A program made the position numbers and the translations under genes. Of a stretch of 64,000 bases of DNA, positions 1 to 64,000 are shown piece by piece. Below the pieces are notes generated by a model. It searched no databases. It saw only the letters and a program-made list of their open reading frames with translations, and was not told the DNA's origin. Position 1 is the first letter of the stretch. Each line of letters opens with the position of its first letter. The stretch comes from Clostridiales bacterium (GTDB lineage: Bacteria; Bacillota; Clostridia; Lachnospirales; WQUN01): NCBI GenBank assembly GCA_031263155.1, contig JAISGK010000081.1:1-64000 (forward strand), written 5' to 3'.

Positions 1-8
1 CGGAGAGT

Positions 9-39
9 ATTTTTTTGAGGAAGAGCTCCTCAAAAAAAT
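9..39. terminator. Perfect inverted repeat, terminator-like
   Basis: A 13-bp perfect inverted repeat (arms 9-21 and 27-39) has a GAGGA/TCCTC core flanked by seven T and seven A, so it could end transcription in either direction. It lies about 20 nt past the stop of the small minus-strand gene ending at 62, which supports a transcript covering that gene and the methyltransferase before it. Confidence 0.7.
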
Positions 40-61
40 CTTCCTCCTACCCTTGACTCCT

Positions 62-241
62 CTACTGAACAGATTTTAGCTTACAGATATTGGCATTTCG
101 GATAGGACAATTAAACTTGCAATCTTCAGCCAGCCCTTGCTGCCCACAATCTCGTTGCAATTCACCCTTACAGGTGATATTATAGGCCGTAGACGCGGAA
201 AATGACCAGCTAAAAAAAGTAAAGGAGGAGCCCAAAAACAT
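62..241 (-). CDS. Possible small Cys-rich protein (59 aa)
   Basis: An open frame of 59 codons begins with ATG directly after the TAG stop of the methyltransferase gene and ends with TAG at 62. The first 20 or so residues are hydrophobic and aromatic (MFLGSSFTFFSW). The C-terminal half holds five cysteines in a pattern resembling a compact metal-binding or disulfide fold: TCKG, RDCGQQG, EDC, NCPIR and NICK. A terminator-like repeat follows the stop. No ribosome binding site is obvious, so expression would depend on coupling to the preceding gene. I do not recognise the family. The N-terminal part may be untranslated, or the frame could be the remnant of a longer gene. Confidence 0.35.
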   Translation of the reverse strand: MFLGSSFTFFSWSFSASTAYNITCKGELQRDCGQQGLAEDCKFNCPIRNANICKLKSVQ

Positions 242-799
242 CTATTTTTTGGCATAGCTTACCGAGCGTTTTTCAGCAGTAAAAACAAAGTATCCATCAA
301 TCTGTTTGACTAACACGCCGCCGAAAATTGAAATGAACTTGTTTTTGTACCAATCCTTCCGCTTTGTGACCATAATCATCTTTCCGCCGATAATAAGACG
401 GTTAAACCCTTTCTCTATAAAGCGCTTGGCTATGCTGAAATCAGTATGGTACGGAGGGTTTGAGAGAATGACCGTGTACCCGGTGTCATCGATGCTATAG
501 AATCCGTTGCTTTGAAAAACTCGAATACCAGCCACATCGTTTAGCAAGGTGTTTTCTCTGGCGATAGCGACAGCCGCTTCATCAATGTCAACCATTGTCA
601 CGCAGCCATCACCAATCAGTTTGGCGGCATAGATACCCACGAAACCATAGCCGCAGCCTAAATCGAGAATCTTATCACCTTGTTGAAACCGCGCGCAGGA
701 AAGCATCGCCCTTGTTCCAGCATCCAGCGCGTTTGGTGAAAACAGGGTTGGGAGGGTTTTGAAGTTCATGTGTATACCGTTCAGTTCTGCAAAAATCAT
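242..799 (-). CDS. RsmC-like SAM-dependent methyltransferase
   Basis: This 185-aa class I methyltransferase has the SAM-binding motif LDLGCGYG near residue 46 and the catalytic SNPPYH motif near residue 113, the NPPY signature of N-methyltransferases acting on nucleic-acid bases. It corresponds to the C-terminal catalytic half of RsmC (16S rRNA guanine-N2 methyltransferase); stand-alone versions of this size are common in Bacillota and also carry YbxB-like names. The ATG at 799 has AAAAAAGGAG seven bases upstream. The exact substrate cannot be read from the sequence. The family assignment is firm; rRNA as the target is inference from the family. Confidence 0.88.
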   Translation of the reverse strand: MIFAELNGIHMNFKTLPTLFSPNALDAGTRAMLSCARFQQGDKILDLGCGYGFVGIYAAKLIGDGCVTMVDIDEAAVAIARENTLLNDVAGIRVFQSNGFYSIDDTGYTVILSNPPYHTDFSIAKRFIEKGFNRLIIGGKMIMVTKRKDWYKNKFISIFGGVLVKQIDGYFVFTAEKRSVSYAKK

Positions 800-816
800 T
801 CAATAACTCCTTTTTT

Positions 817-837
817 AAGGCCCTGAATAAGAGCCTT
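817..837. other. Hairpin in methyltransferase leader
   Basis: AAGGCCC and GAGCCTT form a 7-bp stem (one G-T pair) with a 7-base loop. Read on the plus strand it is followed by TTTTT, like an intrinsic terminator, but no plus-strand gene precedes it. On the minus strand it lies just upstream of the methyltransferase ribosome binding site, so it may be a leader structure. Its role is unknown. Confidence 0.4.
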
Positions 838-1000
838 TTTTATCGTGTCGTTGGGTTTTGGCTACTTATCAAGTTTTCAAAGTTCAACCTTACTGTCCTC
901 CATTATAAGAGCGGCAGAGTCAATTTACTAGACCCTAGTAGCCCATAAACATTATCCTGATGTAACCGCAGGGAAAAATAAAGCGAAAGAGGAAACCAAA

Positions 1001-1516
1001 ATGCGTTTATTCATCGCGATAAATTTCACCGATCGAACAAAGAATGGACTTATCGCCCTGCGTGATGAGTTGCGTTCCCATTCGAAGCGCGGTAATTTTT
1101 CGTATGACGACAACCTGCACCTAACGCTTGCGTTTATCGGCGAGTGCAGTCCGAAGGAACTTGGCAAAGTTAAAACCATTCTTGATACGGTCACTTTTAA
1201 ACCCTTTGAAGTATCAATTGAGCGGCTCGGAACATTTTCACGGGGTACGCTATGGTGGGCGGGTTTGCGTGAGGATAAGCCGCTTATGGATTTACAGCAC
1301 GAAATCGAGTATAAACTCGCTCTTTGCGGCTTTGAAATGGATGGACGCAAGTACCACCCCCATATCACGTTCGGACGGGAAGTTGTGACTGATGCCGCGC
1401 CGTGGAAAATCGAATCGTCCGGCGAAACCGTGACAAGTATTGAACTGATGAAGTCGGAGCGGATAAATGGCAGGTTGACATATACGGCGATTTATGAAAG
1501 GCGGGCGAATAGGTAA
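1001..1516 (+). CDS. thpR: RNA 2',3'-cyclic phosphodiesterase ThpR
   Basis: ThpR (LigT) enzymes belong to the 2H phosphoesterase superfamily. They open 2',3'-cyclic phosphates and were first found as 2'-5' RNA ligases. The 171-aa product has both hallmark HxT motifs, HLTLAFIG near residue 46 and HPHITFGR near residue 122, and the typical N-terminus MRLFIAINF. Length is usual for the family. A purine-rich GAAAGAGGAA lies just ahead of the ATG. The gene stands alone between a minus-strand methyltransferase and a secreted protein, so context adds nothing on the physiological substrate, which is unsettled for most bacterial members. Confidence 0.93.
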   Translation: MRLFIAINFTDRTKNGLIALRDELRSHSKRGNFSYDDNLHLTLAFIGECSPKELGKVKTILDTVTFKPFEVSIERLGTFSRGTLWWAGLREDKPLMDLQHEIEYKLALCGFEMDGRKYHPHITFGREVVTDAAPWKIESSGETVTSIELMKSERINGRLTYTAIYERRANR

Positions 1517-1677
1517 ATGAAAATCGGAATGGATGAGTCGTTATTTTATTCATGCCTGCCAAAACAACAAATATTTACACAATATCCTTTACATACCATA
1601 ACCTTACAGATATAATTATGGGCATATGGTGGCGCCCTTGTCAAAGGCATCGCAAATCTATACCAGGAGACATGTTT

Positions 1678-2991
1678 ATGCGTAAAATCCCACGTTTTTT
1701 CCTTCCGGCCATAGCGGCGCTTCTGTTGCTATGCGTTACCGCGAGCGCGGCGGAACGAACAGCCGCGCAAATCGTCCACGATAAAGGCTTTCAAAACTCC
1801 CTGCTCAGGCGAATTCAAACGGAGATTGACAGACAGTATGGCTCGCAATATAAACTGGAAAACTACTTGCTGAGCTTTGATGACGCATGGACAGACGGCA
1901 AAACGAGATATCTGAATTTTGCGGTTTTAGCGGATTTGACGCCGAAGGCGCAGAGCGAGTGGAACAACAGTCCCTCGACTTCTTTTTTGTACGCTATCGC
2001 CATTGATTCCTATTTGAGCGGCGGTGAGTTAAGCGTGGCGTACAACGCAAAACTCTACACGCGCTCAAGCACCTCCACACAGGTGGATCTTTCGCCGTTT
2101 ACGAGCACCGGCGGCGCGAATGTATCCGTCAAATCAAGCGGTATTGATAAGATAGCTTCCTTCGGTATAGCGCCGGCAAACCCCAGGCATTACATTGAAT
2201 TGTTAAACGGCCAGTATCTATTAAGCTATGACGATGCCTTCCGCTCTGATCCAAACGTGCCCCAATTCACTTACGACGGAAATTATAAACCATTGTTTAT
2301 CAACGGCGCTTTGGCGCAATCCGATGTAAAGACCGTGAATGACCGCACGCTCGTACCGGTGCGGGCCATCGTCGAGGGGCTTGGCGGTCATATAGAATGG
2401 GATGAAAAAGCGCGTAAAGTAACCGTTGATAAAGACGGTGTAATAATTGAAATGACAATAGGCAGCAAAACAGTCAGGGTTAACGGCCAATCGCGAACAA
2501 TTGATGTGGCGCCGAATATTTATAATGACTACACCTACCTTCCCGTGCGTTTTGTGTCCGAAAATTTAGGCGCTAACGTTTCTTGGAATACAGAGCGCGA
2601 TAATATGCTAGTGCAACAGGCGCAAGGGAATGTGTTTGTGGATCAATATGACTCCGCCCTGCCCGCGCGATCGAAAGAAGAAGCGGCAAATCGCGTTAAA
2701 GCGGCGATGAATCAAAATTTCCTCTTTTTTAAAGCGGAGGCGGATAACGAACCCTATCCATATTTTGATCTCCCCGCCATTTACCAACAAATTCAAAATA
2801 ATATTGACAACACAAAAGTCGTGGGAGAGGTTTCCCGCTATTATGTTATTGACTCTGTGCAGCGATTTTATTGTGATAAATACTCGTCTGAAATATTCTA
2901 CGCAGGCAGCTTCGGCGGAGGCGCTTCATGGGTTTCACTGTATTTATACGGAGATTTTTGGGTTTTTGCTAAAGGATATTTCGCCGATTAA
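1678..2991 (+). CDS. Secreted protein with copper amine oxidase N-like domain
   Basis: The 437-aa product starts with a signal peptide (MRKIPRFF followed by a hydrophobic core to about residue 25). A central region near residues 200-310 is a copper amine oxidase N-terminal-like domain, recognised by two paired motifs, VPVRAIVEGLGG and LPVRFVSENLGA, each followed by a W-type strand. In Clostridia and Paenibacillus this domain is a common extracellular module of unknown binding role, not an oxidase. Flanking parts are unrecognised. ATG 1678 is chosen because GGAG at 1666-1669 is 8 nt upstream; ATG 1672 would be only 2 nt away. A strong terminator follows at 3070-3109. Confidence 0.85.
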   Translation: MRKIPRFFLPAIAALLLLCVTASAAERTAAQIVHDKGFQNSLLRRIQTEIDRQYGSQYKLENYLLSFDDAWTDGKTRYLNFAVLADLTPKAQSEWNNSPSTSFLYAIAIDSYLSGGELSVAYNAKLYTRSSTSTQVDLSPFTSTGGANVSVKSSGIDKIASFGIAPANPRHYIELLNGQYLLSYDDAFRSDPNVPQFTYDGNYKPLFINGALAQSDVKTVNDRTLVPVRAIVEGLGGHIEWDEKARKVTVDKDGVIIEMTIGSKTVRVNGQSRTIDVAPNIYNDYTYLPVRFVSENLGANVSWNTERDNMLVQQAQGNVFVDQYDSALPARSKEEAANRVKAAMNQNFLFFKAEADNEPYPYFDLPAIYQQIQNNIDNTKVVGEVSRYYVIDSVQRFYCDKYSSEIFYAGSFGGGASWVSLYLYGDFWVFAKGYFAD

Positions 2992-3069
2992 GTATAGATA
3001 AAAACTCTAATCGCGCGTTTTCACAAAATGATTTTGCTTTCGTAGGGGAGCGCAGTAATACAGCATGTC

Positions 3070-3109
3070 AAAAGCGGCAGGGCTTGAAAAACAACCTTGC
3101 CGCTTTTTT
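3070..3109 (+). terminator. Rho-independent terminator
   Basis: AAAAGCGGCAGGG pairs with CCTTGCCGCTTTT across a short loop and ends in a T run. It closes the transcript of the copper-amine-oxidase-N-like gene and separates it from the tRNA-Gly promoter. Confidence 0.85.
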
Positions 3110-3163
3110 GGCGCGTTCGGCGTGGGATGCTTCCAGTGAATAATTATACATGCAAATCGGCTC

Positions 3164-3192
3164 TTGACAAGTTTGTAATATACTTGTATTAT
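3164..3192 (+). promoter_or_regulatory. Sigma-A-type promoter of tRNA-Gly
   Basis: TTGACA (3164-3169), 17-bp spacer, TATTAT (3187-3192), 13 bp before the mature tRNA. The same TTGACA-17-TATTAT arrangement precedes the tRNA-Met gene. Confidence 0.85.
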
Positions 3193-3204
3193 TACCAGGA
3201 TGTC

Positions 3205-3275
3205 GCGGGTGTAGTTCAATGGCAGAACGCCAGCTTCCCAAGCTGGACGCGTGGGTTCGATTCCCATCATCCGCT
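3205..3275 (+). tRNA. tRNA-Gly (anticodon CCC)
   Basis: A 71-nt cloverleaf with acceptor stem GCGGGTG/CATCCGC, anticodon stem CCAGC/GCTGG around loop TTCCCAA (anticodon CCC, reading GGG), T-arm loop TTCGATT and the U73 discriminator usual for bacterial tRNA-Gly. The 3' CCA is not encoded. The gene stands alone behind its own promoter. The region 2992-3419 otherwise holds only the terminator at 3070-3109 and no gene I can support. Confidence 0.95.
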
Positions 3276-3419
3276 TATCAGACGCGTCGTAGTGTTACTC
3301 CCGTTACTACTTGGCACAGAGTTGCGAAACAACATTATGTATGACACAATATCTTCATGATATCCTCGTGGTAATTGAACGCTGGCGCATTGTCACCATA
3401 CTTTTGGCTTAAACCATGA

Positions 3420-5060
3420 ATGTGCCGGTATGTTGAAACGTTGAAACGTAATACGGGAGTGATAATTGAATTGCGAAGAGTCATCGATCCTCTTTTACAT
3501 AAACCTAATTCGAAATATTATATAGTCCCATTGTTGCTTTCAAAGTTCTTTGTTGGAGTAATCACAGTGATGTTGTGCGCCTGTTCGGGCACTGCCAAAA
3601 CTCCTGGGCCATCTGTCTCGGTATCGGAACTTCCCCTACAAGAATCGCACTCCCCCACGCCTTCTGCCACCCCGGCGCCCGCCCTTCAACCCGTTTCGCG
3701 CTACAATGTGGAACTCACTGTCAGCCCTGTCGAGCGAACCGTCACGGGCATTATGCGCGTGAGTTTTACAAACACAACGCCTCAACCTATGTTTAGCATA
3801 TATATCAACGCGCCCCTTAACGCGTTTGAAAGCGGCTCGCCTGTACCGGAAGAATTTAATGGCAAAACGTACGCTAACGGGTTAGACTACGGTTACATAC
3901 ATATTACCTCGGCTGATGTAGACAACGACCCTGTGCAGGTAAACGTAACAGGTACAGTGATCGAGATCTCTCTTTCCGAGCAGCTGCAACCAAATAATCG
4001 GCTTGAGTTGCGCCTGGGGTTCGAGGCGAAAGTGCCCATGATAAATCACCGAACTGGAGCGAATGAACACGCCATATGGTTTGGTAACTTTTTGCCTACA
4101 TTGGCTGTATACGATGAATTCGGATGGCATACAGAGCCTTATTACTCTATGGGTGATCCTTTCTATACCGAAGCCGCAGACTATAATGTCAGCATCTCTA
4201 CCCCCTTAGACTATATCGTCGTGGGAACGGGCGAGCAAACTACAAGCGCCACGCCCGACACCAAGGTTTCACGCTTTAGCGCCACACTCGCGCGCGATTT
4301 CGCTTTTGCGATTAGCAACGAATATGTTCTTTCCACTTTGACTACCAAAACCGGTGTTTACATCGATTTATACACCTACACTGACATAACAAACAAGGAT
4401 TATGTTCTAACGCTTGCAGAAAAAAGTCTCGACTGGTTTAGCAGTCAGATTAGCCCTTATCCCTTTCAACAATTGGTGATAGCGGAGGTAGGGCTATTTG
4501 GCAGTATAGGTATGGAATATCCTCAAATCGTATTTATAGATTCGGAATATTTGCGAACCAGCGAGAAGTTGGAGTCACTCGCTCACGAGATAGGGCACCA
4601 GTGGTTTTACAACATAATAGGAAATAACCAAATAGACAACGCCTGGATGGATGAGGGCCTTACCACTTTCGTTCAAGAAGGGATATTTGGTTCAAAAGCG
4701 GATATTAATTCTAAAATGTGGGATAATTATTCTTATCTGGAAGATATTTTAACAGAACCGACAGAACCCACCACACGCAGGTTATCCTCGCGCCTGAACG
4801 AATTTACAAAGTGGTCTGATTACTATCGTATACATTACCTGCGTGGCGAGCTGATGTTTTACGCCCTTGCGGAAGAATTGGGCGAAGACGGGTTTAAGCA
4901 GTTTTTGGGCGAGTATTACCGGCGGTTCGCGTTTAAAATCGCTACCCCTGAGGATTTGATCGATACAGCGGAAGACTCAAGCGGACAGGATTTGACGTGT
5001 TTTTTTGACGGCTGGATAAATGACGAAACCTTACCGCCTTTCCCGAACGGAGGAGAATGA
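3420..5060 (+). CDS. M1-family zinc aminopeptidase, probable lipoprotein
   Basis: The central-to-C-terminal part carries the gluzincin signature HEIGHQWF with a downstream glutamate (NAWMDEGLTTF) and a GSIGMEYP motif equivalent to the GxMEN exopeptidase loop, so this is an M1 aminopeptidase-like enzyme. The N-terminus has a hydrophobic stretch ending VMLCAC that reads as a lipobox, followed by a Ser/Pro/Thr-rich linker, so the enzyme is probably tethered outside the membrane. The start is uncertain: ATG 3420 has no ribosome binding site, while TTG 3471 has GGGAG about 11 nt upstream and still yields a complete signal peptide. The stop overlaps the start of the next gene, implying translational coupling. 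Confidence 0.88.
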   Translation: MCRYVETLKRNTGVIIELRRVIDPLLHKPNSKYYIVPLLLSKFFVGVITVMLCACSGTAKTPGPSVSVSELPLQESHSPTPSATPAPALQPVSRYNVELTVSPVERTVTGIMRVSFTNTTPQPMFSIYINAPLNAFESGSPVPEEFNGKTYANGLDYGYIHITSADVDNDPVQVNVTGTVIEISLSEQLQPNNRLELRLGFEAKVPMINHRTGANEHAIWFGNFLPTLAVYDEFGWHTEPYYSMGDPFYTEAADYNVSISTPLDYIVVGTGEQTTSATPDTKVSRFSATLARDFAFAISNEYVLSTLTTKTGVYIDLYTYTDITNKDYVLTLAEKSLDWFSSQISPYPFQQLVIAEVGLFGSIGMEYPQIVFIDSEYLRTSEKLESLAHEIGHQWFYNIIGNNQIDNAWMDEGLTTFVQEGIFGSKADINSKMWDNYSYLEDILTEPTEPTTRRLSSRLNEFTKWSDYYRIHYLRGELMFYALAEELGEDGFKQFLGEYYRRFAFKIATPEDLIDTAEDSSGQDLTCFFDGWINDETLPPFPNGGE

Positions 5061-6253
5061 TGTACGTTACGCTGATAAAAGCCATGCCGCCTAAACGTAC
5101 TATGGGGCTTGATAAGCTGTCTGAGCGTGTTGTAGACGTTTTGGTGGAGCTAGGCTTAAATGTAAAAGAAATAGACTTGTACGATCGAAATATTAGCTTT
5201 TATAATGGTGGCGACGACGAGTCGCTTTCCGACATTATGGAAAACATACGCGATGCGTCCGGTCTAATTTTTGCCGTTTGCACACAATTGCCCGGCGTAC
5301 CCGCTATTCTTCACGCATTGCTGGAGCATTTTAAAAACACGCGTTATGCCGACGCTCTTATGTATAAAAATTGTATGCTGCTGGTCGTTTCGGAAAATGG
5401 CGGCGATCGCGCGTGCCTCGAGCAACTTGCGTTGCAACTGCAATGCTTTAACGCGTTCGATAGCATACGCGTTGGTATGCGCATGAGCGATGCCGCTAAA
5501 GTCGATGCCGAAGACGAGGCGCGCGATGTTTTTGAGCGGCAGTTGGAAGATTATTTTCGCATGGTCCGTCAAAGCCGCAGATTTTTCATACCTGCCGACT
5601 ATATGTGTGACGCCGAGGCAAGAGCTTTACCAAGAGCAGTATCCGCAGACCCAACGGCCAGTGACTCAAGCGGCGACACCATCTTGAGCGAGGACGATTT
5701 AGGGCAATTTGTCGAATCACAGCGCAAAGAATCTGTGGAAGAAGTCACAAAACGCCTTAACTTGAATGACATGGAAAACCACAGCACACACATTAGCGAG
5801 ATATCCAGCTATTTTACAAAAAAGCTGAATGAACACTATCGCGCGGAAACCAGAAAACCAGTATATGTGCATACATCGACACGTGAAAAAGTGGTAGATG
5901 ACGAGGCTCCCAAAGTTATGCAACGCATAGCAAATGTTAAACAGCTTTCACGCAGCCTTACATGTCATTTTCAGCCGCAATTGGCGAATGGGCTTAATGC
6001 TGTCATACAGGTAAGCGTTAGCGGGTCTGATAATTTTTCGGGTTTTTACAACATCAACAATACCCAATGCGAATTTTACGATGGCATGGCAAAAAAGCCC
6101 GACATAACCATATCTGGCGACACGGCGGTATGGGGCGACGTGCTCACTGGCAAATACTCCGCCCAAAAAGCCTTTATGATAGGAAAACTTAAGGTTCGCG
6201 GAAACTATGTTTTGCTCACCAAATTTGATCATATTTTCAAGATGCCTGGATGA
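5057..6253 (+). CDS. Flavodoxin-like fold protein fused to SCP2 domain
   Basis: The 398-aa product begins with a flavodoxin/NADPH-dependent FMN reductase-like half (residues 1 to about 165), with a phosphate-loop-like PPKRTMGLDKLSE and a PGVPAILHALLEHF segment typical of that fold. A middle stretch is probably disordered or helical. The last 100 residues resemble a sterol carrier protein 2 (SCP2) lipid-binding domain (PDITISGDTAVWGDVLTGK, ending in a hydrophobic LKVRGNY strand). It overlaps the peptidase stop by 4 nt and has a GGAGGAG ribosome binding site. A redox domain joined to a lipid-binding domain suggests a reductase for a hydrophobic substrate, but this is inference. I know no characterised homologue. 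Confidence 0.7.
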   Translation: MMYVTLIKAMPPKRTMGLDKLSERVVDVLVELGLNVKEIDLYDRNISFYNGGDDESLSDIMENIRDASGLIFAVCTQLPGVPAILHALLEHFKNTRYADALMYKNCMLLVVSENGGDRACLEQLALQLQCFNAFDSIRVGMRMSDAAKVDAEDEARDVFERQLEDYFRMVRQSRRFFIPADYMCDAEARALPRAVSADPTASDSSGDTILSEDDLGQFVESQRKESVEEVTKRLNLNDMENHSTHISEISSYFTKKLNEHYRAETRKPVYVHTSTREKVVDDEAPKVMQRIANVKQLSRSLTCHFQPQLANGLNAVIQVSVSGSDNFSGFYNINNTQCEFYDGMAKKPDITISGDTAVWGDVLTGKYSAQKAFMIGKLKVRGNYVLLTKFDHIFKMPG

Positions 6254-6508
6254 GAATTGATGCTCTAGATTATTTGAAGTTTGTTGTCATTTGTTGGTGG
6301 GAGTTTAACATTATATGACAATGGGTTTTATATGTTGACATATTAACTCCGAAAATTCTGTGCTGTAGATTTATTTGCGATTAAAATAAAAAAAATCCTA
6401 TAAAATATGTTAGTAAAAACTTGATTTTTACCAAATTCTGTTTTAATATAAATACTGATGGCAGATATTGGACATATCGATTTTGGATACCAGAGTCGGA
6501 GGGGCATA

Positions 6509-7441
6509 ATGGAAAAGAAGATCAAGGTACTGATAGCAGATGACAACGTGCTGCTCTGTGAGATTATTAATAACTACTTGCGCACAAAGAGCGATATTGA
6601 GGTAGTTGACATCGTACATGACGGTGTCGCGGCCTGCAATAAAATTAATGAGCTCAGACCCCATGTTGTCGTGTTGGATTGCGCCATGCCTGTGCTTGAT
6701 GGGCTGGGTGTACTGGAAAAAATAAATAGTGAAAATCTCTACAAACCCGTTTGTATCATGCTTTCTGGTATTCGGCATGACGCAGTTACCAAACGCGCTT
6801 ACGATCTTGGAGCAGAATATTACATAATAAAGCCGTTCGATTTGGATGTATTGGCGGATCGTATACGCATGTTTCGCGGGTTCGAGACGGCAAACTCTTT
6901 CAATGACGCCAACATTGATCTTGCGGACGGCAATGCCGCGCGCATGTCGGCCAATATTGAGTTGTCATCGCGATCAGACACTATTCGCGCAGATATTTTT
7001 AGAAACGAAAACGATCGTTCCATCGTCGCGCGCAATGAGTACGGCCCAACGGCGACAAAACCCATCGATGCAAGCATACCAAGCCTCACTCTGGAAGAAC
7101 GTGTTACCAACCTTTTACACGAAATAGGCGTACCCGCCAACATACGCGGGTATCGTTGTCTGCGCAGCGCAATCATTATAACTGTGCGTAATCTCGATCT
7201 CTTACACTTTGTTACCAAAGAGCTTTACCCTAGCGTCGCGCAGCAACTTAACACCACCCCAAGTTCTGTCGAACGGGCTATTCGTCACGCTATTAGTCTC
7301 GTGTGGGACCACGGCAATACCAGCGCGCTAAACAAGCTTTTTGGGTACAGCATCGAAACGCGGCGCAAGCGTCCTTCCAACAGCGAATTTATTGCTCTTA
7401 TCGCTGATAAATTCCGCCTTGAGAGTAGGCAAAGCGGTTAA
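6509..7441 (+). CDS. spo0A: Sporulation master regulator Spo0A
   Basis: Spo0A is the phosphorelay response regulator that commits cells to sporulation. Residues 1-120 form a receiver domain with acidic pocket ADD (10-12), phospho-acceptor Asp57 (VVVLDCAMP) and KPF. Residues from about 195 form the Spo0A-specific DNA-binding domain, nearly identical to the Bacillus consensus at GYRCLR, TKELYP and SSVERAIRHAI. At 310 aa it is about 40 longer than Bacillus Spo0A; the extra length is a polar linker near residues 125-190. ATG 6509 is chosen for the GGAGGGG at 6498-6504. The usual neighbour spoIVB is absent. The 255 bp upstream (6254-6508) is AT-rich and shows no promoter I would defend. Confidence 0.95.
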   Translation: MEKKIKVLIADDNVLLCEIINNYLRTKSDIEVVDIVHDGVAACNKINELRPHVVVLDCAMPVLDGLGVLEKINSENLYKPVCIMLSGIRHDAVTKRAYDLGAEYYIIKPFDLDVLADRIRMFRGFETANSFNDANIDLADGNAARMSANIELSSRSDTIRADIFRNENDRSIVARNEYGPTATKPIDASIPSLTLEERVTNLLHEIGVPANIRGYRCLRSAIIITVRNLDLLHFVTKELYPSVAQQLNTTPSSVERAIRHAISLVWDHGNTSALNKLFGYSIETRRKRPSNSEFIALIADKFRLESRQSG

Positions 7442-7475
7442 ATCTTACATAGAGCACGATGTAAACAAGCGATAA

Positions 7476-7512
7476 AGAAAAGACGCTGTTAACTAACAAT
7501 AGCGTCTTTTCT
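7476..7512. terminator. Bidirectional terminator between spo0A and rpsT
   Basis: AGAAAAGACGCT (7476-7487) and AGCGTCTTTTCT (7501-7512) form a perfect 12-bp stem flanked by A and T runs between two convergent genes. Confidence 0.85.
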
Positions 7513-7548
7513 GATGCTACCAGTAACGCTTGGCCAATCAACATCCGC

Positions 7549-7812
7549 TTAAGCGGGCTTATTGTTAAGTAGTTTCGCCAAGCGAGATTTCTTGCGAGCG
7601 GCGGTGTTTCTATGATACACCCCTTTGCTCACGGCCTTGTCTATTTCAGATATGGCGCTACGGAACACCGCGTCCACACTGTCAGTGCCGACAGAGATCG
7701 CGTTAATGGCTTTCTTAATTGCCGTTTTAGCGCGAGACTTAACCATTTTGTTTCGCAAGGTCTTTTTTTCGATAACTTTAATACGCTTTTTAGCACTCTT
7801 AATATTTGCCAA
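7549..7812 (-). CDS. rpsT: 30S ribosomal protein S20
   Basis: S20 is a small helical protein that binds 16S rRNA early in 30S assembly. The 87-aa product shows the canonical start [10 protein letters not shown] and basic helices ([30 protein letters not shown]). The initiation codon is TTG, with AAGGAGG at 7821-7827 ideally spaced. Escherichia coli rpsT also starts with UUG, where the weak codon is part of autogenous control, so the same may hold here. A strong promoter lies at 7842-7870. Confidence 0.98.
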
Positions 7813-7841
7813 TGTTAAACCTCCTTAATTGTTCACGCGCT

Positions 7842-7870
7842 ATTATAGCAGTCTGTGATGAGATCGTCAA
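7842..7870 (-). promoter_or_regulatory. rpsT promoter
   Basis: On the minus strand TTGACG (7865-7870), 17-bp spacer, TATAAT (7842-7847), about 30 bp ahead of the rpsT TTG start. Confidence 0.85.
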
Positions 7871-7890
7871 CGCGTTAAAAGATTTTTTAG

Positions 7891-7935
7891 TGATTATCGT
7901 ATGGTAATCACATGATCTGCAATCACATGATCTGC
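7891..7935. repeat. Tandem 15-bp repeat and palindrome upstream of aldo/keto reductase
   Basis: AATCACATGATCTGC occurs twice without a gap (7906-7920 and 7921-7935). Each copy contains the palindrome ATCA-CA-TGAT. Just upstream TGATTA and TAATCA form an inverted repeat (7891-7910). All lie 12-57 bp before the -35 hexamer of the aldo/keto reductase promoter, so they look like operator or activator sites. The regulator is unknown. Confidence 0.6.
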
Positions 7936-7947
7936 GATAAAAAAGAG

Positions 7948-7976
7948 TTGCATGTTACAAATCCGGAGTGTATAAT
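7948..7976 (+). promoter_or_regulatory. Aldo/keto reductase promoter
   Basis: TTGCAT (7948-7953), 17-bp spacer, TATAAT (7971-7976). The GTG start follows 33 bp later. Confidence 0.8.
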
Positions 7977-8008
7977 ATCTATGAAAACGTGTTAAAGGTG
8001 GAATATTC

Positions 8009-9139
8009 GTGCAATATAAAGAATTTGGAAAAACCGGTGTAGAGATGTCCGCGCTGGGATTTGGCGCTATGCGGCTTCCCATGACCGAGGGCGAAAACAA
8101 GGTTGTAGACTATGACAAAGCTGTCCCGATTATACGTCGCGCATTCGAACTGGGTGTTAATTACATCGACACCGCGCCGTATTATTGCGAAAAGACCAGC
8201 GAAATAGCGGTCGGCAAGGCCATAAAAGGCTGGCGCGACAAGGTTTACATCAGCACAAAAAATCCTATTGAAGATGCGTCAGGCGCTAGCTGGCGAACGC
8301 GTTTAGAAAGCTCGCTAAAAAAACTTGATACCGACTATATAGATTTTTACCACATGTGGGGTATCAATCTTGACACATTCAAAACCAAGATCAATGTTCC
8401 TGATGGCCCTGTAGAGGCCGCTCTTAAGGCAAAAGAGGAAGGGCTTATCAAGCACATATCGTTTTCGTATCACGACAAGCCCGAAAACTTTGCGGAAATC
8501 GTAGATAGCGGCTATTTTGAGTCGGTACTTATGCAATACAACCTTTTAGACAGATCAAACGAAGGCAATATCGACTACGCCGCCTCAAAAGGCTTGGGTG
8601 TGGTTATTATGGGCCCCGTCGGCGGGGGGAGATTGGGCGCGCCCAGCTCCATTATCTCACAACTGCTGCAAGGACGCGCAAAAAGCACCGCAGAGACTGC
8701 CCTGCGTTTTGTTCTCGCGCACCCCAACGTCAATATCGCGTTATCAGGCATGGGTACGATGGAAATGGTAGAAGAAAACGCCGAGGTTGCTTCTCGCGAC
8801 CTGCACCTGACCAGTGATGAGCGCGCGAGAGTGTTAGATATGATGGAAGAGAACAAGAAACTTGCGGAGCTTTATTGCACGGGCTGTAACTATTGCCAGC
8901 CATGCCCGCAGGAGATTAACATACCGCATCTGTTTTCTATCATGAACTATCACAAGGTGTATGGACTTACGGACTATGCGCGCAAGCAATACGCCGAGGC
9001 GCTTGAGGGCAAGGGCTGGGTAAAAACCAAAATGCCGGCCGATTGTATAGAGTGTGGACAATGTGAAGGCAAATGTCCGCAACATTTGAAAATTATTGAT
9101 CAACTTAAAGAAACTCACAAGGCCTTAATAAGCGCATAG
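8009..9139 (+). CDS. Aldo/keto reductase with C-terminal 4Fe-4S ferredoxin domain
   Basis: Residues 1 to about 280 form an aldo/keto reductase barrel (FGAMRLP at the N-terminus, YIDTAPYY holding the catalytic Asp-Tyr region, GPVGGGRL and SGMGTMEMV for cofactor binding). The C-terminal 90 residues carry two cysteine sets, CTGCNYCQPCP and CIECGQCEGKCP, expected to hold two 4Fe-4S clusters. This architecture is widespread in anaerobic Clostridia; the electron partner and substrate are not known. The start is GTG 8009 with AAAGGTGG upstream. It sits alone under its own promoter and possible operator repeats, with a tRNA-Met gene following. Confidence 0.92.
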   Translation: MQYKEFGKTGVEMSALGFGAMRLPMTEGENKVVDYDKAVPIIRRAFELGVNYIDTAPYYCEKTSEIAVGKAIKGWRDKVYISTKNPIEDASGASWRTRLESSLKKLDTDYIDFYHMWGINLDTFKTKINVPDGPVEAALKAKEEGLIKHISFSYHDKPENFAEIVDSGYFESVLMQYNLLDRSNEGNIDYAASKGLGVVIMGPVGGGRLGAPSSIISQLLQGRAKSTAETALRFVLAHPNVNIALSGMGTMEMVEENAEVASRDLHLTSDERARVLDMMEENKKLAELYCTGCNYCQPCPQEINIPHLFSIMNYHKVYGLTDYARKQYAEALEGKGWVKTKMPADCIECGQCEGKCPQHLKIIDQLKETHKALISA

Positions 9140-9158
9140 TAGCCCTAATAAAAAAAAT

Positions 9159-9187
9159 TTGACAAGCGTTTAATGATGATATATTAT
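9159..9187 (+). promoter_or_regulatory. tRNA-Met promoter
   Basis: TTGACA (9159-9164), 17-bp spacer, TATTAT (9182-9187), 12 bp upstream of the tRNA. Confidence 0.85.
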
Positions 9188-9198
9188 TACTGTCGCAC

Positions 9199-9272
9199 GG
9201 CGGAATAGCTCAGTTGGCTAGAGCATGCGGTTCATACCCGCAGTGTCGGGGGTTCAACTCCCTCTTCCGCTA
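9199..9272 (+). tRNA. tRNA-Met (CAT), elongator type
   Basis: A 74-nt cloverleaf with acceptor GGCGGAA/TTCCGCT, anticodon stem TGCGG/CCGCA around TTCATAC (anticodon CAT) and T-loop TTCAACT. The anticodon stem lacks the three consecutive G-C pairs of initiator tRNA, so it is an elongator. A tRNA-Ile whose C34 is modified to lysidine cannot be fully excluded. CCA is not encoded. The remaining 295 bp to cysK hold the inverted-repeat block at 9286-9329, a terminator at 9377-9403 and the cysK promoter. Confidence 0.93.
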
Positions 9273-9285
9273 TCGACAGGGTAGT

Positions 9286-9329
9286 GTGAGTGTGCTCAGT
9301 GTGAGCACGCTCATTCTGAGCACACTCAC
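9286..9329 (+). repeat. Nested inverted repeats downstream of tRNA-Met
   Basis: GTGAGTGTGCTCA (9286-9298) and TGAGCACACTCAC (9317-9329) are a perfect 13-bp inverted repeat. Between and overlapping them GTGCTCA-GTG-TGAGCAC (9292-9308) and TGAGC-AC-GCTCA (9302-9313) form alternative hairpins. There is no T run, so it is not a standard terminator. Mutually exclusive pairings are possible in RNA. Confidence 0.7.
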
Positions 9330-9376
9330 TGGGTCATAGCACAGTGACATTGACATGATTATGTGTACGACCTTGA

Positions 9377-9403
9377 AAGGCTCGCTACAATGGCGAGTCT
9401 TTT
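9377..9403 (+). terminator. Terminator downstream of tRNA-Met
   Basis: GGCTCGC and GCGAGTC (one G-T pair) flank a 7-base loop and are followed by TTTT. It probably ends the tRNA-Met transcript before the cysK promoter. Confidence 0.65.
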
Positions 9404-9492
9404 AGCGTTTCTCCAGCATGGCCTGGCATAGTTGAAAGAATATAAACAGGCCAGAATCATCTGACAATATTGAGTATGGCTTAAAATAAATA

Positions 9493-9521
9493 TTGACAAA
9501 TCCGGAAACGCGACATATAAT
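9493..9521 (+). promoter_or_regulatory. cysK promoter
   Basis: A consensus promoter: TTGACA (9493-9498), 17-bp spacer, TATAAT (9516-9521). The transcript would have about 40 nt of AT-rich leader before AGGGGG and the ATG. Confidence 0.88.
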
Positions 9522-9567
9522 GCATATATGATTAATATAGTATGATATTATTATAGGGGGCATACAA

Positions 9568-10500
9568 ATGGCAAGAGTCGCGAACAGCCTAACCGATTTA
9601 ATCGGGAAAACGCCATTGCTGGCGCTTAATGGCTATTCAAAAAAAGAAGGAATTTCCTCGCGTATCGTCGCAAAGCTGGAATACTTTAACCCGGCGGGCA
9701 GCGTGAAAGATCGCATCGCTTGGGCTATGATAGACGACGCTGAAAAAAGCGGGAAATTGAAATCTGGTTCGGTAATAATCGAACCCACCAGCGGTAACAC
9801 CGGTATTGGACTCGCCGCTGTCGCCGCCGCGAAGGGCTACCGTGTTATTCTCACGATGCCCGAAACCATGAGCGTAGAGCGGCGCAAATTGCTCGCGGCC
9901 TACGGGGCCGAGCTGGTGCTAACCGAGGGTGTGAAAGGAATGAAGGGCGCTATCGCAAAAGCCGAAGAGCTGGCTGCGGACATTCCAGATTCCTTTATTG
10001 CGGGCCAGTTTGTAAACCCCGCCAACCCACGAGTTCACCGTGAGACCACTGGTCCAGAGATTTGGGACGACTTAGAAGGTCAAGTTGACATTTTTGTATC
10101 GGGCATAGGAACTGGCGGCACGATCACCGGCGCGGGCGAATTCTTAAAGTCCAAAAACCCAAACCTAAAGGCAATTGCCGTTGAGCCAGCAGACTCGCCC
10201 GTGTTATCTGGAGGCAGTCCCAAGCCGCATAAGATTCAGGGGATCGGCGCCGGCTTCGTGCCAGAGGTGTTGAACACCTCCGTATACGACGAGATAATTA
10301 CCGTGAAGAATGAAGACGCTTTTGCCGTAGGGCGCTCTGTCGCCAAGATCGAGGGCTTGCTGGTAGGAATATCTTCCGGCGCGGCGCTGTGGGCGGCCAC
10401 GCAAATCGCGAAGCGCCCCGGAAACGAGGGTAAAACCATAGTGGTAATCTTGCCAGACACCGGCGAAAGATACCTTTCTACCCCGCTGTTCGAAGGATGA
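9568..10500 (+). CDS. cysK: Cysteine synthase A (O-acetylserine sulfhydrylase)
   Basis: This PLP enzyme makes L-cysteine from O-acetylserine and sulfide. The 310-aa product is full length. PLP lysine is Lys47 in NPAGSVKDR; the substrate loop is [10 protein letters not shown]; the phosphate-binding loop is [10 protein letters not shown]; the C-terminal SSGAAL contacts the cofactor ring. AGGGGG precedes the ATG. It is a single-gene transcript between a consensus promoter and a terminator. No serine acetyltransferase gene is adjacent. CysK and CysM are hard to separate by eye; length and motifs favour CysK. Confidence 0.95.
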
Positions 10501-10541
10501 GAGTTTATCAATATATTTTGAGCGTTAAGTGAATGTTAAAC

Positions 10542-10575
10542 GAACTGCCCCTGCGGCAAGCGACAGGGGCAGTTC
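10542..10575. terminator. Bidirectional terminator after cysK
   Basis: GAACTGCCCCTG (10542-10553) and CAGGGGCAGTTC (10564-10575) form a 12-bp stem with flanking T and A stretches between convergent cysK and the small lipoprotein gene. Confidence 0.85.
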
Positions 10576-10580
10576 ACTTT

Positions 10581-10976
10581 TCACGATTTTTTACGATACT
10601 CTCTGGAAATAATTTCAAGTGTAGTACTATTAATAAATTCATAATTGGTTTTCCAGGTTTCCTCGTCTTCCTCCCATTCACCGACAGCCGCGTCTACAGC
10701 GGCTTGATCCGCCGAGTGAGTCTGAACAAACGTAATAGTACCCATGCCCGGCGTGATCTCTTCGCTATAGCTAAAAGTGCCTCTGTAACGTTTGCTGTCA
10801 AGCTCATGAAATGCTTCATAAGTATCACCGCTAAATTTATAGCGGGTCAGTTCGTTTTTTACACTGTCCCAAGTCCCGTCAAAGAGAGTCTTGGCATTGG
10901 AAGCAGTGGGGTGAATATTGCAACCAACCAGCAACAGCAAAAATGCCACAATTCCCAAAAGCCTCATCACTCTCAT
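10581..10976 (-). CDS. Small lipoprotein of unknown function
   Basis: The 131-aa product has a hydrophobic N-terminus ending in the lipobox LLVGC (Cys19), so it should be lipid-anchored on the outer face of the membrane. The mature part reads as a small beta-rich domain (FDGTWDSV, YKFSGDTYEAF, KRYRGTFSY, GTITF), similar in style to lipocalin-like or stress-type lipoprotein folds, with an acidic stretch WEEDEETW. I do not recognise the family. The ATG at 10976 has GGGGGAAGG four bases upstream. It lies downstream of the phosphodiesterase gene (69 nt), which also makes an exported protein. Confidence 0.75.
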   Translation of the reverse strand: MRVMRLLGIVAFLLLLVGCNIHPTASNAKTLFDGTWDSVKNELTRYKFSGDTYEAFHELDSKRYRGTFSYSEEITPGMGTITFVQTHSADQAAVDAAVGEWEEDEETWKTNYEFINSTTLEIISREYRKKS

Positions 10977-11045
10977 AAAACCTTCCCCCTACGTCAATTG
11001 CCAATTCTTTTTTAAAATTCGCAAGCATCTTTACCAACAAGCGCA

Positions 11046-11963
11046 TTATCCTAGCGTGTCATTTAGCCCAACCAGTTGTTCGGGTAAAATGTCATCAGTG
11101 TAAAAGCCTGACACGCCTTTGGCAAGCCATGCTTTAATGTCGTTTATATCATTTAGCGTGTGCAAAAACACTTTTGCCCCAGCGGCGTAGATGTCGCTTA
11201 AAAAGGGTTGGTTGGCTCGTTCGGGCGGCATAACGATCACAGGTATGTTTTCGCTTCGCACAAATTCTACAACCTGCGCTTCCGTGTCAGGAGTCATATA
11301 AAGGGTATATAGAATGTTGGGATATTTATATATCTTATTGATAAGATGATACATTTTTTGGTTGTACACTTGCACAATGATGCGCTCTCTAAGTTCGGGC
11401 CTAACGCTTGCGGCGTCAAACAGTATCTGAAATTGCTCGGTTATTTGTTCGTCGGTATAGTCAAATGACTTGGTGTCAGTAATGATATAAGCGTCTTCAT
11501 GCTGTTCTAAAAAGTCAAGAAACATCTCTAGCGAAGTTGGTGTAAACAACCCGCTTACCTGCTTTGACGAAAACTCATCCCAGCTTTTGGCCGCCTTACC
11601 GCCCCAATCATGTATGCCTACAAGCTTGCCGTCACTGGTAAGGTTAAAATCCAACTCAAACACGCGATGCCCAAGTTCATAATTCGTTTGCACAGCCTCG
11701 ATAGTGTTGGTACCCTGCACATTGCCAACCGTACCTCCCGCGTGAGCGACAAGACCAATATCAACCCAGCTGGACACAGGCGTGCTCGTGCCAGGCATAA
11801 CTAGCACATTGTTTGATATGGCAGGCACGGCAAACTCCAAGTCGGCTTGAGTGGTAGGCGTTGTCGATAGCCCGACCGCTTGCGGGTTTGACTGAGCGTA
11901 AACAAAAAAGGCGGCAACGGAAAGAACGCAAAATATAGATAGCAGCATTACTGATATCCTCAT
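11046..11963 (-). CDS. Exported glycerophosphodiester phosphodiesterase-like protein
   Basis: A signal peptide or anchor (residues 1-25) leads into a PI-PLC/GDPD-like barrel. Key motifs are VAHAGG with the first catalytic His, NTIEA, VFELDFNLTSDG holding the metal-binding Glu/Asp pair, and GIHDW with the second His. The C-terminal VSGFYTDDILPE also fits the family. Such enzymes hydrolyse glycerophosphodiesters or related lipid or teichoic-acid products outside the cell. I choose ATG 11963 because GGGGGTG lies just upstream. The longer frame from 11978 has no ribosome binding site. The 116-bp gap on its upstream side (11979-12095) holds no gene and no convincing terminator for the Hsp70 train. 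Confidence 0.85.
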   Translation of the reverse strand: MRISVMLLSIFCVLSVAAFFVYAQSNPQAVGLSTTPTTQADLEFAVPAISNNVLVMPGTSTPVSSWVDIGLVAHAGGTVGNVQGTNTIEAVQTNYELGHRVFELDFNLTSDGKLVGIHDWGGKAAKSWDEFSSKQVSGLFTPTSLEMFLDFLEQHEDAYIITDTKSFDYTDEQITEQFQILFDAASVRPELRERIIVQVYNQKMYHLINKIYKYPNILYTLYMTPDTEAQVVEFVRSENIPVIVMPPERANQPFLSDIYAAGAKVFLHTLNDINDIKAWLAKGVSGFYTDDILPEQLVGLNDTLG

Positions 11964-12095
11964 ATGCCACACCCCCATTGCTTTATTATATCTTAAACGC
12001 TCGACAAAGTAAATAGCCTGTCACATCGTGGAATGTGGATATAAACTATTGGTACGCGCTATATAACCCCAGCGCCACAGTAGCGTTACTCGTTG

Positions 12096-13247
12096 TTATA
12101 CAACTATCGTTTCGTCCGGGGATTCGCGGTAATCGCTCTTTAGCGATGCAATCAAAGTTTGCAGTTCTTTCAGGTAATCACGTGAGCGACTCATGGCGTG
12201 GCGGGCTTTTATCAACAACAACCTCGCCGATAGGTTTGCCGGTTCTATACTTAAGGCGCGGTTTGCCGATTCAAAAGCCTGATTGTAGGCGTTTGCCCTA
12301 AGATCTACCTCTGCAAGTTTTTGCCACAGCGCCGCGTTGCCCGCGTTATTTCGCAGAGCGCTCTCTATTAATTGCGCGGCCTCTTGCTGTTTGCCTTGGG
12401 CGCACAAAATATCGGCCCGGCGTTCGTCCGCCGCTGCAAGTGAGTTAACGCGCTCCAGCGCGCTTTCCGCTTTATCATATATGGCTCGCCTTATATAAAA
12501 GTCTACCAATTTAAGGCTTGTCGCCTCTGTGTTATCTTTTGCCGCTTCTTTATAGTAAAATTCGGCCTGATCGTATTTCTCCTGCGATTCAAACAAGGAC
12601 GCGCGCACCAATGAAGCCTTGGAGGTTGAGCGCGCGTTACCCAACAGGTTGCTTGCCGTTTCAAAGTCGCCGCAATGGACACAAGCCTCGGCAAAGTGCA
12701 CCGTTATATCCCCATTCATTTTATCCAATTCGCGCGCTTCGGCTAGCAAATCCTTCGCGTGGACAAAGTCGCCCAAATTCATCAACGCGACAGCGGTGTT
12801 GTTTAACAACACCGCTGATCTCTCTTCGTTGAGGGCCTGCCTATAAAATCCCAAGGCCCTTGAGGGCGATTTCTTTATCATGAAATAGTCGCCGCGCTCT
12901 TTAAGGCGCTCCCAATTCTCCCTTTTCTCCCACGCTATTATATCTGCCATAACAAGGTCTATTTCTTCTGACGTCAGGACCCCCGCATCACGCAAAAACG
13001 ATGTTACAGCACTGGACACACTTGCCAAGGCGTGTTCCCTCAACCTTTTCGCCACGTCAAACATCCTGAGCGCGTCCCCTGTCCACGCCGCAAAGTGCTT
13101 ACCTTTTATGTCGTCAAATGTTTCGCGCCAGTTTTGCCACACGTGAAACGACGCCTCTTCTATGGAAAACACCCGCGCCCCTGTCGCGTGAAATTCGTAT
13201 GGTTTGTCACAGCCATCGGCATTTACACACAAAATTAGATTTGTCAC
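12096..13247 (-). CDS. TPR protein, last gene of Hsp70 cluster
   Basis: The 383-aa product begins with a short module (CVNADGC, then ATGARVFSIEEASFHVWQNW) that recalls an N-terminal segment I have seen in clostridial TPR proteins (a SIEE motif followed by aromatic residues). After a helical spacer, residues from about 125 to 370 form tandem tetratricopeptide-like repeats (ALGFYRQALNEE, NNTAVALMNLGDF, AEFYYKEAAKD, LWQKLAEVDLRANAYNQAFESANRAL). TPRs are protein-binding scaffolds; in eukaryotes they dock Hsp70 tails. The GTG start overlaps the TGA of the Hsp70-VWA gene by four bases (GTGA), so the two are translated together. No signal peptide: cytosolic. Specific function unknown. Confidence 0.75.
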   Translation of the reverse strand: MTNLILCVNADGCDKPYEFHATGARVFSIEEASFHVWQNWRETFDDIKGKHFAAWTGDALRMFDVAKRLREHALASVSSAVTSFLRDAGVLTSEEIDLVMADIIAWEKRENWERLKERGDYFMIKKSPSRALGFYRQALNEERSAVLLNNTAVALMNLGDFVHAKDLLAEARELDKMNGDITVHFAEACVHCGDFETASNLLGNARSTSKASLVRASLFESQEKYDQAEFYYKEAAKDNTEATSLKLVDFYIRRAIYDKAESALERVNSLAAADERRADILCAQGKQQEAAQLIESALRNNAGNAALWQKLAEVDLRANAYNQAFESANRALSIEPANLSARLLLIKARHAMSRSRDYLKELQTLIASLKSDYRESPDETIVV

Positions 13248-15325
13248 AACCTTATCAACTCTGCTATGCTCATGGCGATATTGTCTAGGATATCAAAAAA
13301 TTTGTCGTTAAGGTCATAATACTTGCCAAACGGTTTTGTAATAGGGTCATACGCCTCTATGCTCTCTCGATCCTTGCGCGCGACAACATAAGCGGTCACT
13401 TCGTTTTCATTAAGCATTGCGCAAATGTCATGCACGCGCCGTCCGCTTGCGGTCGGTACATGCGGCGGAGCGTCCGTTATTAAAATAAATATATACCGTG
13501 CTCCAATAGATTCGCCGCGCGAAGTGTTTATCAATTCTATGCCCGTTTCCAGCGCGTCCAGTGACGATTCGGGTATGTCGCCGCCGTACGTGCGCGGGAT
13601 ATTTTTGACCTGCTTTTGGAAGCGACTAACATCGTCGGTGAAATTATAAACGCTGGGGCGTTCCTTTTCATTTAAGTCGCCAAAACCGATAAGCCCCAGC
13701 TTAAACATTGCCCCTTTGCTTGCTAATATTTCACTAAACTCTATAGCCCTGTCTTTTACGCCGTTAATATAGGTATCCATACTACCTGTTGTATCTATGA
13801 GGAAAACGACATTAACAAGCCCTCCGCCCCTACGCGCTTCGCCCGCGTCTGGCTCAGCTTTATATTTCGCGCGATCAAATTCGGCGCGTTCTGTGCGCCC
13901 GCTGCTCATATCCTTTACAAATACCTCAAAAAGGTTATTCTCGTCCAGGGCATATGTGATTCCAATTTGCGTAGTGCCAGATAAGCCAGAAAAGAGCACG
14001 CTGCCAATGTACTTGCGCTCATCCTCCCTGCCTTGCTCCCATTCGAACACAGGCACGGTAACATGCGACGCGCCGCTCATGCTGGCGAAGTTGTCATCCG
14101 TAAAGCGCCCCGGTATGCCGCTGCCCATGGGTATGATGGGTATGAGCTGTTTTTCCATTGTCGCGATATTGGTTATCGCTTCTGTCCCAAAAATCTGGCG
14201 GGTTATCTGACCGACTTTCACATTACTGTTAGGCAGGTGAATGAGCCTGTTGTATATGGCCGCGCCCATGGCAACGCTTTTGGCGGGGTCTGTCGCGCGA
14301 TACGGCTCTTTAATAAATCCCGCTACCATGCGGCGTATCATAGGTATAAGCGTAGAACCCCCCACCAGTATAACCTTGCTTATTTCATCCGCGCCTCGTC
14401 CCGCGCGCTTTAACGCCTCTTCGATAATTTCACGGCTGCGATCAACATATTTGCGTATCATGGCCTCAAATTCTTCGCGCGTTATTTCGGAGGAAAGATT
14501 TTTCGGCACACCCTCATGTATTATCAATGGGTTTATACGCACTTGGGCGCTGTTAGACCCGCTCAGTTTCTTTTTGGTCTGCTCGGCCTCTTGCTTTAAC
14601 TTCTGCATAACGCGGCGTCTTTCCGCGTTGTCCAAAGAGTCCAGATCTATGCCGGAGTTTTGGCTAAATTTAGCCTTCATCCACATTATCAATTCCGAGT
14701 CAAAATCGTCCCCGCCCAGGTTCATGTCGCCCACGTCAGAAAGCTCTTGAAATACTTCCTGACCAATCTCGTCCTTCGAAACGTTAAGCACACACGCGTC
14801 TAGCGTGCCCCCGCCAAAATCGTAAACCAGAAGGGTTTGAGCGTAACCTTGACGGTAACCATATTCTATCGCCGCCGCCAAAGGTTCTGATAACAGATAA
14901 ACCTCTTTAAACCCCGCTTTAAGACCCGCCTCGCGCGTAGCGAATATTTGCCTGTCGTTAAAGTACGCGGGATGTGTTACCACCACCTCGGTAAAAATTT
15001 CACCCGACTGCTCTTCCGCCGCCTGCTTAAGCTTTTTTAATATTTCGGCGCTGATGCTTTCCGGTGTTTTTTCATCTCCGGCAATATTTATTCGCTGTTC
15101 TGTGCCGATCAACCTTTTTACAGATATGACCGTTGTTTCGGGGTAAACGATAGCCCCCGCCTTGGCTTCGCTGCCAACAATTATTCCGTTTTCGGTATAG
15201 CTGACTACAGATGGCAAAATTTCATCAGTGCCGTCTATTCGCACTACGTCAAGAGAGTCGGTCTTGTCGCTGTAGATCATTGCGACGCTGTTGGTAGTGC
15301 CAAGGTCTATGCCCAAATATCCCAT
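13244..15325 (-). CDS. Hsp70-von Willebrand A fusion protein
   Basis: Residues 1 to about 345 are a complete Hsp70 ATPase domain: phosphate-1 GIDLGTTNSV, SEPLAAAIEYG, phosphate-2 VYDFGGGTLD, and adenosine loop VILVGGSTLIP. A beta substrate-binding-like region follows to about 475. The helical lid is missing; a Gly/Arg linker instead leads to a von Willebrand A domain (about 490-693) with MIDAS residues DTTGSM, a GGDIPESSLDA loop and ITDAPPH. The VWA domain should bind a divalent metal and a partner acidic residue. ATG 15325 has AGGGAG upstream. It lies 71 nt after the preceding Hsp70 gene and overlaps the next by 4 nt. I know no characterised protein with this order. Confidence 0.85.
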   Translation of the reverse strand: MGYLGIDLGTTNSVAMIYSDKTDSLDVVRIDGTDEILPSVVSYTENGIIVGSEAKAGAIVYPETTVISVKRLIGTEQRINIAGDEKTPESISAEILKKLKQAAEEQSGEIFTEVVVTHPAYFNDRQIFATREAGLKAGFKEVYLLSEPLAAAIEYGYRQGYAQTLLVYDFGGGTLDACVLNVSKDEIGQEVFQELSDVGDMNLGGDDFDSELIMWMKAKFSQNSGIDLDSLDNAERRRVMQKLKQEAEQTKKKLSGSNSAQVRINPLIIHEGVPKNLSSEITREEFEAMIRKYVDRSREIIEEALKRAGRGADEISKVILVGGSTLIPMIRRMVAGFIKEPYRATDPAKSVAMGAAIYNRLIHLPNSNVKVGQITRQIFGTEAITNIATMEKQLIPIIPMGSGIPGRFTDDNFASMSGASHVTVPVFEWEQGREDERKYIGSVLFSGLSGTTQIGITYALDENNLFEVFVKDMSSGRTERAEFDRAKYKAEPDAGEARRGGGLVNVVFLIDTTGSMDTYINGVKDRAIEFSEILASKGAMFKLGLIGFGDLNEKERPSVYNFTDDVSRFQKQVKNIPRTYGGDIPESSLDALETGIELINTSRGESIGARYIFILITDAPPHVPTASGRRVHDICAMLNENEVTAYVVARKDRESIEAYDPITKPFGKYYDLNDKFFDILDNIAMSIAELIRL

Positions 15326-15396
15326 AACATATCTCCCTGCATTGTATAAAATCGTATGCGCGAATCCCTCTATTAGACTTCGGCGGTGATCATACC

Positions 15397-17040
15397 TTAT
15401 TTGCCAACCCGATTTGATTCTGACCGTCTAACCACCGTTTTTCTGTCGCGCGCAGGCTCGAACGGCTCGCGATAACCCGATGGTGCAAACTCGCCCGCAA
15501 ATCCTAGGTCTTCAACAATGCCGTTGACCATACCGCCGTTTTCCGTCACCTTTAGGGTTATCTTCAACTTTGTTTTTCCACTTGGTCTGGCGGGCAATCC
15601 CGTCATCTCCACTTCTCCTATCAATTTACATTTATCGAATGAATCCGCTTTATCTATGCGCTCTAAAATACGCAGGTTAAATCGGGTCATTTCGTTTGGC
15701 ACACTGCCGTTTAGCGTAAACGCGTAGCTCTTGACCGCCAGGCTGTAAGGCGTGCCCCTGCGTATCATGGGGAAAAAGGATTTGCCTCCTCCAATGACAA
15801 TTTCTAGCCCTATATCGTGCGGGGTGGTCACTTCAAACTGAACCACCTCGGCCGACATATCGGGCTGGTTAAGCAGGCCCATTTTAATGGCCGCGTAATA
15901 CGCCGCGCCAAGGGAAATGTCTTGCGCGCGCTTATCTGTGCTATAGATTTTTGATTCGTCGTCAAACACCGCTACAAGCATGTTCTTAACCCATGGCATA
16001 AAGGACGACCCGCCCTCCAGCAGCACTCGATCTACAGCGTCCGGAGCGACGGCTCCGGTATACGCGTCGCGTAGGGTCTTGCGTACAAGGTTGCGCGTTT
16101 TATCAATAAAGGGTTGAATCATGCCCTCCAGCGTTTCTCTGGTTATCTGCTCCATAAAAGGGGGAATACAAAAGGCGAACGGCACACGATAACTCTTTAA
16201 GCCCGAAAGCCGCTCTTTTGCCTCGCGCGCGTGCATAACCAGCGTCGCCTTGTTTTCTGGGCTTAATTCATCCCTGCTCACACTATTCTTGCGTTCTATA
16301 ATCTGGTAGCACAGGTCGGTGAGCATTTCGTCAACATTGTCCCCGCCGTGGTAGGCCTCGCCACCTTCGCTTATCACTTGCAGCTTAAGCTGGCCATCTT
16401 GTTCCGAAACGCGAAATAAGGTAATATCCAGAGTGCCGCCGCCAAAGTCAAACACCATTATTTTTTGCCCGTTTTTAAGCGGTTGGGTCATATTGTAATT
16501 AAGCGCGGCGGCAAGCGGTTCTTCTATGAGGCAGATGAGTTGATCCTTTATGCCCGCCAGCTCACAAGCGCGTTGAGTAGCCTTTTTCGCAGCGTCGTCA
16601 AAATGATAGGGTACGGATACCACGGCGCCGCCCAATTCCGCTTTGGGATTAATGTTGGCAATATGGTCAAACAACTCGCGCAAAATTCTAGACGATATCT
16701 CTTCGGGCTTATAATCTATGTTATTTATCCTCACCGTTTCCGAGGTTCCCATTTTGCGTTTTATGGAGCGTATGGTAGTTTCGGGGTATATCGCCATAGT
16801 ATTGTACGCTTCTTGACCTATAAGCCATTCGTCGCCATCGGGGCGGTACTGCGCAACAGACGGCAGCGCGATTTTCCCAAATCCATTGCTTATGTCAATT
16901 AATTCCGGGCGGTCGTTGTGTGAGTCCCAATAACTGATGATACTGTTTGTAGTGCCAAGGTCCACTCCTACAATGTAGATATCTTCCGGTAGTTCGCCGC
17001 CTTCGGATATGATGCGATGTTTAGTCTCTTGCCATGTCAT
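15397..17040 (-). CDS. Lid-less Hsp70 family ATPase
   Basis: The 547-aa protein has an intact Hsp70 nucleotide-binding domain after a 25-residue leader: GVDLGTTNSI, IEEPLAAALNY, VFDFGGGTLDI and LLEGGSSFMPW. A beta-sandwich substrate-binding region follows (PHDIGLEI; a Leu/Val-rich stretch to about residue 510). The chain then stops in a basic tail, without the alpha-helical lid or an EEVD-type end. Size resembles HscC-type Hsp70s rather than DnaK (about 610-640 aa). A ribosome site AAGGCGGTG precedes the ATG. It closely parallels the next upstream gene, with which it shares the leader and the layout of the first 60 residues, pointing to tandem duplication. Confidence 0.87.
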   Translation of the reverse strand: MTWQETKHRIISEGGELPEDIYIVGVDLGTTNSIISYWDSHNDRPELIDISNGFGKIALPSVAQYRPDGDEWLIGQEAYNTMAIYPETTIRSIKRKMGTSETVRINNIDYKPEEISSRILRELFDHIANINPKAELGGAVVSVPYHFDDAAKKATQRACELAGIKDQLICLIEEPLAAALNYNMTQPLKNGQKIMVFDFGGGTLDITLFRVSEQDGQLKLQVISEGGEAYHGGDNVDEMLTDLCYQIIERKNSVSRDELSPENKATLVMHAREAKERLSGLKSYRVPFAFCIPPFMEQITRETLEGMIQPFIDKTRNLVRKTLRDAYTGAVAPDAVDRVLLEGGSSFMPWVKNMLVAVFDDESKIYSTDKRAQDISLGAAYYAAIKMGLLNQPDMSAEVVQFEVTTPHDIGLEIVIGGGKSFFPMIRRGTPYSLAVKSYAFTLNGSVPNEMTRFNLRILERIDKADSFDKCKLIGEVEMTGLPARPSGKTKLKITLKVTENGGMVNGIVEDLGFAGEFAPSGYREPFEPARDRKTVVRRSESNRVGK

Positions 17041-17076
17041 TGTGCACCGCCTTAAATTATCTCTTATGCCAAAACG

Positions 17077-18582
17077 TTATATGCCAACCTTAAAGGTTTT
17101 GCTAAAGCCCGATCGCGGATATATCTCACCCAGCCCCAAATCAATTACATTGGCGTTAAGTGTAGAACTGTCAGAGAAACTTAATGAAAGCTCCAAACAC
17201 GTGGCGTATTTGGGCCGAGTGGGTAAGTTGAGCGAGATGTCGGTCAACCTGGCGACGCGCCCGTCGTCGTCGCGTGTAAACAACTCCATAGTCGTATGCG
17301 AGCTGGACTGTTCCGCTAAAATAAATCGTACATGTTTCACCTTTTGCCACCAAAACGCGCCGCGGTATATGATAGGTATAAACCTCTCTGTCGCGCCTGT
17401 TTTGGCGACGACGCCGATGTCGTGTTTAAGCTGATGCTTATCTATAACGTTTATCGTCCACATGCTCGACACGCCCAGCAGCTTTGCCGCTATCTTCGCC
17501 GCGCCTTCCGCCGCGACAGATTTTGGGTTTTTAAAAAAGACAGCCTTATCTTTAAAAAGCGCCGTTATCTCTTCTTTCACCCATTGCATCTCAAAGCCGC
17601 CGCCCACGCAATACACCTGAGGCAGCTCCCCCTTGCCTGCCAATTTGCTCATAAACCCAAGAAAGCGCTCGCGGAACGGAGCGATAAGCCCCTGCATATC
17701 TTTGTGCCCGATGGATATCTGCACCGGGGGGTAAATGAAGTTTGGGTACATCTTCAGTGGTTTTTGCCAGTTGGATTTTTGCAGCAACATGTTTTTGTGC
17801 TGATAAAGGAAGGACTTTAGCCTCGCCGGTTGATAATCCTGCCCACGTAGGCGCTTATCAAAATATCCCGCCAGGGCGATGTCCATTTCCGCCATACCAA
17901 GCGACTCGTCAAATAAATAGGCCTCTGTTTCCGCTTCCAGCGTGTTTTTGTGAGTACGCGACTGTTTTATCGAATAAATGCCCGCGCGTAGTTCCCTGCC
18001 GGCATAGTCCATTATCATGACCTTCATGGCCGGCGCTACGTCTGGCAGTACGCGCGCGAGCACGCAATCCCTATCGTCCGCCAATGTGATGAGCATACCG
18101 GCCTGACCTGCCTGCGCGAACGCCTTTGTTAATTCATCCCTCACCTCCTGAGAGACATACGCGCCCACAGAGCACACAATGCCCGCTATTTCCGCCCGGG
18201 GATTAATATTTCTAACGTGCCTTAACAGCTCTTTGATATATTGCCCCAATAATTTGTTCGCGCTGTAAATTCTGCCGCCCGCGCTGATGTATTCTTTACC
18301 GCCCAGTTTATCCAAAACAGGAACGGTCACTTCACGTCCGTCACCGTTATTAAGCAGCGCGTACTCTCCATAAACCCATTCCGACTCAGGCACATATTGA
18401 ATGACAGAGGGTGAGCTTGAGCGCCCATAACCGCCGCTTAAATCTATAACCTCCGGCTCGTCACGCAGTGTATTATAAAATGCCAGCGATGATGATTCCG
18501 CGCCCACATCGATTCCAATTATGTAGTGCGATTCTGTGGGACGCCTTTTTGTAAATTCTTCTTTATACTGCTTCCAGCTCAT
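17077..18582 (-). CDS. Degenerate (pseudo-ATPase) Hsp70 homologue
   Basis: This about 501-aa protein aligns with its neighbour at 15397-17040 across the leader (SWKQ versus TWQE), the region YGRSSSPSVIQYVPESEW and the glycine loop YCVGGGFEMQW. The nucleotide-hydrolysis motifs are wrecked. Phosphate-1 reads GIDVGAESSS instead of GIDLGTTNS. The EEP(L/T)AAA segment is ADDRDCVLA. Phosphate-2 is MDYAGRELRAG instead of FDFGGGTLD, losing the catalytic Thr and Asp. It should bind nucleotide weakly or not at all and probably serves as a regulatory or structural partner. The frame is open throughout, so it is not a decayed gene. ATG 18582 is chosen by alignment and the upstream GAGG; the frame stays open to 18609. 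Confidence 0.75.
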   Translation of the reverse strand: MSWKQYKEEFTKRRPTESHYIIGIDVGAESSSLAFYNTLRDEPEVIDLSGGYGRSSSPSVIQYVPESEWVYGEYALLNNGDGREVTVPVLDKLGGKEYISAGGRIYSANKLLGQYIKELLRHVRNINPRAEIAGIVCSVGAYVSQEVRDELTKAFAQAGQAGMLITLADDRDCVLARVLPDVAPAMKVMIMDYAGRELRAGIYSIKQSRTHKNTLEAETEAYLFDESLGMAEMDIALAGYFDKRLRGQDYQPARLKSFLYQHKNMLLQKSNWQKPLKMYPNFIYPPVQISIGHKDMQGLIAPFRERFLGFMSKLAGKGELPQVYCVGGGFEMQWVKEEITALFKDKAVFFKNPKSVAAEGAAKIAAKLLGVSSMWTINVIDKHQLKHDIGVVAKTGATERFIPIIYRGAFWWQKVKHVRFILAEQSSSHTTMELFTRDDDGRVARLTDISLNLPTRPKYATCLELSLSFSDSSTLNANVIDLGLGEIYPRSGFSKTFKVGI

Positions 18583-18589
18583 GGCTGCC

Positions 18590-20407
18590 TCATTTCGCGG
18601 CAATGACATTGGCGCGCGTTAATATCTTCTCGCCTTGTCTATAGCCGCTGGTAACGCACTTGATGATCTCACCCTTGGCAAATTCGCCGCTTTTTTCCGC
18701 CATAATAACCTCATGCTCTTTCCCGTTAAACATATCGTGCGGGGCCGGTCTTATCATTTCAATACCGTCGAGCGCCAGAAGTTGTTCCATTTGGGTTGTG
18801 ACTTTGTCTACAAGCTCCACATAATCCTTTACGTTGTCGTCGTCGCTCTCGCGCAAACGTGTCACGCTGTAGCGCAATATCTCTTCAAACGTGCCCACTT
18901 CGTATAGCACACTGTCGCGCACAAAGCGGGTGATCTCCTTTTTCGCCCCTTCAACCCAGCGCTCCGCCATATCGCCAACCCTTTTGGCATAGGCCGCCAT
19001 GGGCTCGCTGTCATGCAAAAGCTCAAATAAACGTTCCCAATTTAACATATTCATGCGCTTGATGATATCAAACGCCACCTGGGCAAATTGCGTTTTTTCG
19101 ATAGTATTGGCTTCTCGCGCAAGGCGCGCCGAAGAAAAATCTTTTGCGCGCGCGCCGAACGTCTCTATAGCCTCGTTCAGGCTTTCGGCCTTTATATACA
19201 GCGTTTCGTTAATTCCATCCATAATGGCCTTCGCGCTGGAACCTATGCTCGAGCGGGAATAGTCTTGCTCCCTATACAGAGAGTTAATACGGCAAAAGTT
19301 TATCGTGATCGATTCCGCCATGTCTATGGTAGCCTTTGCCGCGCATAGAACGCGCCGTGTGGCGTCTATAAAAGGGTCCCGCATTTGCGAGGTACACATA
19401 TTAACTATGGCGCTCGCGCCGCTCTCAACCTCATTTTGCAATCGCTTTAGCATCTCGGCGTAGTTACTGAGCGTTTCGTCATAATCGCGCTTAATAAGCA
19501 ACCGTGTGTTGCTAAGCATTTCGCGACACGCGCCAGCAAACTCTTCTTGCGTTTCTGGTCGATATGGCTCCGTCGTTTGCGTTTCTATGGCCAATATCAG
19601 CTCAACACATTCAGAGTCGTAAAACTCAGCCGCCTCGTGAACAAGATTTAAAATGTCTTGCGTCGTTTCTTTCTCATAAGAGTTTCCCGCCGCTCTGCCA
19701 AGTTCATGCCGCAACCCAATCGCATAGCGGTTTATAATATTTTTTAGCTCGTTTTCGTACTTGAGTTGGGTAAGGTAGTGATTGAGCACCTTACGCCCCG
19801 CGATATTATTTAAGCTGTTAACGCACTCGCTCACCGATTTCGCGTATGTCTCGTAATGCTTTTCGACCAGTAGCTCAAGAATATTTTCCAATAGTTTGTC
19901 AAAAAACGCATCAAAATAACCTTCGCGACATTCCGCCAGGTTGGGGTCATTGTATTTAGAATGGCGAAACATGCGCTCGGTATCGGCAAAACTGAAGATA
20001 AAGTAACTCACGCACGCACTCTGCAAGGCTATACGCTCGGACACAACTTGGTTATCCGATCTGTGCGCCGCAAAAAGCTGCACACGTATCAAAAAGGTGT
20101 CATACAGCTCACGCAGTATGTTACGAACGCTGACAGTAGATATATCGCCTTTACGCTTATCCAATATTTCAACGGCGCGCAAATAATAGTCTATAAGCCT
20201 GCCATACGCGCCTACGAGCTTTTCGTCATAACCACTAAGGCGGGCATTTCTGCCCGCCATACCTATCACGCGGTCCATAACGCCGTATTTCACACGCAGC
20301 AGCATCGCGTCCACGGTGCGCCGCGTAAGTCCGTTAATGCAGCTGGTACATTCCTGCCACGCGCCGGCGATGTTATCTAAAGCGTTTGTATTAATCATAC
20401 AGCGCAT
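18590..20407 (-). CDS. 605-aa helical protein with C-terminal GrpE-like domain
   Basis: The first 500 residues are mainly alpha-helical with no family I recognise. The last 85 match the GrpE pattern: a helix TTQMEQLLAL, then GIEMIRPAPHDMFNGKEHEVIM, then the beta-wing KCVTSGYRQGEKILTRANVIAA, equivalent to the FDPxxHEAV and GYxxxxRVLRPAxVxV signatures of the DnaK exchange factor. Position inside an Hsp70 cluster agrees with a nucleotide-exchange role. Standard GrpE is about 180-220 aa, so this is a large fusion. It overlaps the upstream Hsp70 stop by 17 nt. ATG 20407 has no clear ribosome site; ATG 20398 is an alternative. Confidence 0.7.
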   Translation of the reverse strand: MRCMINTNALDNIAGAWQECTSCINGLTRRTVDAMLLRVKYGVMDRVIGMAGRNARLSGYDEKLVGAYGRLIDYYLRAVEILDKRKGDISTVSVRNILRELYDTFLIRVQLFAAHRSDNQVVSERIALQSACVSYFIFSFADTERMFRHSKYNDPNLAECREGYFDAFFDKLLENILELLVEKHYETYAKSVSECVNSLNNIAGRKVLNHYLTQLKYENELKNIINRYAIGLRHELGRAAGNSYEKETTQDILNLVHEAAEFYDSECVELILAIETQTTEPYRPETQEEFAGACREMLSNTRLLIKRDYDETLSNYAEMLKRLQNEVESGASAIVNMCTSQMRDPFIDATRRVLCAAKATIDMAESITINFCRINSLYREQDYSRSSIGSSAKAIMDGINETLYIKAESLNEAIETFGARAKDFSSARLAREANTIEKTQFAQVAFDIIKRMNMLNWERLFELLHDSEPMAAYAKRVGDMAERWVEGAKKEITRFVRDSVLYEVGTFEEILRYSVTRLRESDDDNVKDYVELVDKVTTQMEQLLALDGIEMIRPAPHDMFNGKEHEVIMAEKSGEFAKGEIIKCVTSGYRQGEKILTRANVIAAK

Positions 20408-22070
20408 CGACGCCCAATTCTGTAACCACTCCGTCTACCGACATGCTCTTCGCGGTTACCTTAAGCATATTGTCCTGCCCCACATTAAAAATAATCTTAA
20501 CCTTTTCCTTGCCTCTTGGACCTTGTGGAATACCGCGCAACGACGTGCCAGCCAGCCTTTTCATACCGTCCTTGCCCACGCTGGGGTTGGCCGCTCCATC
20601 TGGAGAGGTGTTTTCGTAAACCACAATGGCCATACTGCTCACATTATCGTAGTTGGTGGTTAGAAGCTCACTTGCCTCTACCGTAAGCCCTGAAGGGGGT
20701 ATGTCTTTGCCTGCGCCCACGATCTCCATAAATCTACGCCCGGCTATCTCCAACCCCAGAGGGTGTATGGTCTTTTCATGTACAACAGGGCCTTTCACGG
20801 TAGGCATCATGATCATATTGCAATAGTAGGCCGCGCCTTGTGATATGCTCAACGCGGGGCTTATTTTGGATTTAAAGGGTTCTTTGCCGAATTTTGCTGT
20901 AATCTTTTCACTCACCAAAGGCAGGGAACTGCTGCCGCCCACAAGGAATATCTCGTCTATGTCCGCTACGCTCAACTTCGCGGCTTGAAGGGACATGTCA
21001 ACCGCGCGAATCGTTTCGTCTATCAAGTCTACAAGGTTTTTGTCTCTAAAGTTTTCGTACACCTCTTGCGTATCACCCAGCGAGTTGTTTCTGCGATACA
21101 AAGTGAAATCCTCACGGCTTATCTCCATGTTTATATTGACTATACGCGGTTCTTGAATGAACGGCGCGAGGGTTATCTTGGTGGTTTTGGATTGCGAAAG
21201 ACGCTCTTTCGCCGCTGTGGCGGCCTGCGACAAGCGGGCCAGCGCGGTCTTTTTTTGACGCTTGCTAACGCCGTCATCAGCGTTGTCGTCGTATAGATCG
21301 ACCTCATTATTCGTCAGCTTCTTAAACTCTTCGTATATCATATCGACAATGATATTATCCACATCGTTGCCGCCCAGGTTGTTGTTGCCAAACGTACTGA
21401 GAATGGATATTGACGGTTCCCCCGAGTTGGCTTGTATCCGCAAAATGCACGCGTCGAACGTGCCGCCGCCAAAGTCATATACCAGCACCTTTTTGTCAGC
21501 CGTTTCGTTTACGGCGTAGCTGATGGCCGCCGCTGCGGGTTCCAACCGTAAAAATATGCTGTCTTCATCAAAACCCGCCAGCACGGCCGCGTCCTTTGTC
21601 AATTTCTTTTGCTTGTCATTACTGTTGGCGGGCACGGTGATAACACAACCGCTAAATTCTCCAGAAATGCCCAGCTCTTCCTTTGCGTATTCATCCGCTT
21701 TTTGTTTAAGGTAACCCAAAATTTCTCCAGCTATTTGCTCTGGCGCAAAACTGAATTCTTTTTCATCCACCACAATATTGATCTTCTCATCTATCCCGAG
21801 ATAGCGCTTGATAGATAGAACCGTCGATTGAGGGTATATAATCGCCGCGTCCTTTGCAAGCGATCCGAATACACGCGCCAGCTTAGTGTCGTCCTCCGGG
21901 TCCGTTTCAAATTGAATGGCCGTGGGGAAGATGTTGGCCCCGTCGATGGGGATAGTCAGCGCTTCGCCTTCCCTAAAATCGAAAATACTAATCACCGAAT
22001 TGGTCGTTCCAAAGTCTATGCCCAAAAATAATCCGCGTTCCATGTCTAGCCCAAGTGTGCCCAAATTCAT
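20391..22070 (-). CDS. Lid-less Hsp70 family ATPase
   Basis: A 559-aa Hsp70 with intact catalytic motifs: GIDFGTTNSV near residue 17, LEPAAAAISYA, VYDFGGGTFDA and FLVGGSSSLPL. The substrate-binding beta domain (HPLGLEIAGRRFMEI; IVVYENTSPDG) follows and the chain ends at ELGVDALYD without the lid. Here the EPT(A)AA motif keeps its glutamate, so ATP hydrolysis is expected. AAGGAGG lies immediately before the ATG with unusually short spacing (about 2 nt). The gene sits 28 nt after the 893-aa repeat protein and overlaps the GrpE-like gene by 17 nt, so equal production of chaperone and exchange factor is likely. Confidence 0.87.
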   Translation of the reverse strand: MNLGTLGLDMERGLFLGIDFGTTNSVISIFDFREGEALTIPIDGANIFPTAIQFETDPEDDTKLARVFGSLAKDAAIIYPQSTVLSIKRYLGIDEKINIVVDEKEFSFAPEQIAGEILGYLKQKADEYAKEELGISGEFSGCVITVPANSNDKQKKLTKDAAVLAGFDEDSIFLRLEPAAAAISYAVNETADKKVLVYDFGGGTFDACILRIQANSGEPSISILSTFGNNNLGGNDVDNIIVDMIYEEFKKLTNNEVDLYDDNADDGVSKRQKKTALARLSQAATAAKERLSQSKTTKITLAPFIQEPRIVNINMEISREDFTLYRRNNSLGDTQEVYENFRDKNLVDLIDETIRAVDMSLQAAKLSVADIDEIFLVGGSSSLPLVSEKITAKFGKEPFKSKISPALSISQGAAYYCNMIMMPTVKGPVVHEKTIHPLGLEIAGRRFMEIVGAGKDIPPSGLTVEASELLTTNYDNVSSMAIVVYENTSPDGAANPSVGKDGMKRLAGTSLRGIPQGPRGKEKVKIIFNVGQDNMLKVTAKSMSVDGVVTELGVDALYD

Positions 22071-22098
22071 TTCCTCCTTGTGGTTTCTCTCTGGATAA

Positions 22099-24780
22099 TT
22101 ACAAAATGCTTGCGTTGATTGAGGGTCTGCTCTTAAGATACTGTGTCAGTTCTTCTTCCGCTTTGTCGTATTGAAACATTTGCTCGTATATAACCGCGTT
22201 GTTTATCACGCAATAGGGATCGCTCTGATCGGGGTTGGCAAACATGGCCATGCTTTTTATCTCCGCCTCGTGTGTGGTCACACTGCCGGCCGCCGTTTCA
22301 TTGCTGTAATAATAGCGTATAGTCTCGTTATAAAAAACAGGGATGTGGAGAAGATACAAGCCGAACCGCCAATATTTCATGCGACGTTTATGCCAAGACG
22401 GTTCATTATCTATTTTGTATAGCAAAAAGATATTTTTGTCAGGCAAGCCTTTATATAAGAACGGCTGATTCTTCTCAATATACGGCAATGATGACAACTT
22501 GTCTTTATTCTCTTTTATTACGGGAAACAATATATCCTCGGCGCGCATACAACGCACCGCGTCGTCAATAATGCCGGCGCGCCGCGCGGTCACAATCCCG
22601 TGCGATAGATACGCGTGAGACAGGGCATAGGCAAGCTGCGGCTCATTATTTTCCATGTAGATTTTTTCCAGGTGTGGGATCGTCTCATACATGGGTTTGA
22701 AATTGTTTACAATTATCTCATATATACAGAAGTATGTAAACTTCCGCGTAGATTCATGATCGCAGGCGCCACGTATAAATACGCCTTGCGCCCCATCACT
22801 CATTTCTCGTATAAATACCGCGTTTTTGAGTATAAGCGAATCCAAATCTTTATCTATAATGGAGATGGACGCCAGCACCCGGCTAAGTTCCTGCCATTCT
22901 TTTTGCAAGCCTTTATAGTGCTTAACCACGACCCGAAGCAATGTCTTGTCGTACCAGGCCTTGGCCAGCAATCTGAAAGCGGGTTCGGCAATGGCAAAGT
23001 GGTACGCGCTATGGCGGCATAGTTGCTTTAGCGCCGCAAACAGCGTTTTATCGCTTACGCTTTCGTGCCGGGCGGCAAGCAATCGCGCGGCTTGATCCCA
23101 ATTGCGCGCGGCGATAAACGCGCCCAATATCTCTTCTATATAGATATCCGGTAACAGGCTGTCGTCCGCCTCGATAAAGTATCGCATGGCTTCGTTGGGG
23201 TCGCCCGATTCGTATAACATTCTCCCCAGCGCAACGCGAATCTGGTTTGCGAACATGTGCGAAACCTCTCGCATGTTAAGGGTTTGGGACAACACTTCAA
23301 TCGCCCACGACGGAGGCGTCTTGGCGTTCATGGCATGCCGCGAGAGCGCGCACATAAGCGGAAACCGCCGCGATCCCTTGTTATAAAAATACTCATACAG
23401 CCTAACATCGCTAAAGTTTACCAGCCGAGTAACCTTCAACACGCTATCCAGCGCTTGGCGCTCGTCGGCTGTCAGGGCGTATCGGGCGAAATAGGCGTCA
23501 TGCGCTTCTATCAGCACACTGCCGTTGGTGAGTTTGTACACAGACATGCCCGTTCTTTCCTTCTCGAATATATAGATGGATTTCGCGCTGTTGTCTGTTG
23601 TGCGTATACGAAATGAGAATAACACAGAACCGAGCAGATCCTGCGCCTTATCCATATGTGAGTCGGGCAGCGTCCACTCCGAACCCATCACGATGTAATG
23701 CGCGTACAGTGTGTAAAAATGTCTGCCCTTGTGTGCGCGCTCCAGGCAATGTGAGGTAAACTGCAACAATTCGTCGCGCTTTATATTAAGCAAGGGCGCC
23801 AGTTTTTTTTCGATCAGGACGAGATGGTAGGCAAACGCGACTACTTCATCCTCGTCATCCGGGTCGTCCAGATACTGTTGCAAGGCGTGGGCGCTGACCG
23901 TTTCTATGTGAGAGCGCAACGCGGATTTCAGTATAAAATGATACAAATCGGGCAGCTCCAGCCGCATGACATCCGCCTGTGAGTAATACCCATAAGCGGC
24001 GGCCGAGTAATTCATGTCGGACATAAGGTTTTGGCATATTTGCCGCAGATAATTCTGAGGATACCGCTTGGCAAGGCGTTCCCGCCACAATGGCAAGCGA
24101 TAAAAATCGGGCGGTAGGTTCACTCCAAGGCGGTCTATGCATTTGCGCATGTCCGCGCCATGCACAAGCCCCCAGCGAATAAATGACGCGTTAAGTTCCG
24201 CGTCGCGGTGGAAGTCGCCTCCCTCGTTTGCGGAAAAGTTGATTAGCAGCCAAACATATAAAAACGTGGAGCAATTGCCATATTTAAACGCCTTAAGAAG
24301 ACATTGATAAGACGTTTCATATTCTCCGAGTTCGTACTCTAAAATCCCTTCACAAAGCAGATCGTCCCGTGGGTTGGCATGCGTTGCGTTATATTCTTTA
24401 AACTGGTTTATATAACGACGCGCCCGCTTAAGCTTGCCTTTTCGCGCTTCCAAAAGCGCGGACAAAAAAACAAATTGCTTATAGATCCGCGTATTGGCGC
24501 CTCGGTAGTAATTGCGCCCTTCAGAAAGCGTGTCAATACTTTCCGACGCCATGTCTTCATTACCCATTTCGATGGAAATAAAGGCCGTAGCGCAAAGCAA
24601 TCGCGGGTTTTGACCCAGGCGCGCCCGCGCGGTTTTTATGGTATAAAACGACCGCTGAAACGCCATTTCAGCGTTATCAGGGTTAAGTTTACCATTAAGC
24701 CAATATGCCATGGCGATGAACAGCGCGCGCCGCGTCGATGGAGTTTTGTCAAATTGTTGTTCCAAATCGGCTAAAGTCAT
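22099..24780 (-). CDS. Large helical repeat protein, first gene of Hsp70 cluster
   Basis: This 893-aa protein is almost wholly helical with TPR-like periodicity (ALFIAMAYWLNGKL, KLKRARRYINQF, AAYGYYSQADVM, EAMRYFIEADDS, and at the end MFQYDKAEEELTQYLKSRP). A central segment near residues 410-460 is more beta-rich. It resembles, from memory, a clostridial family of unknown function that neighbours Hsp70 genes (DUF5717-type); a profile search would settle this. No signal peptide or membrane segment. GGGGTGA precedes ATG 24780; the GTG at 24789 would be the alternative. Only 28 nt separate it from pyrF upstream, so it probably shares the pyr transcript. Likely a scaffold or client adaptor, by inference. 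Confidence 0.7.
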   Translation of the reverse strand: MTLADLEQQFDKTPSTRRALFIAMAYWLNGKLNPDNAEMAFQRSFYTIKTARARLGQNPRLLCATAFISIEMGNEDMASESIDTLSEGRNYYRGANTRIYKQFVFLSALLEARKGKLKRARRYINQFKEYNATHANPRDDLLCEGILEYELGEYETSYQCLLKAFKYGNCSTFLYVWLLINFSANEGGDFHRDAELNASFIRWGLVHGADMRKCIDRLGVNLPPDFYRLPLWRERLAKRYPQNYLRQICQNLMSDMNYSAAAYGYYSQADVMRLELPDLYHFILKSALRSHIETVSAHALQQYLDDPDDEDEVVAFAYHLVLIEKKLAPLLNIKRDELLQFTSHCLERAHKGRHFYTLYAHYIVMGSEWTLPDSHMDKAQDLLGSVLFSFRIRTTDNSAKSIYIFEKERTGMSVYKLTNGSVLIEAHDAYFARYALTADERQALDSVLKVTRLVNFSDVRLYEYFYNKGSRRFPLMCALSRHAMNAKTPPSWAIEVLSQTLNMREVSHMFANQIRVALGRMLYESGDPNEAMRYFIEADDSLLPDIYIEEILGAFIAARNWDQAARLLAARHESVSDKTLFAALKQLCRHSAYHFAIAEPAFRLLAKAWYDKTLLRVVVKHYKGLQKEWQELSRVLASISIIDKDLDSLILKNAVFIREMSDGAQGVFIRGACDHESTRKFTYFCIYEIIVNNFKPMYETIPHLEKIYMENNEPQLAYALSHAYLSHGIVTARRAGIIDDAVRCMRAEDILFPVIKENKDKLSSLPYIEKNQPFLYKGLPDKNIFLLYKIDNEPSWHKRRMKYWRFGLYLLHIPVFYNETIRYYYSNETAAGSVTTHEAEIKSMAMFANPDQSDPYCVINNAVIYEQMFQYDKAEEELTQYLKSRPSINASIL

Positions 24781-24808
24781 GCCATTCACCCCAAATAGAT
24801 TAAGAAGA

Positions 24809-25699
24809 TCAAATTTTAATATCCTTCAAATCGCGCCGCATGTCAAGCGCCGCCAGACGTGCCGCTTTGGCGAAGTCGTCAGGGGAGCGTAAATACCTGT
24901 CATTTTTGTAGGCGAATATAATCCCGCGAGACGAATTGACCATACTGCCGCTTACGATATCTTCCGCTTTAGCGCCCTGCGCGCCATAGCCCGGGGCGAG
25001 AAAGAGCGTTTGCGGCATAAGCTCGCGCAGCCGCTTTGTCTGCGCCGGATGTGTCGCGCCGACAACCGCGCCGACACTGCTGTATCCCTGCGCGCCAATA
25101 AATTCCTTGCCCCAGCCGTTCACAAGCTCCGCCACGCGTTCGTAAAGGGGCCTGCCATCTGCCATATGTATATCCTGCAATTGCCCTGAGCCGGGGTTAG
25201 AGGTTTTTACCAGCACAAACACGCCTGTGCCGCGTTGTTTACACACATCCAAAAACGGTCGAATAGAGTCTTCGCCAAGGTAGGGGTTTATGGTAGCGAA
25301 ATCTTCATTAAACACAGTGAACGACTCGCCGAAAGCGTTTACCTCGCCTATATGCGCTTGCGCGTACGCCTCGGCGGTCGAAGCTATATCGCCACGTTTG
25401 ATATCGCCAATAACGATAAGGCCTCTTTCTTTTGCGTAGCGCGCGGTACGTTCAAACACCTCGATACCGCGAGAACCGTACAGCTCATACATGGCGATTT
25501 GCGGCTTAACGGCGGGCACAATGTCTGCCACTGCGTCTATTATGGCTTTGTTGAATTCATATATCGCGCGCGGGACATCTTTTTTGCCGCCGAAAACACA
25601 TTCGGGCAGCAGTTCGACGCGTGGGTCCAACCCCACGACTGTTGGGTTTTTAAGGTGACGCGCGCGATACACCAATTCATCGATCCTTAACTCCGCCAT
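24809..25699 (-). CDS. pyrF: Orotidine 5'-phosphate decarboxylase (type 2)
   Basis: PyrF catalyses the last step of UMP synthesis. The 296-aa protein belongs to the longer, type 2 family: TVVGLDPR at the N-terminus, FNKAIIDAV, KPQIAMYELYG and the catalytic GDIKRGDIASTA (Lys and Asp network). GGAGAGATAAA precedes the ATG, which overlaps the end of pyrC by 13 nt. It follows pyrC and precedes the Hsp70 cluster in one minus-strand run. No PyrR-type attenuator is visible upstream of the pyr genes in this window. Other pyr genes are elsewhere. Confidence 0.95.
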   Translation of the reverse strand: MAELRIDELVYRARHLKNPTVVGLDPRVELLPECVFGGKKDVPRAIYEFNKAIIDAVADIVPAVKPQIAMYELYGSRGIEVFERTARYAKERGLIVIGDIKRGDIASTAEAYAQAHIGEVNAFGESFTVFNEDFATINPYLGEDSIRPFLDVCKQRGTGVFVLVKTSNPGSGQLQDIHMADGRPLYERVAELVNGWGKEFIGAQGYSSVGAVVGATHPAQTKRLRELMPQTLFLAPGYGAQGAKAEDIVSGSMVNSSRGIIFAYKNDRYLRSPDDFAKAARLAALDMRRDLKDIKI

Positions 25700-26919
25700 T
25701 TTATCTCTCCGTTTATCAATGTATATTTTACCACTCCGCGCAGTACCCTACCCGCATACGGTGTGTTTTTTCCCAGCGAAACGAAGTCAGACGGATTAAC
25801 CGTCCATTGTTCGTCGGGATCAATAATACAGATATCGGCCTGCGCCCCCAAACTTATCGCGCCACTTTTTATTCCCAATATTTTTGCGGGATTAATGGTT
25901 AGCATGGCGATAAGATCTATGGGAGCAACAGGATTTTCGCTGTATATGAATGTCTCCAGGCACAGCGCAAGCGCTGTCTCCAATCCTACAATGCCGCCAG
26001 GCGGATTAACCTGCCGCTTCTCTTGCGGGGAATGTGGGGCGTGATCGGTCGCTATGGCGTCTACAAACCCATGCCGAACGCCATCCGCCAGGGAGAGCAT
26101 GTCTGCTTTGCTCCGCAGGGGAGGGTTCATCTTAAAATTGCCGCTTCCCGTGTCGTCTAGTTCGCATAGAGAAAAATGATGGGGGCAAACTTCGGCGGTT
26201 AAGCGAAATCCACCCGCTCTCTTTTTCCACAACCGAACGAGATCCAGCCCTCGGGCGGTAGACAAATGGCATATGTGCAGCCTCGCCCCGGCGGATTCGG
26301 CAAGCAGCATATCACGGGCAATTATCAAATCTTCCGCGTCAGGGTATCCGGGCAGGGTCGCCTCTTCGCAGTGATCAAAAACAGGCATATCTATCTTAGC
26401 GGCTTGAGCCAACGCCTTTTGCATAACACCGGCGCTGGCGACGCTCTTGCCGTCCTCCGAAAACGCCACCGCGCCCGCCCGCTTTAACGCGTACATATCT
26501 ACAAGCTCTTCGCCCTCTTGATTTCTGGTTATCGACGCGATGGGCAGTACGTGGGCATAATCCGCCTCTTTCGCCCTGTTTGCGACAAACCTGATCCACT
26601 CCACGCCGTCGATGACAGGCTTGGTGTTGGGCATGGCGCAGACAGTTGTAAAGCCGCCTTTTACAGCGGCAAGCGCCCCTGTTTTTATCGTCTCCTTATA
26701 CTCCAAGCCCGGTTCGCGCAAATGCGTATGCAGATCGATCAATCCCGGTGCTACCCACATACCCGTGGCGTCGATTGTATTGCGCGCGGCCAATTCGATA
26801 TGAGGGCGCACCGCGCATACAACGCCGTTGTCTATCAGTACGTCACAGATCGCATCAAATTGTTTGGCCGGGTCGATAACGCGCCCGTTCTTGATAAGCA
26901 ATGCCGAATTTTTACCCAA
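25687..26919 (-). CDS. pyrC: Dihydroorotase
   Basis: This amidohydrolase closes carbamoyl-aspartate to dihydroorotate. Metal-binding DLHTHLREPG is near residue 60, followed by HCEEATL, HICHLSTARG and the catalytic TDHAPHS. The residue number (about 410) fits class I dihydroorotase of Bacillota. The frame opens at TTG 26928, but AAAGGA abuts that codon; TTG 26919 is 9 nt downstream of the ribosome site and is preferred. The stop lies inside pyrF. The gap to the phosphohexomutase gene is 24 nt. Confidence 0.94.
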   Translation of the reverse strand: MGKNSALLIKNGRVIDPAKQFDAICDVLIDNGVVCAVRPHIELAARNTIDATGMWVAPGLIDLHTHLREPGLEYKETIKTGALAAVKGGFTTVCAMPNTKPVIDGVEWIRFVANRAKEADYAHVLPIASITRNQEGEELVDMYALKRAGAVAFSEDGKSVASAGVMQKALAQAAKIDMPVFDHCEEATLPGYPDAEDLIIARDMLLAESAGARLHICHLSTARGLDLVRLWKKRAGGFRLTAEVCPHHFSLCELDDTGSGNFKMNPPLRSKADMLSLADGVRHGFVDAIATDHAPHSPQEKRQVNPPGGIVGLETALALCLETFIYSENPVAPIDLIAMLTINPAKILGIKSGAISLGAQADICIIDPDEQWTVNPSDFVSLGKNTPYAGRVLRGVVKYTLINGEIKWRS

Positions 26920-26943
26920 TCGAATCAATCCTTTAGGAATGTG

Positions 26944-28659
26944 TCAAGCAATCATACCTTTTACAACCTTCATGATCTCCTCCAGACGCTCATCCGCCGC
27001 TGCCGCGTTATCCGCTTTCGCGCCGAAATAGAGTTTTATTTTAGGCTCTGTGCCGGACGGACGCACACAGAACCACGAACCATCGTCCAAAACATAGTAC
27101 AACACGTCGGAAACGGGCAAAGTTGTTTGGCAAATTGTGCCCTCCGTCAGATTTTTTATCGTTTTATTCTTATAGTCGCGGGCTTCTATTACCTTTGCGC
27201 CAGCAACGACGGTGGGCGGCTCTTCTCGCAAGCCTGCCATTATCTTTTTCATGTCTTCTGCGCCCGCTATGCCTTTAAGAGTGATAGACAAGACGCCTTC
27301 TTTGTAGTACCCATAAATTTTATAAATATTCTCCAATGCGTCTATCAGTGTTTTACCCCGCGCCGCATACCAAGCGGCCGCTTCGCACACCAACATGGTG
27401 GCAACAATGGCGTCCTTGTCACGGCAATAAGTACCGCTGCTCACGCCGTAGCTTTCTTCAAACCCAAATACATATTCATTACTGCCGCTTTGCTCAAATT
27501 CTTTAATTTTTTCACCTATATATTTAAAACCCGTGAGGACATTGAAATAATCCATGGCATACGCGTCGGCTATAGCCTTTGTCAAATCTGTCGATACGAT
27601 TGTCGATACGACGGCGCCGTTGGCGGGCAGTGTGCCCATCGCCTTTTTTTGGCCAAGGATGTACTCGCACAACACCGCCCCCATGTGGTTGCCGCTAAGC
27701 GGAACATATTCTCCGTTATGTCTCACGATAACGCCCACACGGTCAGCGTCGGGATCGGTGGCGACTATCACATCGGCGTTTTTTCGTTCCGCGAGTTTGA
27801 GAGCGAGGTCGAAGGCTTTTATATCTTCAGGGTTGGGATATTCCACAGTGGAAAAATTGCCATCAGGTATAGCTTGTTCTGGTACGATAAATACATTTTT
27901 TAGCCCCATCTCGCTAAGCACTCGCATCACAGGTATATTGCCCGTGCCGTGCAAGGGGGTGTAAACGACGGCTAAAGTTGACGCGGCAAGCGCGTCGGGG
28001 TGGATGCTTTGACCCTTCACGTTCGCGATAAAAGCGTCGTCCACGCTCGCGTCACAGATGTTGAACAGACCTGCGGCCTTTGCTTCGTCTTGATCGGCCA
28101 CGCTAATTTGAGAAAAATCGGTTATGGCGTTTACCTCGGCTATAATCTCCTCATCACGCGGATAAGGGGTTTGCCCTCCATCCTCCCAATAGGCCTTATA
28201 GCCGTTGTATTCCGGAGGGTTGTGGCTCGCGGTAATAACTATCCCGGCGGTACAGCCCAAATGCCGCACAGCAAACGAAAGCTCGGGCGTAGGGCGCAAC
28301 GAGTCAAAAATATATGATTTTATGCCATTGCCATTAAGTACCAACGCGCTGTCCACGCAAAATTCTCTGGACATCTTGCGGCAATCGTGCGCGATAACGG
28401 CGCCCTTGGCAATCGCGTCCGGGCCTTGCTTTTTGATGTAGTTTGCAAGCCCCTGGGTAGCTTTGCGCACCGTATAGATATTCATACGGTTAGAGCCGGC
28501 GCCCAGTATGCCTCTCAAGCCCCCCGTGCCAAACTCCAGATTTTTATAAAACCGTTCCCTTATCTCCGCATCGTCAGCTAACGCCAGAAGCTCCGCTTTG
28601 GTGTCGGCATCCACCGCTTTGTCGTTAAGCCAATGCTCATATTCCTGTTTGTAATCCAT
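26944..28659 (-). CDS. Phosphoglucomutase/phosphomannomutase (phospho-sugar mutase)
   Basis: This 571-aa alpha-D-phosphohexomutase interconverts hexose 1- and 6-phosphates. It has the N-terminal FGTGGLRGI substrate loop, the active-site serine loop TASHNPPEYNGYK, metal loop DPDADRVG, sugar loop GFEESYG and C-terminal phosphate loop RPSGTEPKIK. All four domains are present. Length matches the PgcA-type enzymes of Bacillota. ATG 28659 follows GGAGGGATGAA and starts the usual MDYKQEYEHW sequence; the longer open frame to 28761 has no start signals. It is the first gene behind the promoter at 28689-28717 and heads the pyrC-pyrF-Hsp70 run. Confidence 0.94.
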   Translation of the reverse strand: MDYKQEYEHWLNDKAVDADTKAELLALADDAEIRERFYKNLEFGTGGLRGILGAGSNRMNIYTVRKATQGLANYIKKQGPDAIAKGAVIAHDCRKMSREFCVDSALVLNGNGIKSYIFDSLRPTPELSFAVRHLGCTAGIVITASHNPPEYNGYKAYWEDGGQTPYPRDEEIIAEVNAITDFSQISVADQDEAKAAGLFNICDASVDDAFIANVKGQSIHPDALAASTLAVVYTPLHGTGNIPVMRVLSEMGLKNVFIVPEQAIPDGNFSTVEYPNPEDIKAFDLALKLAERKNADVIVATDPDADRVGVIVRHNGEYVPLSGNHMGAVLCEYILGQKKAMGTLPANGAVVSTIVSTDLTKAIADAYAMDYFNVLTGFKYIGEKIKEFEQSGSNEYVFGFEESYGVSSGTYCRDKDAIVATMLVCEAAAWYAARGKTLIDALENIYKIYGYYKEGVLSITLKGIAGAEDMKKIMAGLREEPPTVVAGAKVIEARDYKNKTIKNLTEGTICQTTLPVSDVLYYVLDDGSWFCVRPSGTEPKIKLYFGAKADNAAAADERLEEIMKVVKGMIA

Positions 28660-28688
28660 TTCATCCCTCCAGTACATATCCTGATTAG

Positions 28689-28717
28689 AGTTTATCAGAT
28701 TTTGAGAAGTATGCCAA
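28689..28717 (-). promoter_or_regulatory. Promoter of the pgm-pyrC-pyrF-Hsp70 gene run
   Basis: On the minus strand TTGGCA (28712-28717), 17-bp spacer, TAAACT (28689-28694), about 30 bp before the mutase ATG. It is the only clear promoter I see before the Hsp70 genes; all gaps downstream are under 75 nt. Confidence 0.65.
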
Positions 28718-28828
28718 GGGATACGCCAACATTTTGCGCATGGCTTTGTGATTGTAGTCAAAGTCCATAGGTTGACTCCCGAATAGACACGCGTTATCCC
28801 TTGCCCACAACGAGTATGGGATTACCCC

Positions 28829-28856
28829 TTGCTATTTTTGCTGTACATGCTACAAT
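28829..28856 (+). promoter_or_regulatory. Promoter of the flavin split-barrel gene
   Basis: TTGCTA (28829-28834), 16-bp spacer, TACAAT (28851-28856), divergent from the mutase promoter. Confidence 0.6.
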
Positions 28857-28908
28857 CAGGGAGGAGCAAGGGTATACATTTTCACATTACTATTAGGAGG
28901 TTATTTTC

Positions 28909-29301
28909 ATGCAAGAGGTTTATGATTTTTTGAAAAAATGCGGCACTTATTATCTGGCTACAGCCGAGAGTGACCAACCAAGGGTTCGGCCCTTCGGAAC
29001 GATTGATCTTTTTGATGGCAAGCTGTACATCCAGACCGGAAAGAACAAGGATGTTTCAAAGCAGATCGCCGCGAACCCCAAAATTGAGATTTGCGCCTCC
29101 GATGGCGGCAGTTGGATTCGCGTGAAGGCTAACGCCATAGACGACGACAGTCTCAAGGCAAGGCAGCACATGCTGGACTCCTATCCGATGCTGCAAGGCA
29201 GATATTCGGCGGACGATGGCAACATGCAGGTGCTGTATCTGAAAGACGCCGTCGCGGCGATTTACTCATTCGTGGGAGAGCCCAAGGTGATTCGCTTTTA
29301 A
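28909..29301 (+). CDS. Pyridoxamine 5'-phosphate oxidase-family (FMN split barrel) protein
   Basis: The 130-aa protein has the split-barrel fold used by small FMN-binding proteins: YYLATAES, QPRVRPFGTIDLFDGKLYIQTG, NKDVSKQIAANPKIEIC and a closing IYSFVGEPKVIRF. Similar short proteins of anaerobes are annotated as pyridoxamine 5'-phosphate oxidase family or nitroimidazole-resistance NimA-like; these are usually FMN- or F420-binding, not true PNP oxidases. TAGGAGG precedes the ATG. It is a single-gene unit with its own promoter and a strong terminator. Confidence 0.88.
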   Translation: MQEVYDFLKKCGTYYLATAESDQPRVRPFGTIDLFDGKLYIQTGKNKDVSKQIAANPKIEICASDGGSWIRVKANAIDDDSLKARQHMLDSYPMLQGRYSADDGNMQVLYLKDAVAAIYSFVGEPKVIRF

Positions 29302-29322
29302 CGATTGGGATATGATAACTAT

Positions 29323-29359
29323 AAGGGCGGCCTGGATCAAGAAAGAGGCCGCCTTTTTT
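29323..29359 (+). terminator. Rho-independent terminator
   Basis: AAGGGCGGCCT pairs with AGGCCGCCTT around a 12-base loop, ending in TTTTTT. It closes the split-barrel gene. Confidence 0.88.
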
Positions 29360-29443
29360 GTGTTGCGTATGTAAATTTGAGTTTTGTTAAATAATAGTCG
29401 CAATGTATTTCTTTGCCTTATACTTACAATAGGAGTTGTGACT

Positions 29444-32365
29444 ATGAAACAAACAGCAATTTTCGTTCTGCTTTTGGCAATCACTGTGCCGCGACTGGCA
29501 TTTGCCCAAGGCTTTAGCGAGGTTTCGCGGACGCCCAGCCCGCAGTATGACGGTCACATTGTAGAGTATTGCCACGATAAGACCGGACTCAAACTTATAC
29601 ACATAGACAACGATGACACAGAAAAGGCTTTTGTCATAGGTTTTCGTACACCCGCGACCGACGACACAGGCGTTAACCATATAATAGAGCACTGCCTTTT
29701 AAATTCTAAAGCCACCCCCTTTTCTTATTTGATGAATCACACTGGCGCAACGTATTTAAACGCTATGACGTTTTCTGATTTTACTCTATATGCCTTGGCC
29801 GATCGCAGTGAAACGGAGTACCTCGAGCTTATGCGCGTATACTTGGATGGTATATTTTTCCCCACGGCAATGAGAAGCGAAGATATTTTTTCGCGGGAAG
29901 GCTGGCGCGTTACCGACACTGGGCTTAACGGCACGGTGTTTAATGAAATGAAGGGTGTTTATTGTAACGACGAAACATATCTTTCGCGCGCTATCTACGC
30001 TTCACTGTTTCCCGACACGAGCTATCGTTATGACAGCGGAGGCGACCCCGCTTTTATTCCCACGCTAAATTACAAAGATTTTGTCGCGGCTTACGCGAGA
30101 TATTACAACCCCAATAACGCGATAGCACTGGCCTATGGTAAGCAAGATATTGGTAAGACGCTTGATTTGATAGACAGTCGCTATTTGAGTAAACTAACGC
30201 AAAACATCAAGCCGCCCGCGCCATATGTTAATCAAGAGGCGTTTGACCGAACCGCGACAGTGTACTCGCACTACCCTCTCCCGGATTTGGCGGGCGCAAA
30301 CGCCCCGTCTTCTGTCGCGCTCAATTTTGTGACGCACGAACGCAAAAACGCTGTTTTGTCGGCCCAAATGGAATTGCTGGCCGCCACGCTAAACGATCGC
30401 GGCGGCTATATATTTAGAGATATTGTGAAAAAAGGTTGGGCCGAACGTGTTAACGTTGAGTACAATAGCATGGCCTATCAATGTGTGCTCAGCGTAATCG
30501 CCCAGAACGCCGACCCGGCAAAAGCCAAAGAGATAAACGATGCCGTTCGCGCTACCCTGGCAAAAATCGCGTCGCAAGGCGCTCAATCGGTTTTGAGTGA
30601 TGTAAAAAAACGATACGAATATGCGCTGGCCAGTGTAAAAAACGAGCCGCGAAAGGGAATAGAGGCGGGGATTGAACAAGTCGCGGCGTTTGTGTACGGC
30701 GCGCAAATGGATGAGAATGCCTATCGTGAGGCGATAAGCAAGACGAACAACGCGTTCTTAAAACGTGCCGCGCGGGATTATCTGCTAGACAATAACCATA
30801 GCTCCGTCGTTGTTCTCACACCCAAGTCTGCGGCGCGGGCTGCGGGCGTTATCCCAAATCTGTCTGGTGAGTCAAACGCTGAGTGTTATTGCGACGAAGA
30901 AGCGTTAATAAGCGAGACAGTATCTATAGGCGATAAGGAGAAGGATAACCAAAATAAAAACAACACAATCACTCCCGGTTACGAGGGTGAATTTTCCGCA
31001 ACCTCCGCATTTGACCGCTCAAACGGAGACTTCTTACGTAACATTCCCCAAGCTCCGCATTATACTGACGAAATAATTTCTGGCGCGCGCGTTATCCATA
31101 CGAACATTAATACTCATGGCATTTCTTCACTTCATATGTATTTGGACGCGTCCGCTCTCCCGCAAGAGCTGTTGGGTTACGCGCAGATATTGGCGCGCAT
31201 GATGGCGGACGACTCTACACTTCCACAAGGGGCGAATATTGGCGCGGCATCGGGTTATCTCTCAGCGGACAGAATGGGGGAAAATGGCTATACCCCCCGT
31301 GTCCACGTTGTTTTCCGCGCGTTGGATGATGATATGGACGGGTTGATAAAATCCGCCGCCAACGCTATAGACACATCCGCGTCCTTTGATAAGTATGCTG
31401 TTTACGATTATTTAGCGCGCGCGAAAACTTATATGGACAACGATTATGAAAACATTATGCCTCAAGCGAGCGTTAGCGCGCGATTAAATGAAGCGGGCAG
31501 ATATGAATGTTACACAAGTGGCCCGCAGTATTATGCTTTGCTGGCTGGCTTGCTATCTGACTATGCTAACGTGTGGCCCACAATTAGCGAAAACCTTGCA
31601 AACGCGCGGCACATCCTTGCCGAGTCCGACATTGTGCTCAGCTTTAGCGGCTCACGCGCGGCATACGACCGCTTTATCAACGAAGCCGCGCCATTGTTTG
31701 CCATTATTAAAACGCAAGCAAAAGAGAATTTAGGCAAAGGCGAGTCGCAGCGATCTGCCGTCAAACGCGATGCATCCGCGAATGATCAGAATGATCAATT
31801 AGCTGATCGAGCGCCGCGCCGCGTAGTTTATGACTTCCTCATACCACGCCCTACTGGATTCCCCGCGCCGCAAAGCAGCACCCACGTTGTGGCGCAAGGG
31901 GGAGTTTTTGAAAAATACACGGGCAGTATGCTTGTAGCCGCGTCGTTAATTAATTATGATTACTTGTGGGGCCTCGTGCGCGACGAGGGAGGGGCATATG
32001 GAGTGCGCGTTTCTCCGCGTTACGACGGCGTAATGTTATTATCCAGCTATCGCGATCCGCAAGTAGAAAAGACGCTGACCGCCTACGCAGGAATCGCTGA
32101 TTTTTTGCGTAAGGGACAAAACGTAGATGACTATAACAAAATCAGGTCGCATGTGCTAGCGGGATGGGATGAGCAGCTTATGCCGCACAATCTGTGGGAT
32201 TACGGCGCGAGACTCGAACTGGGCATATTTGACTACGATTTATTTAGTCGTGTGCGCAGCGAAATAATAGAAACAAAACCGGAAGATTTGCAATTTGCCG
32301 CCGAAATTTGGGAGGATATAATACACCAGGGTGTTATTGCCATAGGAGGACAACTTAACGACTGA
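29444..32365 (+). CDS. Secreted M16-family metallopeptidase (presequence protease-like)
   Basis: The 973-aa product starts with a signal peptide (MKQTAIFVLLLAITV to LAFA) and then shows the inverted zinc motif HxxEH in NHIIEHCLL, with the second-helix glutamate region FNEMKGVY. The long two-halved architecture fits the M16C group (PreP/Cym1-like), which degrade short peptides inside a closed chamber. Late LWGLVRDEGGAYGVRV is the conserved arginine-tyrosine segment of the inactive half. Bacillota M16C enzymes are often cytosolic, so export here is notable. ATG 29444 has AGGAG 8 nt upstream. A low-complexity insertion rich in Asp/Asn/Lys occurs near residue 500. Confidence 0.9.
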   Translation: MKQTAIFVLLLAITVPRLAFAQGFSEVSRTPSPQYDGHIVEYCHDKTGLKLIHIDNDDTEKAFVIGFRTPATDDTGVNHIIEHCLLNSKATPFSYLMNHTGATYLNAMTFSDFTLYALADRSETEYLELMRVYLDGIFFPTAMRSEDIFSREGWRVTDTGLNGTVFNEMKGVYCNDETYLSRAIYASLFPDTSYRYDSGGDPAFIPTLNYKDFVAAYARYYNPNNAIALAYGKQDIGKTLDLIDSRYLSKLTQNIKPPAPYVNQEAFDRTATVYSHYPLPDLAGANAPSSVALNFVTHERKNAVLSAQMELLAATLNDRGGYIFRDIVKKGWAERVNVEYNSMAYQCVLSVIAQNADPAKAKEINDAVRATLAKIASQGAQSVLSDVKKRYEYALASVKNEPRKGIEAGIEQVAAFVYGAQMDENAYREAISKTNNAFLKRAARDYLLDNNHSSVVVLTPKSAARAAGVIPNLSGESNAECYCDEEALISETVSIGDKEKDNQNKNNTITPGYEGEFSATSAFDRSNGDFLRNIPQAPHYTDEIISGARVIHTNINTHGISSLHMYLDASALPQELLGYAQILARMMADDSTLPQGANIGAASGYLSADRMGENGYTPRVHVVFRALDDDMDGLIKSAANAIDTSASFDKYAVYDYLARAKTYMDNDYENIMPQASVSARLNEAGRYECYTSGPQYYALLAGLLSDYANVWPTISENLANARHILAESDIVLSFSGSRAAYDRFINEAAPLFAIIKTQAKENLGKGESQRSAVKRDASANDQNDQLADRAPRRVVYDFLIPRPTGFPAPQSSTHVVAQGGVFEKYTGSMLVAASLINYDYLWGLVRDEGGAYGVRVSPRYDGVMLLSSYRDPQVEKTLTAYAGIADFLRKGQNVDDYNKIRSHVLAGWDEQLMPHNLWDYGARLELGIFDYDLFSRVRSEIIETKPEDLQFAAEIWEDIIHQGVIAIGGQLND

Positions 32366-32430
32366 AATTTCCTCTATTAGCCTCGTCCGTCGTATTATAT
32401 GTTTAGCCCTTATACTTATGTGGGAATTAA

Positions 32431-32462
32431 GCAAGCGGGAGATCAGTAGATCTCCCGCTTGC
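32431..32462. terminator. Strong palindromic hairpin between convergent genes
   Basis: GCAAGCGGGAGATC and GATCTCCCGCTTGC form a perfect 14-bp stem with AGTA loop between the M16 gene and the esterase gene. There is no T run, so termination is plausible but unproven. A further perfect palindrome, GTTCAC-T-GTGAAC, lies at 32483-32495. The rest of 32366-32584 shows nothing. Confidence 0.5.
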
Positions 32463-32584
32463 CGCGTTCTAACCATAAATTAGTTCACTGTGAACGATTT
32501 TACCCGCACAAGCGCGAATGTTACTGGCTTTGCTCACTCACAGCATAGCATCCTCGGATTTTGCTCAAAGTTTCTTTGTAGTTT

Positions 32585-34129
32585 TTATTTCCACTTTGCG
32601 GCTACAATTTCAAACGGCGATATTGGCATGGTATCACCGTAGGCTATTCTCATGGCGCAGCGGGCTAAACGATCACCAATCGGCTGTTTGTTAATGGGGT
32701 GCAGGTCGTTGTATTCTCCCAGCGCATCCGCCGACACCATAGCGACATTCGGCAGCTTTAAACAATTACGTTGCTCTTTGCGTACAGCGTCCCAATTTTC
32801 TTCTTCCCAGTGAACAAGCTCCGTAAAAACAAATGGAAAATCGTAGCCCCAATCGGCGCGCCATTGCTCAACCAATTTACCAAAGCGTCCAGAATAACAT
32901 TCGGGATCAAGGGCATCCGATTCTCCCTGATACCATATCGCTCCTTTTATACGATACCTTGTCAAAGGCTTTAACATTCCATTATACAGCCCTGTCGCAA
33001 TATAGTTGAAGTTGGTAGCGGGCTCCAACGGCGATACTTCATCGCCCGCTTTGAACCTCCATTCGCCGTCTAATAAAATGGCGCTTGAGCTGGTGCGCAA
33101 CATGTACGGTTTGCCAGGGGTACACCAACCTTTTTCTATGCTAATGATACGCAATGTGATAACACAACGGCCTGCTTGCAATTTGGGAATTTCGTACTCT
33201 CTCGGCGGCCAGCGATATGTCGTGTTGCCAACAAATTCGCCATTAACATATGCCATATCCCAGTCTTTCACCGAGCCAAAGAACAGCGTCGCCTGTTTGC
33301 CATCCCAATCTTCAGGAATGTCCACCGTTTTGCGCATCCAAACAGACCTTGTACCCTCCCACGGGGTTAGCAGATCTCTGCTTTCCCACTCGCTATCATC
33401 ATACTCCGGCTCGTACCATTGTTCCGCCAAGCCTTGGTCCATCTCGTTAATCATATTAAAAAATTTCTGCGATTCATTGTTGTCATGGTCGATGATGTCC
33501 CACACGCGCTCCATATCGGCATATTCATCCGCTTCCGCGATCAAATCGGGAAAGTCCGCCAAACTTCCCTTGCTCATCCACGCATGTACGCGGGTACCGC
33601 CCACAGCGCACAGTATGATGCCGATGGGAATTTTGCCACCTATTGGCGTGTAATATTTTGACTGCAAACGTTTCGCGAAAAAATATGCTACAGCAGAAAA
33701 CTCGCCTATGGTATCGGGCTTTACGCCCTTCCATTCTCCCTGGGGGTCTGTTCGCTCCGTCGAATAGTCATAACGGGGAAGCGCCAAGAATTGCCGTATG
33801 TCAGGATTAACCTCGCGCATTTCTTCGGGGTACATATATTTGCAGCGTTCCATATTCATTTGCATGTTGGATTGGCCGCTTGCCAGCCATACATCGCCAA
33901 CATAAACCTCTGTAAGCGTAACATCGTTAATAGTCATCTCGAATGGCCCGCCTACTGATTGTCGGTTCAATTGCACAGACCATTCGTTGTTGTCATCGGG
34001 CGTGGCGTCGTATGTTTCGCCGCGAAACGCAAGTCGCACGGACTCATCGCACTTACCCCATATAGTGACAGGCTCGTCCCGTTGAATGACCATTCCACTC
34101 GCGACAAGCGCAGGTAATTCTAAAGGCAT
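32585..34129 (-). CDS. Sialate O-acetylesterase-like SGNH hydrolase
   Basis: The 514-aa protein matches the sialate O-acetylesterase (SASA) family. Block I GQSNMQMNM near residue 90 holds the catalytic serine, a GGTRVHAW block follows, and the late DALGEYNDLHP holds the Asp-His pair. A jelly-roll insertion (about residues 225-330) contains WMRKTVDIPEDW and AYVNGEFVG, as in the galactose-binding-like inserts of this family. These enzymes remove acetyl groups from sugars such as sialic acid or plant xylan. There is no signal peptide, so it acts inside the cell. ATG 34129 follows GAGGTGAT; the longer frame to 34150 lacks a ribosome site. No sialic-acid genes adjoin it. Confidence 0.88.
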   Translation of the reverse strand: MPLELPALVASGMVIQRDEPVTIWGKCDESVRLAFRGETYDATPDDNNEWSVQLNRQSVGGPFEMTINDVTLTEVYVGDVWLASGQSNMQMNMERCKYMYPEEMREVNPDIRQFLALPRYDYSTERTDPQGEWKGVKPDTIGEFSAVAYFFAKRLQSKYYTPIGGKIPIGIILCAVGGTRVHAWMSKGSLADFPDLIAEADEYADMERVWDIIDHDNNESQKFFNMINEMDQGLAEQWYEPEYDDSEWESRDLLTPWEGTRSVWMRKTVDIPEDWDGKQATLFFGSVKDWDMAYVNGEFVGNTTYRWPPREYEIPKLQAGRCVITLRIISIEKGWCTPGKPYMLRTSSSAILLDGEWRFKAGDEVSPLEPATNFNYIATGLYNGMLKPLTRYRIKGAIWYQGESDALDPECYSGRFGKLVEQWRADWGYDFPFVFTELVHWEEENWDAVRKEQRNCLKLPNVAMVSADALGEYNDLHPINKQPIGDRLARCAMRIAYGDTMPISPFEIVAAKWK

Positions 34130-34162
34130 TTTATCACCTCTTTTTTGCAACGAGCGACAGAA

Positions 34163-34396
34163 TTAATCCTGTGTAAAGGGCATAAGAGCCATATGCCTGG
34201 CGCGTTTGATGGCGACAGTAAGCGCGCGTTGGTGCTTGGCGCAGTTGCCTGTGATACGGCGGGGCAATATCTTGCCTCGCTCAGAGATATAGCGCGTGCG
34301 ATTTTTTGCTATCTCTTTGTAATCAATCACGTTTATCTTATCGGCGCAGAACGTACACACGCGTTTTTTTCTGCGGCCACGTCTTTTTTGAACCAT
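34163..34396 (-). CDS. rpsR: 30S ribosomal protein S18
   Basis: S18 pairs with S6 on the 30S platform. The 77-aa protein has the basic start, [27 protein letters not shown] core and C-terminal helix. It carries VCTFC and GNCAKH, so it is the zinc-binding (C+) paralogue type; zinc-free versions lack these cysteines. It is third in the rpsF-ssb-rpsR operon. The sialate esterase-like gene starts 33 nt downstream of its stop on the same strand and may share the transcript. Confidence 0.98.
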
Positions 34397-34447
34397 TTAG
34401 CAAATCCTCCTATTTGGTGTTGACAATTATAATGTGATGTTCACCTG

Positions 34448-34957
34448 TTAAAATGGCAAATCATCGTCATCGATACCATCCGCTATGTCGGCGTAACCCT
34501 CGGGCTCGTAAGTCGGCGGAGGAGCCTGCGTTTTCGCGGCGCTTGAACCCGCGCGCGAAGCGGGTGACGACGAGTGGGAACCGTAACCACCCGTGCCCTC
34601 TTGCGGAGGCGCGGATTGCTGACGAGACTCGAACACTGCCTTGCTTTCTGTAAACTCAACTTCATCGCCCACTACCTCTGTAAAGGTGCGGTTTTGACCT
34701 TGCGGGTCTGTGTAGTTGCGCACTTGCAAGCGACCGGACACTCCGGCGGCCATGCCTTTTTTATAGTATTTTTCCATAAATTCAGCGGTTTTGCCAAACA
34801 CTACACAAGGAATAAAGTCTGCGGTTGGATCCCCTTCGCGGCGTGATCTGCGATTAACGGCAAGAGTAAAGCGCGCTATCGCCAGTGGTTCGTTCCCCTG
34901 CGTCCAGCGCACTTCCGGGTCTCGCGTAAGCCTGCCAACCAAAACTATTTTGTTCAT
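34448..34957 (-). CDS. ssb: Single-stranded DNA-binding protein
   Basis: The 169-aa SSB has the OB-fold start MNKIVLVGRLTRDPEVRW, the core FTLAVNRR and VVFGKTAEFMEKYYKKG, a Gly/Ser/Pro-rich linker and the acidic tip DDDLPF used to recruit replication and repair partners. ATG 34957 is preceded by GGGGGG; the open frame to 34984 overlaps rpsF and is not the start. Placement between rpsF and rpsR is the conserved Bacillota arrangement. Confidence 0.98.
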   Translation of the reverse strand: MNKIVLVGRLTRDPEVRWTQGNEPLAIARFTLAVNRRSRREGDPTADFIPCVVFGKTAEFMEKYYKKGMAAGVSGRLQVRNYTDPQGQNRTFTEVVGDEVEFTESKAVFESRQQSAPPQEGTGGYGSHSSSPASRAGSSAAKTQAPPPTYEPEGYADIADGIDDDDLPF

Positions 34958-34973
34958 TAGCGCCCCCCGTATT

Positions 34974-35261
34974 TTACGCCTCAAGGCGTACTATTAAATA
35001 TCGCAACACATTCTCAAAAAAACGTATGCGTCCCTCAATCTCTTTTGGGGCGTTCGGTTCGGCGCTAAACGTTATAAACGCGTAGCAACCTTCAGCAAAC
35101 TTTTGAATTTCGTAGGCGAGGCGGCGCTTGCCCCATTCGTCAACCTTATCGACGCTACCGCCAAATCGCGTGATAAGCTCTTGCACCTTTTCAAGCTCGC
35201 CTTTAAGGTCATCGCCTTCAATGTCGGGCCTAATGATCACGCCCAATTCGTACTTGTTCAA
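34974..35261 (-). CDS. rpsF: 30S ribosomal protein S6
   Basis: S6, 95 aa, starts MNKYELGVIIRPD and shows the conserved KVDEWGKRRLAYEIQKFAEGCY core. It initiates at TTG 35261 with AAGGAGG six bases upstream. It is first in the rpsF-ssb-rpsR operon, driven by the promoter at 35316-35344. In other bacteria the S6-S18 pair binds its own leader, and a hairpin is present here at 35285-35303. Confidence 0.97.
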   Translation of the reverse strand: MNKYELGVIIRPDIEGDDLKGELEKVQELITRFGGSVDKVDEWGKRRLAYEIQKFAEGCYAFITFSAEPNAPKEIEGRIRFFENVLRYLIVRLEA

Positions 35262-35284
35262 TATAATCCTCCTTTTGGACTTTG

Positions 35285-35303
35285 GCCGATTTGATTAATC
35301 GGC
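35285..35303 (-). promoter_or_regulatory. Hairpin in the rpsF leader
   Basis: GCCGATT (35285-35291) and AATCGGC (35297-35303) form a 7-bp stem between the transcription start and the ribosome binding site. S6-S18 autoregulatory leaders contain a hairpin with a CCG element; this is a candidate, not a demonstrated match. Confidence 0.4.
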
Positions 35304-35315
35304 AAGGATTTTTAG

Positions 35316-35344
35316 ATTGTAGCATGTTCGCCTGTTTTTGGCAA
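35316..35344 (-). promoter_or_regulatory. rpsF-ssb-rpsR promoter
   Basis: On the minus strand TTGCCA (35339-35344), 17-bp spacer, TACAAT (35316-35321). Confidence 0.8.
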
Positions 35345-35346
35345 GA

Positions 35347-35396
35347 GTCAGTGTTGGCCCGGGTCAGTTGCTGACCCTAGTCAGTTGCCAACCCTG
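35347..35396 (+). repeat. 17-bp tandem repeats with palindrome
   Basis: Two 17-bp units, GTCAGTTGCTGACCCTA (35363-35379) and GTCAGTTGCCAACCCTG (35380-35396), follow a diverged copy starting at 35347. The sequence GGGTCAG-TTG-CTGACCC (35361-35377) is a perfect hairpin or operator. The block lies between the divergent promoters of rpsF and the amylase gene, 20 bp before the amylase -35. Confidence 0.6.
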
Positions 35397-35415
35397 GTTA
35401 ATTGCGCGGGGCGCA

Positions 35416-35444
35416 TTGCTTTTAATAAGACAATATGCTATAAT
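35416..35444 (+). promoter_or_regulatory. Amylase gene promoter
   Basis: TTGCTT (35416-35421), 17-bp spacer, TATAAT (35439-35444). Its -10 covers the ATG at 35443, ruling that codon out as the amylase start. Confidence 0.8.
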
Positions 35445-35472
35445 GCCGCAAAAAAAGCAAGGATGTGTATGT

Positions 35473-37584
35473 GTGCAGAGTATTTTGGATACGCTTAAAT
35501 ACGCGGCAAATCAACGTTCTTATATCAATGTCGAAGCTGTCTTTTCAGACGAAACCCATAACTTTGTGTGCCCCTGCGAGCCGCGCCTGGGCGAGCCGGT
35601 GACAATAAAGCTGCGCGTTGCCAAAAACAACATTGATAATGCCTTTTTGCATATAAATAATACCGTTTACCGTATGCATAAAACAACGTGTGATCACGGA
35701 TCCCATTCCCTCAGCGCCCATAACGAAAAATGTTCGCATTGCGAGATCTTTGACTACTACGCAGTCGATATAGACGCGACACAGGCTGCGTATCATTTTT
35801 CTATAGTCAGAGAAGATAGAACATATTATTACAACAAGCAGGGGCTTACGCGTGAGCTTAACGAAGAATTTAGCTTCCGCATTGTGCCCGATTTTGTAAC
35901 CCCAGAATGGGCAAAGGGCGCATTGATGTATCACATATTTGTTGACAGGTTTTATAATGGATCTAAGTCTAACGATGTGATTAACAACGAGTACATCTAT
36001 TTGGGCAAGCCGGCCACGCAAAAGCAATGGGGCGATCCATTGTGCCGCGATGATTTCGGTTGCTTTTATGGCGGCGACTTGTCCGGGATTATAAAAAAGC
36101 TGGATTATATTGCTGAACTTGGTGTAGAAGCCATATATCTTTCTCCAATATTTGTGTCGCCAAGCAGCCATAAATATGATATACAAGATTATGATTACGT
36201 AGATCCGCATTTTGGGCAAATTGTTAAAGAAGGTGGCGATGCGCTGCACTATGATCGCTTTCAAAATCGCTATGCGACAAAGTATATCGCCAGAACGACA
36301 GATGTGGCTAATTTGGAGGCGTCTAACCGGATTTTTGCCCAGTTGGTGCAATTGGCTCACAAACGCGGTATCAAGGTTATTCTTGATGGCGTGTTTAATC
36401 ATTGCGGAGCGTTTAATAAATGGTTGGACAAAGAGAATTTTTACGGCGGGCTCCGATATCCGTTAGGGGCCTATAAAGACGCAAACAGTCAATACCATGA
36501 CTACTTCAAGTGGTACGATAGTAACTGGCCCAACAATGACTGTTATGACGGGTGGTGGGGCTACGACAATCATCCCAAGCTGAATTACGAAAACTCTCCC
36601 GAACTGCGTGATTATATTATGGGCGTGGGAAAAAAATGGGTGTCGCCCCCCTTTAACGCTGACGGTTGGCGTTTAGACGTGGCCGCCGACCTGGGGCAAA
36701 GCGAGGAATTTAACCATAATTTTTGGAAAGATTTTAGAAAAGCGGTAAAGTCGGCCAACCCCGAAGCCATTATTCTTGCCGAACACTACGGCGACCCAAG
36801 CGGCTGGCTTAAAGGCGACGAGTGGGATACGGTGATGAATTACGATGCCTTTATGGAACCCATAACATGGTTTTTGACGGGTATGGAAAAACACAGCGAA
36901 ACATTTGATCAGGGCCGGCTTAACAATGCCATGGCATTCGAGTCGTCTATGCGAAACGCTATGGCCAGGTTTTCGGTACATTCGCTGCACTGCGCGATGA
37001 ATGAGCTATCTAACCACGATCATTCTCGTTTTTTGACAAGAACCAACAAAACTGTAGGTCGGTTGCACACCTTGGGCGCGGACGCCGCCGATCGCGGTGT
37101 GGACATAGCCGTTATGATGGAGGCCGTAGTGTTTCAAATGACGTGGCCCGGGTGTCCGACAATATATTATGGAGACGAAGCCGGGCTTGCAGGTTGGACA
37201 GAGCCGGATGCCAGGCGGCCATACCCATGGGGTCATGTAAACGCGTCGCTGATACAGTTTCATAAAGTGTGCGCGGGGTTGCGCAAGCAATATCAGGCGT
37301 TGCGCACGGGATGCCTATCATTTCTGTTTAATGATACAGGGCTGCTTACCTATGGCAGGTGGGATAAAGACGAACACATCTGCATAGCCATAAATAATAA
37401 CGATTCATCACTGCATGAGTCTATACCCGTTTGGAAAATGGAATGTCCTCCGCAATGCGAAATGAAGGTGCTGATAAGCGCGCAAGAAGGGGAATGGAGC
37501 ACAGAGGGGACGGTTTCCGTTAGGCAAGGCTACGCGGATATATATATCGGCGGGCACGGATGTGTAATACTGCGCCAGGTTTAG
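35473..37584 (+). CDS. GH13 alpha-amylase family enzyme (neopullulanase/cyclomaltodextrinase-like)
   Basis: A 703-aa starch-active glycoside hydrolase without signal peptide. An N-terminal beta domain (about 1-150) resembles the CBM34-like domain of maltogenic amylases. The catalytic barrel shows region I DGVFNHCG, region II DGWRLDVA with the nucleophile Asp, region III AEHYGD with the acid Glu, and region IV ELSNHDHSR. The substrate would be imported maltodextrins or cyclodextrins. GTG 35473 is chosen: AAGGA lies 9 nt upstream and upstream ATGs precede the transcription start. The gene is divergent from the rpsF operon, with operator-like repeats between. Confidence 0.9.
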   Translation: MQSILDTLKYAANQRSYINVEAVFSDETHNFVCPCEPRLGEPVTIKLRVAKNNIDNAFLHINNTVYRMHKTTCDHGSHSLSAHNEKCSHCEIFDYYAVDIDATQAAYHFSIVREDRTYYYNKQGLTRELNEEFSFRIVPDFVTPEWAKGALMYHIFVDRFYNGSKSNDVINNEYIYLGKPATQKQWGDPLCRDDFGCFYGGDLSGIIKKLDYIAELGVEAIYLSPIFVSPSSHKYDIQDYDYVDPHFGQIVKEGGDALHYDRFQNRYATKYIARTTDVANLEASNRIFAQLVQLAHKRGIKVILDGVFNHCGAFNKWLDKENFYGGLRYPLGAYKDANSQYHDYFKWYDSNWPNNDCYDGWWGYDNHPKLNYENSPELRDYIMGVGKKWVSPPFNADGWRLDVAADLGQSEEFNHNFWKDFRKAVKSANPEAIILAEHYGDPSGWLKGDEWDTVMNYDAFMEPITWFLTGMEKHSETFDQGRLNNAMAFESSMRNAMARFSVHSLHCAMNELSNHDHSRFLTRTNKTVGRLHTLGADAADRGVDIAVMMEAVVFQMTWPGCPTIYYGDEAGLAGWTEPDARRPYPWGHVNASLIQFHKVCAGLRKQYQALRTGCLSFLFNDTGLLTYGRWDKDEHICIAINNNDSSLHESIPVWKMECPPQCEMKVLISAQEGEWSTEGTVSVRQGYADIYIGGHGCVILRQV

Positions 37585-37614
37585 GGCGTATCCTGTTGAA
37601 AATTTGAATTCATG

Positions 37615-37643
37615 TTGCGTTTGTGTTCGCATTAGGGTATGCT
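37615..37643 (+). promoter_or_regulatory. Promoter of the small gene at 37666
   Basis: TTGCGT (37615-37620), 17-bp spacer, TATGCT (37638-37643). Confidence 0.6.
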
Positions 37644-37665
37644 ATGGGCGAGAGGCGATTTTTTT

Positions 37666-37887
37666 ATGGTTGAATTGCGTCAGTTGAGAACGCGGACGCT
37701 TCCTTTTGCCGTGACAGATGCGGCGGCTACGCAAACCGACAACAAGCAATTTCGGACGCTTTTAAGTGATATGCGTAACAAGGCCGCTCAAAAGGGATTT
37801 ATGAGTAATGAGGAAATCGACGCGGAGATACAGGCCGCCCGCGCCGATAAGGCGGGCGATAATTTAGAAATGCAGCATATCCAATAA
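37666..37887 (+). CDS. Small hypothetical protein (73 aa), antitoxin-like tail
   Basis: The product reads MVELRQLRTRTLPF at the start and ends with a charged helical stretch SNEEIDAEIQAARADKAG, which resembles the C-terminal ends of small antitoxin or DNA-binding proteins. No toxin gene is next to it. It has its own promoter (37615-37643) and a terminator (37895-37936), which supports expression as a single gene. ATG 37666 follows GAGAGG; the open frame reaches 37639, but that ATG is inside the -10 element. The family is not recognised. Confidence 0.6.
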   Translation: MVELRQLRTRTLPFAVTDAAATQTDNKQFRTLLSDMRNKAAQKGFMSNEEIDAEIQAARADKAGDNLEMQHIQ

Positions 37888-37894
37888 TAAAAAG

Positions 37895-37936
37895 AGCAGG
37901 ACCGTCATGTGGTGCTTCCTGTATGACAGCCCTGCT
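37895..37936. terminator. Two-part terminator hairpin
   Basis: AGCAGG (37895-37900) pairs with CCTGCT (37931-37936), with an inner GTCAT/ATGAC stem, followed by GTTTTATTGTTTTTT. It ends the small gene and may also serve the convergent protease gene. Confidence 0.75.
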
Positions 37937-37939
37937 GTT

Positions 37940-39235
37940 TTATTGTTTTTTATCCATCTCTTTTACAACCTCTATGGCCTTTTGCAATTGCGGATCGTCT
38001 TCTGGATTAAGCGAGCCTATTTGCGCCGCTAGTTCTGTAGGCATTTCCACTACATATTCTGGCACTATGCCGTCACCTTGTATGCATACGCCGCTGGGGG
38101 TATAGTACCTCGCGACGGTTACCTTTAGCGCGCTGCCATCGTCCAGCATAAAAAGGTTTTGCACTATGCCCTTGCCGAAGGTCTTTTCGCCTACCAATAC
38201 GCCTGTGCCTGTATCCTTAATCGCTCCAGACATAACCTCAGAGGCGCTGGCGCTGTTGGCGTTAACCAGCACGGCCAAGGGAATGTTTATGCGGTCGGGA
38301 TTGCTGTATATATACTCCCTTTCTCCGTTCTTGTCTTCTGTGTAGACTATAATACCCTCGGGTATCAATATGTCTGTTATCTTTGTCACGACGTCGAGTA
38401 GCCCGCCGGGATTATTGCGCAGGTCTATTATCAGGCCTTTCGCGCCGTCCTGCATAAGCTCTGTGTAGGCGTCTTCAAATTGTCCGGTAGTGACGCGATC
38501 AAACGCGTTTAGCTTTATATAGGCTATGTCTTCCGTGAGCATCTCGCTTGTCACTGTGGGGATGTTGATTTTTTTTCGCACAACGTCTACTTCAAACATG
38601 TCGTTGCCCTGGGAGCGATATACAGTAATACGCACAGTCGTTCCCGCTTTGCCCTTTGTGATGCCTGTCACATCATCCAGACTCGCGCCAGTAACATCCA
38701 ATCCGTTAATTTTTACAAACTTATCGCCCGCTTTAATGCCCGCCATGTCCGCCGGCTCGCCAGGGTACACATGTGTTACGGTGGTTATCTTATCGTCGGG
38801 GTCAAGTGTGACCTGCAAACCGATACCCGCGTACGACCCCTCGGTAGATTGCAAAAACGTGGCAAGAGACTTTTTATCAAAATAAGTGGTGTATGGATCG
38901 CCTACCCCAACGACAAACCCGCGATACATGGATTCTTCCAGCGTGGCGTCATCATACGCGTTGATAGAATGCGCGTCAAGAACGGCTTTTATCTCGCCTA
39001 TTTTATCATCCATTGACAATCTCTGTCCATAATAACGCGAGTAGAGTCTTTGCCCCAGGCTTAACGCGGAGGTGCACGCCAACATAACGCACATACCGGT
39101 AACAAGGCCCCTAAAGAACAAAGAGGTACTAATCTTGCGCGGCTTTTCTTCATTTGTTGGCGCTTCAGCCGATCCAGTCGGCGGTATATTATTGTATTCT
39201 ACAGGTGTAAAAAAATGATAGACGCTGTTTTTCAT
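37940..39235 (-). CDS. S41 carboxyl-terminal processing protease
   Basis: The 431-aa protein has one N-terminal membrane anchor (about residues 38-60, RGLVTGMCVMLACTSAL), a PDZ domain (about 130-210, GIGLQVTLDPDD; GIKAGDKFVKING) and the S41 catalytic core: RNNPGGLLDVV, nucleophile serine in NSASASEVMSGA and lysine in GEKTFGKGIVQ. Anchored CtpA/CtpB-type proteases cut C-termini of extracytoplasmic proteins; in Bacillus CtpB takes part in the sigma-K checkpoint of sporulation. A sporulation role here is inference only. GGAGG precedes the ATG and a promoter lies at 39272-39300. Confidence 0.93.
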   Translation of the reverse strand: MKNSVYHFFTPVEYNNIPPTGSAEAPTNEEKPRKISTSLFFRGLVTGMCVMLACTSALSLGQRLYSRYYGQRLSMDDKIGEIKAVLDAHSINAYDDATLEESMYRGFVVGVGDPYTTYFDKKSLATFLQSTEGSYAGIGLQVTLDPDDKITTVTHVYPGEPADMAGIKAGDKFVKINGLDVTGASLDDVTGITKGKAGTTVRITVYRSQGNDMFEVDVVRKKINIPTVTSEMLTEDIAYIKLNAFDRVTTGQFEDAYTELMQDGAKGLIIDLRNNPGGLLDVVTKITDILIPEGIIVYTEDKNGEREYIYSNPDRINIPLAVLVNANSASASEVMSGAIKDTGTGVLVGEKTFGKGIVQNLFMLDDGSALKVTVARYYTPSGVCIQGDGIVPEYVVEMPTELAAQIGSLNPEDDPQLQKAIEVVKEMDKKQ

Positions 39236-39271
39236 GCTGTAACCTCCGGGAAGACGGTATTACTTCCATTA

Positions 39272-39300
39272 AGTATATTCCCGTCGCCATCTTTTTACAA
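39272..39300 (-). promoter_or_regulatory. Promoter of the S41 protease gene
   Basis: On the minus strand TTGTAA (39295-39300), 17-bp spacer, TATACT (39272-39277). Confidence 0.65.
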
Positions 39301-39331
39301 CCGTAGATTAAAGCGCGGATTTACCATGAAT

Positions 39332-40930
39332 TTATCTAAATAAGTCGAGCACATCGTCGGGGATAATGCCCAGCCGCCATACAGACAATCCCTTAACGCC
39401 AAATAGCGAGGCAAGCCGCAGCTTGGCGTCTACACTGCGTTCATCCTCATACCATACTATATTGTCAGTCCCATCGTCGTGGTTAACAAATGTTATATAC
39501 GTGTTGTCGTACTTTTCAGAATAATTAACCGCCGCCCCGTCCGCGATGCGGTTATATATGGCGCTGTAGGCGGGCGTATAAGGCGTGTCATTAAGTATAA
39601 CGCCGCCCTTTAGCTTCCACTGCGCGGAGGCGAAAGATAATTGAAAACAAATTTTGGATATGTCGGTAACGCCCATTGATCTGTCTGTTATCACGCTTAG
39701 GCCATAATATACATCATTAATTGGCGTAAGCGGGGTTGTGGTAAAGCCGCTCGACATTTCTTCGTAGCTCAATCTTTTGGCGTTATAATCGTGCGCCATA
39801 AGAATAACCAGATCCGCCACGTTGCCTATTGCCCTAAAATCATAACCGTTAAAATATTCAGACGCGCGCGCGGGCTGAACGGCGACCGCCATATAATTCG
39901 CGGCAGGATTCATCATGTTTTTAAGCTCTTTTAAAAATAATACAAAATTGTCTTTAGACGACGCCTTTAAGTTTTCAAAATCAATGGCCACTCCATCGTA
40001 GTCCGCCGCCACAGCGGCTATTTGGTTTACCATTTGGCTTCGGAGCGAAGCGTTGGATATAAGATAGGCGGAAAGAGCAATGTCTCCGCCTCCGCTAAAG
40101 ACATATTTGTTCTCGACAGATACCATCAACAAGGCGCGCTTTCCTTGCCCGCGAATGTTATCCAAAACAACCTCATACTTCGCCGGCCGGTAATAGTCGT
40201 TCGAGTTGTCTGTGGATTGATTAATACGCACGCCATTGTCCCATTCTACACGGCACCAGCCCAGGCACACACTGTCCGCCGCAGATATAAGATAAGACTG
40301 ATCGAAAGAGTCTATGGCGTAGAACATGTTAATCGGCTTGTTTTTTGTGTACGTGTTTGCCAGCTTGTTGTACATTCTTACCATCATCGAGGCGGCCTGC
40401 TCTCTGGTGGCGTTCGCTTCGGGATGAAATTCGGTTGGTGTCACACCGTAAATAATCCCCAAATCTTTCGCCATGGTAATGTAGCCGATATTGTTTGTCA
40501 CATCGTCAAAGGGACTCGCCAAGGTATTAAGTTGCTGCGCCAATGTTTCGTACCCTAACGATCGCACAAGCATGATCGCCATTTCTTCTCTTGTTATGGG
40601 ATCGTTGGGTCTAAAATCGCGCGCCTCGCTCGCGGATATTGCTCCCGCGTTCATGGCGGCGTTAACATGCGAGGCGTACCACGCGCCGCCTGACACGACA
40701 GATGTGTTCCAATTCATCAATTGAGACAAAAACGTCACAAATTGCGCGCGCGTAACGGCCAAGCCCATGCCGAACATGCCATTACCCATGCCTTGGGTTA
40801 TATTTTTTTCTTTGAGCGTCATAATATCAGAATAGGCCCAATGTCCTGAACCAACATCGGTAAACGCATATGCTGGAACGGCGAACAATATTATGCACGC
40901 ACAGAGAATAGCGCACATCAAATACTTCAA
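39332..40930 (-). CDS. SLH-domain protein with GH18 glycosidase domain
   Basis: After a signal peptide, residues about 22-200 contain three S-layer homology repeats (FTDVGSGHWAYSDI, ITREEMAIMLVRSLG, ATREQAASMMVRMYN) that anchor proteins to pyruvylated cell-wall polymer. The rest is a GH18 barrel; the catalytic motif DGVAIDFE (DxxxDxE) is present, so it should hydrolyse beta-1,4-linked N-acetylglucosamine polymers such as peptidoglycan or chitin, as spore-cortex YaaH-type proteins do. TTG 40930 is preferred: GGGGGG precedes it and it overlaps the manA stop (TTGA). Translational coupling to manA is odd, since the two functions are unrelated. Confidence 0.9.
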   Translation of the reverse strand: MKYLMCAILCACIILFAVPAYAFTDVGSGHWAYSDIMTLKEKNITQGMGNGMFGMGLAVTRAQFVTFLSQLMNWNTSVVSGGAWYASHVNAAMNAGAISASEARDFRPNDPITREEMAIMLVRSLGYETLAQQLNTLASPFDDVTNNIGYITMAKDLGIIYGVTPTEFHPEANATREQAASMMVRMYNKLANTYTKNKPINMFYAIDSFDQSYLISAADSVCLGWCRVEWDNGVRINQSTDNSNDYYRPAKYEVVLDNIRGQGKRALLMVSVENKYVFSGGGDIALSAYLISNASLRSQMVNQIAAVAADYDGVAIDFENLKASSKDNFVLFLKELKNMMNPAANYMAVAVQPARASEYFNGYDFRAIGNVADLVILMAHDYNAKRLSYEEMSSGFTTTPLTPINDVYYGLSVITDRSMGVTDISKICFQLSFASAQWKLKGGVILNDTPYTPAYSAIYNRIADGAAVNYSEKYDNTYITFVNHDDGTDNIVWYEDERSVDAKLRLASLFGVKGLSVWRLGIIPDDVLDLFR

Positions 40931-42045
40931 ATTAAATCCCCCCGTCTGCCATAGTCTATCGGCAGCGAGCAATTTTTTAACACATCTTTATTGTGCCCTG
41001 ATTTTAGCAACGGGGCTATGAAATCATTGGCAATGTGAGGCACAAAGCTCTTGAGCAGGTATCCGCAGCCACATAGTTTGTATTCTCCCATAGAGGCGGG
41101 TATAAAGACAGACTGCGACGTTTGCAGCTCCACAGCCCTGTTTGCGCTTTCGACGGTCACATGGCCGTCTACACAAGTAAAGACATAAAATTTTAAAGGA
41201 TCGGACTTTTCCGCAATGTCATGGCCGGGCTTAAGATCGTATCCAATGCAACAAAAATGCGAGTTAGCTATGTAGTAGGTTTGCTGCCCAACAGTGACGC
41301 CGACTGTTGGCGTGTTGAGAATGGGTTTTGCCGAAAGAACCTTTAAGGATTTTTCGACATGCAGTTGACGCGGCTTGCCATCAAGACCAAGCCTGCCATA
41401 ATCATAAACCCGGTAAGTGATATCGCTGTTCTGCTGGATCTCCGCAACCACAACTCCTCTAGTTATCGCGTGCAGAGTCCCTGCGGGTATGTTTATAATG
41501 TCTCCGCGTTTTACCGGCACATAGCCGAGAAGATCCTCCACGCGATTTTGCGTTATGGCTTCGGCAAAAGCGGGCTTGTCCGTACCGGGTTTAAGCCCAA
41601 TAACAAGCCGGCTGTTTTGCGGCGCGTCAAGAACATACCACATTTCATTTTTTCCGCGAGGTTTGGTGTCTGCCTTTGTGGCATTTTGAGGCGAGGCGGT
41701 CTTTTCACAGGCAGGCCCTTCCAATTCCAGCGCCTGCGAGTCGTCGGGATGCACCTGCACAGACAAATTGTCATTAGCGTCTATTATTTTGTACAACAAA
41801 GGAAAATCACCAAACGCGAAATTCGAACCCAGCCACGCGGCTCGACCGCCCTCGGCATTCACCACGTCGCAAAATCTTTGCCCGGCATAAACTCCGTTGG
41901 ACACAACGCTCATTTCATCAGTTCTCATAGAGATATCCCAACTTTCGCCCGTATGGTCAAATGGCGTCATACGGCCAAAGCGCTCCATTTTTCGTCCACC
42001 CCAAACCCTTTCTTTATAAATGGGAAGAAACAACAGCGGATACAT
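40927..42045 (-). CDS. manA: Mannose-6-phosphate isomerase (type I)
   Basis: ManA interconverts mannose 6-phosphate and fructose 6-phosphate. The 372-aa cupin enzyme shows ERVWGG at the N-terminus, zinc ligands in VQVHPDD and KNEMWYVLDA, and the IPAGTLHAI block. AAGGGGAT precedes the ATG. A TTGACA-17-TACGAT promoter lies at 42082-42110. It is translationally coupled to the SLH-GH18 gene, which would fit supply of sugar precursors to cell-surface glycans, but that link is inference. Confidence 0.94.
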   Translation of the reverse strand: MYPLLFLPIYKERVWGGRKMERFGRMTPFDHTGESWDISMRTDEMSVVSNGVYAGQRFCDVVNAEGGRAAWLGSNFAFGDFPLLYKIIDANDNLSVQVHPDDSQALELEGPACEKTASPQNATKADTKPRGKNEMWYVLDAPQNSRLVIGLKPGTDKPAFAEAITQNRVEDLLGYVPVKRGDIINIPAGTLHAITRGVVVAEIQQNSDITYRVYDYGRLGLDGKPRQLHVEKSLKVLSAKPILNTPTVGVTVGQQTYYIANSHFCCIGYDLKPGHDIAEKSDPLKFYVFTCVDGHVTVESANRAVELQTSQSVFIPASMGEYKLCGCGYLLKSFVPHIANDFIAPLLKSGHNKDVLKNCSLPIDYGRRGDLI

Positions 42046-42081
42046 ATACTATCCCCTTGTTTTAGAATGTGCTACGTTTAT

Positions 42082-42110
42082 ATCGTATGTCAAAATTCAC
42101 CCGCTGTCAA
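42082..42110 (-). promoter_or_regulatory. manA promoter
   Basis: On the minus strand TTGACA (42105-42110), 17-bp spacer, TACGAT (42082-42087). It lies just downstream of the Shango-type cassette. Confidence 0.75.
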
Positions 42111-42159
42111 TGCGAAATTACACGAATTGGCGTATAATAAATAGAATTATAAGTATATA

Positions 42160-44358
42160 TTAATTCAGCGCGATTTTTAAACCGTCGAAATCCAGATAAT
42201 CCTCAATGAATTGCTTGCGCAGGAGTTCAGGGGGAATAAATTCGTTATATTTTCCTTTTATTTGTACTTTATCAGGAAGCGGCAAGTCATACAAATCAAT
42301 ATCAGAATGTAATATATCGTATATAATGCTCTCCAACTCATCTTTCGTACCATCAAAAATAGCTTCCAGGTAAACACAGGTATTCCATGGCAGTTTGCTT
42401 TTAATTTTTCTGCGCCTTAAAGCATAGTTCAATGTCACAAGCTGTCTTGTGCCTGCCCAGGGGAATATGGCGTACTTTTTATCGGAAAGCTGGGTTACAA
42501 GGTTATCCGATATCCCACTATTACGGGCGATATATTGAATCTCAACGAGTCGCTCTTTACAGCGTTCGCTTAGATAAGGGTACGAATCGTTTAATAATAA
42601 AACGCTCCGAATTTTTCGCACAAGGATTGTATGGAGTTCGTTTTCAAAATCCACGTCCCAATCTACCAACGATATGCCCGGTACCCTCTTGACAAAAATA
42701 ACCTTGGATTTCACGTTAACATCGACTGTTTCCCAAGTCAGCCCCGCCAGCGCGAAGCGGATGCCAACCGGATATATCTTGTCAACCGTACCGATGGTGC
42801 GGCTTTCATCCTTTACAAGCAGGTATTCAGAGGCGATGAATACCGTCAGAAATTTATGGCTATTAACAATTTTTTCGCCTTCCCTGCCGATTATGAGTCC
42901 GCCGCGCTCTGTTTTTTGCAGCTGCTCAATGAGGAGCAAATGCGATAACAATTGTTTGTAGTCGTCCTTGTGTATGTGCTTGAAACAACCAAGGGACAGA
43001 ATATCTTGAGCCAGCGCCGCCGGGGACATCTCGCCAGTGCTTTTCAAATGGCTCATCGTTTGGTGGTACAAAAGATTATACGCATGATTTTGCGGTGGGA
43101 TCGGTTCTATCCAATGGTCTTTGGTGTAAAGCTCAATAATGGCGATGGTACGAATGAAATCCCAATTAATGGGGCCAAGCGTGTTATCAGAGTTAATCTT
43201 GATACTCTCTGTAAAGGTAAACAAAAGCTGAGGAATTTGCCCCCGCCGACCGCAGCGCCCCAGCCGCTGCGCAAAACTGGATACGTTGTAGGGCGTGCCA
43301 ATCTGCACAGCCTGATCCAGCGAGCCGATGTCGATACCCAGTTCCAATGTCACCGTAGCCCCGGTAACGATCTTTTCATCGGCGGACTTCATTTCATCTT
43401 CCGTGTTTTCTCGTATCAGCGCCGATACATTGCCGTGATGAACGCGGTAAACATCGGGCGATCCTTTCCGTAACGCGATCTCTCGCAAATTTGCCATTAC
43501 ATATTCGGTTTCCTCGCGGCTGTTGGTGAATATGATCGTCTTTTTATCAAGCGTTTGTTTAAAAAGATATTCGTAATGCTCCCGATCGCCAATATCACCG
43601 CCCGTGCCAGTGGTGGCGCTATCTGCGGCGCCACTGTCTTGTGTGTCGCGTTTGTCGGTATAGTTTACAAAGCGCTCGACGCGCAGCCTTACACGCTTTT
43701 TCCCCTCTTCTACAATCGGAGCGTCACACTCGCGCCCTGTCCCGGTATTCAACCAATTTTGAGCCAAAGAGACATCGCCCAGCGTCGCTGACAGGCCGAT
43801 GCGACGCGGGCTTACACCGGTTAATTTTCTCAAACGCTCAAGCACGCACAAAAGCTGAATACCGCGTGCATCGCGCATGAAATAATGAACTTCGTCAATA
43901 ATGATAAACCGCAAATCGCCAAATATCTTTAGGCATGCGCCGCGCTTGTTCGTGATAAGGCTTTCCAGCGATTCAGGGGTGATTTGTATAATACCCTCCG
44001 GATTTTTAAGCAGCCTGTTTTTTTGGGTCATCGACGCGTCGCCGTGCCATTTTGTCACGGGGATATGGGAATCAACAAGCAATTGTTCCAATCGCTTAAA
44101 CTGGTCGTTGATCAAAGCTTTCAACGGTGAAATATACATTACCCCAATCGATCGGGATGGCTTGTTGTACAATTCGGTCAGCACAGGCAAAAAAGCGGCT
44201 TCCGTCTTGCCGGAAGCCGTGCCGGAAGAGAGCAGGAGGTTATAATCGCTGTCGAAAATCACTTCGCAGGCAGCCACTTGATTACCCCTTAATTCCTCCC
44301 ATTTGCTTTGATAGATAAAATCTTGAATAAAAGGAGCCAGTCTGTAAAATACATCCAT
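42160..44358 (-). CDS. Lhr-like SF2 helicase of a Shango-type defence cassette
   Basis: The 732-aa protein is a superfamily 2 helicase: Walker A GTASGKTEA near residue 42, YISPLKALINDQ (Ia), DEVHYF box (II), LSATLGD (III), and the RecA2 motifs ATVTLELGIDIG and QRLGRCGRRG (VI). The C-terminal half is family-specific. Lhr-like helicases of this kind occur in BREX type 2 (BrxHI) and in Shango, a three-gene anti-phage system of TerB-like protein, ATPase and helicase. It lies 5 nt after the ATPase gene, forming the third cassette member. DNA unwinding or translocation against phage DNA is inferred from the family. Confidence 0.85.
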   Translation of the reverse strand: MDVFYRLAPFIQDFIYQSKWEELRGNQVAACEVIFDSDYNLLLSSGTASGKTEAAFLPVLTELYNKPSRSIGVMYISPLKALINDQFKRLEQLLVDSHIPVTKWHGDASMTQKNRLLKNPEGIIQITPESLESLITNKRGACLKIFGDLRFIIIDEVHYFMRDARGIQLLCVLERLRKLTGVSPRRIGLSATLGDVSLAQNWLNTGTGRECDAPIVEEGKKRVRLRVERFVNYTDKRDTQDSGAADSATTGTGGDIGDREHYEYLFKQTLDKKTIIFTNSREETEYVMANLREIALRKGSPDVYRVHHGNVSALIRENTEDEMKSADEKIVTGATVTLELGIDIGSLDQAVQIGTPYNVSSFAQRLGRCGRRGQIPQLLFTFTESIKINSDNTLGPINWDFIRTIAIIELYTKDHWIEPIPPQNHAYNLLYHQTMSHLKSTGEMSPAALAQDILSLGCFKHIHKDDYKQLLSHLLLIEQLQKTERGGLIIGREGEKIVNSHKFLTVFIASEYLLVKDESRTIGTVDKIYPVGIRFALAGLTWETVDVNVKSKVIFVKRVPGISLVDWDVDFENELHTILVRKIRSVLLLNDSYPYLSERCKERLVEIQYIARNSGISDNLVTQLSDKKYAIFPWAGTRQLVTLNYALRRRKIKSKLPWNTCVYLEAIFDGTKDELESIIYDILHSDIDLYDLPLPDKVQIKGKYNEFIPPELLRKQFIEDYLDFDGLKIALN

Positions 44359-44363
44359 ATGCT

Positions 44364-45677
44364 CTATACCTCAAATTCTTGAAATTCGTCAATCTCTTCA
44401 CCTGGAAGCCCGCCTTTTGCCAGTTCAAAGCTGTTGTTTCCCAATATCGCTGCTATGCTCATATGCGGGTTTTGATGGAGGATGTTCACTAGCTCAATAA
44501 AATCCCTAATAATCTCGCGAGGGGTTATGTGCGTTTCCGCGCCGACTCGGTTATACTCTACAGTCAGAAAATATAGTAGATCGCTGTGCCCCAGGGTTGG
44601 GGTATAGTTGTAGATTTGCGCGTGAATATCCCGCAGCTTTTCAACTAAAATATACATCTCTTCCTGCGAAAGCATCTGCAAGCGTATGATGGGGGCAGAG
44701 AGATCCTTTATCTCCGAAGTGGCGAAATGGCCCTCCGACAGGCGCGAGCGCAATGCCTCGTAGCTGAATACGCCCTTGTATTTATCCTCAATACATTGTG
44801 GCGTTCCGCCCATTAAAAATCCAATATGCTTTGCCTTGCCTTGAAGGACGTCGTTATACATGGTGAGGATTTTTTCGTAATTGTTTGCCCTTGTTATCGA
44901 ATTGGAAATTTTAAAGATGTTCACCAGCTCGTCAATAATGACGATCAATCCTTTATACCCAGCGCCCACCAAAAAAGCGGCAAAAATCTTAAGAAAGTCG
45001 TACCATGTCTCGTCGCTGACGATGAAATTGATACCCAGATCATCCTTTGCTTCCTTACGCGACGTGTATTCACCTCTAAACCATTTTAACACATTGGATT
45101 TCGCGGCGGAATCATCCTGTCGATATGCCATCCAATATGTGACCACAGCGTTAGCGAACTCAAAACCATTGACCATGCCCTCAAGCGAGCCTGCCACTGT
45201 GTAAATTTGCCTTCCTACCAACCTGTCAAATTCGTCTCCGGCGGCATTAGAACCTACTTTAACAGCCGTTTGTATGCCAGAGATCCACTTTTCTAGAATA
45301 AGGGGCAATGCACCGCCATCTGGCTTTGACTTGGTAGATAGGTTTTGAATAAGTTCTCGATAGGTAGCCAGGGCTTGGCCTTTAGTACCGGCAAAACGGC
45401 GTTCGGGCGACAAGTCGGCGTCAACTACCGCAAATCCCCTGGCTGTGGCGTAATTGCGAATGGTTTGCAGCAAAAAGCTCTTGCCGCTGCCGTATTTCCC
45501 AACAATAAATCGAAAGGACGCGCCGCCTTGCTCTATCATTTCTATGTCGCGCAGAATGGCCGCGATCTCTTGCGCACGTCCAACTGTGATATATTCCAAG
45601 CCCACGCGCGGCACAACGCCGCCTTTTAAAGCATTTATAAGAATATTCGCTATCCTTGCGGGCACCTGGTTTGTCAT
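44364..45677 (-). CDS. BrxD/DUF2791-type ATP-binding protein of Shango-type cassette
   Basis: The 437-aa protein is a P-loop ATPase with Walker A VGKYGSGKSF near residue 60 and a Walker B-like LIVIIDELVNIF near residue 255; the layout matches the BrxD (DUF2791) ATP-binding family found in BREX type 2 and in Shango systems. Its ATG overlaps the stop of the TerB-domain gene by four bases (45674-45677), and the helicase follows after 5 nt, so all three are one translation unit. It probably loads or controls the helicase. No sign of truncation. Confidence 0.85.
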   Translation of the reverse strand: MTNQVPARIANILINALKGGVVPRVGLEYITVGRAQEIAAILRDIEMIEQGGASFRFIVGKYGSGKSFLLQTIRNYATARGFAVVDADLSPERRFAGTKGQALATYRELIQNLSTKSKPDGGALPLILEKWISGIQTAVKVGSNAAGDEFDRLVGRQIYTVAGSLEGMVNGFEFANAVVTYWMAYRQDDSAAKSNVLKWFRGEYTSRKEAKDDLGINFIVSDETWYDFLKIFAAFLVGAGYKGLIVIIDELVNIFKISNSITRANNYEKILTMYNDVLQGKAKHIGFLMGGTPQCIEDKYKGVFSYEALRSRLSEGHFATSEIKDLSAPIIRLQMLSQEEMYILVEKLRDIHAQIYNYTPTLGHSDLLYFLTVEYNRVGAETHITPREIIRDFIELVNILHQNPHMSIAAILGNNSFELAKGGLPGEEIDEFQEFEV

Positions 45678-47434
45678 ATCGCCTCCACCAACCTTTTCAC
45701 CTGTTCTTGGTAATCTTCATAAATGATCAACGCCTCATCCAAAAGGTTGTCCCCTATGCAGTCTGCGGCTTTCTCGTTGATACCCTCGGCCAAAACCTCC
45801 AACATAACACCGAACGCATCCGCAAGCTTTTTAACATCGGTTGGGCCGCCACGCGCTATTGCCGCAAGGGCTTGCAGCTCGATAGAACTCAAGGCGGCTT
45901 TAAATTCTGCCCAACCGCCATGCAATGAAGTTGGATGGTCAGGAGAAGCGGGGATAAAATCTCGTGAAAGCAATTTTTGTCCCTTTATTTGCTCTTCCAC
46001 CTGCTCTTTTAAGTGAACGGCGCATATGTCAGGCTCTGTCTGATTCTCAACGGTAAGCGCCTCTTGCAGCGCTAGCGCTTCCTGTCTAATACGGTCAAGA
46101 GAAGAATGATCCACGATTACAAACGTCTTGGTAGTTTCCTTATAAAATTCCATGACCGCTTCGGTTATAATTCTATCAAGCGAAAGGTTTAGTTTTTTAA
46201 GCCTCAGAAAAGCTGGCGTATTAATCTTATCGATCGTATTGATATTGGCGGTAAGCTTAAACCTGTATTTCGTAATTTTTCTCAAAACAGATTCCATCTG
46301 TTTCATCACATATCCGATAAATTGTCTGCCGCTTTCCATTGTGGCAATCGTGCTGAGCGTCCATTCGTTATCGCGGCACAAATAAATCTCGTTTTCAGAT
46401 AGCGTGACCCTTCGATCCGGCTGCTTCATATGCATGTAAAACAACGCGTTTTTAAAGGGCGTCCACACGTTCATATTTTTTGTCGGCTTGAAGACGGCGT
46501 CATCAAATCTAATACCAGCGTTTTCAAACGCCTGTTGGAGCCTGTCAATAACGTACCCGAAGCAATCAGCAATTAACTTGCTTGTCTCATTCGAAAAAAA
46601 CGCGGATTTTCTGATATCATATTTGGAAACGGCGCTATATAATTCGAAACAATCTTCCGAATACGTCATTTTTGGGTAATACTGTGTAAGGTTGCGCTCT
46701 CTGGCAAAATCTATAAACGGCTTTGGCGGGTTGTAATAGATATGATAATCTTTAAGCCAGCATAAAACATATTTGTCTACAGTAGAATCGAAACCCCTGT
46801 AAGAATCCCAAATAAACAAGAGTTTATTTAGTCCGTCCTGGGGGTCTTCTACGCTTATGTTATTCAGCAGCTCATAAATGTAAATAAACACATAGGCGAG
46901 CGAGGTTTTGGCTATATTCCCTTTTCGCGCCTGTGTTCGCCAGGTAAAGTAGGTTCGCAACTGTTCATAATTAAGCATTTGATAACATGGAAAGTATGAA
47001 GAAAACGGAACTTTATTCGCAAAATCGTCTGAGAAGTTTTGCATAAACATCGCTTGCTTATAAAATATTCTCGCAATGCTTTGCCGGGCGTTCTTGTCGT
47101 AAATTCTTTTATCACGCGAATAAGACGAACCTCTTACGCTCGAAATAGCCTTCATTTGATGAAACAGGCCTCTAATTCCATCTTTTTCGGGATTCTCTAC
47201 TTTGTGGGATTTTAATACAAATTTGCCAACGCCTTTTATGGGGTATAAACCGGGATATGAATCATATTCTATCTCATAAAACTCGTCTCTGCCAAGGGAG
47301 ATTTTTGTTTGAGAGGGCGCCTTAACAGCTTCGCCCTCTTGCGTTGGTCGCTGGTCAGGAATTTTAAACGCTTCATATTTTTTGTTTGTTTTGGTATCAT
47401 CCATCCATAAATCCCCACCCAACAATCTCTCCAA
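45674..47434 (-). CDS. TerB-N/TerB-C domain protein of Shango-type cassette
   Basis: The N-terminal 260 residues carry the TerB-N pattern (YFPCYQMLNYEQLRTYFTWR, then FIYIYELLN). The C-terminal 150 form a TerB-C region (FVIVDHSSLDRIRQEAL to IIYEDYQEQVKRLVEAI). A TerB-like protein with an ATPase and helicase defines Shango; comparative genomics of Ter-type stress systems had noted the same trio earlier. The start is ambiguous: TTG 47434 has AGAGGTGAT upstream, while ATG 47404 has GTGGGG. The promoter at 47456-47484 places either start on the transcript. It acts in the cytosol; no signal peptide. Confidence 0.82.
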   Translation of the reverse strand: MERLLGGDLWMDDTKTNKKYEAFKIPDQRPTQEGEAVKAPSQTKISLGRDEFYEIEYDSYPGLYPIKGVGKFVLKSHKVENPEKDGIRGLFHQMKAISSVRGSSYSRDKRIYDKNARQSIARIFYKQAMFMQNFSDDFANKVPFSSYFPCYQMLNYEQLRTYFTWRTQARKGNIAKTSLAYVFIYIYELLNNISVEDPQDGLNKLLFIWDSYRGFDSTVDKYVLCWLKDYHIYYNPPKPFIDFARERNLTQYYPKMTYSEDCFELYSAVSKYDIRKSAFFSNETSKLIADCFGYVIDRLQQAFENAGIRFDDAVFKPTKNMNVWTPFKNALFYMHMKQPDRRVTLSENEIYLCRDNEWTLSTIATMESGRQFIGYVMKQMESVLRKITKYRFKLTANINTIDKINTPAFLRLKKLNLSLDRIITEAVMEFYKETTKTFVIVDHSSLDRIRQEALALQEALTVENQTEPDICAVHLKEQVEEQIKGQKLLSRDFIPASPDHPTSLHGGWAEFKAALSSIELQALAAIARGGPTDVKKLADAFGVMLEVLAEGINEKAADCIGDNLLDEALIIYEDYQEQVKRLVEAI

Positions 47435-47455
47435 ACATCACCTCTAACGCCTCTT

Positions 47456-47484
47456 ATCATACATCGAGTCCTAATAAAATGCAA
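47456..47484 (-). promoter_or_regulatory. Shango-type cassette promoter
   Basis: On the minus strand TTGCAT (47479-47484), 17-bp spacer, TATGAT (47456-47461). It is back-to-back with the DAHP synthase promoter. Confidence 0.7.
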
Positions 47485-47517
47485 CAAAAGGACGCGGGAT
47501 ATGGTCCGTCTTTACGT

Positions 47518-47547
47518 TTGCCAAAAATATATCAATAAGTATATAAT
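47518..47547 (+). promoter_or_regulatory. DAHP synthase promoter
   Basis: TTGCCA (47518-47523), 18-bp spacer, TATAAT (47542-47547). Confidence 0.7.
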
Positions 47548-47585
47548 GGTGAGCAGAAATTTTGACATTCGAGGAGGAAATGGGT

Positions 47586-48614
47586 GTGAGTTTTGAACGA
47601 GTGAGGAAGATACCCAGCGCAAAGGATGTCTTGAAACGCGTACCGCTGCCAAGTGAACTAAAACAAGTGAAAAGGGCACGTGACGCGGAGCTTAAAAAAA
47701 TTATCACTGGCGAAAGCGATAAATTTTTGCTCGTGATCGGCCCGTGTTCAGCAGATGAAGAGGACAGCGTGTGCGATTATGTGTCGCGGTTGGCAAAAGT
47801 AAACGACAAGGTACGTGACGTGCTGCATATCGTGCCGCGCATATATACAAACAAGCCGCGTACAACGGGAGAAGGCTATAAAGGTATGCTACACCAGCCC
47901 AACCCAGACGAAGACGATAACATGCTAAACGGCGTTTTGTCCATACGACGAATGCATGTGCGCGCCATGTGCGAAAGCGGCTTGACCGCCGCCGATGAAA
48001 TGCTCTACACTGACAACCTGATCTACTGTGAAGATTTGCTTAGTTACATTGCCGTAGGGGCTCGATCGGTAGAAGATCAGCAGCACAGGCTTACCGCAAG
48101 CGGCATTGATATGCCTGTGGGCATGAAAAATCCTACCAGCGGTGACTTTAACGTAATGTTTAACTCCATTCAAGCCGCGCAAGCAAGCCATTCATTTATA
48201 TATCAAGGCTTTGAGGTAAAAACCAGCGGTAATCCGCTTACGCACGCGATACTGCGTGGGAGCGTGACCAAGCATGGCGAAAATGTGCCCAATTACCATT
48301 ACGAAGATTTATCGTTGGCAATGGGCATGTATGCCAAGCGGGGCTTTGAAAATCCCATGATTGTGGTGGACGTTAACCATTCTAATTCGGGTAAATTATT
48401 TTACGAGCAGCCGCGCATTACAAAAGAGATAATTCACAGCCGCCGCTATTCGGATAGCTTGCGCCGTATAGTGCGCGGGCTTATGATAGAGAGTTATATT
48501 GAAGAGGGGTGTCAGAAGGTTGGCGAGGGCGTATACGGCAAGTCGATCACCGATCCCTGCCTGGGCTGGGCCGAAACAGAAAGATTGATATATTTTATAG
48601 CAGAGAATGTTTGA
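47586..48614 (+). CDS. 3-deoxy-7-phosphoheptulonate (DAHP) synthase, AroG/AroF type
   Basis: This class I enzyme joins phosphoenolpyruvate and erythrose 4-phosphate in the first shikimate step. The 342-aa product has LLVIGPCSADEE, PRTTGEGYKGM, the conserved RSVEDQQHR, MPVGMKNPTSG and VDVNHSNSGK blocks of the AroFGH group, which are usually feedback-inhibited by an aromatic amino acid. GTG 47586 is chosen because GAGGAGG is 8 nt upstream; the ATG at 47580 is only 2 nt away. Single gene, with its own promoter. Confidence 0.94.
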   Translation: MSFERVRKIPSAKDVLKRVPLPSELKQVKRARDAELKKIITGESDKFLLVIGPCSADEEDSVCDYVSRLAKVNDKVRDVLHIVPRIYTNKPRTTGEGYKGMLHQPNPDEDDNMLNGVLSIRRMHVRAMCESGLTAADEMLYTDNLIYCEDLLSYIAVGARSVEDQQHRLTASGIDMPVGMKNPTSGDFNVMFNSIQAAQASHSFIYQGFEVKTSGNPLTHAILRGSVTKHGENVPNYHYEDLSLAMGMYAKRGFENPMIVVDVNHSNSGKLFYEQPRITKEIIHSRRYSDSLRRIVRGLMIESYIEEGCQKVGEGVYGKSITDPCLGWAETERLIYFIAENV

Positions 48615-48622
48615 CTGTTTCA

Positions 48623-48684
48623 ATTATGACCCTCATTATGACCCTCAATAATGACCGCCGGCTTAGCTGGCTGCCATTATTGAG
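48623..48684 (+). repeat. 12-bp tandem repeat and hairpin after DAHP synthase
   Basis: ATTATGACCCTC is repeated directly (48623-48634, 48635-48646). It runs into an inverted repeat, CTCAATAATG (48644-48653) with CATTATTGAG (48675-48684), holding an inner GCCGGC/GCTGGC stem. It may terminate transcription between convergent genes, although no T run follows. Confidence 0.5.
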
Positions 48685-48750
48685 TAGCGCTAGCGGGATT
48701 AATAACTCTATAAACCTCCGCAGTTTTTTATGAGGTCTTGCTGAAAAAAA

Positions 48751-49065
48751 TCAACTTGCCGTAAGGCTATACGGTTCTTTAATATCCAACCACACCCGCA
48801 ACTTTTCTGGCAAATCGGCGGAATCGATCACATTTTTCATGACAAACGCGTCACGCAAAGCCGCGTAAATCTCTTCGTACAATCGGTTGCATACCGCTCC
48901 GCGATGTATAAAACATGGTTCAGGGTCGTTGTAAAACTCTATGCTCTTGGAGATAACCACCTCATCTTTAAGATGCAAAGCCGTGATATCTCCGGGTGGG
49001 CAAATAATTTTGCCGTCGCGATAAACGGTGATTGTCATTCGCTTAGTCTTCGCGTCCTTTTTCAT
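48751..49065 (-). CDS. Hypothetical protein (104 aa) of the redox operon
   Basis: The protein begins MKKDAKTKRMTITVYRDGKI and contains a possible paired cysteine set (IICPPGD, PEPCFIHRGAVCNRLY). A C-terminal helical part follows. It is soluble, with no signal peptide. GGGAG lies 8 nt before the ATG and the gene starts 17 nt after the thioredoxin-CcdA fusion gene, so it belongs to that operon. I do not recognise the family; the cysteines would fit a redox or metal-related role but this is weak. Confidence 0.65.
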   Translation of the reverse strand: MKKDAKTKRMTITVYRDGKIICPPGDITALHLKDEVVISKSIEFYNDPEPCFIHRGAVCNRLYEEIYAALRDAFVMKNVIDSADLPEKLRVWLDIKEPYSLTAS

Positions 49066-49082
49066 GATAATTCTCCCTACAG

Positions 49083-50282
49083 TCAGTGCCCAAACACAAA
49101 TAGAATTATAATCATGGCGGCAAACAATAAAAAGAACACGCCGTTAACCAATTTTATGACAGGCATGTTTTTTCTGATAGGCTCGGAGATCGCAAGCGCG
49201 GCGCGCCCTTTGCTTAACAGGACGATTATAAGCGACGGCGGGACGAGGGCGGCAAGGGCATATACAATATACAGCCACGGCGATATGTTTCCGTCCTGCG
49301 CGGCATATAATATTGACGCCAAAAACGCTTGCCCTGTGCATAAAAATTCCACAGCAGAAACAATAAATCCCGCCGCGAAACATCCCGCGACCAACCACTT
49401 ACCCAAACTCGCGAATCGTTTGATAAGTTGGTGACACATCTTGCGAAAGGCTAACGGCAATTGCAAAGTAATCTTATCATAGCGCTCATGGCGCGACATA
49501 TAAAAATCACGAAAACTAAGTCCCGCGACAACCAGGGCGGCGATCGACAAGGCAAGGTTAAATATTGTGATGGCGATACGCGGCAGGCTAGGCAGCAGTT
49601 TGCCCAGCAAAGTGTATCCCACCACGCCAGCGAGTACATATAACAGCGTCTTACCGGCCATGTACGCCAAACCATAACGCAAGGTATTATTTTTCGCTCC
49701 AATAAGCGTGACGAAAAAAAGTAGCATGGACACGCCACAAGGGTTGAGACCGTTCAACAATCCGGCTGTCAGCGCGGATACAATTTTTGGTGTATCAAAC
49801 GCCTTTGAAGCGGAATTATCATCCTTCGCTCCATTGGCTGATATTACATACCGCGAGGGGGGAACGGGATTAGGGTTGGCGGATAAATATTGCGCCAGAC
49901 CGCCGCCAAGCACGTCCTGGGTGGTGAAATAGCGTTCGCCCACAAACACAAGCGGCAGTTGCTGCTCGCCGCTCGGGATATCATAAGCGGAAATGTATAG
50001 TTGAAGCTGATTCAAAGCCTCGGCGTCAGCTATGTCGAAAGTGCTTGGAACTATACCCATGTAGGCGAGACGCTCCGTCACCGCCGCGCAGTTATCACAT
50101 GGAGTTATTTTGAACAAAACAATTTGCGGGCTGGTCTCCTTGGCGGAAACGTTCGCGGCGGCAAATATTACCATAGACATAACTAAAGCTACGCTAATGA
50201 TCTTAGATACGCGAATGATTTTAACCCTGCCAATTATTTTAGGAATGGTGTCACCGTCCTTTGTGTAGGGGAGATGCGACAA
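49083..50282 (-). CDS. Thioredoxin-like/CcdA-like membrane protein
   Basis: After an N-terminal membrane segment (VALVMSMVIFAA), residues about 55-140 form a glutaredoxin-like domain with a CxxC pair (FKITPCDNCAAV). From about residue 175 a polytopic part begins with NPCGVSMLLFFVTLIGA, the first-helix motif of DsbD/CcdA electron-transport proteins, followed by at least five more membrane helices. Such proteins carry reducing equivalents across the membrane to extracytoplasmic thioredoxins. The start is uncertain: TTG 50282 lies 3 nt after the upstream stop and has no clear ribosome site. Confidence 0.82.
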   Translation of the reverse strand: MSHLPYTKDGDTIPKIIGRVKIIRVSKIISVALVMSMVIFAAANVSAKETSPQIVLFKITPCDNCAAVTERLAYMGIVPSTFDIADAEALNQLQLYISAYDIPSGEQQLPLVFVGERYFTTQDVLGGGLAQYLSANPNPVPPSRYVISANGAKDDNSASKAFDTPKIVSALTAGLLNGLNPCGVSMLLFFVTLIGAKNNTLRYGLAYMAGKTLLYVLAGVVGYTLLGKLLPSLPRIAITIFNLALSIAALVVAGLSFRDFYMSRHERYDKITLQLPLAFRKMCHQLIKRFASLGKWLVAGCFAAGFIVSAVEFLCTGQAFLASILYAAQDGNISPWLYIVYALAALVPPSLIIVLLSKGRAALAISEPIRKNMPVIKLVNGVFFLLFAAMIIILFVFGH

Positions 50283-50285
50283 GCG

Positions 50286-51056
50286 TCAATCCGGCAATTT
50301 GAAGTTAAGCCCATCTCCATTCGCCATAGAGATCGGCAACCTTGTGGTTATATCATCATAGCCAATGTAGTAACCTTTGGCGGTAAATACCGCCGGTATT
50401 GTCTGCAACTCATCTGGAACGCCGTAGGCCGTATAGAATAAGCGCGCTATGTCCTGGTTTCGATCGGTAAAGGTGTTGACCCGCAGTATGTCGCCTGGCA
50501 AGCCGGCAATCACGTCCGATACGCGCCCGCACTCCCCGCAGCCGTTGCGATAAAAATAAAAACAGGTGGGAGTTTTAGCGTTAACCTTGTATGCGCTTAG
50601 CAGTTGCTTTGGTGTAGGGGAGCCAGTGGGATCATACGGCTCCTTGCCGTAGATAATCAAATCTTCGCCGGCGGCGAGATACGCCTCGCGCACACTCCCC
50701 CCTATATACTCCAAAGTGGGAAATATCATGCCGTCCACTACGAGCACGGGCTGTACAATGAACCTTGCCGCCTGTTCTTCGAAGCCCAGTTTTGTAAAAA
50801 ATTCATCCCAGGCCGCTTCCCCGTCAGTGGTAAATGTATTGATTTCAATTATTTCATAAGGATAGAGTTGGGCGACATCCTTCAGAGCGGCATTGACGAT
50901 ATCTCTGAACAGCGATGCGCCGTCGCAGGACGAACAGGCTTCGTTGTAGAAGTAGTGCATGGTAATTTTATCTGTAACTTTATCCGTAAGAGCCGCTGAC
51001 TTGCAAGATGTTAACATGATCACAAGTAGCGCTATAGCAATATAAAATCTACGCAT
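50286..51056 (-). CDS. Lipoprotein with two thioredoxin-like domains
   Basis: The 256-aa product has a signal peptide ending in lipobox LTSC (Cys18), so it is anchored outside the membrane. Two thioredoxin-like segments follow: YFYNEACSSCDGA near residue 35 with a CxxC, and FYFYRNGCGECGRV near residue 165 with CGEC. With the CcdA-like fusion downstream (3 nt gap), it likely forms an extracytoplasmic thiol-reduction relay; the membrane protein would reduce the lipoprotein. The client is unknown. The ribosome site GGGTGG is inside the hairpin at 51066-51110. Confidence 0.82.
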   Translation of the reverse strand: MRRFYIAIALLVIMLTSCKSAALTDKVTDKITMHYFYNEACSSCDGASLFRDIVNAALKDVAQLYPYEIIEINTFTTDGEAAWDEFFTKLGFEEQAARFIVQPVLVVDGMIFPTLEYIGGSVREAYLAAGEDLIIYGKEPYDPTGSPTPKQLLSAYKVNAKTPTCFYFYRNGCGECGRVSDVIAGLPGDILRVNTFTDRNQDIARLFYTAYGVPDELQTIPAVFTAKGYYIGYDDITTRLPISMANGDGLNFKLPD

Positions 51057-51065
51057 ACATAAAAA

Positions 51066-51110
51066 CCACCCTTATAGTTGTGATCTTATTTTTTCACATC
51101 TACGGGTGGG
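51066..51110 (-). promoter_or_regulatory. Hairpin covering the ribosome binding site of the redox operon
   Basis: On the minus strand CCCACCC (51104-51110) pairs with GGGTGG (51066-51071), with an inner TGTGA/TCACA stem, and TTTTT follows before the ATG. The structure could end the glycosyltransferase transcript, hide the ribosome binding site of the lipoprotein gene, or do both. Confidence 0.5.
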
Positions 51111-51122
51111 ATATTCATCAAT

Positions 51123-52388
51123 TTACCTGTTCGCTATATCCGGCTCTTGTTGTTTGTGTATTATTGTCGTGTCTACGTCGTCCGTTTGCGCGTTCTTTTT
51201 TTTGAGGGACGGGAGAATAAACAAATGCCGTTTGGGCTGCTTAAATATCATTGATTCGGCATATACTTGCTCGACCGATTGAGCAAAACGCCGGGCGGAC
51301 AGGTTCTCTATTGAGCTCAGCCCGGTAATCGCCATTTGCCTTGTCTCTTCCTCATGCGTAAGCGCGTAGTACAAAACATCGGCGCATTCGCTGTCGCGCT
51401 CGAACCACAGCCCCGTTTTACCATTAATCACGACATTTTCAAAACTTGGGTCGCGTTTAACTATAACAGGTATTTCGCTGGCCATGGCTTCTACATATGT
51501 TAGCCCTTGTGTTTCCGATGTGCTCGCTGTGGCAAACACATCCCCTATTTGATAATACAGGGGTATTATCTCTCGCGGTTTACCCCCGGCAAAAATAACA
51601 CTGCCGCGAACACCAAGCGCGTTCGCCTGTTCTTTAAGAACTTCTGTGTATGGCCCGGGGCCCATGATGACCAGCTTAGCGTTTATTTTGCTTATAAGTT
51701 TTGGCATGGCGTTTATAAGCACGTCTATACTTTTTTCTTTAGACACGCGCCCAATACTTAGTATGACCTTTTCATTTGGGGCTATGCCGAGCTCTTTTTT
51801 AACGGCGTTTATTTCTATAGGTGTAAAGTTATCTTTTCTAAACGGTTCAAAGTCTAACCCGGTGGGAATGACATATGTGGGGCGCTTCACGCCATATTGC
51901 TCCAAACACCGCTTAGCCTTTTCGACAGGCGCGATAACGAGATCCGCTCCGTTGCAAAAAACACGACTGTACTGCTGCGCCATTTTGGGCGTGATCAAAT
52001 GCCCATTTGCTATATAATGCACATAATCTTCATACATGGTGTGATAGGTATGAACCATAGGTATTCTGAAAAACTCCGCCACTAATTTGCCAAAAATGCC
52101 AACGGGAAACTCCGTTTGCGTATGAACGACATCAAGATGTAATTTTCTCAGATTTACTATCAGTTTGGGCGAATACAATATGGTGAGACGATGCGTCGGC
52201 AAAAACACGAAAGGCATACTGGGCATACGGAACACTCGGGGCACAGCGTGGGTCGCGTCTGGATCTGTCGTAGTAATGATATATACCGTGTGTCCGAATT
52301 TGTTAAGTTCCTTTTCCAGCATACGTATGGATGTGACCACTCCATTAATTTGCGGATAGTATGTATCGGTAAAAATTCCTATATTCAT
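51123..52388 (-). CDS. GT4 family glycosyltransferase
   Basis: The 421-aa GT-B enzyme has an N-terminal MNIGIFTDTYYPQINGVV block, HTQTEFPVG, HTYHTMYEDYVHY, and the nucleotide-sugar-binding half with ILSIGRVSKEKSID, FASASTSETQGLTYVEAMASEIPV. It is closest in style to retaining glucosyltransferases that put sugars on diacylglycerol (processive or mono-glucosyldiacylglycerol synthases) in Gram-positives, so it may make glycolipid or lipoteichoic-acid anchors. The acceptor is inferred from the family pattern. A basic C-terminal tail (about 390-421) is unusual. The ribosome site is GGAGGG before the ATG. Confidence 0.87.
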   Translation of the reverse strand: MNIGIFTDTYYPQINGVVTSIRMLEKELNKFGHTVYIITTTDPDATHAVPRVFRMPSMPFVFLPTHRLTILYSPKLIVNLRKLHLDVVHTQTEFPVGIFGKLVAEFFRIPMVHTYHTMYEDYVHYIANGHLITPKMAQQYSRVFCNGADLVIAPVEKAKRCLEQYGVKRPTYVIPTGLDFEPFRKDNFTPIEINAVKKELGIAPNEKVILSIGRVSKEKSIDVLINAMPKLISKINAKLVIMGPGPYTEVLKEQANALGVRGSVIFAGGKPREIIPLYYQIGDVFATASTSETQGLTYVEAMASEIPVIVKRDPSFENVVINGKTGLWFERDSECADVLYYALTHEEETRQMAITGLSSIENLSARRFAQSVEQVYAESMIFKQPKRHLFILPSLKKKNAQTDDVDTTIIHKQQEPDIANR

Positions 52389-52486
52389 TTATATCCCTCC
52401 ACCTGCAATATTAATCTTCTGTCGTCTATGATAGTATACCACGATACATGCTCCCAAGTCCATCAGGGCATAAGTAGTATTAACGC

Positions 52487-52515
52487 TTGATATTGCCAAC
52501 GCAATCTGCCATAAT
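52487..52515 (+). promoter_or_regulatory. Promoter of the UvrD-like helicase gene
   Basis: TTGATA (52487-52492), 17-bp spacer, CATAAT (52510-52515). Confidence 0.6.
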
Positions 52516-52553
52516 ATGCCTTGTTGTTTAAATTATGTGTATGGGACGGCATG

Positions 52554-54536
52554 ATGAGCAAGCTCAACGACGGCCAGCAAGCCGCTGTAAATCACGTTTC
52601 GGGCGCCATGTTGGTTCTGGCGGGTCCGGGCAGCGGTAAAACCACAGTCATAGTAAGCCGTGTTCTTAACCTCATAAAAGAGCACAATATTGACGGCTCA
52701 AATATTTTGGTAATTACTTTCACTAAAGCCGCCACGGAAGAGATGAAGCAACGATTCTCCCGTTTGGCGCAATTGTCTCCGACGCGCCAAGAGCATAATG
52801 ATTGGCGGCGCGACGTTTGCTTTAGCACGTTTCACGCGTTATTTTATCGCATTCTTAACGCGTCGCGAGTTGGCAGTCAAACGATCCTTGCCGAAGGCGA
52901 GCGGATGGATGCTGTCCGCGCAATTTTGAGCGAGCTAGCCTTATCCTCCGGCTCATCCATTAATACAGATGACGAAACGTGCCAGTTGGCGGCCAACGAG
53001 ATATCACGCGTTAAGAATGAGCTAATAGAGTTGCAATACTACAACTCGCCCAATTTTGCGGGTGAAGATTTTGTTCGCGTGTACCATGCGTACGAAGAAT
53101 ATAAAGCGAACAATAACGCCATGGACTTTGACGACATGCTGCAAAAATGCTACGAGTTACTCACACATAGCCCACAGGCGCTTACATACTGGCAAAACAA
53201 ATATACGCATATAATGATAGATGAGTTTCAAGACATAAACCAGGCGCAGTACAATGTTGTAAAGTTGTTGTCTAACGACGGTAAAAATCTGTTTGTCGTT
53301 GGCGACGACGATCAGAGCATCTATCGCTTTCGCGGGTCGCGCCCGGAGTTTTTGTTGCGCTTTCCTCACGACTTTCCCGATACGGCTTGCGTTACGCTTA
53401 CTACCAATTACAGATCCACTGAGCCTATCATAGATTTTTGCAATCGCGTGATTAGCCAAAATAATACGCGCTACTCAAAAACAATGATCGGGACGGGCCG
53501 AACAGGCAAAGCTCCGTTTTTCACGCTATGTGACGACGTTAACGCGGAGGCGCAGTTCACGGCGCGGCAGGTAAGGAGGCTTATTGGCAAACACTGTTCA
53601 CCCGATGACATCGCGGTCATATACCGCGTTAACCGCCAGTCTCGCGCTATAGCCGACGCGTTTATGAACAGCAATATCCCATATATGATAAAGGATGTTT
53701 TCCCCAGCGTGTATGAACATTGGATCGCGTTGGATATATATGCGTATCTTAAATTATCCTATGACACCTCGTCAAACGAATGCCTAAAGCGCATAATTAA
53801 CAAGCCCGGGCGATACATATCCAACCTGCTCATAACCTCGGCGTTAAAAGGCAATGGAAGTTTGTTGAAAAAACTAGCGCGCCAGGAGCGGTTGCAGGCC
53901 TGGCAGCTCGCGCGCTTGGAAAAATTATCGAAAGACCTCGCAATGTTGGCAAGGCTGGAGCCATGGCAGGCAATCAGATATTTGCGCGGTAATGTCGGCT
54001 ATGACGGTTACATAAACAAAATAAGCGCTTACAGACATATCAGCCCCGTCGGACTGTTTGAAGTGCTGGACGAGCTGCAAGAGGCGGCCAAAAATTTCGG
54101 CACAACCCGCGAGTTTGCGGAGCATATGCAAAACGCGGTGATGGCCGCCAAAGAGCAAAAGCACAAATTTGTTAACGACAAACCCGCCGTGCTGCTCTCT
54201 ACCATGCACAGCGCAAAGGGACTAGAGTTTGACACGGTATTTATTATAGGCGCCACAGAGGGCAGTATTCCCCACGAGAAGAGTACGACTGAACAAGAGA
54301 TAGAAGAGGAGCGCCGACTGTTTTATGTAGGGTTAACCCGCGCTAAAAGCCATTTGGTGATCACATCTGTAAAGAACAGGTACGAGGCCAAAGCTACGCC
54401 GACCAGGTTTTTGCGCGGTGTTATAGATACGGGAGAGGACGCGCAGTTGGCAAGGGAACGGGTAACGAATAAAATAACGGGTTTTCGCCGCGTCAATATC
54501 ATGACATTCATGAACCATGACGCTCATGAATCATGA
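52554..54536 (+). CDS. UvrD/Rep-family DNA helicase
   Basis: This superfamily 1A helicase of about 660 aa has motif Q/I (NDGQQAAVNH; LAGPGSGKTT), DEFQDINQAQY (II), GDDDQSIYRFRGS (III), TTNYRS (IV), STMHSAKGLEFDTVFIIG (V) and RLFYVGLTRAKSHL (VI). It lacks the longer C-terminal tail of PcrA and is shorter than PcrA/UvrD (about 720 aa). ATG 52554 or 52551 follows GGGACGG. Its stop overlaps the start of the prepilin gene (ATGA), an unusual pairing. Function in DNA repair or uptake is inference. Confidence 0.9.
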   Translation: MSKLNDGQQAAVNHVSGAMLVLAGPGSGKTTVIVSRVLNLIKEHNIDGSNILVITFTKAATEEMKQRFSRLAQLSPTRQEHNDWRRDVCFSTFHALFYRILNASRVGSQTILAEGERMDAVRAILSELALSSGSSINTDDETCQLAANEISRVKNELIELQYYNSPNFAGEDFVRVYHAYEEYKANNNAMDFDDMLQKCYELLTHSPQALTYWQNKYTHIMIDEFQDINQAQYNVVKLLSNDGKNLFVVGDDDQSIYRFRGSRPEFLLRFPHDFPDTACVTLTTNYRSTEPIIDFCNRVISQNNTRYSKTMIGTGRTGKAPFFTLCDDVNAEAQFTARQVRRLIGKHCSPDDIAVIYRVNRQSRAIADAFMNSNIPYMIKDVFPSVYEHWIALDIYAYLKLSYDTSSNECLKRIINKPGRYISNLLITSALKGNGSLLKKLARQERLQAWQLARLEKLSKDLAMLARLEPWQAIRYLRGNVGYDGYINKISAYRHISPVGLFEVLDELQEAAKNFGTTREFAEHMQNAVMAAKEQKHKFVNDKPAVLLSTMHSAKGLEFDTVFIIGATEGSIPHEKSTTEQEIEEERRLFYVGLTRAKSHLVITSVKNRYEAKATPTRFLRGVIDTGEDAQLARERVTNKITGFRRVNIMTFMNHDAHES

Positions 54537-54934
54537 ATGAAAAAGGATTTACACTTTTGGACGCGTTAACGGCGACGCTGATTTTTTCTATAATGATTAT
54601 CCCTGTCACGCTAACCGCGCGGAGCGTGTCGGCTAATTTCGCGCGCGCTGTCGCGTCTTATGAAACCGAACAATATTTGACGGTTGTGCTTGCCGACTCG
54701 CTGGCAAATCTAGACACGGCAGGCTACTCTCCAACGATAGCCGATAGGTATGAGTGCGTGATAATCGTGTCGCGCCCTCACGGAATAGAGCGCCTAATGG
54801 TAAGTCCATCCGGTTCTGACTTTTTTATACAACCTGCCTTGATAGACGGCGCGGATTACTTCAGGATAATAACGTGCGGATTGCGTGACACCGTCACAGG
54901 AGTGGTCAAAGTTCAAGCGGCGCTGCTGTTTTAG
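54533..54934 (+). CDS. Type IV prepilin-like protein
   Basis: The 133-aa protein carries a class III signal: short basic leader MNEKG, then FTLLDALTATLIFSIMIIP, matching the prepilin peptidase site G-FTLxE with Asp in place of the usual Glu at +5. A single hydrophobic helix precedes a small beta-rich domain (RYECVIIVSRPHG, DYFRIITCG). It should be a minor pseudopilin of a competence or secretion apparatus (comparable with ComGE/ComGF). ATG overlaps the helicase stop, so both are translated from one message. No prepilin peptidase or pilus ATPase is in the window. Confidence 0.75.
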   Translation: MNEKGFTLLDALTATLIFSIMIIPVTLTARSVSANFARAVASYETEQYLTVVLADSLANLDTAGYSPTIADRYECVIIVSRPHGIERLMVSPSGSDFFIQPALIDGADYFRIITCGLRDTVTGVVKVQAALLF

Positions 54935-54978
54935 AATGGGCTGGGAGTAAGTAGTGTTTTTTTAATGGGAAAGGAGCT

Positions 54979-55473
54979 ATGCTGGCTGTGCGGAAAGAGT
55001 TCGGCTCTGTCTCTTTGCAAATAATGCTGCTGTTTGCTGGGCTTTCTGTCTTATGCGCCGCCGTCGTGAGCCTTACGACGCGGACGGCGAGTTTTAACGC
55101 GCTAAACACCCGTTACGCCGGGTTATACAACCTGGCGGTTTCTTGCGTGAACGCGCAACTTGGCAAAGACAACGCCGACTTAAACGCGTTGTATGCCGAC
55201 ATGACAATAGACGACGAACCGCCCACCGACTCTAGCTTCAAAAACGCGGCGGAGATGTGGCTGGCGTCGCAAACGCGAAACTTCACTATCGCGCATGATA
55301 GTTTTACCGTTTCCATTTCGATAAGCTACGCGCGCTACATCGTTGATGGTATAGCGCTTACTTTAACAGCCGTTAACACTAACGAAAACGACGCTACTGT
55401 TGTGCTTTTTGCTAAAACTATATGGGACGGGCATAATCTGAAGCTCTCGTCCCTGGCGCGCCAAAGCGGTTAA
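54979..55473 (+). CDS. PilX-like pilus-associated membrane protein
   Basis: The 164-aa protein has an N-terminal hydrophobic helix LQIMLLFAGLSVLCAAVVSL preceded by GSVS, similar to the N-terminus of PilX-type minor pilus assembly proteins. The remaining 120 residues would be extracytoplasmic (YARYIVDGIALTLTAVN). AAAGGAG precedes the ATG and the gene follows the prepilin at 44 nt, completing a helicase-prepilin-PilX-like unit. Identification rests on the helix and context and is tentative. A hairpin terminator is at 55475-55506. Confidence 0.6.
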   Translation: MLAVRKEFGSVSLQIMLLFAGLSVLCAAVVSLTTRTASFNALNTRYAGLYNLAVSCVNAQLGKDNADLNALYADMTIDDEPPTDSSFKNAAEMWLASQTRNFTIAHDSFTVSISISYARYIVDGIALTLTAVNTNENDATVVLFAKTIWDGHNLKLSSLARQSG

Positions 55474-55474
55474 T

Positions 55475-55506
55475 AGGGCATATCCAAAGATTGTTGAGTA
55501 TGCCCT
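55475..55506 (+). terminator. Hairpin after the pilus-like genes
   Basis: AGGGCATA (55475-55482) pairs with TATGCCCT (55499-55506); there is no T run. A second hairpin, CCCAGC/GCTGGG, lies at 55524-55544. Confidence 0.5.
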
Positions 55507-55572
55507 GTAGTAGATGTCGATAACCCAGCGATTGGTGAGCTGGGGCGACCCTGATTGATCTTGATTGATTCG

Positions 55573-56133
55573 CTAATGCGCGGCAGTGCGCATTTGTCTG
55601 TATTCGTCTTCCAAAATATCCATAAAAATAATATCGTCATATTGCCCGCGATTAAACACGCGTTGGCGCAAACGTCCGCCTTCCGTGAAGCCAAGCCCTT
55701 TATACAGCCGCGTGGCAATTGTGTTGCGCGAATAGACGTAAAGCGCCATGTTATGCAGGTTAAGCGTGTCAAAGGCATAACCCAGCAACAAGGTAACGGC
55801 CTCTTTGCCGATACCCTTGCCGCGCCATTCGGCTTCGCCAATGGCTAACGCCATATATGCCGAACGATATACCCCGCTTTTCTCAAATACACTTATCATA
55901 CCGATGGGCGTGTCGTTTTCGTGAAGCACAATAGCGAAATCTTCGTCCCAATCAGAGTATTTTTCGTTTTCGAGGTCTTTTTTTGTGCGCCCAATGGTAT
56001 GGCTGTACGGATAAGAACCGTAATTGACGCCCACCTCGGGGTCGTTGTGCCATTTGGTATAAATATCGGCGTCTTCCACGCAAAGAGGTGACAGGTAAAC
56101 GCGCGAACCAATGACTTTTTTTATGTACTTCAT
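55573..56133 (-). CDS. GNAT-family N-acetyltransferase
   Basis: A 186-aa GNAT protein with the acetyl-CoA loop GEAEWRGKGIGKEAVTLLLGYAF and late LYVYSRNTIATRLYKGLGFTEGG, similar to RimJ/RimL-type amine acetyltransferases (spermidine and ribosomal protein acetyltransferases). ATG 56133 is chosen for GGGAG five bases upstream; the open frame extends to 56148. It stands alone between the pilus-like genes and tRNA-Trp, so its substrate is unknown. Confidence 0.88.
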   Translation of the reverse strand: MKYIKKVIGSRVYLSPLCVEDADIYTKWHNDPEVGVNYGSYPYSHTIGRTKKDLENEKYSDWDEDFAIVLHENDTPIGMISVFEKSGVYRSAYMALAIGEAEWRGKGIGKEAVTLLLGYAFDTLNLHNMALYVYSRNTIATRLYKGLGFTEGGRLRQRVFNRGQYDDIIFMDILEDEYRQMRTAAH

Positions 56134-56203
56134 AAACACTCCCAGCAAATCGCAAATTAGATCAGCGAGATTTATGTAAAAATTACTATGAGCGCAAAAA
56201 ACA

Positions 56204-56274
56204 CAGGGGCAGAAGGATTCGAACCCTCAATAACGGTTTTGGAGACCGCTGTGATACCCTTTCACCATGCCCCT
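56204..56274 (-). tRNA. tRNA-Trp (anticodon CCA)
   Basis: A 71-nt cloverleaf: acceptor AGGGGCA/TGCCCCT, anticodon loop CTCCAAA (anticodon CCA) between GCGGT and ACCGT, and TTCGAAT T-loop. The discriminator is G; CCA is not encoded. Its promoter (56313-56341) lies partly inside the 3' end of the histidine kinase gene. Confidence 0.94.
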
Positions 56275-56312
56275 AACATACGGTAGAACGCTCGCATACC
56301 GAATACCATGAA

Positions 56313-56341
56313 AATATACACGAACTTCTATAACTTGTCAA
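56313..56341 (-). promoter_or_regulatory. tRNA-Trp promoter
   Basis: On the minus strand TTGACA (56336-56341), 17-bp spacer, TATATT (56313-56318). The -35 falls in the last codons of the histidine kinase gene. Confidence 0.8.
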
Positions 56342-57263
56342 CAGATAAAATTACAGGCAGGGATATTTTCATATACAACGCGCCATCCTGCCGCCACGCG
56401 ATAATATCGCCGTTCATTGCCCTTATCAATTTGCGGGAAACATACAGACCGATACCAGCCCCGTTATGACTGCGGCTGGTATCAGCCATATAAAACCGCT
56501 CGAAAATACGCTCTATATCTTCCGGTAAAGGCGCGTCGGTTTCGTTGCGTATTATAACCGCGTGAGCGTTCTCGCGCTCCGCTGTTTGGAAAGAGGTTTG
56601 GAACGAGATCGAAACGGCGCCTTTAGCGTAGCGCAACAGGTTTTGTATTATGTTGTGCAAAATCCGTTTCAGGGCCATATCGTCGGCGATAGCTATGGGC
56701 GGTCGTTCGGCTTCCGCTATATCAACTTCTATCTTTTTTAAGACGAAGTTTTGATAAAACCCCAAAAAGGTTTCGCAAACAATATGTTCCAAATTTATCG
56801 GCTGTAGCGCCATTACATATTCGCCCAAATCGAGGCGGGAAATCTCGTAGAAATTCTCCGTCAAATCGCGCAAAGTGATCGCGGCGTTAAAGATTGTGTC
56901 TATATATCCTCGCTGTTTATCCGTTAACGGTTCTTTCGAGAGCAACTGCAAATAGCCCGTGAGGGAGGTTAGCGGCGTTCGCAAGTCGTGGGCAATGGCC
57001 GATATGTTAAGGCGCATATTGCGCTCCATTTCTTCAGAGTGGCGCAGTCTTTCCTCGTACCCGTCTACCAGCTTGTTGATTGCCGTTATCGCGGTTTCGA
57101 GGGTGGCGTCGCCTTCTTCGAGGTGCAGTCTTTTACCATAGCGGGCGTTATCCGCCAAATCCATAATTTCTCCGCGCAATCTTTTGACTTCACGCCGCAA
57201 TAAAAAGAAGCGCAACCCGAAAAACGCGCCCCCAATCGTAAGCGCCGCAATCAACCAAGTCAT
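56328..57263 (-). CDS. Sensor histidine kinase
   Basis: The 311-aa kinase has one membrane helix at the N-terminus (TWLIAALTIGGAFFGLRFFLL) and no sizeable external domain, as in intramembrane-sensing kinases linked to ABC transporters. His92 is in the H-box ISAIAHDLRTPLTSL; the ATP-binding part has a modified N-box (IIQNLLRYAKG) and GAGIGLYVSRKLI. It would phosphorylate the adjacent response regulator. ATG 57263 has AGGA upstream and lies just after the regulator's TAG; a longer frame overlaps that gene. It is the last gene of the ATPase-permease-regulator-kinase operon. Confidence 0.9.
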   Translation of the reverse strand: MTWLIAALTIGGAFFGLRFFLLRREVKRLRGEIMDLADNARYGKRLHLEEGDATLETAITAINKLVDGYEERLRHSEEMERNMRLNISAIAHDLRTPLTSLTGYLQLLSKEPLTDKQRGYIDTIFNAAITLRDLTENFYEISRLDLGEYVMALQPINLEHIVCETFLGFYQNFVLKKIEVDIAEAERPPIAIADDMALKRILHNIIQNLLRYAKGAVSISFQTSFQTAERENAHAVIIRNETDAPLPEDIERIFERFYMADTSRSHNGAGIGLYVSRKLIRAMNGDIIAWRQDGALYMKISLPVILSVDKL

Positions 57264-57273
57264 ATGGCACATC

Positions 57274-57957
57274 CTAATCCGCAAGGCGAAAGCCAACGCC
57301 CCAAATGGTCTTTATATGTTTATGCTCCGACACCGCCGACAGCTTTGCGCGCAGGTTGCCTACATGTACGTTGATTGTCTTCTCGTCGCCTAAAAAGTCC
57401 TCACTCCACACGCTCTCAAAAATATTAGCCCTGCTGTAAACCTTTTGAGGATGACGAAGCATAAGTTCCAAAATATCAAACTCCCGGCGCGTAAGTTGAA
57501 CGCCCACGCCGGCCGCCATGACAGCGCGCTTGTCCGTGTCCATTTCAATATCCATGTAGCGCAAAATCTTTTCCCGCTCACCGTCCGAATAGACCGTAAA
57601 CCGTCGAAGCTGGGCGGCGACCCGTGCCGCCAGCTCGTCCGTGTCAAAGGGTTTTGTCATATAATCGTCCGCGCCACCCGATAGCAGTTCCAGCTTACTC
57701 TCTTTATCGGTTTTCGCGGACAGCACAATAACAGGCATATGCCCAAAAGCACGAATGGCCGTAAGCACCTCCGCGCCCGGCTTGCCCGGCAGCATAAGAT
57801 CAAGAATAACGCACTTCCACGGTTTCGCGTTCAGCATAAGAAGCGCCTCATTGCCAGAAAAAACGCCTTGGGGGCAGTAACCCGCCCCCGCCAGCGTTTC
57901 ACAAATAAGGTCGTTTATCGACGCGTCGTCCTCGACGACGAGAATCGGTATGTCCAC
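57274..57957 (-). CDS. OmpR-family response regulator
   Basis: The 227-aa regulator has a receiver domain with phospho-acceptor Asp53 (CVILDLMLP) and a C-terminal winged helix ending in the OmpR signature (SRANIFESVWSEDFLGDEKTINVHVGNLRAKL). It starts with GTG 57957 behind GGGAT. Gene order (ATPase, permease, regulator, kinase) suggests it controls this transporter operon, as in BceRS-like and lantibiotic immunity systems. Confidence 0.93.
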   Translation of the reverse strand: MDIPILVVEDDASINDLICETLAGAGYCPQGVFSGNEALLMLNAKPWKCVILDLMLPGKPGAEVLTAIRAFGHMPVIVLSAKTDKESKLELLSGGADDYMTKPFDTDELAARVAAQLRRFTVYSDGEREKILRYMDIEMDTDKRAVMAAGVGVQLTRREFDILELMLRHPQKVYSRANIFESVWSEDFLGDEKTINVHVGNLRAKLSAVSEHKHIKTIWGVGFRLAD

Positions 57958-57964
57958 GCTATCC

Positions 57965-58762
57965 CTACTTTACATCTTTTTTGCTAAACACGAGACACCC
58001 CAAGGCGCATGCGGCGGCGATGTAACCAGTACACACGATAATTGAGTCGCGCGTGAAGTGTTCCACGCCTATCGCTCCAATTTCCGCCAGCGAGTCGGTT
58101 TTTCCAAAAAACGTGCCATAATATTCTGGCGAGACTCGCAGCGCGAGGTTTAGCGGGCCCTCTACATTGATGTATCCTAAAAGAAGTTGCGTAACCGCTG
58201 CCATAACGAACATATACATAACGCCAAAGGCGATTGTAAGCGCTGGACTTTTGCCGATAAAGGCTATGGCGCAGAAAATGGCGGCGCAGGGCAAGGCGAA
58301 GAGCAGCCGCATAAAGTAATTCCACGCGAAATATGATATAAACTCAACCGCCGACATATCTCCGAAGTTGTAAAGAATAGTGTTGATCAATGTCATCGTC
58401 ACGCTCACAGCCAAGAAAGCCGAAGCGAAAATAATGACGGTACACAGAAATTTTGAAAAGTATATCCAGGTGCGAGGCTTTCCAAGGCTTATCTCACTCC
58501 GGACGGTTCCATACTGAAACTCTGACGCCACAAAAAACGCGACGAACACCGCAAGCCAAAAGGTTATTACAGATGATACGCCGCCCAGAATCTCAACGCC
58601 TTCTTGCCCGTAAAAGGGAATGTCTGCAGCGCCTCGCTTAATATAAGAATAGTAGCTAATTAGTGAAAGCCCGACCGAAAGCGCAATAGAGCCGATAATT
58701 CCAAAAATGGCCGCCTTGTTGCGCAGCAGTTTATATATATCTGATGAAAATAATGTCGTCAT
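57965..58762 (-). CDS. ABC transporter permease
   Basis: The 265-aa protein has six predicted membrane helices (IIGSIALSVGLSLISYY; VITFWLAVFVAFFVA; IIFASAFLAVSVTMT; LLFALPCAAIFCAIAF; AIAFGVMYMFVMAAV; VCTGYIAAACALGCLV) and the short EFQYGTVRSEISLGKPR loop seen in ABC-2-type permeases of the LanE/BcrB kind. It overlaps the ATPase gene by 4 nt. The family exports or expels antimicrobial peptides or lipids; the cargo is unknown. Confidence 0.88.
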   Translation of the reverse strand: MTTLFSSDIYKLLRNKAAIFGIIGSIALSVGLSLISYYSYIKRGAADIPFYGQEGVEILGGVSSVITFWLAVFVAFFVASEFQYGTVRSEISLGKPRTWIYFSKFLCTVIIFASAFLAVSVTMTLINTILYNFGDMSAVEFISYFAWNYFMRLLFALPCAAIFCAIAFIGKSPALTIAFGVMYMFVMAAVTQLLLGYINVEGPLNLALRVSPEYYGTFFGKTDSLAEIGAIGVEHFTRDSIIVCTGYIAAACALGCLVFSKKDVK

Positions 58763-59676
58763 AACTGCTTACCCCCCGTGACATTCATAAAATATTCCTC
58801 CAGCCGCTGCTTGGAAACACCGATACCCTCAATAGCAACACCGCTTGTCACAAGCAGGGTGTTCATATCGCCCACGCGATCAATCTGCTCATAAATCCGC
58901 AGTTCCGCCGCTGACACCGCCTTAAAGTCTCTTACGCCCATATGCCCCGTGAGAAGCGCGACGGCTTTTGACGCTTCTTTTGTTATTATGCTCACATACT
59001 GGCGCGATTCGTCCGCAAGCTCGCTCGCCGATAACTGTCTGACGAGCCGTCCCTCGTGTATAATGCCAAAATACGTCGCCGTCTGCGCCAGCTCGTCTAA
59101 CAAATGGCTTGATACCAGCAGCGTTATGCCGTCTCGCGCCAGTTGGCACATCAGTTCCCTAATCTCTATAATGCCTTTGGGGTCAAGCCCGTTTACAGGC
59201 TCGTCAAGTATCAAAAACTCCGGGTTGCTAATCAGCGCGACAGCCAACGCGAGCCGCTGTTTCATACCCAGCGAAAAATCCTTGACCTTTTTCTTGCCCG
59301 TATCCGAAAGCCCGACAATGGACAGCGTTCGTTTTATGCTACTCTTATCTGGCACACCCGCCATAACGCGCTGTACTTCCAAATTCTGCGCGGCGGTCAT
59401 AGCGGGGTAAAGCGCGGGCGTTTCTATAGATTGCCCTATACGCCGTCTTCCACGCCTAAGCGCGTGTTCTCCGCTTGCCCCAAACAACTCCATCTCGCCG
59501 CTGGTAGGAGCGGCAAGCCCTGTTACAAGACGCATAAAGGTAGATTTACCCGCGCCATTGAGCCCAATCAGCCCGTAAATTTGCCCTCGCTTAATCTCCA
59601 CACTTACATCGCGCAGCGCATACGCGCCGCCATATCGTTTGCTCACAGCGTTTGTGCGTAATACGTATTCGCCCAT
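58759..59676 (-). CDS. ABC transporter ATP-binding protein
   Basis: The 305-aa ATPase has Walker A GLNGAGKSTF, signature FSLGMKQRLALA, and Walker B FLILDEPVNGLDP. The long C-terminal extension resembles the BcrA/lantibiotic-immunity (LanF) group. AGGAG precedes the ATG. It heads the four-gene operon with the permease and two-component genes, a layout typical of peptide-antibiotic sensing and resistance modules. No bacteriocin gene is nearby, so self-immunity is unlikely. The 228 bp between this gene and ssrA show no gene. Confidence 0.93.
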   Translation of the reverse strand: MGEYVLRTNAVSKRYGGAYALRDVSVEIKRGQIYGLIGLNGAGKSTFMRLVTGLAAPTSGEMELFGASGEHALRRGRRRIGQSIETPALYPAMTAAQNLEVQRVMAGVPDKSSIKRTLSIVGLSDTGKKKVKDFSLGMKQRLALAVALISNPEFLILDEPVNGLDPKGIIEIRELMCQLARDGITLLVSSHLLDELAQTATYFGIIHEGRLVRQLSASELADESRQYVSIITKEASKAVALLTGHMGVRDFKAVSAAELRIYEQIDRVGDMNTLLVTSGVAIEGIGVSKQRLEEYFMNVTGGKQL

Positions 59677-59904
59677 ATGCCTTTTCTCCTTTCAAAATTG
59701 AGTATAGGCATAGTATAAATACCAAAAGCCAAGAAAGTTTAAAGGAAAAAGTAAAGAAAGTATAAAGATTTGCAGGAGCGCAAGAGCAAAGACGGATTGA
59801 TTCACAGGATGTGGGGTCACGCTAAAAGGCAATAGAGGTCTTACTGGACAAAGGGATGGTTTGCGCGGTCACTATACGTTATCGCCAATGCCCTGTAGAA
59901 TTTA

Positions 59905-60289
<385 letters not shown>

Positions 60290-60320
60290 GACATAAAGAT
60301 ATAATTGCTAATACATATTC

Positions 60321-60794
60321 TTAACGCGAAACTCGCGCGCGAAATTCGCGCTCTGCCTCGCGGCGCACGTCTTTCTTTGCCATGGCTTCACGCTTGTCAT
60401 AAAGTTTTTTGCCCTTTGCGAGGGCTATGTCAATTTTGACCCAGCTTTTGTGAAAATAAACACGAAGTGGCACAATGGTAAAACCTTCTTGCGTCACTTT
60501 ACCGCGCAGCTTGTTTATCTCGTATCTGTGCAGCAGCAAGCGACGCCGGCGCACAGGGTCTTTATTAAACACATTGCCAAATTCGTAGGGGCTTATATGC
60601 ATACCCTCTATAAATGCCTCGTTGCCGCTCACGCGAACAAAGCTCTCTTTCAGGTTGCATTTGCCCGCGCGCAGTGATTTTACCTCTGTGCCCGCAAGCT
60701 CAATGCCAACCTGAAATACCTCGTCTATAAAGTAGTCGTGAAACGCCTTTTTGTTTTGGGCAATCAATTTGCCGCTGTTCTTGTCATGTGGCAT
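60321..60794 (-). CDS. smpB: SsrA-binding protein SmpB
   Basis: SmpB binds tmRNA and places it in the ribosomal A site. The 157-aa product shows KAFHDYFIDEVFQVGIELAGTEVKSLRAGKCNLKE, with DPVRRRRLLLH and the basic C-terminal tail that mimics mRNA (KKLYDKREAMAKKDVRREAEREF). A TTGACA-17-TATAAT promoter lies at 60845-60873 and AAGGGGTGAT precedes the ATG. It lies directly upstream of ssrA, the common Bacillota arrangement. Confidence 0.97.
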   Translation of the reverse strand: MPHDKNSGKLIAQNKKAFHDYFIDEVFQVGIELAGTEVKSLRAGKCNLKESFVRVSGNEAFIEGMHISPYEFGNVFNKDPVRRRRLLLHRYEINKLRGKVTQEGFTIVPLRVYFHKSWVKIDIALAKGKKLYDKREAMAKKDVRREAEREFRARVSR

Positions 60795-60825
60795 AAAATC
60801 ACCCCTTGCGATCCAAGTCTAAGTA

Positions 60826-60854
60826 TTGCCTAAGATAGAAATGTATTATATTAT
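60826..60854 (+). promoter_or_regulatory. Promoter of the S41-like gene
   Basis: TTGCCT (60826-60831), 17-bp spacer, TATTAT (60849-60854). Its -10 overlaps the smpB -10 (60845-60850). Confidence 0.6.
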
Positions 60855-60873
60855 ATATCCAAAATGATGTCAA
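60845..60873 (-). promoter_or_regulatory. smpB promoter
   Basis: On the minus strand TTGACA (60868-60873), 17-bp spacer, TATAAT (60845-60850). Confidence 0.85.
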
Positions 60874-60915
60874 TCATGAATAACGGGATAACGGGAATGT
60901 CACGGAGGAATTTTT

Positions 60916-61818
60916 ATGAACGTACCACGCTGGCGGTATCGCCTTTTTAAATACGGTTTTTTTGTGTTTGCCGCAATGTTTGCCGTAATGCTCGCTTATA
61001 ATTATAACTACACCATTTTTAAATTTCTTATCAGCAGCAATTATATATTCGAAGACTCGCTGAAAAGCCTGTATGTTGAAACGCTGAGCGAAGAAAATGT
61101 AAAGGGCCTGGGGCAAAATTTTGATCATTTTGTCGTATCTGCCGTCACAGAGAAAATACGCGCGTATAACGGCGATAGATACACATATCTGTACACCCCT
61201 CAAACCTACACGTTGAGCAAAGAGATGGAAAAAGCCGACGCGGAGGAGGCGCGGATCGAACAACTTACCGATAACACGGTATACATGCTGCTGCCCAACA
61301 TCTCATCGGGCACAAAGGATTTTGTGGTTTCCAAAAAGTCAGAACTCGCAAAGTATAAAAACCTGGTGATAGACTTGCGCGGCAATTATGGCGGCATGTT
61401 GATGGACGCCTATACCATGGCGGAGCTGTTTACCGCTCGTGGCGACGTGCTGGGGTACGAAAAAATGCGCCTGCCTTTTTTGACCCATGCGGTCAAGTCG
61501 GGCAACGGCGCGTATTTTGATTTCGAGCGCATCATAATCTTGCAAGACGCTAACACGGCAAGCGCGGCTGAAAGCATTATCAGCGCCTTAAAGGGCAATC
61601 TGGGCAATGTGACGCTTATGGGGCAAAAATCTTTTGGCAAGGGCATAGGGCAGGTAACTGTGCCGCTAACCGGTGGTTTTGCCGTAAAGGCTACGGTGTT
61701 GATTCTTGCCGGCCCCGACGATGTTTCCATACACGGCCAGGGTATCGAACCGGATGTGTTTGTTGACGGCGAAAATATTATTTCCGCCGCGCTAGAGGTT
61801 TTAGGCGACAACAAATAA
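60916..61818 (+). CDS. S41-family peptidase-like protein without PDZ domain
   Basis: The 300-aa protein has an N-terminal membrane anchor (YGFFVFAAMFAVMLAYN) followed by an S41 core: VIDLRGNYGGMLMDA, nucleophile serine in NTASAAESIISAL and lysine in GQKSFGKGIGQVTVPLTGG. Compared with the CtpA-type protease at 37940-39235 it lacks a PDZ domain and has a shorter lumen region. It should act outside the membrane. CGGAGG precedes the ATG. The promoter overlaps that of smpB, so the two may compete. Target unknown. Confidence 0.87.
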   Translation: MNVPRWRYRLFKYGFFVFAAMFAVMLAYNYNYTIFKFLISSNYIFEDSLKSLYVETLSEENVKGLGQNFDHFVVSAVTEKIRAYNGDRYTYLYTPQTYTLSKEMEKADAEEARIEQLTDNTVYMLLPNISSGTKDFVVSKKSELAKYKNLVIDLRGNYGGMLMDAYTMAELFTARGDVLGYEKMRLPFLTHAVKSGNGAYFDFERIIILQDANTASAAESIISALKGNLGNVTLMGQKSFGKGIGQVTVPLTGGFAVKATVLILAGPDDVSIHGQGIEPDVFVDGENIISAALEVLGDNK

Positions 61819-61836
61819 CAAATAGCAGACAAAATA

Positions 61837-64000
61837 TCACCACTCCAGCGTAAGCTGATTTGTTTCGGGTATCCCCTTAAGCACGCCGTTTTTGCGCAAC
61901 AGCTCCAATACCGTTTTATTTGTTTTTGTGCGCTCGCGAAAGTCGTCAACGGTAAAAAATTCTCTATCATTGCGGGCGTCTACGATACTTTGCGCAGCAG
62001 ACAGGCCCAAGCCCTGTATGGCGCATAGCGGAGGCATAAGCCCCTGCTGGGTCACCAAAAATTCATCCACACTTGCCTTATAGATATCCAACGGGCAAAA
62101 CTTAAGTCCGCGCGCGTACATCTCGTTAACCAATTCCATTATGGATATTTTATTCTTGTCCTTGGCGCTCAAGTCTTTTTGCTCGCTCAACTCACGCATG
62201 GAAGACAAAAGACTCTCGCGCCCCTTGCACATCTCTATATCAAAATCCGTCGCCTTCACAGAAAAGCTGGCGGCGTAAAAGCTGTACGGATAGTACACCT
62301 TGTAATACCCAATGCGCACAGTCATCATAACATACGCGACCGCGTGACCTTTTGGAAATAGGTACTTTATTTTGTTGCAACTGTCTATGTACCACTCTGG
62401 CACACCGGCGTCCAACATCTTTTCTACTTCGTCGTTGGTAAGCCCCTTGCCTTTGCGCACGTTCTCCATTATTTTAAACGCGGCTTTCTTCTCGACGCCC
62501 TGCCGTATTAAAAACAGCATGATGTCGTCGCGGCTGGGGATAATCTCCTTAAGCGTGGCCAAGCCATCCCTTATCAGGTCGGCGGCGTTATTTATCCACA
62601 CGTCTGTGCCGTGCGACAGGCCCGATATACGCACCAGTTCGGCAAAACTTGCCGGCATTGTATCCAGCAGCATCTGGCGCACAAATTGCGTGCCAAACTC
62701 TGGCAATCCAAGCGAACCGGTTTGGCAGGCTATGTCTCTGGCGGTTACGCCCAACGCGTCTGGCGAGGTAAATAGGCTTAGCGCTTTAGGATCGTTTAAC
62801 GGAACATCCAAGGGGTTAACCCCTGTTATGTCGTGCAGCATACGAACGATGGTCGGCACGTCGTGCCCAAGCAGGTCCAGCTTTAGCAATCGCCCGCTTA
62901 TCGAATGATAATCAAAATGCGTCGTCACCACGTCACTGGAAGAATCATTGGCTGGCCGTTGCACGGGGCAAAACTCGTATATGCTATGCCCGCGAGGTAA
63001 AACCATAATGCCGCCGGGGTGCTGGCCCGTCGTGCGCTTAATGCCGGTAAGCCCCATCTTTAACCGGTTTATCTCCGCCTGACGGGGCATTGGGGCGGGT
63101 TCTTCAGACTGATTGGCCTTGCCCTCGAAATATTTAATCACATATCCGTAGGCAGTTTTGTCGGCCAGCGTTGCTATCGTGCCCGCTTTAAACACATTGC
63201 CCGCTCCAAATAATTCTTCACAGTAGGCGTGGGCCTTAAGTTGATACTTGCCAGAAAAATTGAGGTCTATGTCAGGCTCTTTATCGCCGTCAAAACCAAG
63301 GAAGGTTTCAAACGGGATATCATGCCCCTCGCCCTTAAGCTGCGCGCCACAATGGGGGCACAATTTACCCGGCATGTCGCAGCCCGATCCGCCAGCGTAG
63401 GCCAGCACCGCCGGGGTGTCAAATTCAGAATATTGGCAGTGTGGGCACAGATAGTGCGGCGGCAATGGGTTTACCTCCGTTATGCCCGCCATGGTCGCCA
63501 CGAGCGACGACCCGACCGACCCGCGCGATCCTACCGAATATCCATCGTCGTTGGATTTTTGAACCAGCTTTTGCGCGATCATGTACATCACCGAAAAGCC
63601 GTTTTTGATAATGCTTTCCAGCTCCCGCGTTAACCTGTTTCGCACTGCTTCCGGCAAGGGATCGCCATATATATTTCTCGCGCGCGACCACACTATCTCT
63701 TTCAGAGTGTCTTCCGCGCCGTCTATCTTCGGCGGAAAGGTTTCGTCTGGTATGGGCTTTATCCTCTCGATATTGTCTGCTATGGCGCGGGGATTGGTTA
63801 CGACGGCTTCATACGCCAATTCGGCCCCAAGGTAAGAAAACTCGGTTAACATCTCTTCCGTGGTGCGCAGATACAGCGGCGGCTGACGCTCTGCGTCCTT
63901 ATAACCGTCGCCCGCCATAATGATACGCCTGTACACCTCGTCGTCAGGGTCCATAAAGTGTACGTCGCAGGTCGCTACAACAGGTTTGTTATATTGCCGC
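61837..64000 (-). CDS. polC: PolC-type DNA polymerase III alpha subunit (partial)
   Basis: This is the C-terminal half of the Gram-positive replicative polymerase; the frame runs off the window edge at 64000 (the first ATG at 63954 is internal, preceded in frame by [10 protein letters not shown]). Visible features are the [19 protein letters not shown] catalytic block, the PolC zinc finger CPHCQYSE with [11 protein letters not shown], metal-binding [27 protein letters not shown] and a C-terminal helix-hairpin-helix-containing region. The N-terminal OB, PHP and proofreading exonuclease parts would lie outside the window. Its stop lies 18 nt from the convergent S41-like gene. Confidence 0.96.

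Follow-up and report, generated by a model that had tools for sequence, protein, structure and literature searches.

Does a cluster of seven chaperone-like genes in an anaerobic bacterium encode a second Hsp70 machine, in addition to the one built around DnaK? Hsp70 systems are commonly described as DnaK acting with a J-protein and an exchange factor. The question is raised by genes g1 to g7 in a 64,000-nucleotide stretch of a Clostridiales genome (contig JAISGK010000081.1; the window), in which several Hsp70-type proteins stand beside a GrpE-like protein and two repeat proteins.

The seven genes and their products

An ORF check of positions 24789-12096 found all seven minus-strand ORFs reported in the first-pass annotation, in the order g1 to g7, and a Pfam profile search upheld the domain assignments made there for all seven proteins (Table 1). 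The cluster start given as 24780 has to be moved, as g1 begins at 24789 with a GTG. Measured on the longest ORFs, the gaps from g1 to g7 are +28, -17, -20, +36, +71 and -4 nt; the true start of g4 is probably an internal ATG, 18582, which matches the start of most orthologs and gives a g3/g4 gap of +7. Two joins had been described as sharing stop and start codons: this holds for g6/g7 (4-nt GTGA), but there is no second true 4-nt overlap. A clear RBS (AAGGAGGAA) precedes g2. Promoter-like matches outnumber those in shuffled sequences, and the single strong and well-placed one found is a candidate promoter 29 nt upstream of g1, within the end of pyrF.

Table 1. Genes and candidate promoter of the locus, in window coordinates
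Feature	Position	Strand	Basis
g1, 896-aa TPR-like alpha-solenoid, DUF5717_N + DUF5717	22099..24789	-	Pfam, AlphaFold2, Foldseek
g2, lidless Hsp70, ATPase motifs intact	20391..22070	-	PF00012 1.2e-72; motif alignment; RBS
g3, 605-aa exchange-factor-like protein, GrpE C-terminus	18590..20407	-	PF01025 6.8e-14, AlphaFold2, Foldseek
g4, pseudo-Hsp70 (DUF5716), degenerate g5 paralog	17077..18609	-	PF18980 4.5e-25, hhalign
g5, lidless Hsp70, ATPase motifs intact	15397..17040	-	PF00012 2.3e-59; motif alignment
g6, Hsp70 (NBD + SBD-beta) with VWA replacing the lid	13244..15325	-	PF00012 2.1e-88, VWA_4 5.7e-10
g7, TPR protein, conserved non-TPR N-terminal region	12096..13247	-	Pfam TPR matches
Candidate sigma-70-type promoter, TTGACA-17-GATATT	24818..24846	-	10/12 consensus positions; consensus match alone

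The matches of g2, g5 and g6 to the Pfam HSP70 model (599 positions) retain the SBD-beta and end at about position 477-499, indicating that the helical lid is missing. Motif alignment showed the phosphate-1, K70, E171, phosphate-2 and adenosine motifs to be intact in these three proteins and lost in g4, in all orthologs shown, along with the lid. The ancestry of g4 can still be traced: its DUF5716_C match scores 88.6 against a curated cut-off of 34.7 and is accompanied by a weak HSP70 match, hhalign aligns it with the g5 family at probability 100 (25% identity across 500 columns), and a profile search matches it to DnaK structures at 1.3e-28. In g6, the VWA_4 match covers residues 506-622 and the MIDAS motif DxTxS...D is conserved, with D511, T513, S515 and D618 invariant in 14 orthologs.

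The GrpE match of g3 spans residues 503-604 and reaches 52.3 bits against a cut-off of 25.8. In the AlphaFold2 model (pLDDT 87), a bundle of long helices of about 460 aa is followed by the long helix, short helix and beta-wing of GrpE, and the best 11 Foldseek matches of the model are all GrpE (prob 1.00); judged by this predicted structure, the C-terminus of g3 is a true GrpE fold. The solenoid g1 covers the C-terminal two thirds of DUF5717_N, plus DUF5717 (PF18984 6.8e-21 and PF18983 3.6e-26, with scores of 74.3 and 92.5 against a curated cut-off of 25), and carries two inserted beta domains, at residues 392-455 and 774-845. Its model (mean pLDDT 85) matches TPR scaffolds in Foldseek, e.g. 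Ctr9, Ski3 and IFT-A subunits.

The same genome carries an ordinary hrcA-grpE-dnaK-dnaJ locus, which contains the one J-domain detected genome-wide; the seven-gene set is thus a second system. Pfam found no J-domain within the cluster. In addition, the equivalents of the J-docking residues R167/N170/T173 are replaced and the VLLLD-type DnaK linker is not kept in g2, g4, g5 and g6, while both are present in the genome's own DnaK. Judging from these sequence features, the set seems to operate without the usual J-protein helper. The first-pass annotation is therefore borne out in its description of lidless Hsp70s divided into catalytic and pseudo-catalytic members, of an exchange-factor-like protein and of a missing J-domain protein, and its repeat-protein scaffolds agree with the predicted structure of g1 and with the Pfam TPR matches of g7.

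Conservation and extent of the gene set

The search recovered 34 loci with all seven genes, drawn from nine families and about 29 distinct genomes; order and strand are identical in 34/34, with median gaps of 3-30 nt. Among 196 genomes of the order, g2, g3, g5 and g6 co-occur near-perfectly (Fisher p 1e-41 to 1e-52; for g2 and g3, 68 shared and 1 exception), and this persists where the operon has broken up. In a phylum-wide sample, the Hsp70-VWA fusion was found only in the window's own genome. Distant matches (L061-L072, 25-31% identity) do not score above roughly 45 bits with the cluster models; they are short Hsp70/actin-fold proteins, perhaps MreB, and were not counted.

The neighbourhood survey proposed with the first-pass annotation thus revealed co-occurrence and conserved order, but within the stretches read all seven genes are adjacent in only 4/22 genomes of the window's family, many others of which keep the sub-operons M-N-g1, g2-g3-g4 and g5-g6 (M and N are described below). 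Measured by adjacency, the grouping first proposed would thus fail in part within this family. Since the genes are scattered over contigs in most genomes of this family, it could be argued that unrelated chaperone and TPR genes have become neighbours by chance. However, the association holds at the above p values even when the genes are scattered, and order and strand are common to every complete locus, so that we regard chance as extremely improbable. The genes behave as a single set, as the suggestion of one functional unit had implied, and within one order of anaerobic bacteria this set has stayed together through long evolution.

The set of seven first described is incomplete, as N and M (or D) also belong to it; in the window's genome, N and M are both present on a different contig. 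N corresponds to the first third of DUF5717_N; its sequence pattern suggests a beta-sandwich protein, and a profile search found no relative in the PDB. M is a membrane coiled-coil protein in which a single membrane segment is followed by a pair and finally by a helical tail. As its Pfam and PDB matches were to generic coiled coils only, its role is suggested by topology and gene position. A MotA/TolQ/ExbB-type channel has a similar arrangement of membrane segments, but given the same coiled-coil-only profile results this identity was rejected. In other families M is replaced by D, a second family of membrane coiled-coil proteins encoded directly after g7; M and D never share one locus, and a single family was rejected on their hhalign probability of 3.5%. 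Neither was recognised in two families, f5 and f98, and no recurrent close neighbours of the set were found beyond D and a divergent aminotransferase.

A reduced DUF5717 group, which probably belongs to Lachnospiraceae, retains N-g1, g4, g7 (its N-terminal half being the part kept) and D, and has none of g2, g3, g5 and g6. The ATPases and the exchange factor are therefore not an invariant core and, as this group has no catalytic member, the ATPase cycle is dispensable to the scaffold. This purely scaffold-like core, like the Hsp70s devoid of lid, DnaK linker and J-docking residues, for which a classical client cycle is doubtful, would suit a nucleotide-switched structural apparatus instead of a chaperone, in which the actin-like ATPase fold serves as an assembly switch that builds or positions a membrane-associated scaffold and the SBD-beta binds fixed partners, not unfolded clients. 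We consider this unlikely: the SBD-beta is kept in all three catalytic Hsp70s, and a GrpE-type factor is kept almost wherever these occur, which fits repeated nucleotide cycling.

Possible function and comparison with known systems

We slightly favour, as the best reading, a second Hsp70 machine that is membrane-tethered and J-independent, has several Hsp70s and uses its own exchange factor. Such a machine would be separate from DnaK-DnaJ-GrpE and tethered to the cell membrane on its cytoplasmic side, with M (or D) as the anchor and N, the g1 solenoid and g7 as the scaffold. The pseudo-Hsp70 g4 would be a fixed subunit, structural or regulatory, and the lidless ATPases g2, g5 and g6 would cycle on a client or partner kept near the membrane, which the VWA domain standing in place of the lid in g6 may touch through its metal site. 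Hydrolysis would be triggered by the scaffold or the client, not by a J-protein, and the predicted GrpE domain of g3 may reset the nucleotide on the Hsp70s. We infer complex formation, membrane topology and nucleotide cycle; the purpose may be to assemble or remodel an envelope-associated client.

With the E. coli type of DnaK-DnaJ-GrpE system the set shares Hsp70 NBDs with intact ATPase motifs (g2, g5, g6), SBD-beta and a GrpE-fold factor. Unlike that system, it has three catalytic Hsp70s and a pseudo-Hsp70, none with lid, linker or J-docking residues, no J-protein, a GrpE preceded by the long helical N-terminus of g3, and TPR, VWA and membrane parts. The presence of a divergent Hsp70 (g4) alongside active ones recalls Hsp110/Grp170. 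However, an Hsp110-type exchange factor is a divergent Hsp70 that still binds ATP, whereas neither the ATP-binding motifs nor the lid survive in g4, and the set already has a GrpE-type factor.

Kaur et al. 2020 (PMC7159879) describe GAP1-N2 GTPase systems in which Hsp70 and GrpE are accompanied by another Hsp70 and by FNIII proteins with a J-domain or TPR fusion. Hsp70 and GrpE genes together, a second Hsp70-like protein, a TPR/beta-sandwich protein, membrane-linked parts and an occurrence in Firmicutes are common to both, and this resemblance in parts lists could point to a biological-conflict (anti-phage or self-sensing) system of similar design, as could weak PADLOC PDC-M61B matches to g2, g5 and g6. 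These matches are, however, accounted for by shared Hsp70 homology, and we rejected a defence-system identity based on them. Moreover, the set has a pseudo-Hsp70 and an Hsp70-VWA fusion and lacks the TRAFAC GTPase, GAP1, J-domain fusion and effector: Pfam gave no TRAFAC GTPase or GAP1 match in g1-g7, N, M or D, and no component scanned matched a GTPase, GAP1, nuclease or toxin effector. Together with g1 occurring once in each of 22/22 sampled members of the window's family, g6 and g2 gene trees that largely follow families and seven components constant in order, this makes a conflict system quite improbable.

The coupling of a MIDAS-bearing VWA to a chaperone ATPase is shared with MoxR-VWA and TerY/CoCoNuT systems, and in CoCoNuTs Hsp70-like proteins are likewise found in partnership with VWA proteins (PMC7159879, PMC11090510). 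The set differs from these in having no AAA+ partner (no AAA+ match, MoxR-type or other, in Pfam), McrB GTPase or nuclease, and in carrying the VWA on the same polypeptide as the Hsp70. A literature search for Hsp70-VWA, J-independent or pseudo-Hsp70 systems returned only these two comparative-genomics analogues, and we found no paper describing this second Hsp70 machine. DUF5716 and DUF5717, which g4 and g1 match above curated cut-offs, are known in Pfam by name only, as families of unknown function; searching full texts turned up nothing on DUF5717, and the string DUF5716 occurred in one irrelevant paper. More tentatively, and with somewhat less than even confidence, we propose a previously undescribed class of Hsp70 system, a membrane-tethered machine with some nine subunits (N, g1-g7 and either M or D), in which three lidless Hsp70s are triggered and organised by a pseudo-Hsp70 and a TPR/beta-sandwich scaffold in place of a J-protein.

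A vertically inherited Hsp70 set that lacks the J-interface and lid but is still equipped with a GrpE of its own, an inactive paralog and an anchor in the membrane would represent an alternative route to triggering and localising Hsp70 ATPases. The set also places the Pfam families of unknown function DUF5716 and DUF5717 in a testable context.

Layout and membership of the set

All seven open reading frames of what the first-pass annotation described as a candidate Hsp70/GrpE/TPR/VWA chaperone machine are present, from 24789 to 12096 (g1 to g7 in transcription order). The claim that its Hsp70 proteins have no lid held, since the HSP70 matches end at about model position 477-499 of 599; in g6, the VWA domain begins at the place expected for the lid. 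Gaps had been put at -17 to 71 nt, and the longest reading frames give +28, -17, -20, +36, +71 and -4 nt. The g6/g7 junction is a GTGA overlap. Judged from sequence, the more likely start of g4 is 18582, which is shared by most orthologs and has a TGAGGC motif 5' of its ATG. A candidate promoter (consensus match TTGACA-17-GATATT) lies 29 nt 5' of g1, within the end of pyrF. A gene for a secreted glycerophosphodiester-phosphodiesterase-like protein follows 117 nt past g7, a position occupied by varying genes among the relatives tabulated.

Set genes, with Pfam matches, and associated features
Feature	Location	Strand	Content
g1		minus	DUF5717_N, DUF5717
g2		minus	HSP70
g3		minus	GrpE (residues 503-604)
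g4		minus	DUF5716_C, weak HSP70 match
g5		minus	HSP70
g6		minus	HSP70, VWA
g7		minus	TPR
Gene past g7	window 11046-11978	minus	glycerophosphodiester-phosphodiesterase-like
N-M pair	G000:C50 (L137:5752-8256)		near pyrimidine and purine biosynthesis genes
Canonical operon	G000:C26 (L136:1129-6160)		hrcA-grpE-dnaK-dnaJ, complete
Insertion	L113:7721-8392		unrelated to the set
g4 match, f96	G401:C1:962772-964214		one in-frame TAG
g4 match, f96	G321:C212:10232-11647		one in-frame TAG

The seven genes do form a set, but the set is not complete at seven, as N and M (or D) belong to it too. N, a gene of about 390 aa found immediately 5' of g1 at many of the loci, has its Pfam match in the first third of DUF5717_N and is fused to g1 in family f2 and at loci L107 and L110, with a shortened fusion in f96; by their sequences, these fusions tie N to g1 in the Rosetta-stone sense. 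M, of about 410 aa, lies upstream of N in seven families and has an N-terminal membrane segment, a coiled-coil tail and, in most members, a second hydrophobic region with one or two membrane spans. Both are missing from the window because in this genome they adjoin each other on another contig; as g1 follows pyrC-pyrF in the window and the N-M pair also lies near such genes, its separation from the rest of the set may stem from a rearrangement. D, a different membrane coiled-coil protein, is found directly past g7 in f2, f82, f84 and f96 (L128-L132), four families without M, and the two were found together at no locus. M and D have no detectable relation (hhalign probability 3.5%), and f5 and f98 yielded no recognisable member of either. 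Having two unrelated anchors for one role would suggest that attachment to the membrane matters.

A system separate from DnaK

The phosphate-1, K70, E171, phosphate-2 and adenosine motifs are intact in g2, g5 and g6 and lost in g4 and its orthologs. g4 still matches DnaK structures through NBD and SBD-beta, and its alignment with g5 (hhalign probability 100 across 500 columns, with an N-terminal extension common to both) identifies it, at the sequence level, as a degenerate relative of g5. DnaK docks J-proteins through R167, N170 and T173. The genome's own DnaK carries RIINEPTAAA and VLLLDVTPLSLG, whereas the equivalents of these residues and the interdomain linker are unconserved in g2, g5, g6 and g4. 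As had been claimed, the cluster has no J-domain: the only one detected in the genome lies in the canonical operon, and the set is thus a second system.

The MIDAS of the g6 VWA domain (DxTxS and the later Asp) is kept in 14/14 orthologs aligned, a motif reported to bind extended peptides (PMC7159879). The AlphaFold2 model of g3 (mean pLDDT 87) shows long helices and, after them, a helix pair and beta-wing like those of GrpE, and all of its top 11 PDB matches are GrpE (probability 1.00), in agreement with the GrpE-like C-terminus initially proposed; its N-terminus of about 460 residues had no confident match in this comparison. g1 is modelled (pLDDT 85) as an alpha-solenoid with two inserted beta domains, resembling the TPR scaffolds Ctr9, Ski3 and IFT-A. 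With a pTM of about 0.55, the domain arrangement of both models is uncertain.

Distribution and descent

DUF5717 was found in 10/291 genomes of the class, every one in the window's order, and in 93 of the 196 genomes of that order, including 22/22 of the window's family, f1. Complete g1-g7 clusters occur at 34 loci (about 29 distinct genomes once twice-fetched records are removed) in nine families (f1, f5, f82, f84, f91, f93, f96, f97 and f98), with invariant order and strand and median gaps of 18, 19.5, 9, 30, 3 and 12.5 nt. The surveyed genomes are mostly MAGs, and named g6 relatives come from MAGs labelled Defluviitaleaceae, Vallitaleaceae, Eubacteriaceae, Clostridiales, Clostridia or Firmicutes, which makes Lachnospirales the probable order. 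A sample of 397 further genomes from across the phylum yielded no Hsp70-VWA fusion. Some clusters have unrelated genes inserted between set members with order kept (also L104 and L121), such as a metallo-hydrolase-like gene that separates g2 from g3. A divergent gene with CobD/HisC-like sequence, resembling an aminotransferase, lies 5' of g1 or N at 17 loci from 7 families (e.g. L103, L107, L108, L122, L125), oriented opposite to the set.

Profile searches across the same 196 genomes, from which g7 was left out because TPR profiles are promiscuous, found g6 in 69, g3 in 69, g5 in 66 and g2 in 68, with all four together in 63 of the 71 genomes having any; several exceptions are incomplete genomes. 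Pairwise Fisher p values, uncorrected for phylogeny, range from 1e-41 to 1e-52. The stronger point is that the genes stay together even where the operon broke up: g1 stands apart from the others in most f1 genomes, with g2-g3-g4, g5-g6 or g2-g3-g4-g5-g6 surviving elsewhere as sub-operons. The g6 and g2 trees largely follow families (f1 falls into two groups in both, f93 in that of g2), a pattern that favours vertical inheritance accompanied by losses.

In f2, probably Lachnospiraceae, the locus is reduced to an N-g1 fusion, g4, just the N-terminal half of g7 and, in most cases, D, while g2, g3, g5 and g6 occur in 0/21 genomes; the shared core is thus the scaffold and the pseudo-Hsp70. In two f96 genomes, the in-frame TAG may indicate a shortened g4.

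Possible function and relation to known systems

We propose that M or D would tether N, g1, g7 and g4 to the membrane as a scaffold. Independently of any J-protein, g2, g5 and g6 would act as ATPases on a bound client or partner, with g3 resetting the nucleotide. The same scaffold and ATPases could instead make up a structural apparatus switched by nucleotide, which we regard as unlikely. The closest published design is the GAP1-N2 Hsp70/GrpE theme (PMC7159879), and a conflict system of that kind is conceivable but quite improbable; its defining GTPase and GAP1 are missing from the scanned components of the set. CoCoNuTs (PMC11090510) likewise have Hsp70-like and VWA proteins, but their McrB GTPases and nucleases have no counterpart in the set. 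The open-access literature yielded no DUF5717 paper, and nothing relevant to DUF5716. For the tethered chaperone that we favour, the most natural guess at a client is an envelope-associated complex. The set would appear to be a new variant of Hsp70 machinery, and it may form a class of its own.
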